Shown here: piece after piece, positions 1 to 36,819 of the stretch | How the letters are laid out: each line of letters starts with the position of its first letter | Numbering within the stretch: position 1 is the stretch's first letter | From: a virus | Length of the DNA: 36,819 nucleotides | Strand: one strand, 5' to 3' | IMG/VR virus record: IMGVR_UViG_3300047316_000182 | Span: 1 to 36,819 of that record | Notes under the pieces: generated by a model | Seen by the model: the letters and a program-made list of their open reading frames with translations, nothing else | What the model was told of the DNA's origin: nothing | The model's database searches: none | Position numbers and translations under genes: made by a program

Positions 1-127
1 CGCACGGATCGAGGAAGCTTTACGCGACGATCCAAAACAGTTGGTGCCATACCTGGTGGTGGACCTCTCGCCGGCCGAGGAACGCGCGGTCCTGGCGACA
101 CTCGATCCAATCGGCGCACTGGCCGAG
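1..127. repeat. Terminal direct repeat, left copy
   Basis: Bases 1-127 are identical to 36693-36819, and identical again to 35443-35569 inside the ParB-methyltransferase gene. 127 is a usual top k-mer length of de Bruijn assemblers, so the terminal overlap is best read as the signature of a closed circular assembly rather than a biological terminal repeat. Confidence 0.9.
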
Positions 128-373
128 ACCGATCCGGCCGCGGTCGATCAACTCTACAACGAGACCATCGCCGAGATGCCGGACCTCGACGCACTGTTGC
201 GCAATCTGCATTACGAGGCCGAGGCCGACGACGACCAGGACCAGGAAACGAAAACGGTGGAATTCAAACGTTCGTTCAAGATCGTGATTCCGTGCGCGAG
301 TGCGCGCCAGCAAAAGAAAATCACTAAGTTACTCGACGACCAGGGCATCGAATACGAGGCCAAACAAACATGA
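1..373 (+). CDS. ParB-like nuclease-fold protein without methylase domain (3' part, wraps the contig join)
   Basis: This is the C-terminal part of a gene that starts at 36484 and reads in frame across the join, giving about 193 residues in all. Residues encoded here finish a ParB/Srx-type N-terminal domain (conserved GHARIEEAL, LVVDLSPAEERA, LATLDPIGALAE) seen also in the ParB-methyltransferase at 35237. After base 127 the two copies diverge. This one then has an acidic linker (EAEADDDQDQE) and a short basic end instead of a methylase, and stops at 373. By family knowledge such domains bind DNA or nucleotide; the role here is unknown. It is probably a duplicated, methylase-less paralogue. The frame is secure only if the circular join is correct. 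Confidence 0.75.
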   Translation, partial: ARIEEALRDDPKQLVPYLVVDLSPAEERAVLATLDPIGALAETDPAAVDQLYNETIAEMPDLDALLRNLHYEAEADDDQDQETKTVEFKRSFKIVIPCASARQQKKITKLLDDQGIEYEAKQT

Positions 374-403
374 AAGGAAAGACACAACCAGGGGAAATGA
401 GCC

Positions 404-739
404 ATGACCAACACCGACACCGACAACAACACCGACACCAACATCGAGCACCAGATCGAGACCAACCGCAACGACGACCGCGCGCCGACCTCGGCGCCGT
501 ATATCGAGGCCAAAAAATCGCTTCGCATGATCGTGATCTACCACCACGCGCGCGACTATCCACAACACAATTTTGTGGCGCGCCAATGGTGGGTGATTGC
601 GTCGAAGGCGTGGCCGTCGCCAGGTCTGTACGCACACGGCGCCACGTTGCGCGAGGTGCGCGCCGCGGTGCCATCGTGGATGAGTTGCATACCGCACCAA
701 CCAGGTGAGGACCAGGTGATAATCGAAACATGGGTTTGA
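404..739 (+). CDS. Hypothetical phage protein, 111 aa
   Basis: The frame is open from ATG 404, with an AGGGGA-type ribosome site about 9 bases upstream; the overlapping ATG at 370 lies in another frame. The N-terminus (residues 1-35) is low complexity, rich in Asn, Thr and Asp. Residues 38-111 form a compact, tryptophan-rich segment (VIYHHARDYPQHNF, ARQWWVI, VPSWMSCIP). I recognise no family. It sits between the ParB paralogue and a zinc-finger protein in a tightly packed same-strand run leading to terminase, so it probably belongs to the same transcript. Confidence 0.7.
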   Translation: MTNTDTDNNTDTNIEHQIETNRNDDRAPTSAPYIEAKKSLRMIVIYHHARDYPQHNFVARQWWVIASKAWPSPGLYAHGATLREVRAAVPSWMSCIPHQPGEDQVIIETWV

Positions 740-755
740 AAGGAGCGAGTGAAAC

Positions 756-1502
756 ATGGACCACGCTATACAACCAGGCGTGAATCAGCATTGCCCAAAA
801 TGCAAAGAGGTGTTCACGCATGAACAAGCAAAAATCAATCATCGATGTCCGATTGCAGATAGCGCAATTTATCGTGCGGGTTTGCCACCGGTGCCATCAC
901 GGATGCGCCGCTTGCCAGTGGAACGAGGTTATCCGGTGCCGTGGTTCGTGGCCTATGTCCAGGACCATTTCGATTTCCGGATTATGGACTCACGCAAACG
1001 CGCACGCGCACTAAAAGAGAATCGATGCTGGTTGTGCGGTGAGGTGCTCGGCCAGTATTTCGCATTCGTGATCGGTCCGATGTGCGCCATCAACCGTGTG
1101 TCGAGTGAACCACCATCGCATCGCGAGTGCGCCGAGTTCTCGGTGTTGGCGTGTCCGTTTTTGAATCTCGATGAGGCCGAGCGACGCGCCGCACAATTGC
1201 CGGCCGGTGTGCAAGATGCGCCAGGTCTCGGCCTGGCGCGCAATCCTGGTGTGATTCTGATTTGGGTGACTAAGACGTTCAAACCGTTCGCGGTCGATGG
1301 CGACTACCTGGTGCGCGTCGGCACGCCGTTGGCACTCACCTGGTGGCGTGAAGGTCGCACGGCCACGCGTGCCGAGATCATGGCGTCGATTGATTCCGGA
1401 TATCCGTTGCTATGCGACGTCGCCGCACTGCAAGGCACCGAGGCCATCGCCGAACTTGAACGCCAGAAGATCGCCGCACTGGCATTGTTGCCGGCCGCGT
1501 AA
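756..1502 (+). CDS. Zinc-finger-containing hypothetical protein, 248 aa
   Basis: Two likely metal sites are visible: an N-terminal CPKC followed by H and C (residues 13-31), and a central CWLCGEV...C...PPSHRECAEF...CPF cluster (about residues 94-135). The second cluster resembles a conserved protein of actinophages and other environmental phages whose function is not established. A GGAGCGAG ribosome site precedes ATG 756. The C-terminal half (VILIWVTKTFKPF, VRVGTPLALTWWREG) has no motif I can name. DNA or RNA binding is plausible but inferred. Confidence 0.75.
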   Translation: MDHAIQPGVNQHCPKCKEVFTHEQAKINHRCPIADSAIYRAGLPPVPSRMRRLPVERGYPVPWFVAYVQDHFDFRIMDSRKRARALKENRCWLCGEVLGQYFAFVIGPMCAINRVSSEPPSHRECAEFSVLACPFLNLDEAERRAAQLPAGVQDAPGLGLARNPGVILIWVTKTFKPFAVDGDYLVRVGTPLALTWWREGRTATRAEIMASIDSGYPLLCDVAALQGTEAIAELERQKIAALALLPAA

Positions 1503-1530
1503 CACCAACAACGAAAGGACAAAAAAGCTA

Positions 1531-1806
1531 ATGGCAAAATCTGACGACGAAAAATTGATCGAGGCCGCAACGGCCGAAGTGATTCGCGCCGGTGATCGAC
1601 CGCTCACCGTCGAGGCCGATCTAATCACCTGGTTTGATTTGGTTGCGGTGGTCCAATTAGGTTTGCGCGCGCCAGGGGTGATGCGAACGCCACCGGCGCA
1701 ACGCACAAAGAAATTTATGCACGAACTAATTCATCAACTCGATCCAGACCACGGCAATCTCTGGAAGTTGCTTAATCTCGGATTCGATCCGAACCACGAT
1801 GTATGA
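1531..1806 (+). CDS. Hypothetical protein, 91 aa, immediately before terminase small subunit
   Basis: I chose ATG 1531 because a GAAAGGAC ribosome site lies just upstream and upstream codons in this frame overlap the preceding gene out of frame. It encodes MAKSDDEKLIEAATAEV..., a small mixed helix protein with an Arg/Pro-rich middle (LGLRAPGVMRTPPAQRTKKF). The stop overlaps the next start (ATGA at 1803), so translation is probably coupled to the terminase small subunit. A packaging accessory role is possible from position only; no domain is recognised. Confidence 0.65.
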   Translation: MAKSDDEKLIEAATAEVIRAGDRPLTVEADLITWFDLVAVVQLGLRAPGVMRTPPAQRTKKFMHELIHQLDPDHGNLWKLLNLGFDPNHDV

Positions 1807-2333
1807 ACACCGGCACGAACAAACGACCAGCACCAACACAACCGGCACTCGGCGATTGGACCAGCGAACGCGCCGCGGTGGCCAACATCTCAGAGTTGGC
1901 GCGCGCCAGCGGTAAAGACCGCGCGACGGTCACAAAACGATTGCGTGCGGCCGGCGTGGCACCGGTGCGCACGCGGTCGAAGGAAAAACAATTCGACGTC
2001 AACCAGGCCACCGCGGTGTTGGGTGCGGCGCGTGACGTCGACGCCAACCAGAACGGCTATCACAAAGCACGCACGCAAAAGACAACGGCCGAGGCCGCAC
2101 GCATCTTGCTCAAGTTGCAACGGGAACGCGGCGAGCTCGCACCGGTGGCCGAGTTGCGTGAAGGTGCTTTCCAATTGGTGAAGGCACTGCATCAACGATT
2201 TAGCAGATACGCGCGCGAATCACGCGGCCGGTTGTTTCGCGCCAAAACGGTGTCGGACCTCGAACGAATTCTCGCCAGCGACTTCGCGGTGATTTTCGAC
2301 GACCTCAAACGCGACTATCCGAACATTCTTTAA
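1803..2333 (+). CDS. terS: Terminase small subunit (Nu1/DUF1441-like DNA recognition protein)
   Basis: A 176-residue protein directly upstream of the large terminase. Residues 26-60 look like a winged or simple HTH (ANISELARASGKDRATVTKR). A helical middle (KARTQKTTAEAARILLKLQ) follows, then a C-terminal part (EGAFQLVKALHQRFSR...DLERILASDFAVIFDDL) typical of DUF1441/Nu1-type small subunits. These proteins recognise the packaging site and hand the DNA to the ATPase. The start overlaps the preceding stop. Family assignment is from pattern and position. Confidence 0.75.
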   Translation: MNTGTNKRPAPTQPALGDWTSERAAVANISELARASGKDRATVTKRLRAAGVAPVRTRSKEKQFDVNQATAVLGAARDVDANQNGYHKARTQKTTAEAARILLKLQRERGELAPVAELREGAFQLVKALHQRFSRYARESRGRLFRAKTVSDLERILASDFAVIFDDLKRDYPNIL

Positions 2334-2336
2334 CGC

Positions 2337-4304
2337 ATGATTGGACCACTGGTTGAACGCATCTTCGCCGAGGCACTACAAGCGGCGATTCCCGATGCCG
2401 ATCTCACCGTTTACCAATGGGCCGAACAGCACCGCTATGTGTCGCAAGGACCGGACATCGGATCGAAGTGGCGCACCGACCGCGTGCCGTACCTCAAAGA
2501 AATCTTAGAGTGCGCCACCGATCCGGCCGTACAGGAAATCGTGTTCTGGTCGAGTTCGCGTGTTGGCAAAACGGAAGGTGTGCTCGGCAATCTCATTGGC
2601 TATTTCATGCACGTCGATCCGGCGCCGATCATGCTGGTCCAACCGACACTCGAAGCGGCCGAGAAATATTCACGCGACCGCTTGACGGCGATGATTCGTG
2701 AAACGCCGGTGTTGCGTGATCTGGTCGACGATCCGCGGTCGCGTGATTCCGGCAATACGCTTCTCCACAAAATATTTCTCGGTGGTCATATCTCGATGGT
2801 TGGCGCCAACTCACCGGTTGGCCTGGCATCCGAGGACATCCGGATTCTGTTACTCGATGAGGTGGATCGATTTCCGGCCTCGGCCGGCGCCGAGGGCGAT
2901 CCGGTGGCACTCGCCAGGGTGCGCACGCGTAATTACCGTGCGGCCGGCAACGCGTTGGTGGTGATGACCAGTTCGCCGACGATCAAAGGTCAATCGCGGA
3001 TCGAGAAGGCGTTCGAGGATTCGGACCAGCGGCATCTCTACGTGCCATGTTTGGCGTGTGGTGAATATCAACAATTGGAATGGTTGACGATCAAGTGGAC
3101 CGAGTTGGACCGCGCGCCAGGTGATGCGGTGTGGCAGTGTCCTGGTTGCCAGGCGATCATGACCGACGACGACAAAGAGGAAATGCTGGCCGCGTATGAG
3201 TGGCGCGCACACGCCGAGTTTCGTGGCCGCGTTGGTTTCAAAGCACTCGGCACCTATTCGCCGTTTATGAGTTGGGGAGAAATGGCGCGCGAGTTGACCG
3301 AGGCCAAACGCGCGCGGTCCTTTCCACTGTTCCAGGTGTGGGCCAATACCACGTTGGGCGAATTGTGGGAAGAGGGTGAAGGACTCGACGAGGAACAAAC
3401 CAGTTTTCATCGTGAGGATTATCCGGCGCCGGTGCCGGCCGGCGTGGACCTCATCACGTTCGGCGCCGACACGCATCCGGATCGGATCGAGGTCGAGATT
3501 CTTGGTTGGGGTGCCGGCGATGAATCGTGGTCGATTGACTACCGTGTTTTTTGGGGCGATCCGAATCAGTATCCTTCGCCGGTCTGGTCCGAGTTTGAGG
3601 ATTACTTGCTCACCGACTGGCAACACGAACTCGGCCTCACGATGCGCGCGTCGGCCGGTGGCATCGATGCACACGGTGGTTGTCAGAATGGCGTTTACAA
3701 ATTCTGTAAGGTCAATCAGCGGCGCCGCTGGATGGCCATCCAGGGTGCATCAAAACCTGGCCGGCCGTTGGTGCCGAAAAAGTATTCACTCGTTGGACCA
3801 CGCACGAAGCTATTTACCATCGGCACCGAGGCCGCAAAAGACACCGCGGCCGCGGCACTGCGCATCGAGTTGCCACCAGACCACGCCGGCCAACCGGTGC
3901 CAGGCTTTTGCCATTTCCCGATCCACTACACCGACGACTATTTCAAACAGTTGACCAGCGAACAGAGAATCCGATCCGTGCGATTGGGATTCTCGGTCTG
4001 GCGTTGGGTGAAGAAAAAAGCCGGCGCACGCAATGAGGCATGGGATTGTCGAGTCTATGCAATTTTTGCGAAAGAGTTTTTGCGACCGAATTATGCCAAG
4101 TTGCGCGAGCGACTTTTGAACGCCGTGGCCGACCTGGCCAAACAACCACCACCAGGCCGCACCGGTGGCACCAGCGGCGCGAGCTCGGCGCCGGCCGAGG
4201 AAAGCACCGCACCGGAATCCGGCCGCGTTACAGGTCAAGCAAACGCCAAAAAAGCGTTCCGGTTGCCGCGGCGCCGCGGTGGTGGATTCGTCGGCAATTG
4301 GTGA
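2337..4304 (+). CDS. terL: Terminase large subunit, GpA (lambda) family
   Basis: 655 residues, close to lambda gpA (641). Visible landmarks: Walker-A-like WSSSRVGKTE (about residue 69), Walker B ILLLDEVDRFPAS (about 170), a treble-clef pair CLACGEY and CPGC (about 238 and 268) typical of the GpA family, and a nuclease segment starting with FGADTHPDRIEVEI (about 375). The C-terminus is Pro/Ser/Ala-rich and ends in basic residues (RLPRRRGGGF), likely the portal-docking tail. It pumps DNA into the prohead and cuts genome ends. GpA membership suggests cos-type packaging, although no cos site could be identified. Confidence 0.95.
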   Translation: MIGPLVERIFAEALQAAIPDADLTVYQWAEQHRYVSQGPDIGSKWRTDRVPYLKEILECATDPAVQEIVFWSSSRVGKTEGVLGNLIGYFMHVDPAPIMLVQPTLEAAEKYSRDRLTAMIRETPVLRDLVDDPRSRDSGNTLLHKIFLGGHISMVGANSPVGLASEDIRILLLDEVDRFPASAGAEGDPVALARVRTRNYRAAGNALVVMTSSPTIKGQSRIEKAFEDSDQRHLYVPCLACGEYQQLEWLTIKWTELDRAPGDAVWQCPGCQAIMTDDDKEEMLAAYEWRAHAEFRGRVGFKALGTYSPFMSWGEMARELTEAKRARSFPLFQVWANTTLGELWEEGEGLDEEQTSFHREDYPAPVPAGVDLITFGADTHPDRIEVEILGWGAGDESWSIDYRVFWGDPNQYPSPVWSEFEDYLLTDWQHELGLTMRASAGGIDAHGGCQNGVYKFCKVNQRRRWMAIQGASKPGRPLVPKKYSLVGPRTKLFTIGTEAAKDTAAAALRIELPPDHAGQPVPGFCHFPIHYTDDYFKQLTSEQRIRSVRLGFSVWRWVKKKAGARNEAWDCRVYAIFAKEFLRPNYAKLRERLLNAVADLAKQPPPGRTGGTSGASSAPAEESTAPESGRVTGQANAKKAFRLPRRRGGGFVGNW

Positions 4305-4350
4305 GGTCGCCGGCCGGCCTGGTGGCAACCGGTTGGTGGCCTCGGCGCGT

Positions 4351-4379
4351 TTGACTACTCTACGGATATTCCGTATATT
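4351..4379 (+). promoter_or_regulatory. Sigma70-type promoter with palindromic operator in its spacer
   Basis: TTGACT (4351-4356), an exact 17-base spacer, then TATATT (4374-4379), a near-consensus promoter. The spacer and the start of the -10 box hold the perfect inverted repeat TACGGATATTCCGTA (4361-4375), placed where a bound repressor would block RNA polymerase. It lies in the 114-base gap after terL and drives 4419-5708. The HTH protein at 5529 is the obvious candidate regulator (inference). Confidence 0.75.
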
Positions 4380-4418
4380 GGTGGCGTGCAGAAAACTAAC
4401 AAAAAGGACAAGGTAAAA

Positions 4419-4607
4419 ATGACCACCACCAAACAGACGGCCGGCAACAACACACTGATTGCGGCCGTGAACAAAACCTACAACACCAAGATTGCGAAGC
4501 ACTTTCGCCAGACACTCAACCAGCAAGGTGAGGCCGCGGCCATCGCTTACATACAGCAATTTCATACCAACAAAATCACGCGCGAATCTCTGATGGAGGT
4601 CAACTAA
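4419..4607 (+). CDS. Small hypothetical protein, 62 aa, first gene of inserted unit
   Basis: Starts at ATG 4419 after AAAGGACAAGG. An in-frame GTG at 4386 falls at the predicted transcription start and is therefore unlikely. The product (MTTTKQTAGNNTLIAAVNKT...) is mostly helical with no recognised domain. It is the first gene behind the promoter at 4351 and lies two bases from the next gene. Expression could be independent of the late operon, including in a lysogen. Confidence 0.7.
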   Translation: MTTTKQTAGNNTLIAAVNKTYNTKIAKHFRQTLNQQGEAAAIAYIQQFHTNKITRESLMEVN

Positions 4608-4609
4608 CA

Positions 4610-5002
4610 ATGAGCACCAACACCAACCAACTAAGCGACGATCTGAATCCAATCTTCATCCTGCAAGGCACTCATACCGACCTGTTGATTGCGGCCGCGG
4701 CCGGCCGGATCGATCTCCAAGATTTAGCACGGCAACAACTGGCGAATCGTGGTCTCGACCAGGATGGCCGATACGTCGGTTTCAAACGCGCCAACGAAGC
4801 GGCCGCACGTGCCAACACCTCGGCCGCGGTCGAGACCACCGGCGACACGTACACGGTGAACCTCACCGTAACAGTGCGCGACGTCGAGGCACCAACCGGC
4901 GCCGATGCCGCTCAATTTGTGCAGGATATGATCAACGAAATGATCGGCGACCACCTTCCCGAATTCGCCGGCATCACCACCGAGGTCGAGGTGGCCAAAT
5001 GA
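4610..5002 (+). CDS. Hypothetical protein, 130 aa, second gene of inserted unit
   Basis: No family recognised. Residues 1-60 are helical and Ala/Gln-rich (LLIAAAAGRIDLQDLARQQL). Residues 76-130 look like a beta strand plus helix unit (TYTVNLTVTVRDVEAP...FVQDMINEMIGDHLPEF). The stop overlaps the next start by four bases (ATGA at 4999), indicating coupled translation. It sits inside the promoter-to-terminator unit between terL and the gpW-like gene. Confidence 0.7.
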   Translation: MSTNTNQLSDDLNPIFILQGTHTDLLIAAAAGRIDLQDLARQQLANRGLDQDGRYVGFKRANEAAARANTSAAVETTGDTYTVNLTVTVRDVEAPTGADAAQFVQDMINEMIGDHLPEFAGITTEVEVAK

Positions 5003-5223
5003 GGCAACCAAATCGCCGTCGAGTCTATGTCAGTCAATACGGATATTTCTGGTCGATGTCGCAATCAGAGTGGCGCCGATTCCTGGCCGACGGTGCGGCC
5101 GGCCAGGCCACCAACCTCGACGATTACGGCAAAGAGATCAAAGGCCGACCGGCATCGTGGCATGAGGTACACACGCCGCTTGATTGGACCAGCGACGATT
5201 TCAAAAGTGAGGCACAACGCTAA
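4999..5223 (+). CDS. Hypothetical protein, 74 aa
   Basis: A short basic, aromatic-rich protein (RRRVYVSQYGYFWSMSQSEWRRFLADG) with an acidic C-terminus. It starts in an ATGA overlap with the previous gene and its stop overlaps the next start (TAATG at 5221-5225). No domain is recognised. The tight overlaps make it a genuine member of the 4419-5708 unit. Confidence 0.65.
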   Translation: MRQPNRRRVYVSQYGYFWSMSQSEWRRFLADGAAGQATNLDDYGKEIKGRPASWHEVHTPLDWTSDDFKSEAQR

Positions 5224-5435
5224 TGCCAAATTATCCAATCATCACCACGTGCTGCACTTGTCGCCGAGAACGACAAATGACCTACATCGTGACTGTGCAA
5301 GGTGGCACCAGAACGGCATCACCAGCGGCAAATTGGAAACGCGCGCACTATTGTACGGATTGCGTTTGGAAGAGAATTGGTGAATTGAACCAGGTGCGCC
5401 GGCCACGGCGTGCGGCCGCACGAAAGGCCGACTAA
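5223..5435 (+). CDS. Small zinc-ribbon-like protein, 70 aa
   Basis: Cysteine pairs CCTCRRE near residue 10 and CTDCVW near residue 47 have the spacing of a zinc ribbon, and the tail is basic (RRPRRAAARKAD). A nucleic-acid or protein contact role is a guess. It overlaps the preceding stop by one base and is followed by the HTH gene of the same unit. Confidence 0.65.
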   Translation: MPNYPIITTCCTCRRERQMTYIVTVQGGTRTASPAANWKRAHYCTDCVWKRIGELNQVRRPRRAAARKAD

Positions 5436-5528
5436 GTGTTGCCGGCAAAACCGCATCTGCTAATCGAACCAACCACAATCGCCGACCAACGTGGCGTGCT
5501 CAACATCAGAGAATGGATAAGGGAAAAA

Positions 5529-5708
5529 ATGACCACCACCGAATTTCGCACCAAGCACAATCTCAGCCAGGCCGATCTCGCGCGTTTGTTGCCGGTGAGT
5601 GTGCGCACGTTGCAGGATTGGGAATCGGAACGTGGCCGCGGTCGCGTGCCGGCCTTTTTGCCGCGTGCGTTGCGTGACCTCGACCGCGAATTGAAAAAGA
5701 AAAAATAG
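5529..5708 (+). CDS. HTH (XRE/HigA-like) transcriptional regulator, 59 aa
   Basis: The segment LSQADLARLLPVSVRTLQDW is a clear XRE-type helix-turn-helix, as in short HigA-like regulators. I chose ATG 5529 because AAGGG lies just upstream; the frame is open back to GTG 5436, which would add 31 poorly structured residues. Last gene of the unit that starts at the 4351 promoter and ends at the 5734 terminator. Autoregulation through the palindrome at 4361-4375 is a reasonable inference; no toxin partner is evident. Confidence 0.75.
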   Translation: MTTTEFRTKHNLSQADLARLLPVSVRTLQDWESERGRGRVPAFLPRALRDLDRELKKKK

Positions 5709-5733
5709 GCAACTCCACCAGCACCACCAACCA

Positions 5734-5768
5734 CGCCGGCCGCACCACGCGCCGGCGTTTTCCTTTTG
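5734..5768 (+). terminator. Rho-independent terminator closing the inserted unit
   Basis: Perfect 7-bp stem CGCCGGC (5734-5740) / GCCGGCG (5751-5757) with a 10-base loop, followed directly by TTTTCCTTTT. It lies 25 bases after the HTH gene stop and isolates 4419-5708 from the head genes downstream. Confidence 0.85.
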
Positions 5769-5774
5769 TCCTGG

Positions 5775-5817
5775 TGCTTCTAACAGGCGCGCGAAAAACC
5801 AGCGGCGCCGCTAACAT
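5775..5817 (+). repeat. Intercistronic CTAACA-pair element, copy 1
   Basis: GTGCTTCTAACAGGCGCGC here matches 7880-7898 exactly over 19 bases. Both copies have a second CTAACAT box with a start-to-start distance of 31 bases (boxes 5780 and 5811). It lies in the gap before the gpW-like gene. The function is unknown; an operator, late-control site or RNA-processing site are all possible. Confidence 0.6.
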
Positions 5818-5826
5818 GCGCGACCG

Positions 5827-6339
5827 ATGACCGACTACCTAAAAGCACCGGCCTCGACGGTTCAATACATTTTTGATCGCACCGACTACCTGGCGACCGG
5901 CGCCAAGATCACCGGATCGACCTGGTTGGTGCCGGCCGATCTCAGCACCAGCGGCGACGCGTTCGACGACACCACCACGCGCATCACGTTGGCCGGTGGC
6001 GTGCTCAACACCGCGTATGCGATCTACAACACCTTCACCAGCGATGACGGCAACGTGCAACAACTGGCATTCCTTTTGCGCGTGGTCGATCCACTGCTAA
6101 TCCGGCCACCGACCGAGTTGGAAAAGCAACTCGCCGATCTACGCGTGGCGATCTCCACGGCCGCAATCAGTGGCACCGCGGAATACCAGATCGCCAACCG
6201 ATCCAAACGCCGCTATTCACTCGACGAATTGTTGAACCTCGAAAAGCGATTAGTCGAACGAGTGAACGCCGAACGGCGCGCCGCTGGCGCCGGCACCTTC
6301 AAAAATCACTACGTGCGACCGGTCGAACCAGGACCATAG
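5827..6339 (+). CDS. Head-tail joining protein gpW-like with extra N-terminal domain
   Basis: 170 residues, far longer than lambda gpW (68). Residues about 99-150 (KQLADLRVAISTAAISG...RRYSLDELLNLEKRLVERVN) match the gpW pattern, and the gene lies directly before the portal as W does in lambda. Residues 1-92 are a beta-rich, Ig-like segment (YLATGAKITGSTWLVPADL...TTTRITLAGG) resembling phage fibre/adaptor domains. This suggests a fusion of an adaptor domain to the joining protein. There is no strong ribosome site before ATG 5827. Confidence 0.65.
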   Translation: MTDYLKAPASTVQYIFDRTDYLATGAKITGSTWLVPADLSTSGDAFDDTTTRITLAGGVLNTAYAIYNTFTSDDGNVQQLAFLLRVVDPLLIRPPTELEKQLADLRVAISTAAISGTAEYQIANRSKRRYSLDELLNLEKRLVERVNAERRAAGAGTFKNHYVRPVEPGP

Positions 6340-6342
6340 AAA

Positions 6343-7869
6343 ATGCAAACACTCAATCTCGAATTACCATCGTTTGCTGAGATACGCGCCGAGCAACGCA
6401 CCGCACGCCAGGCCACCGCACGCGCACGGATGCGTGATATGCGGCGCCGGCGTTTTGAGGCCGCGGTGCACAACCGGTTGACAAATGATTGGGTGGCGCC
6501 GCTGACCTCGATCAATGCCGAGTTGCGCCAGGGATTGAGGACCATGCGCGCACGGTCGCGCGAGTTGGCGCACAACGACGGTTACATGAAAAAGTTCTTA
6601 TCGATGATGCGATCCAACATAGTTGGACCACGCGGCATTCGCTTACAGGTGCGCGCCACCAAAGGCGATGGCCTCGACTCGGTGTTGAACACGCAAGTGG
6701 AAACGGCATTCAAGCGTTGGGCTCATAAAGAGAATTGCACGGCGTCGCGAAAACTCACCTGGTTGGACGCGCAAAATTTAGCGGTCACGCAAGTGTTTCG
6801 CGATGGCGAGTGTTTGATCCGCAAGGTGACGGCCGACAACGAGTTCGGATTCGCGTTGAAATTTATCGACGTGTCGTTCCTCGATGAGCTCTACAACACC
6901 GAATTGCCAAACGGCAATCGCATCTGGATGTCGGTCGAGGTGGACCAGAACGAACAGATCGTCGCGTTCTATCTCACCACGCCGTATTACGAACAGCTAT
7001 ATCCGCAAGGCCGGCAACTCCACCGCGTGCGTGTGCCGGCGAGTGAAATCATTTATTTGCCGTTCTGGTTGGACGATGAAGCGGCCACCAGGTCGGCACC
7101 AGCGGCGCACGCGGCGATGCGAAACTTGCGCGAGCTCGGCGCCTATGTCGAGGCAAAGGTGATTGCGTCGCGCGTCGAGGCGTGCCAGATGGGATTCTTG
7201 ATTCCACCGGCCACCGAGGAAATCTCACCGCTGGAAGATCAACTCACGGCCGTACCATCGGAGATCGAAGCGCAACCGGCAATCTTTCCGGAGTTGCCAC
7301 CAGGGTACGACATGAAGATGTTTGCGCCGCACTCACCGAATGGCAACGAGGGCGAATTTCTAAAAGCGATGCTGCGTGGCGTGGCCGTTGGTTTCGATGT
7401 CGACTACACCACCTTCGCGAGTGATTTGCGTGAGGTGAATTTTTCCTCGATCCGATCCGGCATCCAGGAAGCGCGCGAAGTTTACCGGTACTGGCAAAGC
7501 TATTTTATCGAGCACCTAAATCGTGAAGTCTATCTGGCCTGGTTGCGGTCGGCGATTCTCAGTGAGGCCATCGAGGGAATGTTGGCGCGTGATTTCGACC
7601 GCGTGAACGATCCGAAGTGGTTGGCGCGTGGTTGGACTTATGTGAATCCGTTGCAGGACGTCGAGGCCGATTCGTTGCGCGTCAATAACGCGTTCACGAC
7701 ACGCACCGCGGTGGCCGCGGATGAGGGTGAGGACTTCGAAGAAATCCTCGAAATGCTGCAAGCGGAACAGAAGCTCGCCGACAAATACGGCATTCAATTT
7801 GTGCTACCGGCCGGCGCCGCAAGTGTGCAACAACCAGCACCGGCCGACGGTGGCGATTCGGTCGCGTGA
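6343..7869 (+). CDS. Portal protein, lambda GpB family
   Basis: 508 residues, comparable with lambda gpB. The N-terminus has the family signature of an Arg-rich start, a WVAPLTSINAELRQGLRTMRARSRELAHNDGY stretch (positions about 47-78) and IVGPRGI. The middle has VEVDQNEQIVAFYL and EIIYLPFW; the end has ARGWTYVNPLQDVEADSLRVNN. It forms the dodecameric DNA gate at one capsid vertex and docks terminase and the gpW-like protein. The start is three bases after the preceding stop. Confidence 0.93.
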   Translation: MQTLNLELPSFAEIRAEQRTARQATARARMRDMRRRRFEAAVHNRLTNDWVAPLTSINAELRQGLRTMRARSRELAHNDGYMKKFLSMMRSNIVGPRGIRLQVRATKGDGLDSVLNTQVETAFKRWAHKENCTASRKLTWLDAQNLAVTQVFRDGECLIRKVTADNEFGFALKFIDVSFLDELYNTELPNGNRIWMSVEVDQNEQIVAFYLTTPYYEQLYPQGRQLHRVRVPASEIIYLPFWLDDEAATRSAPAAHAAMRNLRELGAYVEAKVIASRVEACQMGFLIPPATEEISPLEDQLTAVPSEIEAQPAIFPELPPGYDMKMFAPHSPNGNEGEFLKAMLRGVAVGFDVDYTTFASDLREVNFSSIRSGIQEAREVYRYWQSYFIEHLNREVYLAWLRSAILSEAIEGMLARDFDRVNDPKWLARGWTYVNPLQDVEADSLRVNNAFTTRTAVAADEGEDFEEILEMLQAEQKLADKYGIQFVLPAGAASVQQPAPADGGDSVA

Positions 7870-7879
7870 ACTTGGCGCG

Positions 7880-7922
7880 TGCTTCTAACAGGCGCGCAAA
7901 AAACAATCGGCACGTCTAACAT
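7880..7922 (+). repeat. Intercistronic CTAACA-pair element, copy 2
   Basis: Second copy of the element at 5775. The first 19 bases are identical, the A-rich AAAAAC follows, and the second CTAACAT box begins at 7916, again 31 bases after the first at 7885. It lies in the 111-base gap between portal and protease-capsid genes. Confidence 0.6.
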
Positions 7923-7980
7923 CCGGCGCCGTCGACAATCAACGAACAGATCGTCGACGGCACTTTTCTTTTTTGGACCA

Positions 7981-9990
7981 ATGAAAACCGACCTTCAACA
8001 GTTACTCGGCAAACGCCAGGAACGAACCTTCACGATTGAACCGGACCGCGCGAAACGCGCCGCAACAATCAACGAGGAAGCGCGCACGGTCGAGATTGCG
8101 TTCGCATCACAAACACCAATCGACCGGTGGTATGGAACCGAGATTCTGCAATGCGATCCGGCCTCGGTGATGCTCGACCGCTTAAACAACGGTGGCGCGT
8201 TGCTACTCAACCACGACACCGGCGCGCAAGTTGGTGTAGTGGTCGCCGGCACCGCACGCGCCGACAGTGATGGCGTGTGTCGCGCCACGGTCAAGTTCTC
8301 GCAACGCCAGGCCGGACTCGACGAGTTCCAGGATGTGAAAGACGGCATCCGCACGCAAATCTCGGTCGGCTATCTGGTCCACGAATACATCTCCAACGAG
8401 GACACCGAAACCTATACAGCAACGCGGTGGGAACCGCTCGAAGTGTCAACCGTTGCAATCGCGGCCGACGTGGTTGGATCGGGAGTTGGGCGCACACTCG
8501 ATGCGGGCCGTTCTGATGGACCACCAGCACCAACACCACCAATTGCGATGCGCGACAAAGGAGCGACACCAATGGAAGAAAATGAGAATCAGAACGGCAA
8601 TCCGGCCGGCACCAACGGCCAGAACGGCAACCGTGCGGCCGAGCTCGGCGCCGGCGTGGCAGTGGCAACGGCCGCGGCCACGGTGAGTGCTTTGATGCTG
8701 GCCACCGAGATCATGGACCTGGCACGCGTGATCGACGCACCAGGCGAAACGCTGGCGCAAGAAGTGGCGCGCGACGCCATCGCCAGCGGCAACACGTTGG
8801 CCGAATTTCGCCAGCGAGTTTTTGAGAAGCGGCGCGAACGTGAGGCCGCGGCCAAAACGCCGGTGGTACAGCAAGGCAACGTGATCGAGTTGACCGAACG
8901 CGAGAAGAACCAATTCTCGGTGCGCAATGCCATCCTGGCCGACGTCAACATGCGGATGGGCCTCGGCAATCAAAACTGTTTTGAATTGGAAATCTCGGCC
9001 GAGATCGAGAAGCGACTAGGCGCGATTCATTCCGGATATCAACGCCACGGTGGCGTGTTGATTCCAACCGGCCAGGCACTTCGCGGTGGCCGTGAATTTC
9101 TCGAACGCCGCACCGCGATGCAGTTGCGCGCCGGTCTCGCCGCTAAGACCACCAACGCCGGCAAAGAATTGGTGTTCACGGAATATGGATCGTTCATCGA
9201 GATGCTACGCAATCGCGCGATGGTGATCGCACTCGGCGCCACCGTGTTGCCAGGTCTGCAAGGCAACGTAGGATTTCCACGCCAGATCGGCGCCGGCACG
9301 TTGGTGTGGGGAGTTGAGAATCCTGGCGTCGACGTGGCCGAATCAAATCTTACGTTGGACCAGGTGGTGCTCTCGCCAAAGACGGCACAATCGACCACCA
9401 GTTATTCGCGCCAGTTGTTAGCGCAATCGGCGATTGACGTCGACGGTCTGGTGATGGATGACCTGGCCGCAATCAACGCACTCGGCATCGACAAAGCGGC
9501 CATCGACGGCGTGGCGCCGGCACCGACCGGCATCTACACCGCGAACGGCGTCAACTCGGTGGCGTTCGGTGGCACGGTCACGTTTGATCACCTGGTCCAA
9601 ATGGAAACCGAGGTGGCCGCGGATAATGCCGACGTCGGCACGATGGCCTATCTGGCCACGCCGTCGGCACGTGGCAAGGCGAAGGTGACACCGGAATTAA
9701 TCGGCACCGGATTCTCGCAACCAATCTGGCGTGATGGCACGGTCAATGGCTATCGCGCCGAGGTCACAAATCAGCTTGCCAAAAATCTCGGCGTCGGCAC
9801 GAACGAGCACGGCATCGTGTTTGGTGTCTGGTCGCAACTGATGATCGGCGAGTGGGGCGTGTTGGAGATCATCACCGATCCGTATGCCAAGAAAAAGCAA
9901 GGCATGATCGAGTTGACCAGTTTTCTATTGGCCGACGTGCAATTGCGCCACGGCGAATCGTTCTGCAAAGGCACCGGCCTCATTCCCTAA
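7981..9990 (+). CDS. Prohead protease (S78)-HK97 major capsid protein fusion
   Basis: 669 residues in one frame. Residues 1-190 are a serine prohead protease with catalytic-type motifs NHDT (His about residue 76) and QISVGY (Ser about 128). Residues 190-300 form an acidic, Asn/Gly-rich then helical region (ENENQNGNPAGTNGQNGN...EKRREREAAA) resembling a scaffolding delta domain. From VIELTEREKN (about 301) to the end is an HK97-fold capsid protein (NPGVDVAES, SRQLLAQS, DPYAKKKQGM). In family terms the protease frees the capsid domain and destroys the scaffold. I prefer ATG 7981 to upstream in-frame starts, which run through the repeat element. Confidence 0.9.
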   Translation: MKTDLQQLLGKRQERTFTIEPDRAKRAATINEEARTVEIAFASQTPIDRWYGTEILQCDPASVMLDRLNNGGALLLNHDTGAQVGVVVAGTARADSDGVCRATVKFSQRQAGLDEFQDVKDGIRTQISVGYLVHEYISNEDTETYTATRWEPLEVSTVAIAADVVGSGVGRTLDAGRSDGPPAPTPPIAMRDKGATPMEENENQNGNPAGTNGQNGNRAAELGAGVAVATAAATVSALMLATEIMDLARVIDAPGETLAQEVARDAIASGNTLAEFRQRVFEKRREREAAAKTPVVQQGNVIELTEREKNQFSVRNAILADVNMRMGLGNQNCFELEISAEIEKRLGAIHSGYQRHGGVLIPTGQALRGGREFLERRTAMQLRAGLAAKTTNAGKELVFTEYGSFIEMLRNRAMVIALGATVLPGLQGNVGFPRQIGAGTLVWGVENPGVDVAESNLTLDQVVLSPKTAQSTTSYSRQLLAQSAIDVDGLVMDDLAAINALGIDKAAIDGVAPAPTGIYTANGVNSVAFGGTVTFDHLVQMETEVAADNADVGTMAYLATPSARGKAKVTPELIGTGFSQPIWRDGTVNGYRAEVTNQLAKNLGVGTNEHGIVFGVWSQLMIGEWGVLEIITDPYAKKKQGMIELTSFLLADVQLRHGESFCKGTGLIP

Positions 9991-10020
9991 ACAAACTCTC
10001 GCGCCGGCCGCGTGTGTCTT

Positions 10021-10042
10021 TTCCTAAAAGCGCGCGGTCGGC
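10021..10042 (+). repeat. Possible degenerate third copy of the intercistronic element
   Basis: CCTAAAAGCGCGCGG (10024-10038) resembles TCTAACAGGCGCGCG of the copies at 5779 and 7884, and again lies in a gap before a head gene. The match is short and imperfect. The gap also has CTCGC/GCGAG arms that could pair across it. Confidence 0.25.
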
Positions 10043-10078
10043 GAGTTGGACCAACAAGCAACATCCGGAGGGCAACCG

Positions 10079-11164
10079 GTGATCGAACTTACGGCGCGCG
10101 AAAATAAACGCTATTCAATCCGCAACGCCATCATGGTCGACGTGGCGCGCCGCATGGGTGATCGGCGTGCTAACAGTTTCGAACTCGAAATCTCCACGCA
10201 ACTCGAACGCGAGCTCGGCGCCAGTTATGAACACCACGGTGGGGTGCTGGTGCCAACCGGCATCACGTTGGACCATACGCGCGCCGGCCTCGACACTAAG
10301 ACACCGACCAAAGGCCAGGAATTAACTTTCGATGAATTCGGCACGTTCATCGATCTGTTGCGGCCGCAAAGTTGGGTGATCGAACTCGGCGCCACGGTGC
10401 TCACCGGTTTGAAAGGTGACGTAGGATTTCCACGCGCCACGGCCGGCGCCGTCGTGACCTGGCAAGTTGAGAATCCTGGCGTCGACGTGGCCGAATCCGA
10501 TCTGGCACTTGACCAGGTTTGGCTCACGCCACGCACCGCACAATCCACCACCATGTTCTCGCGCCAGTTGTTAGCGCAATCCACGCCGTCGGTCGATAAG
10601 ATCGTGGCGACCGACCTGGCCAAAGCACACGCCGCGGCACTCGACCGTGCGGCACTGCAAGGCGTCGCACCGGCACCGGTCGGCCTGTACAACCAACTCA
10701 TCCAGACCGCGGATTTTGGCGCCGCGTTCAACTACAGCGGCGCCGTGCATATGGAATTTTTGCTCAACCAGGCCAACGCCAACGGCAATCCGATGGCACT
10801 CGCATACCTGGCCGATCCGCAATGGGCAATGGACTACAAGATCACGCCAATCGCGGCCACGATTGGGATGCCGGCCTGGTCCGACGGCAAGGTGAACGGC
10901 ATTCGCGCCGAGGTCTCGAAGAACATGCCGGCGCCAGGATGCATTCTCGGCAACTGGCCGGAAGTTTTGATCGGCGATTGGGGTGTGTTGGAGATCATCA
11001 CCGATCCGTATGCGAAGAAAAAGCAAGGCATGGTTGAGGTAACAAGCTTTGTGTTGACCGACGTGGAATTTCGGCATCTGCAATCGTTTGTGAAGGCCGG
11101 CAATTTCGGCACGTTGCCAGCGACGGCCGCGGCCGAGGCCAGTGCGACAAAGGGGAAAAAATAA
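10079..11164 (+). CDS. Second major capsid protein (HK97 fold), stand-alone paralogue
   Basis: I chose GTG 10079 because GGAGGG lies six bases upstream; an in-frame TTG at 10046 is much weaker. The 361-residue product begins IELTARENKRYSIRNAI, aligning with VIELTEREKNQFSVRNAI inside the fusion protein upstream. It therefore starts about where the mature fusion-derived capsid chain should start and lacks protease and delta domain. Shared blocks include ENPGVDVAES, TAQSTT, SRQLLAQS, GVAPAP and ITDPYAKKKQGM, with long stretches conserved also in DNA, so it arose by duplication. It has a Lys/Ala-rich tail. Confidence 0.88.
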   Translation: MIELTARENKRYSIRNAIMVDVARRMGDRRANSFELEISTQLERELGASYEHHGGVLVPTGITLDHTRAGLDTKTPTKGQELTFDEFGTFIDLLRPQSWVIELGATVLTGLKGDVGFPRATAGAVVTWQVENPGVDVAESDLALDQVWLTPRTAQSTTMFSRQLLAQSTPSVDKIVATDLAKAHAAALDRAALQGVAPAPVGLYNQLIQTADFGAAFNYSGAVHMEFLLNQANANGNPMALAYLADPQWAMDYKITPIAATIGMPAWSDGKVNGIRAEVSKNMPAPGCILGNWPEVLIGDWGVLEIITDPYAKKKQGMVEVTSFVLTDVEFRHLQSFVKAGNFGTLPATAAAEASATKGKK

Positions 11165-11166
11165 TC

Positions 11167-11445
11167 ATGCCACCGGTTGAGATGGTGAACGACAAAGGCG
11201 CACGGCGCACGTTGAAGTTTTTGCGCAACACCGCTTATGAGGGAAGCGATTACGGTCCTGACTATGAGACCGATATCGCCGAGGTGGATTCACGTTGGGC
11301 ATCGGTCTACCTGGCCAACGGTCGCGCCGTCGAGGCCGAGGCCGGCGCCAAAAAAGGACCGGCGAAGGGTATGGTCCAGGTGCGCGATCCGGAACCAGAA
11401 CACCGCGATCCGCAATTGCCATTAAGCGGCGAAAAAAAAAACTAG
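11167..11445 (+). CDS. Small head protein, 92 aa, with possible -1 frameshift extension
   Basis: ATG 11167 follows AAAGGGGA. The product (MPPVEMVNDKGARRTLKFLRNTAYEG...) is followed by a Glu/Pro-rich end and stops at 11445. Directly before the stop is a run of ten A (11432-11441) read as GAA AAA AAA AAC TAG, which contains the canonical A-AAA-AAC slippery heptamer. Position after the capsid genes suggests a head completion or decoration role, but no family is recognised. Confidence 0.65.
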   Translation: MPPVEMVNDKGARRTLKFLRNTAYEGSDYGPDYETDIAEVDSRWASVYLANGRAVEAEAGAKKGPAKGMVQVRDPEPEHRDPQLPLSGEKKN

Positions 11446-11564
11446 CAGTGAAGAAATTGCCGGCGCGACCGGCGCGACCGCGGCACCATATCGCGAGTGG
11501 CGCATCCGGCAAATCCGAGAAGCGGCCGGCGCGTAAACCGGCACCGGCGAAAAAGAAACGGTGA
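11442..11564 (+). CDS. Basic C-terminal extension reached by -1 frameshift (no own start)
   Basis: The -1 frame relative to 11167-11445 stays open from the slippery run to 11564. It encodes about 40 very basic residues (LAVKKLPARPARPRHH...KRPARKPAPAKKKR). No ribosome site precedes the only internal candidate, GTG 11448. A frameshift product of 132 residues would carry a DNA-binding-like tail. Alternatively one A is missing from the assembled homopolymer, in which case both parts are a single ordinary gene. Confidence 0.45.
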   Translation, partial: LAVKKLPARPARPRHHIASGASGKSEKRPARKPAPAKKKR

Positions 11565-11568
11565 GGTG

Positions 11569-11898
11569 ATGCCAATTGAAACGGCCGCGGATCGGTTGGA
11601 GTTTTTTGAGTTGGAGATCGACAACGGCCACGCGGTCGATTGTTCTTTGAGTGGACCAGATGATTTCACGGCCACCATACCGGTGATCATGAACGCCGTG
11701 ACCAATCCGGTGTCGTTGTATGAGACCGACGTGGAAGCGGCCGCACCGAACTTCATTTGCCGCGTCGAGGATTTGGCCGGCGTGGTGCGGCGCCAGGTCA
11801 AACAGTACACCGCAATCATCGAGGGTGTTACCTATCAACTGCAACGCGTGGCCGACGACCAGGACGGCAAAATTCCAACGGTGTATTTGAAAAAATAA
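11569..11898 (+). CDS. Head-tail connector-like protein (gpFII-type position), 109 aa
   Basis: ATG 11569 follows GGTGAGG. The product is beta-rich and ends YTAIIEGVTYQLQRVADDQDGKIPTVYLKK (positions 80-109), a layout seen in small head-tail connector proteins of lambda-like phages, where gpFII occupies the equivalent place between capsid and tail genes. Sequence similarity alone is weak. The stop overlaps the next start (TAATG). Confidence 0.5.
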   Translation: MPIETAADRLEFFELEIDNGHAVDCSLSGPDDFTATIPVIMNAVTNPVSLYETDVEAAAPNFICRVEDLAGVVRRQVKQYTAIIEGVTYQLQRVADDQDGKIPTVYLKK

Positions 11899-12371
11899 TG
11901 GCCTCGACGATCCGGCAAAAGTTGGTCGACGAAATCAAACGCCGGTTGGCCGCAATCACCGTGGCGAACGGTTACGCCACCGACCTCGGCACCGGACCGA
12001 TCAACGAGTGGCCGGTGGTCTACCAGGAAGAAGAATTGCCGGCACTCGGCGTGTTCGACCTGGTGAACAACACGGTGCAGGAATACGCGCAAGAAAAACA
12101 GATCATGAACGAGTTGCCGTTTCAGGTGCGCATATTTCTCCAACGCGATCCGGATGCGCACCAGGTTCGATTGATGCTCGGCGACGTGATGCAAGCGGTG
12201 ATCACGAATCCGACCAGTGGCGAACGCGATGCGAGACTCGGTGGTTTAGCGGTCGACACGCAACCGACGGAAGATGGTTTCATCGTGCCAAAAGATTCGT
12301 TTCAGATCGACGGCGCCGCGGTGGGTTTCATGGTCCAATTTTTGTCGGCACCTTTTAACGCATACGAGTGA
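11898..12371 (+). CDS. Tail terminator-like (gpU position) protein, 157 aa
   Basis: MASTIRQKLVDEIKRRLAAI at the start and ELPFQVRIFLQRDPDAHQVRLMLGDVMQAV in the middle (residues 73-102) resemble tail terminator/minor tail proteins of siphoviruses. Such proteins cap the tube and join it to the head. It lies between the connector-like gene and the tail tube gene, the expected place. It overlaps the previous stop by one base. Confidence 0.55.
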   Translation: MASTIRQKLVDEIKRRLAAITVANGYATDLGTGPINEWPVVYQEEELPALGVFDLVNNTVQEYAQEKQIMNELPFQVRIFLQRDPDAHQVRLMLGDVMQAVITNPTSGERDARLGGLAVDTQPTEDGFIVPKDSFQIDGAAVGFMVQFLSAPFNAYE

Positions 12372-12385
12372 AGGAGATTTGAGTT

Positions 12386-13171
12386 ATGGGAGTTCCTGAT
12401 TATTTTATCGGCGCCGGTGATATCAAGGTTTCGTTCCTCGACGTGAACGGCAATCCGACGGTGTGGCGTGACGTCGGCGAGACACCACAATTTGAATACT
12501 CACAAACGGCCGAGTTTGTGGACAACTACAAAACCGGAAAGACTGGTCCAAATCTCCAGGACTTGCATATTTTGATTCGCCGCACCGGCGCATTGAAAAT
12601 GCAACTCAAGGAAAAAACCGCGAAGAATCTGGAATTGATTTTGCACGGCATCGCCACCGAGGAACCGGCCGGCGACGAAGCGGTGCCGGTGCTGTTACCG
12701 GATGGCATCGTGGTGGATGATGTTTTTCTGATACCAGGACCGCATTGCGGCATCACCGACCTGGTGATCAAGGATTCGGCCGTGGCCACGCCGGCCACGT
12801 TGGTCGAGGGCACCGACTACACGTTCGATGCCGCGTCGAAGTTGGTCACGTTCCTGGTGGTCGCCACGTTCACGCAACCGTTTCAAATTTTCTCTTACAG
12901 TTACGCGGCCAGTTCTGGCGTGGTGATCGCCGCAAAGACACCACCGGATTGTGCGGTGCTGTTCGACGGCATCAACCTGGCCGTGCAGGACCAGAAGGTT
13001 TGGGCACGTTTCGACCGCGTGGCGTTCTCGCCGTCGGCCACCTATGCGTTGAAGGCCGGTGGCGCCGGTGGCACCGACAACCAGGTCGCGATGTATGAGC
13101 TCGACGGCACGGTGCTGTTGAAACCTGGCAACGTGCAGGATGATGGCTACGGTGAATTGCGCAGTTACTAA
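12386..13171 (+). CDS. Major tail tube protein (gpV-like)
   Basis: 261 residues with a strong AAGGAGAT ribosome site eight bases before ATG 12386. Features: an N-terminal strand-rich domain (IGAGDIKVSFLDVNGNPTVWRDVGETPQFEY), a KTGKTGPNLQDLHILIRRTGALKM segment (about residues 51-74), and a C-terminal half with YSYAASSGVVIAAK and a Gly-rich loop. Length and its place two genes before the tape measure fit the tube protein that polymerises around the tape measure. Confidence 0.75.
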   Translation: MGVPDYFIGAGDIKVSFLDVNGNPTVWRDVGETPQFEYSQTAEFVDNYKTGKTGPNLQDLHILIRRTGALKMQLKEKTAKNLELILHGIATEEPAGDEAVPVLLPDGIVVDDVFLIPGPHCGITDLVIKDSAVATPATLVEGTDYTFDAASKLVTFLVVATFTQPFQIFSYSYAASSGVVIAAKTPPDCAVLFDGINLAVQDQKVWARFDRVAFSPSATYALKAGGAGGTDNQVAMYELDGTVLLKPGNVQDDGYGELRSY

Positions 13172-13212
13172 ATTTTAATCTTCCACCAGGTCGGCCGTGG
13201 TTTGTCAGATGC

Positions 13213-13251
13213 CGCGGTCGGTCTGGTGGACCAGACTTCTCGAGTTTTTTC
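13213..13251 (+). terminator. Probable terminator or attenuator after the tail tube gene
   Basis: GTCTGG TGGA CCAGAC (13222-13237 region) forms a 6-bp stem with a four-base loop, followed within eight bases by TTTTTT (13245-13250). An outer CCACCAG/CTGGTGG pairing could compete with it. The strong tube gene ends 40 bases upstream, so partial termination would lower expression of the chaperone and tape-measure genes. Confidence 0.5.
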
Positions 13252-13324
13252 CTACCGTTCGACTTCCCGCCACCGGCGCGCGAACCACGCCGAGGAATTG
13301 AAACCAATCAACCGTTCCACGTGG

Positions 13325-13346
13325 CACTAGGAAACGTTTCCTGGTG
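13325..13346. promoter_or_regulatory. 22-bp palindrome upstream of the tail chaperone gene
   Basis: The core AGGAAACGTTTCCT (13329-13342) is a perfect 14-bp palindrome. After one mismatch the flanks CAC and GTG also pair, giving 20 of 22 symmetric positions. It lies 17 bases before the start at 13363. It may be an operator or an mRNA hairpin that hides the ribosome site GAAGGA just downstream. Confidence 0.55.
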
Positions 13347-13362
13347 CGAAGGACTTTCCGCA

Positions 13363-13713
13363 ATGGCTAAAATCGAAATCAACAAAATCAAAAGCGGTGG
13401 CCGGCACACGGTCAAGGTCACACTCTCATTCGAGGACAACGGCAACGGCAAAAGCACCACCGAACAGATGCGCGTGGTCTACCGTGGCATCTCGTTGGAT
13501 GAAGGCGAACAGATCGAAGCGCAATTCAATGCCACCACGAACAAACGCCAGGCATTGATCGATGCGTTGGTCCACAACGTCGTCGAGTTGCCAGACCTGG
13601 TGGACAACGGCCAACCGGTGCCACCGTCGGCCGAGTTCTTCGCGACTCTCGACACCTATTATTTGAATCGCATCAACCAGGCAATCACGGATGATCGCCA
13701 GGGAAACGAATAA
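13363..13713 (+). CDS. Tail assembly chaperone, gpG-like
   Basis: 116 residues from ATG 13363, which follows GAAGGAC. An upstream in-frame GTG at 13321 would run through the palindrome and is unlikely. Position between tail tube and tape measure, small size and acidic character (LSFEDNGNGKSTTEQ, ISLDEGEQIEAQF) match gpG. The 3' end carries the heptamer GGGAAAC (13701-13707) in the X-XXY-YYZ register (caG GGA AAC gaa taa), so part of translation should shift to the -1 frame before the stop. Confidence 0.85.
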   Translation: MAKIEINKIKSGGRHTVKVTLSFEDNGNGKSTTEQMRVVYRGISLDEGEQIEAQFNATTNKRQALIDALVHNVVELPDLVDNGQPVPPSAEFFATLDTYYLNRINQAITDDRQGNE

Positions 13714-13904
13714 ACCTTCGCTTGCTCACCTTGTGGTATGAGACCGGTGGCGCGCGAGGGTTGCCGTTGGAAGGACAAGAATTGATTGACCTGGCATTTG
13801 ATCTCCACGTGTTGCCGGAACATTTGCTCGCCAGCGATCCGACCTGGTTGCACAAATTGTTGGCCGCACGTTACGCACGCGTGATGGCCACGCGTAAGAA
13901 ATAG
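13707..13904 (+). CDS. gpT-like extension made by -1 frameshift (GT product 13363-13904)
   Basis: The -1 frame is open from 13695 through the slippery site to TAG 13904. After the slip the ribosome reads GGG AAA CGA ATA AAC..., adding about 65 residues (ending AARYARVMATRKK) for a GT protein of about 180 residues. The only internal start is a TTG at 13722 without ribosome site. Lambda uses GGGAAAG at the same place for its gpG-gpGT pair, so programmed frameshifting is the preferred reading. Confidence 0.8.
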   Translation, partial: RINLRLLTLWYETGGARGLPLEGQELIDLAFDLHVLPEHLLASDPTWLHKLLAARYARVMATRKK

Positions 13905-13916
13905 GACCACCACCAA

Positions 13917-16721
13917 ATGGCACGCCAGATCGAAGCTTACAAACTCAGAACCGAACTTGCGGTCGACGCGAGCAAGGGCACCGCGGCCATTAAGAGTTTC
14001 CAAAAAGAGGTCGACAACACCGGCGCCAGTGTCAAAAAACTCGGTGGCGAGATCGACAAGGCCGGCGAGAAATCCGGCAAGCGGTTCGGCGACCGGTTCG
14101 GCGCCGCGGCGACCACGGCGATCACCGGTTCCATCGACTCGTTGGGCCAGACCATCGGATCGATTATCGGCACGGTGATTAATCCAGGACTCGGCACGGC
14201 CATCGGTTCCACGATTGGATCGATGGTCGACAAACTTGGCAGTTCGTTCACGCCGATGATCAAGCAAGGGCTTGAACTCAATAAAGTTCTGGAACAAACA
14301 CAGGTCGAATTCACCACCTTCGCCGGCAGTGCATCCGAGGCTAAGAAATACCTCGACGACCTCAAGAAGATGGCCGTCGAGACCGGCACCGATCCGAAGT
14401 TTTTAATCGAGACCAGCGAACGATTGTATGACCTCACCGACAATCTAAAACTCTCGACGACACTGTTGAAAGCGGCGACGGACCAGGCCGCGGATTTTGG
14501 TGGATCGGCCGAGGTGATCGCAAAGGTGGCCGACTCGTTGGGCCTCGTTGCCGAGAAGGGTGAACTCGCCACGCGCGATTTGAAGGCACTCTACAAGGTC
14601 GGCATCGACGCGAAACAATACCTGGCCGCGGCCACCGGTCTCACCGAAAAACAGATCGCCAAATACGTCGCCGAAGGTCGCATCCGTGGCGACGTGGCCT
14701 CACGGTTAATCGCCGAGGGCATCGAACGCAAAAAAGGTGGCTATGCGGCGCAAGTGGCCGGCACCACGCTCGGTGGCGCCGAACGACGATTCGGCGCGCG
14801 GATGCAAATCACCGAAGCGGCCGGCACCGAGAAATTGGCCGGTGGTCTCAAGGATATGTACCAGACGGCCGACAAAGTGTTGTCGAGTGCCACGGCGCAA
14901 AAGTTAGTTAGTTTTTTGGATTCGTCGGCCGGCCAGTTGATCGACTTTGCGGAACGCGGAATCCGCGGTGGTCTCGACCTGGCGCAAGGTGTGGCCGAGG
15001 GCATCAGCGGCACCGACGCATTCAAAGCGGTCGGCGATTCACTAAAAAGTTTCGGCACCGGTTTACAAACCGCATTTGATGACCTGTTCGACATTCACAC
15101 GCCGTCGCACGTGATGGAACGTGAGGTCGGCATTCCGTTGGGCCAGGGGATTGCACTCGGCATTGGACCAGGCTTCGCCGCGTCGTTCGGGCAGAGTAAA
15201 GACCAGATCATCCAGGTTCTCGAATCGTTGCTACGCGATCCGCGTGTGCAGGCGATGATGGACGTGATCGGCAAAGGCGAAGGCACGATCACCAAAAGCG
15301 GCCAACGCATCTACAACAAAATATTTGGTGGTCAACGCGTCGCACTCGGCACCGAGCATCCAAACGTCCACGTTCCTTTTGGAAACACGAGTTCGACCGC
15401 GGCCGGTTTCGGTCAAATCCTGCACGGCACCTGGGAAATGGTCGAGAAGAAAATCGGCAGGAAACTCGACTTCTCGAATCCGCACGATCAAGAACTGGCC
15501 GTCGCGTTCCTCATGTTCGACCGCGGCATGATTGCACCATTGATGCAGGGTGACATCGCTGGCGCCATCAAAAAAGGCGCGCCGGAATGGGCCTCGTTGC
15601 CAACCTCACCATACGGCCAACCAACGCAAAAAATGTCCGGCGCGTTGTCGACGTACAGTTCGCGATTGGCCGCACACGCCGGTGGCGTGCAACCGGTGGC
15701 CGTGGTCCAGTGGGGACAACAGGACATCACCGGCGCCGCTGGTCAAATCTTTGGTGGTGGCGGTGGTGGTGGCGGTTTTGGTCAACAGGATATCCAGGGT
15801 GGCGCCAAAGCAATTTTCGGTGCGAAACCGCGCGTGCTGGAAGCGACGGCCGACATCCAATCATTTGTGCAAACGATCAACGACTCGGTGCCGGTGATCG
15901 TCGAGGCGCAAAAGGCGCAAGAAGAAGAGATCGTGTTGGACCGCAAACGCGAGACCGCGATCCAATACATCAGTTCCGTGACCATGAAATCGTTGACACC
16001 GCTTGAGCAACAACGACTCGCCGAGATCGAACGCACCAAAACGGCCATCGCACTCACGAAGGAATCGCAAAAGGCCAGTCGTGAACAACTCATTCGTGGA
16101 CAGGATATTTTGGGAATGCTCGGTGGTGCGGTCGGCCAGATCGCCGGCATGATGCCGCAACAAACGGTCGGCAAGAAACGCGGTCTGTTCTCGAAGATAC
16201 TCGGCATCGCGGCGCCGTTCTTAAATTTCATTCCTGGCGTTGGTCCAATTCTCTCAACCATCGCCGGCGCCGCGTCGGCCGGCCTCGGTGGCAATTGGGG
16301 AGGCGTGGTGTCGAGTGTCGCCGGTGGCCTGGCCAGCGGTGGTGCGTTCAATCCGTTGCGCGACGATAAGCACGTCGACACCGGCGCGATTGCCAGCACC
16401 GCAACACCGATGGCCACCTCGATTGATTTGAAACCGTTGATTCCGCGCGCCGGTGGTGGTCCGGTCTACCGTGGCGCGCGCTACGTGGTCGGCGAACGCG
16501 GCGCCGAGACCTTCACGCCGGCCGCGGATGGTTTCATCACGCCGCACGGTGGTGGTGGTGGCTTGCTTGAGGCCGCGGCCGAGTTGCGCGCCGCGGTGTC
16601 GCATCTCAACTCGATGCCGGCGTCGCACGTGGTAATGCGTGGTGCGCATGGCCTGGTGCGCGCGATGGATGCCGATGCCGGTCTCATCCGGTTGGTGTCG
16701 CAACGGCAACGACTTGCTTGA
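13917..16721 (+). CDS. Tape measure protein with embedded lysozyme-like (GH104/lambda R-like) domain
   Basis: 934 residues. The N-terminus (KGTAAIKSFQKEVDNTGASVKKLGGEIDKAG) is typical of tape measures. A hydrophobic Gly-rich stretch lies near residues 60-105, and IHTPSHVMEREVGIPLGQGIA (from about 393) is the conserved late tape-measure motif. Residues about 440-580 look like lambda endolysin R: GKGEGT with the likely catalytic Glu (about 452), AAGFGQILHGTWEMV, and EWASLPTSPYGQPTQ. A Gly-rich linker, a coiled-coil-like segment and a second hydrophobic stretch (ILGIAAPFLNFIPGVGPILS) follow. It sets tail length and probably opens peptidoglycan during DNA entry. Confidence 0.88.
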   Translation: MARQIEAYKLRTELAVDASKGTAAIKSFQKEVDNTGASVKKLGGEIDKAGEKSGKRFGDRFGAAATTAITGSIDSLGQTIGSIIGTVINPGLGTAIGSTIGSMVDKLGSSFTPMIKQGLELNKVLEQTQVEFTTFAGSASEAKKYLDDLKKMAVETGTDPKFLIETSERLYDLTDNLKLSTTLLKAATDQAADFGGSAEVIAKVADSLGLVAEKGELATRDLKALYKVGIDAKQYLAAATGLTEKQIAKYVAEGRIRGDVASRLIAEGIERKKGGYAAQVAGTTLGGAERRFGARMQITEAAGTEKLAGGLKDMYQTADKVLSSATAQKLVSFLDSSAGQLIDFAERGIRGGLDLAQGVAEGISGTDAFKAVGDSLKSFGTGLQTAFDDLFDIHTPSHVMEREVGIPLGQGIALGIGPGFAASFGQSKDQIIQVLESLLRDPRVQAMMDVIGKGEGTITKSGQRIYNKIFGGQRVALGTEHPNVHVPFGNTSSTAAGFGQILHGTWEMVEKKIGRKLDFSNPHDQELAVAFLMFDRGMIAPLMQGDIAGAIKKGAPEWASLPTSPYGQPTQKMSGALSTYSSRLAAHAGGVQPVAVVQWGQQDITGAAGQIFGGGGGGGGFGQQDIQGGAKAIFGAKPRVLEATADIQSFVQTINDSVPVIVEAQKAQEEEIVLDRKRETAIQYISSVTMKSLTPLEQQRLAEIERTKTAIALTKESQKASREQLIRGQDILGMLGGAVGQIAGMMPQQTVGKKRGLFSKILGIAAPFLNFIPGVGPILSTIAGAASAGLGGNWGGVVSSVAGGLASGGAFNPLRDDKHVDTGAIASTATPMATSIDLKPLIPRAGGGPVYRGARYVVGERGAETFTPAADGFITPHGGGGGLLEAAAELRAAVSHLNSMPASHVVMRGAHGLVRAMDADAGLIRLVSQRQRLA

Positions 16722-16832
16722 AATCCGACGCGTGCGTGCGCCACGTTGGCGCGTGCGGTGCGTTTCTGGTGCCGGCCAGGCAATGAGGCACGCCGGCCGC
16801 TCGACGCGTTACAGGGCAAATAAACGCGAATT

Positions 16833-17342
16833 ATGGAAACACTAAACACCGAGGGATTCTTATTCACCGAGATCGCCGGCATCTGGAACGTGCTAACGGC
16901 CGATTTCGGCGATGGCTATGGTGCGGCCGCACTGGTCGGCGTGGCCGAGGGAACGCGCACGTGGACGATCAAGATCGACGCGTTGCCTGGTGAGGAATAC
17001 GCGGCGCCACCGGTGCCGGATAACGTCGACGATCCGCATTTCTTAATGCTCGAAGGTGGCGGTTTTCTGTTGCAGGAAAATGGTGGCCGGATCGTGCTCG
17101 AACCAAACCGCACGCGCGCCGGCTATCTCTGGAAGTTTTTCCGGACCAGCAAAGCACGCGGCGATGAACCGTTCTGGATCGAGATCGAAGATCCGGACGA
17201 CGGAGATCGGAAACTCTACCTGGCGAGTTTCGTGGATCACCAATTGACCTACCAGGTGATGTGCGCGCGCATTTATGGCACCGGTTTGAATTTGCGCCAG
17301 CGACGTGTCAGTGGCATCACGTCGCCGGTCGCCGCAACGTAA
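16833..17342 (+). CDS. Minor tail protein, gpM-like
   Basis: 169 residues. FGDGYG near residue 29 is the hallmark of gpM/distal-tail proteins, followed by TWTIKIDAL, YLWKFFRTSKARGDEPFWIEI and LTYQVMCARIYGTGLNLRQRRV. It comes directly after the tape measure, as M does in lambda. A loop (residues 52-90, FLMLEGGGFLLQENGGRIVLEP) is inserted relative to lambda gpM. The ribosome site before ATG 16833 is weak; the 111-base gap upstream has a GCGCCA/TGGCGC hairpin. Confidence 0.65.
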   Translation: METLNTEGFLFTEIAGIWNVLTADFGDGYGAAALVGVAEGTRTWTIKIDALPGEEYAAPPVPDNVDDPHFLMLEGGGFLLQENGGRIVLEPNRTRAGYLWKFFRTSKARGDEPFWIEIEDPDDGDRKLYLASFVDHQLTYQVMCARIYGTGLNLRQRRVSGITSPVAAT

Positions 17343-17355
17343 AGGGGATTTTGCA

Positions 17356-19560
17356 ATGGCAACCGACAAAGCAATTTTAGAGCTCGATCCAAAAACTCAA
17401 CTCGACCTGGCCAACGATCAATTCGTGGTTGCCAGCACCAGCAAAAACAACCGCGTGCCGGCGTCGAGTGTGGTTTCCACCGTCATCGAACAGTTACCAC
17501 CAACACCAAAAGGTGTTTCCACCTTCAACAAACGCAACGGTGAGGTGGTGTTGCAATCGGCCGACCTCAATGGCTTGAGTGGCGCCGGTTTGTCCGACTT
17601 GCCACCGGTGGTCGACACCTTCAACACGCGCAAAGGCAATGTAGTGTTGCAATCATCCGACCTCAACGGTTTGAGTGGCGCCGGTCTCACCGGCATCGGC
17701 ACCGGCACCGGTGGCGTGATCAATACTGGCAGCACCACCATCGGCGCCGACAGTGATGCCGACGGTGTGGGCGCCATCGATCTCCAAACGCACGGCGTGT
17801 CGCGCGTGGTAATAAACAACGATGGCTCAACACAATTCTTTGGCCGCGGTGGTGCGCTCTGGTCGCCGTTCCAGGTGTCCTATTACGCCGCGGAATTCGC
17901 CACGCTGGCCGCGGCCGTTGCGGCCATCGGCGCCGCACGCGCCACGCTGGTGATCTCGACCTTGCAAGCGGTCGCCGCAAACCTCACGATTCCGGCCAAC
18001 ATCGGTTTGGTGTTCGTTGGTCCAGGTGGCATCCAACCGGCGAATGGTGTGGTGGTCGGCATCCTCGGTTCCGTGCTCGCGCCACCGGTGCAGATTTTTT
18101 ATAACGCACTCGCCACGCAAGGCACGTTCACTTTTGCCGGCAACCAGACCGGCATCCGGTTGAATATTCGCTGGTGGGGTGCAGTTGGTAACGATGCCAC
18201 CGACAACACGGCGATTCTCAACGCGGTGATTGCGGCCGCTCACACGATGCAAGTGGCCACGATTGACGTGCCACCAGGCATCTATCGGATCGACGGCGTG
18301 GCCACCGGTGCGGCCGGTTACCAGGCACGCGTCAATTTGCCAGCGGTCACGCCGGCCGGCGAATGGGACCAGATCACCATCGAAGGCGCGCACGCCGGTC
18401 CAGCGGTTTTCGGCACCGTGGTGAATCCTAATTTGCCGACCACGCGCGCATCGGTGTTTAAGACCACGGCCAGCGGCGCCGCAATGATCGGAGGCACCAA
18501 CGCCGGATCGTTCACGGCCGTGAAATTGATCATGAAAAAAATGGTGTTGCGGTGTCCGGACAATCCGAACGTGATCGCACTGGATATGTCTTACGTGTTG
18601 GGTTTCGATCTCGACGAGGTGATCATCGACACCGGCAAATACACCACGGCGTGCGTGCAACCAACCAATCCAGGTGGCATCGGTTTGCGTGGCGTGGTGT
18701 TCGCCGCTGGTGGTGATCAAATAATCCGCAAGTTGACCATCTCTGGTTTTTACACCGGCATGACGAACACCGAACAACTCTATGCGCAACGGTTGGTGAT
18801 TTCCGGTTGTTGGGTTGGCATCGAGATGCAGAACGCGGTGCACAATTCGCGCTTTGATTACATCGATATGTTCAATAACAACACGCATATCAAGATCACA
18901 GCTCAGAACGGATTCAACATCGGCATGTTGAATCTTGAGCTCGCGACACTCGCATGTATGCCGACCTTGCCACCGTGGCAACAGACGGTCCAATTCCTCG
19001 ACGATGCCGGCAACGTCGGCCGCGGATCGATCTACTACCAGAACTCGACCGCGTGCGGCAGTGGTGTCGACGACGTGTTCAAACGCAACGGTGGCAAATA
19101 TTTGAACTTGCGCCAGATTGCCAAAAATATTCCATTGGCATTCCTGGCAACACGCACCGCGAATGTGGCCGTGCCAACGGCGACGGCCACGCCGATCCAA
19201 TTCACCGCGGTCGAATTTGAAGCTGAGCTCGGCCTGGCTTCCAACGCGTTGCCGTTCACCGTTTACACGGTGCCGATTTCCGGTCTGTACGAGGTGACGG
19301 CCGGCGTCGAGTTTGAACCAACGCCGGCCGGCGCGACTTTCCAAATCAACCTCTTAAAAAATGGCGCGAAGGTCGACAACGACGTGCGCGCCGGCATCGG
19401 CACCACGTGGAACGTGGTTTTGAAATTGCGCCGGAACATGATTCTTGAGCAAGGCGATCAATTGAGTCTTTCCGTTTACCACGATTTCTCCGGTTCGCGG
19501 AACATGCTGGCCACCGGATTTGCGGCGCCAAAATTCTCGATGATCAAACTGCAAAATTAG
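17356..19560 (+). CDS. Tailspike: beta-helix (pectate-lyase-like) protein with C1q-like C-terminus
   Basis: 734 residues from ATG 17356, preceded by AAAGGGGA. Residues about 55-115 hold two copies of a TFNxRxGxVVLQSxDLNGLSGAGL module. WWGAVGNDATDNTAILNAVIAAA (about 272-294) is the classic start of a right-handed beta-helix of the pectate-lyase superfamily, continuing to about 600. The last 120 residues (FTVYTVPISGLYEVTAGVEF, INLLKNGAKVDN) resemble a C1q/TNF-like trimerisation head. Such spikes bind or cut surface polysaccharide. It lies upstream of the hub gene, an unusual place. Confidence 0.8.
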   Translation: MATDKAILELDPKTQLDLANDQFVVASTSKNNRVPASSVVSTVIEQLPPTPKGVSTFNKRNGEVVLQSADLNGLSGAGLSDLPPVVDTFNTRKGNVVLQSSDLNGLSGAGLTGIGTGTGGVINTGSTTIGADSDADGVGAIDLQTHGVSRVVINNDGSTQFFGRGGALWSPFQVSYYAAEFATLAAAVAAIGAARATLVISTLQAVAANLTIPANIGLVFVGPGGIQPANGVVVGILGSVLAPPVQIFYNALATQGTFTFAGNQTGIRLNIRWWGAVGNDATDNTAILNAVIAAAHTMQVATIDVPPGIYRIDGVATGAAGYQARVNLPAVTPAGEWDQITIEGAHAGPAVFGTVVNPNLPTTRASVFKTTASGAAMIGGTNAGSFTAVKLIMKKMVLRCPDNPNVIALDMSYVLGFDLDEVIIDTGKYTTACVQPTNPGGIGLRGVVFAAGGDQIIRKLTISGFYTGMTNTEQLYAQRLVISGCWVGIEMQNAVHNSRFDYIDMFNNNTHIKITAQNGFNIGMLNLELATLACMPTLPPWQQTVQFLDDAGNVGRGSIYYQNSTACGSGVDDVFKRNGGKYLNLRQIAKNIPLAFLATRTANVAVPTATATPIQFTAVEFEAELGLASNALPFTVYTVPISGLYEVTAGVEFEPTPAGATFQINLLKNGAKVDNDVRAGIGTTWNVVLKLRRNMILEQGDQLSLSVYHDFSGSRNMLATGFAAPKFSMIKLQN

Positions 19561-19573
19561 ACCAGGGCAACAC

Positions 19574-22147
19574 ATGATCGCCGACGATCCAGAACGCGAT
19601 GCGAAACTCGCCGAGTTGCGCGCACTGCAAGCGGCCGGCACGTCGCCACGCGTGTCCGAATTGGTGCTGGTGGCCTGGCCGTTGCCGGATGGTCCGATCT
19701 ACTACGCCACCAGGATGGCCGCGGATGTGTTGGAGAGTGCGACGGTGTTGGACCAACTCGACGGTCCGATTGAATTGCGACTTGGCAATGGCGTGTTTCT
19801 CGACACGCCGCACGATGCCGGCATTGCCGACGACTCGGTGCCGTTGGATTTTTGGGATGGCGATCACGAGATCACGCGTTTGACCTTCACGTATGGCGCC
19901 GGCATTCGCGTCGAGTTGTTCTATTACTTTCCGGACGTCGATTTGTTTGTCTCGGAGTGGTTTGGCCATCTGCAACCACCGACGGCGATCAACGTCGACC
20001 GCGTGCAACTCACGGCCGAGGCCGGATTCAGATCGAGTTCTTTACCGTTGCCGGCGCGCGCGTTCTATACCGGATGCCAGGCAGTATTCGGTGGCCTGTT
20101 AGCAACGCAACCGGAAATCGACGAAGGTGATTGTCCTTACAATCGGCACCTCGGTGGATCGTTCGGCAATCTCGATCCGGCCACCTCGGCGCCGTTCACC
20201 AGTTGTCCACGCAACACCACGCAAGTGTGCGTTGATCGACTTGGCGATGCTTTGAGTTACCTGGCCTTCGACACCGTGGCCGAATCGCACGTGGTCCACG
20301 AAACCAAAGGACCAAACATCACCGTCACCTCACGCGGCAACGAAACCAATTTGAAACGACCGCTCAGAGTGATCGCCGGCCAACGGCACGTCGCCGATCT
20401 CGACCTGTTGGCGTTCGTGGTGGAACCGGACACGAAACATCCTGATGGTGGATCGGTGAAGTGTCTATTTGCCTGTTGTGAAGGACCGCTACAATCAATC
20501 GGTGGTGGCAAAATCAACGGCACCTTGATCGCACCGCAACACAACAATTTTCGCAACGGCGACAAGCGCCAACCGCAATCCTCATTTTCACCGAACATCT
20601 TGAACTATAGCGGCACCGCTTTATTCCTCGGCGTGGCGCAAGGTGATTTCAGCAAAAGCGGCGCCGCGGATTTGCGTGGTGAGGTCGACATCGAGGGTTT
20701 GCGCGACGTGCGCGTTTACAGCGATCCGGCGACGTGGACCGAACAATATTCGATGGATCGTGCGTGGTGGTTGTTGCATCTGTTGAGAAATAAGCGGTGG
20801 GGATATGGTCTCGACGTGGTGCGGTTCTTTTTGCAGGACTTCATCGACCTGGCGTTATGGTGCGCCGAGGTGGTGGCACAAAAGGACCAGGCCGGCAACG
20901 ACACCACCGGCCAACGCACGCAATTCCATGCCGAGTTGATCGACCGCACGGCGCAACAACAGATCACCGATCTATGCCTGGCCGGCCGGTTTGGTTTGCC
21001 GTTTCCGGATCGTGGTCTGTTACGCGTGATGCCGTTGCGGCGCGCCGCGGAATTGTTCAGCACCACGGTGTTCACGGACCAGGCGTTCTGGTCGGTCCTC
21101 AACCGTGCGCCGTCGACCAGCGAAGCGAACACGTGGATTGCCGCGTTACAAACGGCGCAAGCGGCCGGCAACGATGCTTTGTGGCATGAGTGCCAGCAAC
21201 GCGAGCTCGGCCTGTTTCATTCGGCCGAGTATGCCGCACGCGCACGCACCGACGTCGAGTTCGTGACCGATTGCTATCACGCGTATTTGCGCCGGCCACC
21301 GGACGATGCCGGCCTGGCGTTCTGGTTGGACCAGGTGACCAGCAACGGTCGCGATGCGGTGCTCGACGCGTTCAACCAATCGACCGAGTTTCAGAATTTA
21401 TGTGCCGATCATCCGGTGGCCACGTTCACCGACCGCGGCGACGTGCGGAACATTTGTTTGGACCAGGGCAAAACCTCGCTGGCGTTCTCGATGCAATCCG
21501 ACGCGGATTTGTGCAATCGCGTGGTGCTCACCTTCGATGATGAAACACAACAGAACACACAGATTCCTTTGACCTTCGATGATATGGACCAGCAACTTCG
21601 CGCCGGCCACGCGTTCGGCGACACCTCACGGCGCGCGGTCGAACGCCAGTTCAACGCGTTCGGCGTGACCAACATCGGCGAGGCCGGCCGACTCGGCAAC
21701 CTGTTATTGAACCTCGGCGAGTTTGACGAGGGTGGTTTGCGGAACAATTTACGCGTGGCGTTTTTGACCTGGTATCTCGCCACGGTGGAGTTGCACAAAT
21801 ATCAGATCATCAAGATCGAATCCGACAAGTTGGACCAGATCAACGCCACCAGGACCGCGGCCGGCCTCGAACCGTTTAGCTATTTCCGCATTCGTTCGTT
21901 GACACGTAAAAGCGATCTGACGGTGGAGATTTCGGCGCAAGCATATCCGGAAGTCTATTACGACCGGTTGGAATTGTTGAACCGTGGACCGGCATTGCCA
22001 CCGACGATTCCTGGTGGCGACGGTGGTTTCGATCCGGCCGATCCAAATGGACCGGCGCGCGGTCGGTTGCCTTATAACGTCGATTTGATCGACCTCACGC
22101 ACAACAACGACCAGGTGCTATTCACCGTCGGAAAGGAACCGGTCTAA
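19574..22147 (+). CDS. Tail tip hub protein, gpL/gpJ-like, with inserted DUF4214-like repeats
   Basis: 857 residues. Residues 1-220 resemble a gpL-type module with cysteines in DCPYNRHLGGSFGNLDP and SCPRNTTQVCVDRLGD (about 186-222); lambda gpL uses such cysteines for an iron-sulfur cluster. Residues 350-500 resemble a gpJ-type hub (RVYSDPATWTEQYSMDRAWWLLHLL, AELIDRTAQQQITDLCLAG). At about 503-610 two tandem DUF4214-like units interrupt it (FWSVLNRAPSTSEANTWIAAL; CYHAYLRRPPDDAGLAFWLDQV, ending FNQSTEFQN). The hub resumes to the end. It closes the tail tip and carries receptor contacts. CAGGG lies six bases before ATG 19574. Confidence 0.75.
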   Translation: MIADDPERDAKLAELRALQAAGTSPRVSELVLVAWPLPDGPIYYATRMAADVLESATVLDQLDGPIELRLGNGVFLDTPHDAGIADDSVPLDFWDGDHEITRLTFTYGAGIRVELFYYFPDVDLFVSEWFGHLQPPTAINVDRVQLTAEAGFRSSSLPLPARAFYTGCQAVFGGLLATQPEIDEGDCPYNRHLGGSFGNLDPATSAPFTSCPRNTTQVCVDRLGDALSYLAFDTVAESHVVHETKGPNITVTSRGNETNLKRPLRVIAGQRHVADLDLLAFVVEPDTKHPDGGSVKCLFACCEGPLQSIGGGKINGTLIAPQHNNFRNGDKRQPQSSFSPNILNYSGTALFLGVAQGDFSKSGAADLRGEVDIEGLRDVRVYSDPATWTEQYSMDRAWWLLHLLRNKRWGYGLDVVRFFLQDFIDLALWCAEVVAQKDQAGNDTTGQRTQFHAELIDRTAQQQITDLCLAGRFGLPFPDRGLLRVMPLRRAAELFSTTVFTDQAFWSVLNRAPSTSEANTWIAALQTAQAAGNDALWHECQQRELGLFHSAEYAARARTDVEFVTDCYHAYLRRPPDDAGLAFWLDQVTSNGRDAVLDAFNQSTEFQNLCADHPVATFTDRGDVRNICLDQGKTSLAFSMQSDADLCNRVVLTFDDETQQNTQIPLTFDDMDQQLRAGHAFGDTSRRAVERQFNAFGVTNIGEAGRLGNLLLNLGEFDEGGLRNNLRVAFLTWYLATVELHKYQIIKIESDKLDQINATRTAAGLEPFSYFRIRSLTRKSDLTVEISAQAYPEVYYDRLELLNRGPALPPTIPGGDGGFDPADPNGPARGRLPYNVDLIDLTHNNDQVLFTVGKEPV

Positions 22148-22444
22148 ATGGCCATCAGTTATTACGCCGCGTTTGAAGTGAAGATCGACAACGACGACGG
22201 CACCACCACGATGTTGCCGGCGCAAGTGGTCCAGGTGTACGACGCCACGAACGCCGCGGCACACGGCACCGTCACCAGCGACGGCACCGGCGTGGTGGCC
22301 GCTGGTTCGTTGCCGGTCGATGCCGGCACCTTGATTCGATTCTCGTTTACGCGCGCCGATGGGATTTGCGGATACAGTGAAATCTATACCTCGGCCACGG
22401 CACTCGCGCGCGGTGCACCGGCGCCACCACCAGTGGAAAGCTAA
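22148..22444 (+). CDS. Small tail-associated beta-rich protein, 98 aa
   Basis: Directly abuts the hub stop and the next gene start, so it is translated as part of the tip/fibre cluster. The sequence (AFEVKIDNDDGTTTMLPAQVVQVYDAT, GTVTSDGTGVVAAGSLPVDAG) suggests a small beta sandwich, and the C-terminus is Pro/Ala-rich. AAGGAA lies about 10 bases before ATG 22148. An adaptor between hub and fibre is inferred from place only. Confidence 0.65.
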   Translation: MAISYYAAFEVKIDNDDGTTTMLPAQVVQVYDATNAAAHGTVTSDGTGVVAAGSLPVDAGTLIRFSFTRADGICGYSEIYTSATALARGAPAPPPVES

Positions 22445-23836
22445 ATGGATTTGATCGCCAAAAACAGTGGTGGTCTGCAATTGGTTGGTCGACCGCAAGC
22501 ACGGCCGGCCTGGTATCCGACCGACCGCGTGCGACCGGTGCGCGTGGAAGTCTGGTGGCGTTATGTCGACGAGGTGGCCGCGGCCGCTCGGTTGGTCGGC
22601 GTTTATGCGCCAGGCCAATCGGTCCAGTTGCCGTTAAATCCGGTGGTGGATCGAGATTTGATTTTCTCGACGGTCACGATTTCCAGCGACGGATTGCGGT
22701 CGGTGCGCGAGCTCGGCGACGCCACCGAACAGACCATCGCCTATGCGCGCGATCCGGTCGCCGCTGGTGGTGATCTGACTGGCAGTTATCCGAATCCGAC
22801 GATCAAGGCGAACGCCGTCACCTATGCCAAGATGCAGGATGTATCCGCGGCCGCACGGTTGCTCGGCCGTGGTGGTGCCGGTGGACCAGGCGATCCGCAA
22901 GAACTCGGCATCGGTGCCGGTCTCAGTCTGGCCGGCACGGTGCTGAGTGCCACCGCGGTCGGTGGTGGTGCACCAACCGGACCGGCCGGTGGTGATCTGG
23001 CCGGCACCTATCCGAATCCAACGGTGGCGCCGAACGCCGTCACCTATGCCAAGTTGCAGGATGTCTCGGCGCCGGCACGGTTGCTCGGCCGTGGTGGTGC
23101 TGGTGGACCTGGCGATCCGGAAGAACTCAGCATCGGTGCTGGTCTCAGTCTGGCCGGCACGGTGTTGAGTGCACCACCACCGGCGCCAACCGGTCCACTC
23201 GGTCCGGCCGGTGGTGATCTCGCCGGCACCTATCCGAATCCAACCGTGGCGCCGAACGCCGTCACCTATGCGAAGTTGCAGGATGTATCCGCGGCCGCAC
23301 GGTTGCTCGGTCGAGGCAGTGCGGCCGGTGCCGGCGATCCGGAAGAGTTGACCATCGGCGCCGGTCTCAGTCTGGCCGGCACGGTGTTGAGTGCGCCACC
23401 ACCAACGGTGTCGGACTACACGGCCAAACTCACCAACACCACGGCGTTCGTGATTCCGGCGAACCAGGTGTCGCCGCTGAACTTCAACACCGAGGTGTAC
23501 GATGCGATGAACATGCACGACGCTTCATTCCCGTCGGCGTTCATTGCGCGTGCCACCGGCAAATACCTGGTAACAGGTAGTGTGCAATCACCAGGCGCAG
23601 CGAGTGGTTACTTTCAATTACGATGCACTAAGAACCGTGGCGCCGCTGGCGAAGCGGTGGTGGCATCGCAAACGTCGCCGAGTGTGGCGATGGCGTTCGA
23701 TTGTGGTCTGGCCGTGCAACTCGATCTAGTCAATGGCGACTATGTCGAGTTGTTGGTGGTGCACAACGGACCGGCCTCGGTCTCGTTGCCGGTGCTATCG
23801 CAAACGCCGATCTTCTGCATTGCCAGGCTGAGTTGA
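22445..23836 (+). CDS. Tail fibre with three GGDLxGxYPNPT repeats and C1q-like head
   Basis: 463 residues. Residues 1-105 are an attachment region. Residues about 106-318 contain three units of 65-75 residues, each beginning GGDLxGxYPNPT and continuing through YAKxQDVSAxARLLGRG and IGAGLSLAGTVLSA. From about 320 a beta-rich domain (TNTTAFVIPANQVSPLNFN...FIARATGKYLVTGSV...FCIARLS) resembles the C1q-like end of the tailspike. GGDLxGxYPNPT is widespread in phage and secreted fibre proteins. It is likely a host-binding fibre. Confidence 0.8.
   Translation: MDLIAKNSGGLQLVGRPQARPAWYPTDRVRPVRVEVWWRYVDEVAAAARLVGVYAPGQSVQLPLNPVVDRDLIFSTVTISSDGLRSVRELGDATEQTIAYARDPVAAGGDLTGSYPNPTIKANAVTYAKMQDVSAAARLLGRGGAGGPGDPQELGIGAGLSLAGTVLSATAVGGGAPTGPAGGDLAGTYPNPTVAPNAVTYAKLQDVSAPARLLGRGGAGGPGDPEELSIGAGLSLAGTVLSAPPPAPTGPLGPAGGDLAGTYPNPTVAPNAVTYAKLQDVSAAARLLGRGSAAGAGDPEELTIGAGLSLAGTVLSAPPPTVSDYTAKLTNTTAFVIPANQVSPLNFNTEVYDAMNMHDASFPSAFIARATGKYLVTGSVQSPGAASGYFQLRCTKNRGAAGEAVVASQTSPSVAMAFDCGLAVQLDLVNGDYVELLVVHNGPASVSLPVLSQTPIFCIARLS
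22762..23399 (+). repeat. Three tandem 190-225 bp coding repeats in the fibre gene
   Basis: Units start at about 22762, 22984 and 23209. Long blocks are nearly identical in DNA (for example GAACGCCGTCACCTATGC and GGTCTCAGTCTGGCCGGCAC occur in each). Copies 1 and 2 are about 222-225 bp; the third is shorter. Such repeats can expand or contract by recombination. Confidence 0.85.
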
Positions 23837-24063
23837 GACCAGCGGCGCACGGTCGGCAATCGTGCGTTGTCGTTGTCGGCGTGTTGCTCGGCGTGCTGGC
23901 CAGCAAGGCGCCGCGGTGGGTGGCACCAGGCCGAGGCCGGCACCTCGACGACCGACGCGCCACGCGGCGCGCGGTGGCCGGTTGGCATAGGGGGGCCGAA
24001 GGTACTTCCGGCGCACTTGCGAGTTGCAGGTAACGCGCGACGGCGAGAGGTATCTAGCGCCAG
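23837..24063. other. 227-base gap after the tail genes; no gene supported
   Basis: Contains a CGCACG/CGTGCG hairpin near 23848-23868 without a T run, and a rare G6 run within CATAGGGGGGCC (23987-23998) followed by the partly symmetric CCGAAGGTACTTCCGG (23997-24012). Short open frames here have no ribosome site. A packaging or control site is possible but nothing decides it. Confidence 0.5.
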
Positions 24064-24132
24064 ATGATTTATCACGTCGTCATCAACAACGAAATCCCAA
24101 ATTGGACCATCGACGGAGGTGAAAAACCATGA
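24064..24132 (+). CDS. Possible 22-aa leader peptide coupled to the membrane protein gene
   Basis: ATG 24064 opens a 22-codon frame (MIYHVVINNEIPNWTIDGGE plus KP) whose stop overlaps the next start (ATGA at 24129). The GGAGGTGA ribosome site of the next gene lies inside this frame. GAGAGG lies 13 bases upstream, which is poor spacing. Translation of the leader could open the downstream site; it may also be chance. Confidence 0.3.
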   Translation: MIYHVVINNEIPNWTIDGGEKP

Positions 24133-24320
24133 TTATGATTCTGTTCGCGCCGAGTCTAAGCGGTGCGCCGTGGTCGCTGATTTGTTTGATCGCCAGTTTG
24201 ATTCTTTTGTTTGTGGCCGCGTTCATCGGACCACCAGTGACCGACGGACCGTTCTATCGCCGCTTAAATTTTGGTTGGGCCGGCCTGTTCTTTTACGTGT
24301 TGGCCGTTGCGGTGGCGTGA
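24129..24320 (+). CDS. Small membrane protein, 63 aa, holin candidate
   Basis: Two hydrophobic segments (PWSLICLIASLILLFVAAFIG, positions about 14-34, and LFFYVLAVAVA at the C-terminus) with a short polar loop. GGAGGTGA (24114-24121) lies seven bases before ATG 24129, one of the best ribosome sites in the window. Being the last plus-strand gene after the tail cluster is where lambda-like phages keep lysis genes, so a holin is plausible. No endolysin follows, which weakens the call. Confidence 0.6.
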   Translation: MIMILFAPSLSGAPWSLICLIASLILLFVAAFIGPPVTDGPFYRRLNFGWAGLFFYVLAVAVA

Positions 24321-24352
24321 GGGGTTCCGGCCAGGAAAAACAACTCGAGATT

Positions 24353-24619
24353 TTAATTCCGCGATCCGGTGCGGTCGGCAATCAAGGTGCTGATGCACTC
24401 GCCGGTGTCGCCGTCGTAAGAGTAAATCCAAACGGTGCCGGCGCGATTGGCCTCGGCGATCTGGTGATCGACCGCGGCCGAATTCGCATAGTCGGCGCCG
24501 GCGTGCAACGCATACTCAGTAAGCAACCGGTCGAGGGAACAAACGCGAATCCAAATACCACCAGGTGCGGCATTGGGCTCAACGCGTTCGCGATGAATTT
24601 CCGGTCGGTGGATTGGCAC
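24353..24619 (-). CDS. Hypothetical protein, 88 aa, downstream of the repressor
   Basis: Minus-strand frame from GTG 24619, overlapping the repressor 3' end by 41 bases. Codon choice (GAC, CTG, GCC, no GGG) matches the genome and the C-terminal half (GTVWIYSYDGDTGECISTLIADRTG) looks like real protein. No family recognised. It would be cotranscribed with the repressor and so may be expressed in the lysogen. There is no clear ribosome site; translation may be coupled. Confidence 0.55.
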   Translation of the reverse strand: MPIHRPEIHRERVEPNAAPGGIWIRVCSLDRLLTEYALHAGADYANSAAVDHQIAEANRAGTVWIYSYDGDTGECISTLIADRTGSRN

Positions 24620-24989
24620 GTTTCTTTTTTGCGGTGACGCGGCGCCGGTAAAGGCAATGCGTGATCTCGAATAGATCGTCCTGGGTGCTCGCCGGCAACG
24701 CGCGAAACATATTCAGCAACGTGGCCTCACGACCGCGCGGTGTCGCCGGTGATTGACCACGTGCCAACGCGTCGATCTCGGTCGGCGCCACGCCGAGGCC
24801 GGCCGCAAGGGCAGTAAGTTTTTCCAAACTCGGCCGCATGATCTCGCGGTTCTCCAACCGAGCAACATAACTTTTACTAATCGCAAATCCTTTTTCACGC
24901 GCACGGATCGAGATGTCCTTACAGGACCACTGCGACGCGCGCCGCGTGCGCCGAATGTAATCGGCGATATCTTCGCGATCTACTCTCAT
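24579..24989 (-). CDS. XRE-family lysogeny repressor (CI-like)
   Basis: 136 residues. An extended N-terminal HTH (DIADYIRRTRRASQW...ISKSYVARLENREIMRPSLEKLTALAAGLGVAPTEIDALARG) is typical of XRE repressors. The C-terminus is short and basic with no LexA/CI-type peptidase, so RecA-driven self-cleavage is not expected. It is transcribed divergently from the excisionase candidate, and the inverted-repeat operator at 24993-25051 lies immediately upstream of its start. It probably keeps lytic genes off and autoregulates. Confidence 0.8.
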   Translation of the reverse strand: MRVDREDIADYIRRTRRASQWSCKDISIRAREKGFAISKSYVARLENREIMRPSLEKLTALAAGLGVAPTEIDALARGQSPATPRGREATLLNMFRALPASTQDDLFEITHCLYRRRVTAKKKRANPPTGNSSRTR

Positions 24990-24992
24990 CGA

Positions 24993-25051
24993 ACCTGTTT
25001 CGGATCGGTGTTGGATTTATGGCAGGGTTGAAAAAACCGATGCTAACAGGT
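24993..25051. promoter_or_regulatory. Long inverted-repeat operator upstream of the repressor
   Basis: ACCTGTT-tcgg-ATCGGT (24993-25009) is mirrored by ACCGAT-gct-AACAGGT (25036-25051), giving two inverted composite sites 26 bases apart that bracket the repressor promoter region. The left arm ends only three bases before the repressor ATG, so binding could also block its own transcription. A TTGAAA at 25028-25033 lies between the arms. Confidence 0.65.
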
Positions 25052-25496
25052 GAACAATCGCGGCCACTGCAAAAAAAAACCACTGCGTGCGCCGGTGACG
25101 CTTGACCACGATTGCAAGTGGGAGTATATACGCGGCCACGCCATCGCGCACTTGGCAGAGTTGACACGCGATTGGTCGCAAGTGTTCACGGAAAAATCCC
25201 GACGATCCAGGGGTTTGATTTGGCTAACACGAAGCGGTGGTGCCGGCGAGTAGTTGCTAACACGCTGGCGCAACCTCTCACCGCTTTCAACGGGGTGTTA
25301 GTGCTTCCACGTTGATCGACAATCTCTAATCAGATTTAGTTCACCGGAAGTTCAAGGCAACGCACTGAGAAAAAGCTAATGGCATTCTGAGTTCAACCGT
25401 GTGTGGTTGGACCAGGCCAGCGGCTTATTCCTCGGTGTGTTTTGCTGTTGGTGTTTTTGCCTTTTGATTTTTTAAGGTGGGGAGGTCGAACGAATC
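25052..25496. promoter_or_regulatory. Divergent control region between repressor and excisionase
   Basis: No convincing gene. It holds CTAACAC boxes at 25224 and 25257 (plus) and one in reverse at 25295-25301. CTAACAC + AGCGGTG (25224-25239) is mirrored by CACCGCT + GTGTTAG (25279-25301). A weak promoter-like pair TTGATC (25312) and TTTAGT (25335) has a 17-base spacer. Early and excisionase promoters are expected here, but none can be assigned firmly. GGG occurs more often than in coding regions. Confidence 0.45.
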
Positions 25497-25736
25497 GTGC
25501 AAATGGAAAAAGAGATCAACCAACCGGTGCCAGGCCGGCACAGCAAAAAGTATTTCAGTGAGGCCGAGGTGGCCGCAATGTTCGAGGTGTCGTTGGCCAC
25601 GTTGCGCCGGTGGCGCCGCACCAACATGATCGGATTCTGGCGCACGCCAGGTTCTCAAACGATCCGGTTCACGGCGCAACACCTCGACGACTTCGAGAAG
25701 CGACACGACCACAAAGCAAAAGGCCGGCGCAAATAA
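25497..25736 (+). CDS. Excisionase/MerR-type HTH protein, 79 aa
   Basis: AEVAAMFEVSLATLRRWRRTN (residues about 22-42) followed by WRTPGSQTIRFTAQHLDDFEKR is the MerR-like HTH_17 fold of Xis/AlpA proteins. I chose GTG 25497 because GGGGAGG (25479-25485) has usable spacing; ATG 25503 is two codons later. It lies convergent to the integrase, so it could be the directionality factor that bends attP DNA, an early regulator, or both. Confidence 0.75.
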   Translation: MQMEKEINQPVPGRHSKKYFSEAEVAAMFEVSLATLRRWRRTNMIGFWRTPGSQTIRFTAQHLDDFEKRHDHKAKGRRK

Positions 25737-25750
25737 GCACCGGCCGTTTT
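25722..25750. terminator. Terminator between convergent excisionase and integrase genes
   Basis: GGCCGG (25722-25727) / CCGGCC (25740-25745) with a 12-base loop, preceded by AAAA and followed by GTTTT, so it can act in both directions. It overlaps the excisionase stop codon and ends 26 bases before the integrase stop on the other strand. Confidence 0.6.
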
Positions 25751-25775
25751 GGGTTCTGAGTTGGACCGCGGAACC

Positions 25776-27185
25776 TTATGCGGTTTTGCGTTTACGTTTG
25801 AAAGCGATCACCTCGGATTTGCCGTAGTTGGCCAGCTTGTTCGCGATCCGCTTGCCACTAGAGTGATCGGGATTGTTATAGCGCCAGGTGGTTTTCGGTT
25901 GTTCGTGGCCGACCGACTTGCCAGCACTCTCGCAAGTTTCGCCGAGCTCGACTAATCGCGTGACCACGGTGTGCCGGATATCATGACCACGAAAACCGGA
26001 CAAATCGATTTTGCCGTTGGACCATTTCAACACCTCATTTTTCGCCGTGGCGAAGGCACGTTTCGGTGCGTACTTCATCGGCCGGTGCTCGACCGACCTG
26101 GTGCCATCCGCTTGCTTGACCTTCACGTCGTAGGTGAACACGTGATCGTCTGGTCCTTTGTCGGCGCAAGCTTTGAGCAAGGCCGCACGCACGCGCGGTG
26201 TCATTACGTGGTCGCGATCCTTGCGCCGTCGACCTTTGAAAGAGTGAACGTGAAAGGTGCCGACCAGATCACCATCAACCACGGCGTCGAAATCAACATC
26301 GCGCACCAGCATCCGGCGCAACTCACTCGACCGGCAACCGGAACCGAATTTAGCTTCCAGGTACGGCGCAAGGTGGTGGCGTTTGGTGTCGGTGTAACAG
26401 TGATCGATCAACGCGTGCTCGGCCTCGACGGTCGCGATTGTCTCGCGCGTATGCTCGGCATCGGGATTGATCAAATCCTTATGGCCGGTCATCGGATTGC
26501 CGGTCAACAACCACCGCTCGGCCACCGCGTAATTCAACATGCGCCGGAGTGCGGCGAGTTCTCGGTGGACCGAGGCAATGGCGACCGACCTGGTGGCGCC
26601 GCTGGCATCCTTCAATTTTCTGATTTCCGTTTTGTCGGTGCCGGCGATTTTGACACGCACCAGTGGCGCCGAGTTCAAGCGGTGATTTTTGAACTTGCGA
26701 ATCTGGCCGACGGTGATCGACGACACCAACGTGCCGGCGCCAAAGTAAGCGACCAACGCGGCGACCTTGCGGCGCGCATCTTGCCAACTCAGCAATCCGG
26801 AAAGCTTCACGCCGGTGATTTCGTCGAACCTGGCCGGCGTCAAATTGTCCTCGGTGTGGTAGGTGGCGAGTTGGCCGATGGTGAGAGTTTTGGGATTGAC
26901 GTCGCGCGCGTGGCCAGCGGTGCCATCGAGCTCGGCCACCTGGCGCGCCGTGGCGCGTTGCCGCTCGGCCTCAACCTCGGCTTGCAGTTCGGGAATCAGA
27001 CTATAGGCTTCCCGCATCGTGCCGGTGATGGCCAATCGCGTTTTGCGTTTCTGTTTTGGTTTGCCGTCAACGGTGATGGTCCACGTTACGAGCGCATAGA
27101 GTTTGCCGGTCTGACGATCACGCCAGACCGATCCGGTGTTGTTGCCGCGTGTGCGGCCGGTGGTTTTTCGTTTGGGTTTTGCCAT
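25776..27185 (-). CDS. int: Tyrosine-recombinase integrase
   Basis: 469 residues. The basic N-terminus (KPKRKTTGRTRGNNTGSVW) and WRDRQTGKLYALVTW strands fit an arm-binding domain, followed by a SAM-like core-binding domain. The catalytic domain shows the first Arg in GCRSSELRRM (about residue 287), HDIRHT with His and Arg (about 401), GHEQPKTTW, and the nucleophilic Tyr in WRYNN (about 435). AAAGGAC precedes ATG 27185. It recombines attP, directly upstream, with a host tRNA-Lys gene. All key residues are present. Confidence 0.95.
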   Translation of the reverse strand: MAKPKRKTTGRTRGNNTGSVWRDRQTGKLYALVTWTITVDGKPKQKRKTRLAITGTMREAYSLIPELQAEVEAERQRATARQVAELDGTAGHARDVNPKTLTIGQLATYHTEDNLTPARFDEITGVKLSGLLSWQDARRKVAALVAYFGAGTLVSSITVGQIRKFKNHRLNSAPLVRVKIAGTDKTEIRKLKDASGATRSVAIASVHRELAALRRMLNYAVAERWLLTGNPMTGHKDLINPDAEHTRETIATVEAEHALIDHCYTDTKRHHLAPYLEAKFGSGCRSSELRRMLVRDVDFDAVVDGDLVGTFHVHSFKGRRRKDRDHVMTPRVRAALLKACADKGPDDHVFTYDVKVKQADGTRSVEHRPMKYAPKRAFATAKNEVLKWSNGKIDLSGFRGHDIRHTVVTRLVELGETCESAGKSVGHEQPKTTWRYNNPDHSSGKRIANKLANYGKSEVIAFKRKRKTA

Positions 27186-27211
27186 TGCTTAGTTGTCCTT
27201 TTGTTGGGTGT

Positions 27212-27500
27212 CACTATCACGCGCGTGACCGTTTCACTATCACGCGCGACCTGTTCAGTGTCTCATCCGCTGGATTCCGGTGTCAACGGTTGCACACGCA
27301 TGAACAGCACTATCACTAAGCAAAATGCAGGGTGTGAACGATTAAGCGGCGAGTTTTGCGAGGTGGCAAAAGAGGTGAACCCGCTCACTCTTAATCAGCG
27401 GGTCGAAGGTTCGAGTCCTTCACGGCTCACCAAAACACTCAGTAAAAACGCAAAATCACAACTCGCAAACGCCGCTACTATCACGCGGCACTATCATACG
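27212..27500. other. attP: tRNA-Lys(CUU) 3' half as core, flanked by five arm-type repeats
   Basis: The core 27383-27432 reads as the anticodon arm (loop CTCTTAA, anticodon CTT), variable loop, a perfect T arm (GAAGG/CCTTC with loop TTCGAGT), the acceptor 3' strand ACGGCTC, A and CCA. No 5' half is present. Arm-type repeats with consensus CACTATCAC start at 27212, 27235 and 27308 on the integrase side, and at 27476 (first base T) and 27489 on the other side. This is a complete attP; integration restores the host tRNA 3' end. Confidence 0.88.
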
Positions 27501-27583
27501 GCCGGCACTAACACACGCCGGCCGTTTGACCTGGTGGCGCACCTCGACGGCGCCGCACTAAATAAATCTCGACACCTCGACGA

Positions 27584-27627
27584 TCCGACCTGGCACCACC
27601 ACGTGCCGTGGTCGGATTTTGTTTTTT
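27584..27627 (+). terminator. Strong rho-independent terminator beside attP
   Basis: TCCGACC (27584-27590) pairs with GGTCGGA (27610-27616), and an inner GGCAC/GTGCC pair extends the stem. TTTTGTTTTTT follows at once. It would stop plus-strand transcription crossing attP, for example reading in from the host tRNA gene after integration. Confidence 0.85.
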
Positions 27628-27637
27628 GACACCGCAC

Positions 27638-27708
27638 GCGAATCACCACCGGCCGGCGCGCTTAGGAACGTGCCGGCACCGGTGCGGTTTTGTGGATTGG
27701 TGATTCGC
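27638..27708. repeat. Inverted repeat with 11-bp perfect arms
   Basis: GCGAATCACCA (27638-27648) and TGGTGATTCGC (27698-27708) are exact reverse complements 49 bases apart, with a GC-rich self-complementary centre (GCACCGGTGC at 27676-27685). It lies in the non-coding stretch after attP. It may be an operator pair or an origin-type structure; not assignable. Confidence 0.6.
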
Positions 27709-27841
27709 CACTGCGCACGCGCACGTTGCGGATCGGAGTGGCCGACAGGTCCAACCAGGTCGCCAACCAACGCCGGCGAGTTCTAGCCATTAGCTTCGCG
27801 TCGACGTTGGCCAGACCGGCACCGGCCGGCAACTCCACCAC
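27662..27841 (-). CDS. Possible small protein, 59 aa (low confidence)
   Basis: Minus-strand frame from GTG 27841 (or ATG 27790, giving 42 residues) to TAA 27662. Codon choice resembles real genes here (GCC, CTG, GTG, CCG, no CCC), and the product VVELPAGAGLANVDAKLMAR...DLSATPIRNVRV is plausible. No ribosome site is visible and part of it overlaps an inverted repeat, so it may be spurious. Confidence 0.3.
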   Translation of the reverse strand: MVELPAGAGLANVDAKLMARTRRRWLATWLDLSATPIRNVRVRSGESPIHKTAPVPARS

Positions 27842-27884
27842 GGCACGCGTGCGCCGACTACCAGAAGCACCGCGGCCGCACCAA

Positions 27885-27921
27885 CCGGATTGGCGTGGCG
27901 TTGGGGGACGCAACGATCCGG
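27885..27921. repeat. Imperfect inverted repeat with a G5 loop upstream of the early operon
   Basis: CCGGAT (27885-27890) pairs with ATCCGG (27916-27921) and CGTTG (27899-27903) with CAACG (27911-27915), with an 8-base bulge on the left and GGGGACG in the loop. It lies 60 bases before the first early gene, where a leader structure or control site is likely. Confidence 0.4.
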
Positions 27922-27982
27922 TGCATGTTCCTCGTTGCGGTCGCCGGTGCATCTGGTCTCAACCGTTGGAGGTCGACCACCT

Positions 27983-28462
27983 ATGAAACGCAAAACCAAA
28001 ACTTGCGGTGCGTGTCCTGGTGGACCGCGCGAGTTGCCGATCAAGGCGTTCGGCCTCGACGCGTCAAAGGCCGACCGGCGCAATGTTTATTGTCGCGAGT
28101 GCGTGCGGCGCAAAATGCGCGACTTTCGCGCCGCACTACGTGACGGCCGGCAATCACCAGCGACGCGACCGGCGCATCGGCTCATTCGCCGGCCGGCGCC
28201 GTTTGTGATGCCGGCCGACCAGGCGCCGGCACTAGATCGATTCGTGCCGTTGGTGCTCGGCGCACTGGCCGACGGCGCGCGCGCGCAAGATGAGATCGTC
28301 GAGTTCGCGCACCAGCGAATGCCGAACAGAGTGCAACGCCGGATCGTGGTTGACCAGGTGACACTCGCCATCGGTGAACTGTTCCAGCGGCGCGCGATCT
28401 CCACGCGTGGTGAGGCCGATGCACGTGTTTATTTCCGGCGCGAGTTTGTGCGCCGCTGGTGA
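27983..28462 (+). CDS. Zinc-finger early protein, 159 aa
   Basis: ATG 27983 follows GGAGGT by nine bases. Residues 1-50 carry CGACPGG and YCRECVRRKMRDFR, a two-pair cysteine module as in small phage zinc fingers, and the middle is Pro/Arg-rich. The C-terminal 70 residues (DGARAQDEIVEFAHQRMPNRVQRRIVVDQVTLAIGELFQRRAIS, about 98-141) look like a winged-helix DNA-binding domain. As the first plus-strand gene after attP it could be an early regulator; the function is unknown. Confidence 0.7.
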   Translation: MKRKTKTCGACPGGPRELPIKAFGLDASKADRRNVYCRECVRRKMRDFRAALRDGRQSPATRPAHRLIRRPAPFVMPADQAPALDRFVPLVLGALADGARAQDEIVEFAHQRMPNRVQRRIVVDQVTLAIGELFQRRAISTRGEADARVYFRREFVRRW

Positions 28463-28463
28463 G

Positions 28464-29270
28464 GTGGACCAAAAGGTTTTGACCACAGAGGAAAAAAAAG
28501 AAGCAATCACAAAGGGGTTTCTTGATCTGACTAACAGCGGCAAAAGCAAACGCCACCGGTGGCGCACGGTCTGGTATGAAGTATGTAAAAGATTAATTCG
28601 GCCTTTCATAGTTGTTGGTTGTCCGAGGCGAAAGAGTAGGTTTGGGTTTTCAGTTGAATATGATTGCTTGACAGCATATCCACCGCAACGAGGGATGCAT
28701 TGTCTCGGTTTTACCACCGAGGACACCGAAGCTTTTTCCCGAATGTGGATGGGATTTGAGGTGAGTAAACGCCGGCATTGTGTGGTCGGAATCGAAGCGG
28801 GGGTTTTTAACGGATTGCAAAAAGCAGATGCGCAAAAACTTGCAGACTATTGCGCGCGCCGGTGGGAGGTCGATCATTATGGTGGTCCAACAAACAAACC
28901 AAATATCGGAAAGGAAAACAACGGCATGATCAAACTATTCAAAGAGGGTCACGCAATGGCCATTCAAACAGACGCAGACAACGAAAAGGATTTCAGGGAC
29001 CAGTTTGTCAACACGTTGGCAGAATTAATTAACAGAGAGATTTACAAAGATGACTGGCCATCTGCCTTGAATTCATTTCTCAAATCGTTTCTAGAGATTT
29101 CTTGTAAGTTGCGTGGTTATAAAGCCGACGTGAGAGAGGTCCATTTGTTGACCGCGGGAACAGTTAATCCTCGAAGTAATGATGTGGTTGCTTCCTTTTC
29201 TAATGCCGGATTTAGGTTTGGACCATTCACCGCTGACGAAGTAGCAGAAGAAGAAGGCGTCGCACAATGA
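28464..29270 (+). CDS. Hypothetical protein in a foreign-looking segment; true start uncertain
   Basis: The frame is open from GTG 28464 to 29270 (268 residues), but ATG 28926 (after GGAAAGGAAAA) or ATG 28956 (after GAGGG, 104 residues) are better starts by ribosome site. The C-terminal part (FRDQFVNTLAELINREIYKDDWPSALNSFLKSFLEISCKL) is helical and looks real. The upstream part reads TTEEKKE and FTTEDTEAF, translations of degenerate ACCACAGAGGA/ACCACCGAGGACACCGA sequences. Base composition is more A+T-rich and GGG commoner than in neighbours. No family recognised. Confidence 0.5.
   Translation: MDQKVLTTEEKKEAITKGFLDLTNSGKSKRHRWRTVWYEVCKRLIRPFIVVGCPRRKSRFGFSVEYDCLTAYPPQRGMHCLGFTTEDTEAFSRMWMGFEVSKRRHCVVGIEAGVFNGLQKADAQKLADYCARRWEVDHYGGPTNKPNIGKENNGMIKLFKEGHAMAIQTDADNEKDFRDQFVNTLAELINREIYKDDWPSALNSFLKSFLEISCKLRGYKADVREVHLLTAGTVNPRSNDVVASFSNAGFRFGPFTADEVAEEEGVAQ
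28480..28760. repeat. Segment with two degenerate ACCACAGAGGA-type host repeats
   Basis: TTGACCACAGAGGAAAAAAA near 28487 and TTTTACCACCGAGGACACCG near 28710 resemble the dispersed ACCACAGAGGACACAGAGG repeats of some bacterial genomes (from memory, not searched). The second also forms a CTCGGT/ACCGAG hairpin (28705-28722). Local A+T richness and frequent GGG suggest recent acquisition from a host chromosome. Confidence 0.35.
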
Positions 29271-29283
29271 TCGGAGTTGGACC

Positions 29284-29544
29284 ATGTTAGACGAACAACG
29301 ATTTGAGGTGATCGAGGGTGCCGGCGAGTTGCTTATTTTTCAGTGCGGCGAGTGCTGGCAAGTGTGGTTGAACAAAGAACAGGATTTTGATGGTGTGCTG
29401 GTCGGCACCGGCATCGACCACGCCGAGGCGATGCAACTCGCGATTGAATTCTTGCTCGGTGCGGTGCGTGTGTTGCGCAACGTGCTCGATCAAGCGGCGC
29501 CGACCGAGGCCAGCACCAACGGCGCCGGCGCGCGTGGTGGTTGA
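29284..29544 (+). CDS. Small acidic hypothetical protein, 86 aa
   Basis: ATG 29284 follows GGAG. The product (MLDEQRFEVIEGAGELLIFQCGECWQVWL...) has a CGEC pair and an acidic helical middle (IDHAEAMQLAIEFLLGAVRVLRNVL), ending in a Gly/Ala tail. No family recognised. Its stop overlaps the next start (TGATG), so it is coupled to the replication candidate. Confidence 0.65.
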   Translation: MLDEQRFEVIEGAGELLIFQCGECWQVWLNKEQDFDGVLVGTGIDHAEAMQLAIEFLLGAVRVLRNVLDQAAPTEASTNGAGARGG

Positions 29545-30362
29545 TGTCGTCGGTTGACTTGTGGAAAACGTTTGAAGCTTTAACGATCCGCGGTCGAGTT
29601 TTCAACAGGATGAAAACGATGCAGCCAACCGACACCAAAAAGATTTTCACGACCTGGCATCCACCAGCACGCGACGCCACGCGCCGTGGTCTCGTTCTCG
29701 ACCTCGACGCGCAAGTGGTTGGCGTGATTGAACGTTGGGCAACCGATCATCAACGCACGTTGTCGGTGGTGTTGGACCAGGTAGCAACGGTGCTGGCCAG
29801 TGAGATCAACGCCGCGGCGCATCCGGCCGGCAACGCGGCACAACCTTTGCGGATTTTAGATTTGATTGATCGGATATTGATTGGGGAATCGATCCGGCCG
29901 GCGCGTGATGGTTGTGGAAAACCTTGTCCGAGTGCTTATCCACAATCGTTGGACTCGCACGCGCCGGCCGTTCCTGGTGCCGGTCTCGGCGTTGGCAATA
30001 ACGTCGAGGCACCGGCGCCGGCGCCAGACCGCACGCGCACCATTCTCGACTACTACGTGGCACTCACCGGCAACCGGTTGAAAGCGGCCGACTACACAAA
30101 CGTTAAATTGGTTCTCGATCTACCGAACCTGGTGATTCAGTGCGGCATCCTGCACGCACTCAACTATGCCACCAGGCCGGTTGGTTCCTTCGCCTATTGC
30201 GTGCGCGCAATGGAAAACTTTTTAGGTGCTCACCTCGACCTCGAAGCAACGTGCGCGACGTTGATCGACAAGTTGCTTCGCAAACGCGCCACCGGTCAAT
30301 TGGTGCTACCACTGGCCGGCGAGAAATTACTGATTGGAGAGTTTCAAAACGATCATGAGTGA
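29544..30362 (+). CDS. Putative replication protein with DnaD-like C-terminal domain
   Basis: 272 residues from ATG 29544, which overlaps the preceding stop. ATG 29610 is an alternative start. Residues 30-120 are helical. A Pro/Ala linker (APAVPGAGLGVGNNVEAPAPAP) leads to a C-terminal domain, TRTILDYYVALTGNRLKAADYTNVKLVLDL...ILHALNYATRPVGSFAYCVRAMENFL, resembling the DnaD/replication-initiator helical domain where NSFxYC precedes the last helix. Such proteins load helicase or start replication. The assignment is by eye only. It lies in the early operon before ParB-like and nuclease genes. Confidence 0.55.
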   Translation: MSSVDLWKTFEALTIRGRVFNRMKTMQPTDTKKIFTTWHPPARDATRRGLVLDLDAQVVGVIERWATDHQRTLSVVLDQVATVLASEINAAAHPAGNAAQPLRILDLIDRILIGESIRPARDGCGKPCPSAYPQSLDSHAPAVPGAGLGVGNNVEAPAPAPDRTRTILDYYVALTGNRLKAADYTNVKLVLDLPNLVIQCGILHALNYATRPVGSFAYCVRAMENFLGAHLDLEATCATLIDKLLRKRATGQLVLPLAGEKLLIGEFQNDHE

Positions 30363-30678
30363 CGCCGAGAAAAACATGATTCCACCGATGACCGATCCGC
30401 TCGGCAAATATTGGGACCAACCGAGCACCGAAAACATTTTGCTTGATGACACTCACGCATTGATGGACCAAAAAACATTTGAGGAATTGAACGACTACTC
30501 ATGCTCGAATCCGACCGGTGCGTATGAGGGCAAAATGTGGAAACGCTTTGATGGTTCATACGACGTTGCGTATCTGGCCAAAGGAAACAAACCGGTTTGG
30601 ATGCTGTGCTGGTTTGGCGCCAGTACGATTGGACCTGGTTATGTCTCGAACAACTATCGCGTGATTTTGATTGCGTGA
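30355..30678 (+). CDS. Hypothetical protein, 107 aa
   Basis: ATG 30355 overlaps the previous gene by eight bases, with GGAGAG 13 bases upstream. The sequence is acidic at the start (DAEKNMIPPMTDPLGKYWDQ), with an aromatic, glycine-rich C-terminal half (YDVAYLAKGNKPVWMLCWFGASTIGPGYVSNNYRVILIA, about 70-107) like a small beta domain. No family recognised. Part of the early operon. Confidence 0.65.
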   Translation: MSDAEKNMIPPMTDPLGKYWDQPSTENILLDDTHALMDQKTFEELNDYSCSNPTGAYEGKMWKRFDGSYDVAYLAKGNKPVWMLCWFGASTIGPGYVSNNYRVILIA

Positions 30679-30698
30679 AAGGCGAAGGAGTTTTCAAC

Positions 30699-32531
30699 AT
30701 GATGACTGAGACCGATCCACAAACGATCTGGAAACGAATCAAGGTGCCGAGCGAGTTGGCCGCGGCCGGTTGGAAATTGATCCGGCGTGATACCACGTCG
30801 CCGTTCGCACTGGTGAACGAACAATTGGACCTCGACACCGGTGGATTTCCCGATCCGACGGAAGCGATCTCGGCCGGTCGCGTGTTGATGGCCGAACGTG
30901 ATGCCGTGGCCGGTGCCGAGGTGGCCGAGCTCGGCCGGCCGGCCGTGTTGCCGGTGAACCTGGTCGACGAAGGATGGCGTTTGCATCGCCAGCACAAAGA
31001 CATCCGCGACGGCAAACGCGAGATGATTGGCCACCTGGCGCAACGCGGCCGCGGTCTCAACAAACTGCAAACGGCGATTCACGTCGATCCGGCCGACGCG
31101 GTGGCCGAGGCCATCAACCTCGAACGCCAACGCCAGTTTGAGATCGAGGCACGCGAGACCGGCAAAACTGACATCGGGCTAATGGCCGATGCCGGCGACG
31201 ACCTATTGGACCAGGCCGAGGCCGATCACCTCAGTGAACCAATCCTCGACGTCGAGACCAACGGCAACGGCAACGGCGATCACCAGGACGCGACACCGGC
31301 CGAGATCGTGTTGGCACTCGACCGCATCCGCACCGACGGTGGCACGCAACAGAGATCGCTATTCGACCAGGCCGTGCTCGGTGATTACGCCGAGGCCATG
31401 CATCGCCAGGTCGATGCCGACTTTCCGGCCGTCGATGTCTTTTTCGACGGTGCCGATTACTGGTTGGCCGATGGTTTCTATCGCGTGGCCGCACGCCGGC
31501 AATTGCACCTCGACGACATCGCGGCGCACGTGCGCGAAGGCACGCAACGCGATGCCGTGTTGTTTTCACTCGGCGCCAACGCACGCCACGGATTGCCACG
31601 CACGCCGGACGATAAGCGGCGCGCGGTGCTGGTGATGTTGCGCGATCCGGAATGGTCGAATTGGTCCGACGGCGTGATCGCCGACCGCGTGCGCGTGTCG
31701 TTGCCGTTTGTGCGCAAGTTGCGGCGCCAGGTCGAGGCCGAGACCACCGCGGCCACCTCGGCCGGCACCGACGCCAGCGACGCGCCAGGCGTCGAGAACG
31801 CGCCGGCAACACCGCAACCAACGCGGCGCCGTGGTCGCGACGGTCGCATCCAGGAAACCGCACGCATCGGCACCGCGAAGAAAACCGAAAATCACGCCGG
31901 CGAGTTGACCGAGGCCGCACAACTCACACTCGACGATCCGACGGTTGCCGATTCTGCTACCTCAACTGAGAGCGAAAAATCGGCAACGGTGCCACCGTTG
32001 GAAACACCACGCCAGTGCGTCGAGTGCCACAAACAACTCGACGATGGCGACTTTCGCGACGCGGCCGGCCGGTGTTGGGATTGCTACAGGAAACGTGCGG
32101 CAACGGCACCAATGGACCAGGCCGAGCTCGCCAAGCACCGCACGTTCGCCGACCTCGGCACGCCGCACAAATTGAAAGTGAGTTTGTATTTTGTGCCGGC
32201 GCACGGTCGGCACGTGGTGGTGTCGATCACCGGTGGCGCACTCACCACCGATCACACTCTCGACGTGACCGACATCGAGTTGCCGGCGCCAATCTTCGAC
32301 CTGGTGAAAAGGCACCTCGGCAAAGCACGGCGCGCCAGCAAAAAAGCGGCGCCGGCAAAAGCCCAAAGGAAACCGGCCGCGGTCGCCAAGTTGAAACGCG
32401 CGCCGACCACGAAGAAATCGAGCACTAAGAAAATCGCAAAGGCGCCAGGAAAAACTCGAGAACTCAGACCGGCAAAACGAGGTGCAGTTGGACCAACGAA
32501 AACGCGCCGGCCACCGAGCAAAAAGAAATGA
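30699..32531 (+). CDS. ParB-domain protein with zinc finger and histone-H1-like tail
   Basis: 610 residues; AAGGAG lies eight bases before ATG 30699. Residues about 211-347 form a ParB-type domain with following helices: YWLADGFYRVAARRQL, RDAVLFSLGANARHGLPRTPDDKRRAV, MLRDPEWSNWSDGVIADRVRVS. About 440-464 is a CVECHKQL...GRCWDCYRK zinc finger. About 541-610 is a Lys/Ala/Pro-rich tail (KKAAPAKAQRKPAAVAKLKR) like histone H1. The N-terminal 200 residues are acidic and helical. DNA binding is very likely; replication control or DNA organisation are possible roles. The stop overlaps the nuclease start. Confidence 0.75.
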   Translation: MMTETDPQTIWKRIKVPSELAAAGWKLIRRDTTSPFALVNEQLDLDTGGFPDPTEAISAGRVLMAERDAVAGAEVAELGRPAVLPVNLVDEGWRLHRQHKDIRDGKREMIGHLAQRGRGLNKLQTAIHVDPADAVAEAINLERQRQFEIEARETGKTDIGLMADAGDDLLDQAEADHLSEPILDVETNGNGNGDHQDATPAEIVLALDRIRTDGGTQQRSLFDQAVLGDYAEAMHRQVDADFPAVDVFFDGADYWLADGFYRVAARRQLHLDDIAAHVREGTQRDAVLFSLGANARHGLPRTPDDKRRAVLVMLRDPEWSNWSDGVIADRVRVSLPFVRKLRRQVEAETTAATSAGTDASDAPGVENAPATPQPTRRRGRDGRIQETARIGTAKKTENHAGELTEAAQLTLDDPTVADSATSTESEKSATVPPLETPRQCVECHKQLDDGDFRDAAGRCWDCYRKRAATAPMDQAELAKHRTFADLGTPHKLKVSLYFVPAHGRHVVVSITGGALTTDHTLDVTDIELPAPIFDLVKRHLGKARRASKKAAPAKAQRKPAAVAKLKRAPTTKKSSTKKIAKAPGKTRELRPAKRGAVGPTKTRRPPSKKK

Positions 32532-32974
32532 TCGGCGATCTCAAAAAACCACGGCGCAACCGGATCGAGCACGATCATCAGTGCGCGTTCTTTTCCTGGT
32601 TGCGACTCAACGAGAAGCGCCAGGCCACGCTCAAATTGTTTTATGCGATTCCGAACGGTGGCCAACGCGACCACGCCACGGCGATCTCGTTGTACCTCGA
32701 AGGTGTCAACGCCGGCGTGCTCGACACGCATTTGCCAGTGGCGCGCCAGGGGAAGGCCGGATTGTGGATCGAGTTCAAATCGGACCGCGGCACACTCTCG
32801 ATCAAGCAACGCGAATTCCGCGAACTGGTCGAGGCCGAGAATCACCTGGTCCACGTGGTGCGCGAGTGGACCGAGGCCGCACGCATCACCATCGCGTATC
32901 TCGGTCTCGAATTCAAAGATTTGGCGATGCCACCACCACCACCACCACCGGAACACCAGGACCGGCCATCATGA
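32528..32974 (+). CDS. VRR-NUC domain endonuclease (Holliday-junction resolvase-like)
   Basis: 148 residues. Typical VRR-NUC pattern: HDHQCAFFSWL, FYAIPNGGQR, GVNAGVLDTHLPVARQGKAGLWIEFKSDRGTLSIKQREF, with Asp in VLDTHLP and Glu-x-Lys in IEFKSD as the likely metal-binding triad, then HVVREWTEAARITIAYL. Phage VRR-NUC proteins resolve branched DNA before packaging. The C-terminus is a poly-Pro stretch (PPPPPPP). It overlaps the preceding stop (ATGA) and the next gene start. Confidence 0.82.
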   Translation: MIGDLKKPRRNRIEHDHQCAFFSWLRLNEKRQATLKLFYAIPNGGQRDHATAISLYLEGVNAGVLDTHLPVARQGKAGLWIEFKSDRGTLSIKQREFRELVEAENHLVHVVREWTEAARITIAYLGLEFKDLAMPPPPPPPEHQDRPS

Positions 32975-33162
32975 TGCGCCGCTATACACTCCGATTGGTC
33001 GAGGTGGCCGTGTTGCTAGTGGCCACGGCCGGCGCGTTGGAAGTGGGATTGAGATTGAAACGATTGTTGATTGTCTTTGTGCTGGTGTTGTTGGTGGTGG
33101 TGATCACCGTGCTGGTGTTGACAGTGATCGAACGCGCGCGCGGTCGAGGTGATGCCAGGTGA
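32971..33162 (+). CDS. Small two-span membrane protein, 63 aa
   Basis: MMRRYTLRLVEVAVLLVATA then LLIVFVLVLLVVVITVLVLTV: two hydrophobic spans separated by the basic stretch RLKR, ending ERARGRGDAR. The start overlaps the nuclease stop (ATGA at 32971). First of three consecutive overlapping genes for very small membrane proteins. Holin, antiholin or superinfection-exclusion roles are possible; nothing in the sequence decides. Confidence 0.6.
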   Translation: MMRRYTLRLVEVAVLLVATAGALEVGLRLKRLLIVFVLVLLVVVITVLVLTVIERARGRGDAR

Positions 33163-33245
33163 AACACCGCACACTCAACATCGTCGAGATGGCCACCTGG
33201 TTGATCGTGATCGTGTTGACGGTCCTGGTGTTGTTTTACAAATGA
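33159..33245 (+). CDS. Single-span membrane peptide, 28 aa
   Basis: GTG 33159 overlaps the preceding stop, and GAGGTGAT (33146-33153) lies five bases upstream. The product KHRTLNIVEMATWLIVIVLT continues VLVLFYK: a short basic head, one hydrophobic span and a Lys end. The stop overlaps the next ATG (ATGA at 33242). The four-base overlaps on both sides are the main evidence that such a short gene is real. Confidence 0.5.
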   Translation: MKHRTLNIVEMATWLIVIVLTVLVLFYK

Positions 33246-33406
33246 ACACGGTCGGCATCGGTCTGGTGGCCGCGGTGGCCTTTGCACTCGGATGTTGGTG
33301 CGGCCGGCATCCACCGACCACCTGGCCACGGTTCAATTTCTGGTTGCGTCGACGTGAGGCACGCCGGCGTGACTATGCGAGCAAACATGCGAATCCGGAT
33401 TTGTGA
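33242..33406 (+). CDS. Small membrane-anchored basic protein, 54 aa
   Basis: An N-terminal hydrophobic span (NTVGIGLVAAVAFALGCWCG) is followed by a basic tail (WLRRREARRRDYASKH), an N-out/C-in type anchor. The start overlaps the previous stop by four bases. No family recognised. Together with its two neighbours it makes a compact membrane cassette inside the early operon. Confidence 0.6.
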   Translation: MNTVGIGLVAAVAFALGCWCGRHPPTTWPRFNFWLRRREARRRDYASKHANPDL

Positions 33407-33638
33407 TTGCGGTGTCAAACTGATGATGGTCGAACACGTGAAAACCGGTCGCACGGCGCCGATTGAGGTCCAACCATCTCTCGACGGCAACGTGCTGGTG
33501 ACTGGTGATCTCTACGAGATCGTGCCACCAGGTGAACGCGCCGCGGTGCAACGGCGTGGATTCGTGTTGCGCAAAAATCACTTCGCCACGTGCGCGCGTG
33601 CCGGCTCATACAAACGCCAGAAGGACCAGGCCGAATGA
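33375..33638 (+). CDS. Phage zinc-ribbon-like protein, 87 aa
   Basis: ATG 33375 (alternative 33387) opens MRIRICDCGVKLMMVEHVKTGRTAPIEVQPS...DGNVLVTGDLYEIV...NHFATC. The arrangement CxCG, then TGRxAPIE, DGNV and NHFATC is recognisable from many small phage proteins of unknown function, and the Cys/His set suggests one metal ion. It overlaps the upstream gene by about 32 bases and is coupled to the next by ATGA. Confidence 0.65.
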   Translation: MRANMRIRICDCGVKLMMVEHVKTGRTAPIEVQPSLDGNVLVTGDLYEIVPPGERAAVQRRGFVLRKNHFATCARAGSYKRQKDQAE

Positions 33639-34105
33639 GTAACGACCTGTATCCGGCACCGAGTGACGCACGCCGCAAACGCCGGCGCGCCAGCGACCAC
33701 GGCACCGGCTTCTATATCGCACGCGACCGGCCGTTCACCGGCATGAACGAATACCGAGATCGACGGCGCGATCCGGATGCGCGTCGCGCCGTGAAACTCG
33801 CGCGCGAGTTGGCGACGTTGGCCGCGGAATTTCCACGGTTCCGATTGGCACTCAATCGTCTGCAACATCACGTGTTGTTACAGGTGAGAACACCGGATTC
33901 GAAAGCGCGCGCCGTGCTCAAGTGTTTGCACCAGCACGATGCCACCTCGACGCGCGAGATCATCCGGTCGAGTGGTCTCGATTACCGGTCGGTCACGACC
34001 ACGCTGGCCGAGCTCGCCACGGCCGACCGCATCACGCCGTGCAATCGTGCCGGCCGACCGCTCGCCGGCGACCAGGACCGGCGCAATTACTGGTTGAGGA
34101 AATAA
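33635..34105 (+). CDS. Winged-helix DNA-binding protein, 156 aa
   Basis: The C-terminal 70 residues (ARAVLKCLHQHDATSTREIIRSSGLDYRSVTTTLAELATADRITP, then an Arg-rich wing ending RRNYWLRK) form a plausible MarR-like winged helix. The N-terminus is basic (DARRKRRRASDHGTGFYIARDRPFTG). The start overlaps the preceding stop (ATGA). Likely a regulator at the switch from early to late genes, inferred from place. Confidence 0.65.
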   Translation: MSNDLYPAPSDARRKRRRASDHGTGFYIARDRPFTGMNEYRDRRRDPDARRAVKLARELATLAAEFPRFRLALNRLQHHVLLQVRTPDSKARAVLKCLHQHDATSTREIIRSSGLDYRSVTTTLAELATADRITPCNRAGRPLAGDQDRRNYWLRK

Positions 34106-34109
34106 CGCC

Positions 34110-34721
34110 ATGATGACATCACGAATCAAAGTGTCGACCACGAATCTCGACCTCAACAAACAGACCATCTTCGCACTGGCCTCGGCACTCACGGCCACGG
34201 CCAAGCAAGGTCAATCCGCGGTGCTCAACTCTATCGAGGGTACATTCACGATCCGGAACAATTGGGACAAAGTTGGACCATACGCGGTGAAGGTCAAACC
34301 GGCGACCAAAACGAATCTGGTGGCCTATGTCGGCACCGCGGCCGATTTCATGGCCAAGTTCATCGAGGAACCGGCCGGCGCCACGGTGATCAAATTGCCG
34401 CAAGGTGAATTCCTGGCCATACCGACCGGCAACGTGCGGCGCACTAAACGCGACATCATCCGTGCGGCGCAACGGCCGCGGAAACTCGCCGGCAAACGCG
34501 ATTTCCTGGTGCCGTTGAAACACGGCCGCGGGTTTGTCCTGATGCAAAAGCAAGGTCGAGGCAAAGCGGCCAAAGCGGTCGCGATGTATATCCTGGTGCC
34601 ACGCGCGCGCATCAAGGAACGCGACTTTCTGTTCGGACCAACACGCCAGGCATTCGAGAAGAATTTCAGCAACAATTTTTACACCGCACTCAAGAACGCA
34701 CTGGCCACCGCGCGCACGTAA
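34110..34721 (+). CDS. Tail-completion/minor tail-like protein, 203 aa
   Basis: GAGGAAA lies eight bases before ATG 34110. Helical N-terminus, then TFTIRNNWDKVGPYAVKVKPATKTNLVAYVGTAADFM (about residues 46-82), FIEEPAGATVIKL, GEFLAIPTGNVRR, and an end with VPRARIKERDFLFGPTRQAFEKNFSNNF. This order of elements resembles small tail-completion proteins of HK97gp10/minor-tail type, but the gene lies upstream of terminase rather than among the tail genes. Confidence in the family is moderate. Confidence 0.5.
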   Translation: MMTSRIKVSTTNLDLNKQTIFALASALTATAKQGQSAVLNSIEGTFTIRNNWDKVGPYAVKVKPATKTNLVAYVGTAADFMAKFIEEPAGATVIKLPQGEFLAIPTGNVRRTKRDIIRAAQRPRKLAGKRDFLVPLKHGRGFVLMQKQGRGKAAKAVAMYILVPRARIKERDFLFGPTRQAFEKNFSNNFYTALKNALATART

Positions 34722-34726
34722 TCACG

Positions 34727-35197
34727 ATGTCGTTATTGGACCAACCAGAATGGGACACGCTGGCGCCGCATATCCGCTTGCAAATCTATGATCGTGACGG
34801 TGGCCACCGACATCCACGCATTCGCATCGAGCTCGACACCGCGGCGCCGCTGGTGGTGCGCCAACTGGCACTCAGAATCCGGATGCCGTGCGTGGCGTGC
34901 CAGACCGAGATCGCACCGTTCCGCGCGCGTCGAGGTAAACCAACACGCGGCGCCGGCGTCGGTGCCATCTACTTTGCGGCCGCTTGTCCGTTGCGCGTGA
35001 CATACGCGTGCGCACGTGGCGACGCGGCGAAGAATGAATACCTGGCGATCAAATCAGCGATGGAAGAAAACTCGATTCTGCTAAAGGCGCAAGCGATTTT
35101 GCACCGACGTGAGAAGCGCGCACGCGCCAGGAAAGCACCACCGGACCAGAATCCGCGATTGCCTTTTCCGTTTCATTTTCCGAATCACAATCATTAG
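34727..35197 (+). CDS. Hypothetical protein, 156 aa, cysteine-containing and basic
   Basis: ATG 34727 lies five bases after the preceding stop. Features: MPCVACQTEIAPFRARRGKPTRGAG with a CxxC pair (about residues 52-55), a further C...C in AACPLRVTYACARGDAA, a helical segment (NEYLAIKSAMEENSILLKAQAILHRREKRARARK), and a Pro/Phe/His-rich end. One metal site is likely. No family recognised. Confidence 0.65.
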   Translation: MSLLDQPEWDTLAPHIRLQIYDRDGGHRHPRIRIELDTAAPLVVRQLALRIRMPCVACQTEIAPFRARRGKPTRGAGVGAIYFAAACPLRVTYACARGDAAKNEYLAIKSAMEENSILLKAQAILHRREKRARARKAPPDQNPRLPFPFHFPNHNH

Positions 35198-35236
35198 TTG
35201 CGCAATTTCGCAAACACCGAATTCAAACTGAACTAC

Positions 35237-36478
35237 ATGCTTAACACCAACGGCAAAAAGAAATTCCGGATTCGCATCACCGGATTCGAAACCAAACCAG
35301 CGGCGAGTTTTCAATTCAATCCGTTGAACTGGCGCCGGCACGGCGACGTGCAACGCGACGCACTGCGCACCATGCTCGGCGATGTTGGATGGGTGCAGGG
35401 TGTGATCGAGAACCGGCGCACCGGCAATCTAATCGACGGCCACGCACGGATCGAGGAAGCTTTACGCGACGATCCAAAACAGTTGGTGCCATACCTGGTG
35501 GTGGACCTCTCGCCGGCCGAGGAACGCGCGGTCCTGGCGACACTCGATCCAATCGGCGCACTGGCCGAGGTCGACCAGGCCGCACTCGATCTGTTGTACG
35601 ACCAAACCATCGTCGCGATGCCAGGTCTCGAACAGTTGCTCGGCGTGTTGCACCTCGACGGCGAGCAACGCGATTTGCACTACGTCGAACCGGACCTCGA
35701 CCACGCGGCCGAACTCACACGGAAATGGAAAACGGCACGCGGCCAGATGTGGACCGTCGGCCGGCACCGCTTGATGTGCGGCGACTCGACCAGCGATCTC
35801 GACGTCGGCCGGTTGTGCGGCCAGGTGCGCGCGCAACTGGTGTTCACCGATCCACCATACGGTGTGAATTATACCGGTGGTGTGGTTGGTAAACGCGCCG
35901 GCCTGGTCGGTGATAAAAAAAACGCGCAAGCATCGCTATATGCCGCGGCGTGTCGCATGGCGTTTGATTTCAGCGACGACCAGGCGCCCATCTATCTCTG
36001 GCAAGGTGGCCTTTTTGGCAGTGGCCACGCGGTGATGAACGCACTCGACGCGGCCGGTTACAAAATCCGCAACGAGATCGTATGGCACAAAAACAATGCA
36101 CAATTCGGCGCGTTGTCGGCGCAATACAAACAGAAACACGAACTCTGTTATTACTGCATCAAGCTGAACGGCCAGGCGCCGCGGTGGTATGGTCCAAACA
36201 ACGAGATCACCGTGTGGAACATAGATCGTGCGGTGGCGAATGAATACCATCCAACGCAAAAACCGGTCGAGTTGGCGCACCGCGCGATTCAAAACAGTTC
36301 GGCCAGCGGCGATTGTGTGCTCGATCTATTCCTCGGTTCCGGATCGACGATGATCGCCGCGGAAAATCTCAACCGTCGGTGTTATGCGATGGAGATCGAT
36401 CCGGCCTATTGCGCCGTGGTCCTCGACCGCATCACCACCGCGTTTCCCAAATTAAAGATCCAAAAATCTCGAGAATAA
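35237..36478 (+). CDS. ParB-domain DNA methyltransferase (N6-adenine/N4-cytosine class)
   Basis: 413 residues. I chose ATG 35237 because its product (MLNTNGKKKFRIRITGFE) aligns with the start of the paralogue at 36484. Residues 15-125 are the ParB-like domain (GHARIEEALRDD, VVDLSPAEERA). Then WTVGRHRLMCGDSTSD, motif IV DPPYGVNYTGG (about 205), NEIVWHKNNAQFGA, HPTQKPVELAHRAI, and motif I LDLFLGSGSTMIAAENLNRR (about 362), i.e. the beta-group motif order. No restriction enzyme gene is adjacent, so it is an orphan methylase. It may protect phage DNA or mark it for a regulatory step. Confidence 0.93.
   Translation: MLNTNGKKKFRIRITGFETKPAASFQFNPLNWRRHGDVQRDALRTMLGDVGWVQGVIENRRTGNLIDGHARIEEALRDDPKQLVPYLVVDLSPAEERAVLATLDPIGALAEVDQAALDLLYDQTIVAMPGLEQLLGVLHLDGEQRDLHYVEPDLDHAAELTRKWKTARGQMWTVGRHRLMCGDSTSDLDVGRLCGQVRAQLVFTDPPYGVNYTGGVVGKRAGLVGDKKNAQASLYAAACRMAFDFSDDQAPIYLWQGGLFGSGHAVMNALDAAGYKIRNEIVWHKNNAQFGALSAQYKQKHELCYYCIKLNGQAPRWYGPNNEITVWNIDRAVANEYHPTQKPVELAHRAIQNSSASGDCVLDLFLGSGSTMIAAENLNRRCYAMEIDPAYCAVVLDRITTAFPKLKIQKSRE
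35417..35569 (+). repeat. 153-bp exact repeat inside the methylase gene
   Basis: Bases 35417-35569 equal 36667-36819 exactly; the first 127 bases of the window repeat the last 127 of these. It codes the same part of the ParB domain in both paralogues. Upstream the copies differ at scattered bases; downstream they diverge abruptly. It explains why an assembler with k of 127 would break exactly here. Confidence 0.92.
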
Positions 36479-36483
36479 TTTTT

Positions 36484-36819
36484 ATGGCCAACACCAACGG
36501 CAAGAAGCAAAAATTCCGCATTCGCATCACCGGATTCGAAACCAAACCAGCGGCGAGTTTTCAATTCAATCCGTTGAACTGGCGCCGGCACGGCGACACG
36601 CAACGCGACGCACTGCGCACCATGCTCGGCGATGTTGGTTGGGTGCAGGGTGTGATCGAGAACAAACGCACCGGCAATCTAATCGACGGCCACGCACGGA
36701 TCGAGGAAGCTTTACGCGACGATCCAAAACAGTTGGTGCCATACCTGGTGGTGGACCTCTCGCCGGCCGAGGAACGCGCGGTCCTGGCGACACTCGATCC
36801 AATCGGCGCACTGGCCGAG
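36484..36819 (+). CDS. ParB-like protein, 5' part (continues at base 128 of the window)
   Basis: Starts MANTNGKKQKFRIRITGFET, nearly identical to the methylase N-terminus five bases after that gene ends, and runs off the window in frame into 1-373. Differences from the first copy over residues 5-70 are few. This is a tandem duplication of the ParB domain without the methylase. There is only a poor ribosome site (GAG near 36470), so translation may depend on the upstream gene. Confidence 0.8.
   Translation, partial: MANTNGKKQKFRIRITGFETKPAASFQFNPLNWRRHGDTQRDALRTMLGDVGWVQGVIENKRTGNLIDGHARIEEALRDDPKQLVPYLVVDLSPAEERAVLATLDPIGALAE

Follow-up and report, generated by a model that had tools for sequence, protein, structure and literature searches.

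Organization of the capsid locus

The window, a stretch of 36,819 nucleotides covering positions 1 to 36,819 of IMG/VR virus record IMGVR_UViG_3300047316_000182, has a head module of the lambda type, in which a GpA terminase and a portal gene are followed by two adjacent capsid genes on the + strand. The first of these, gene 1 (7981..9990), runs from ATG 7981 to a stop codon that ends at 9990 and encodes a protein of 669 residues, comprising an S78 prohead protease (approximately residues 1-171), a delta region (approximately 198-385) and an HK97-fold capsid domain (approximately 385-669). Pfam Peptidase_S78 matches residues 74-162 with 25.4 bits (cut-off 21), Phage_capsid matches residues 405-665 (E = 8e-30), and PHROG 617 spans nearly the whole protein (residues 28-666, E = 4e-114). 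Gene 1 is a member of this known fusion family, which joins S78 and Phage_capsid in one reading frame, and these matches bear out a previous sequence-only reading of the locus, according to which protease, scaffold and capsid are encoded in one chain. In the protease part, H78, S128 and E154 are invariant in 12 relatives.

In HK97 the S78-family protease, gp4, is encoded by a separate gene and there is one capsid protein, gp5, which carries a cleavable N-terminal scaffold; the window has a fused protease and two capsid genes. Phages with the PHROG 617 fusion include Murka and other Foxunavirus, VP882, ep3, PPpW-3, phiHAP-1 and R4C. As in these phages, gene 1 has the S78 protease, delta region and HK97 capsid in frame and is placed after the portal gene; unlike their records, the window has a second capsid gene. 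The Murka fusion has been described as a single propeptide of 684 residues (PMC10892653).

The second gene, cap2 (10079..11164, + strand), encodes a 361-residue HK97-fold capsid paralogue with a short N-terminal module (residues 1-62), a hinge (63-89), the capsid fold (90-343) and a C-terminal tail. Its mechanically called open reading frame begins at TTG 10046, but the true start is almost certainly GTG 10079, because a GGAGGG motif lies upstream (10067..10072, + strand) with a predicted SD pairing energy of -10.0 kcal/mol, and both the GTG and the GGAGGG are kept in every tandem relative. This GTG is the exact homologue of fusion codon V301 (VIELT), so that the second gene does begin at the equivalent of VIELTEREKN, as had been noted. 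Over fusion residues 301-663 the aligned proteins are 50% identical. In Pfam, cap2 matches Phage_capsid (PF05065) only (E = 3e-20), and in PHROGs it matches 617/10; its AlphaFold model has a pTM of 0.74, and the best Foldseek match of this model is the R4C capsid (E = 3e-18), an HK97 fold and the nearest structure for both cap2 and the fusion capsid. By sequence profile and predicted fold, cap2 is an HK97-fold capsid protein. At its residue 152 (window 10532-10534) all four cap2 variants have arginine, and all 38 aligned single-type capsid domains have lysine; this substitution was considered as a cross-link clue and dropped, since R4C has histidine there.

Between the two genes lies a predicted GC-rich hairpin (10002..10043, + strand) with a 14-bp stem and a conserved pyrimidine loop UCUUUUCCU. 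It folds in all four tandem variants, among which one base pair differs at both of its positions and others alternate between G-U and G-C; z-scores over the four sequences are modest (-2.1 to -0.5). No counterpart was evident in the short stretches that follow the fusion in three single-capsid relatives (L012, L032 and L035), which were compared as unfolded sequence. One possible role of the hairpin is to tune the product ratio; another is to mark a site of mRNA processing.

A probable internal start in the fusion gene

The SD sequence of the first start of gene 1 is very weak (-2.4 kcal/mol), which agrees with the earlier suggestion that the protease-bearing fusion is supplied in limited dose. 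A candidate internal start (8557..8574, + strand) consists of the SD sequence AAAGGAG at approximately 8557-8563 and an in-frame ATG at 8572, codon 198, with an SD strength of -7.9 kcal/mol. This AAAGGAGCGACACCA-ATG sits between the protease and the first module of the delta region, and initiation here would probably give a protease-free delta-capsid protein of 472 residues.

The case for this start comes from the family, which we divided into 40 clusters at 75% identity. Across the family, an in-frame ATG with a good SD lies roughly 50-105 codons upstream of the VIELT position. The best such ATG has an SD of -5 kcal/mol or lower in 34 of the 40 clusters; this strength is reached by 13% of control ATGs that lie in frame within the capsid part and by 16% of those out of frame (Mann-Whitney p = 3e-16, a value somewhat inflated because the best ATG was chosen from as many as four). 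Clades differ in the peptide encoded across the SD (KGA, QVR, EEV, KEV, MEV and GGN), and shuffling of synonymous codons gives a combined p of 8e-6 for the family; the same shuffle on the window by itself is not significant (0.084), and the argument therefore rests on the family.

The internal SD-ATG is also found in R4C, VP882, ep3, PPpW-3, Persinger, RcCronus and phiHAP-1, is weaker in Alexa and Mica, and is unconvincing in Murka. Among the fusions from our scans, it is weak in L066 and replaced by a good GTG in L065 and L102; no convincing internal SD-ATG was found in L076, L084, L085 and L090, which may use another start or make the full-length fusion alone. Four members (L073:2972-5131, L075:3116-5095, L078:3368-5377 and L091:2834-5167) carry a ClpP-type protease in place of S78 on the same capsid, and their internal SD-ATG sits at the same place; the protease module seems from these sequences to be exchangeable beside a conserved capsid start. 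The capsid part of a further fusion, L043:3167-5194, is 57% identical to that of the window, and its N-terminal 240 residues, a region of protease length, have no Pfam match; this region may be a protease of a third type or an S78 domain that has diverged strongly.

In the lambda C/Nu3 pair, an in-frame internal start in the protease gene gives a protease-free product. Gene 1 likewise has an in-frame internal start with a ribosome-binding site, conserved in relatives. In lambda that product consists of scaffold alone, and the capsid has a gene of its own, whereas the internal product of gene 1 would hold scaffold and capsid together. We found no paper on internal initiation in such fusions, in a search that left most subscription journals outside and is not proof of novelty. 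In all likelihood, given its conservation, the internal start is used. With SD strengths that rise from the full-length start to the internal start and again to cap2, the simplest reading is that gene 1 would yield little protease fusion and more protease-free delta-capsid. Since the internal start probably gives delta-capsid, cap2 would not be needed to dilute the protease.

Delta region, hinge and mature N-terminus

Alignment and AlphaFold models divide the delta region into two modules. Module A (8572..8880, + strand; fusion residues 198-300), which is missing from cap2, is predicted to be helical, with helices at residues 228-290 and low confidence at 292-299. Module B (8881..9075, + strand; residues 301-365) is retained in cap2 and leads into a predicted hinge (9073..9186, + strand; residues 365-402) with pLDDT below 50, a probable maturation cleavage zone. 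In all, cap2 keeps approximately 60 residues of the delta region plus the hinge: its residues 1-59 are predicted with fair confidence as a small helical module, with helices at 6-46 and a strand at 56-59, followed by a disordered hinge at 64-88. The proposal that only one of the two genes carries a delta domain thus stands for module A and fails for module B. In the fusion of L009 (1066-3039), 14 residues of module A are missing relative to near-identical sister contigs, either as a natural deletion variant or through an assembly error.

The start of cap2 had also been taken as the expected mature N-terminus of the capsid protein. R4C (PDB 8gta), the one relative found by sequence whose capsid structure has been solved, argues otherwise. 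Its virion chain comprises residues 362-629 of a 629-residue fused ORF and so begins at the counterpart of G394 in the window fusion, 93 residues past the equivalent of V301; this extent fits a maturation cleavage that removes both the protease and the delta region. The cut could fall somewhat before 394, as upstream residues may be present but disordered in R4C. On the R4C chain start and the predicted hinge, V301 is rejected as the probable mature N-terminus, and from alignment and model it is the boundary between modules A and B.

Origin of cap2 and selection on the two capsid genes

In an ML tree, cap2 forms one clade (support 100/100), with a stem of 0.74 changes per site, inside a 12-row clade of the window's own fusions (100/100). 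In the nearest single-capsid relatives, L012 (whose fusion is 76% identical to that of the window), L032, L033 and L035, the fusion is immediately followed by the gene that comes after cap2 in the window; cap2 was therefore inserted at that spot or, less simply, lost there several times. Tree and synteny rule out an import from a distant phage. On this sequence evidence, cap2 arose locally, when the 3' part of gene 1 was duplicated in tandem, and afterwards changed fast.

Among the four tandem variants, dN/dS is 0.13-0.23 for cap2 and 0.07-0.15 for the fusion capsid. These values indicate that cap2 is under purifying selection, and together with the conserved start they rule out a chance ORF or pseudogene. 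Between the window and L005, dN is 0.239 for cap2 and 0.096 for the fusion capsid, so that cap2 evolves approximately 2.5 times faster; the corresponding protein identities are 70% and 89%.

The two genes also bear the marks of sequence transfer within genomes. Third codon positions favor the within-genome (concerted) pattern over the crossed pattern by 45 to 10, whereas first and second positions favor the orthologous pattern by 121 to 11. Long exact tracts link both genes of one genome (33 bp in the window, 47 and 54 bp in L005 and 53 bp in L023), and such tracts are shorter or absent between genomes. To judge from these patterns, gene 1 and cap2 are still exchanging DNA, and the opposed behavior of the codon positions implies that selection keeps the proteins distinct while their DNA is homogenized.

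Distribution of the tandem arrangement

We scanned IMG/VR, GTDB genomes, 50,697 phage records and 72,556 plasmids. The fusion was found widely, and the tandem second capsid in seven contigs including the window, which represent four sequence variants; the sensitivity of this count is bounded by the seed patterns, and one scan covers the best 80 of 117 loci. Approximately 70 further related contigs have one capsid gene, no tandem second capsid was found elsewhere among the relatives examined, and none of the 77 matching phage records (77 places) has a second capsid gene. Repeating the scan twice with different cap2 sequences as query gave no extra tandem members. When hosts were sought by genome, the cap2 profile had no match, and matches to the fusion profile were limited to two distant relatives, in MAGs of Pyrinomonadaceae and Rhodoferax. 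The two capsid places seen on Pseudomonas plasmids resembled a tandem, but this reading was rejected: in both of the records that we inspected, the matched locus holds a single capsid gene and the second place lies elsewhere in the record. As regards a possible change in capsid size, the tandem contigs (36.8 and 37.3 kb) overlap in length with single-capsid relatives (35.9-41.2 kb), although contigs may be incomplete. Two tandem HK97-fold paralogues are thus as unusual as had been supposed; a second capsid gene beside the fusion is rare, and the arrangement combines known kinds of gene, the protease-capsid fusion and capsid paralogues.

Proposed role of cap2 in the shell

Of the sites at which the fusions are invariant, cap2 departs from them at 57% of those in the A-domain and 26% of those in the remaining core domains of the HK97 fold (odds ratio 3.7, p = 2e-4, with domain limits that we set from the predicted fold). 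The A-domain surrounds the capsomer axis. Several single-capsid relatives have a similar A-domain excess, with odds ratios up to 4.1 (L039), and this control weakens the enrichment as proof of a vertex role. The A-domain rate of cap2 does exceed that of relatives changed to the same degree in the other domains (0.40-0.51), a difference that is no more than suggestive.

The two capsid genes resemble T4 gp23 and gp24 in being HK97-fold paralogues of which the second has a shorter propeptide region; gp24, whose propeptide has 10 residues against 65 in gp23, is thought to derive from a duplication of gp23, and some gp24 bypass mutations lie in the gp23 A-domain (PMC9958956). Like gp24, cap2 is a paralogue of its own phage's major capsid protein (tree support 100/100; 50% identity). 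The T4 proteins are approximately 20% identical and unfused to a protease, while the window's paralogues are 50% identical and one is fused; cap2 matches no T4-type family in Pfam or PHROGs, and is not a member of the gp23/gp24 family. In T4, gp24 forms the pentameric vertices; for cap2 such a position is suggested indirectly, by the A-domain excess.

From the genes, starts, duplication, selection, DNA exchange and internal-start conservation that can be read in the sequence, we infer the behavior of all the proteins as follows. The weakly primed first start of gene 1 would give a little full-length protease-delta-capsid and the conserved internal start at 8572 more protease-free delta-capsid, and both products would build a prohead with built-in scaffold and protease. 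A third species, cap2 with its shorter delta region, would join the same prohead, where the fusion's protease would trim it in the hinge, and would form particular capsomers, most likely the pentameric vertices, working like gp24 beside gp23; the capsid domain of the fusion would stay the bulk shell protein. The parts of this account differ in strength. That cap2 is a functional shell protein is very probable. We favor a capsomer-specific, probably vertex, role because of the A-domain changes and the gp24 parallel, and on sequence and analogy a vertex-type specialization is plausible if tentative. The account as a whole, in which the two products of gene 1 co-assemble with cap2 as a specialized minor shell protein, is our best explanation and is likewise put forward tentatively. 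The R4C shell has T=7 symmetry and 415 copies of one such protein (PMC10276861). R4C-like relatives thus make pentons and hexons from one protein, so that cap2 is an addition, and the fact that single-capsid relatives form pentons without a special protein counts against a vertex role. So does the cap2 SD, the strongest of the three: a vertex protein is needed in approximately 55 copies, for which such a site is unexpected, although its GTG start codon is weaker than an ATG.

That same SD, suggesting more than vertex amounts, is one argument for a mosaic shell in which the short-delta cap2 mixes freely in hexons and pentons, tuning stability or scaffold density. The E-loop, P-domain and N-arm, which make intercapsomer contacts, are well conserved between cap2 and the fusion, and DNA exchange keeps the two genes similar, points that also speak for free mixing. 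The most changed part is nevertheless the A-domain, with its contacts within the capsomer, and the proteins are held apart despite the exchange, which leaves free mixing a serious but doubtful alternative to the specialized role. Less likely again is the division of labor previously proposed, with cap2 as the bulk of the shell and the fusion as a minor supplier of scaffold and protease. The order of SD strengths, strongest on cap2 and weakest on the full-length fusion, agrees with it, but the internal start should already supply protease-free capsid from gene 1, the single-capsid contigs and all matching phage records manage without cap2, and cap2 lacks delta module A. The slower evolution of the fusion capsid, the more conserved copy, is also what is expected of the main shell protein, although this is an argument and not a test. 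Since selection maintains cap2, a mixed shell, which had been considered plausible, is still the best reading.

It is improbable that cap2 is not mainly a virion protein and serves instead as a decoy for capsid-sensing host defences or as an assembly regulator that caps or poisons excess capsid. Host systems that sense viral capsids exist (PMC11312562), and confinement of the fast-evolving cap2 to one small clade would suit such a function, but the full HK97 fold and the conservation of its assembly surfaces under purifying selection speak against it. A recent unselected duplicate heading for loss would fit the narrow distribution and nothing beyond it, and is highly improbable given a cap2 intact in all seven contigs over approximately 30% protein divergence, its low dN/dS and conserved start and SD, and the near-saturation of synonymous sites when the main variants are compared.

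The conserved internal start suggests how fusion phages avoid making one protease per shell subunit, a prediction that is simple to test in cultured phages such as R4C, VP882 and ep3. Together with cap2 it may, as a possibility weaker than the vertex assignment, point to a three-tier capsid programme in two adjacent genes: a little protease-delta-capsid, delta-capsid in bulk, and a short-delta capsid for special capsomers. If this reading is true, the family's internal capsid start seems to have gone unnoticed so far, and the tandem would have arrived at the T4 gp23/gp24 split anew, recently and independently, with copies that still exchange DNA. With a recent duplication and close single-capsid relatives, it would offer a case for how a phage divides shell duties between two proteins, a division otherwise seen as an ancient event, as in T4.
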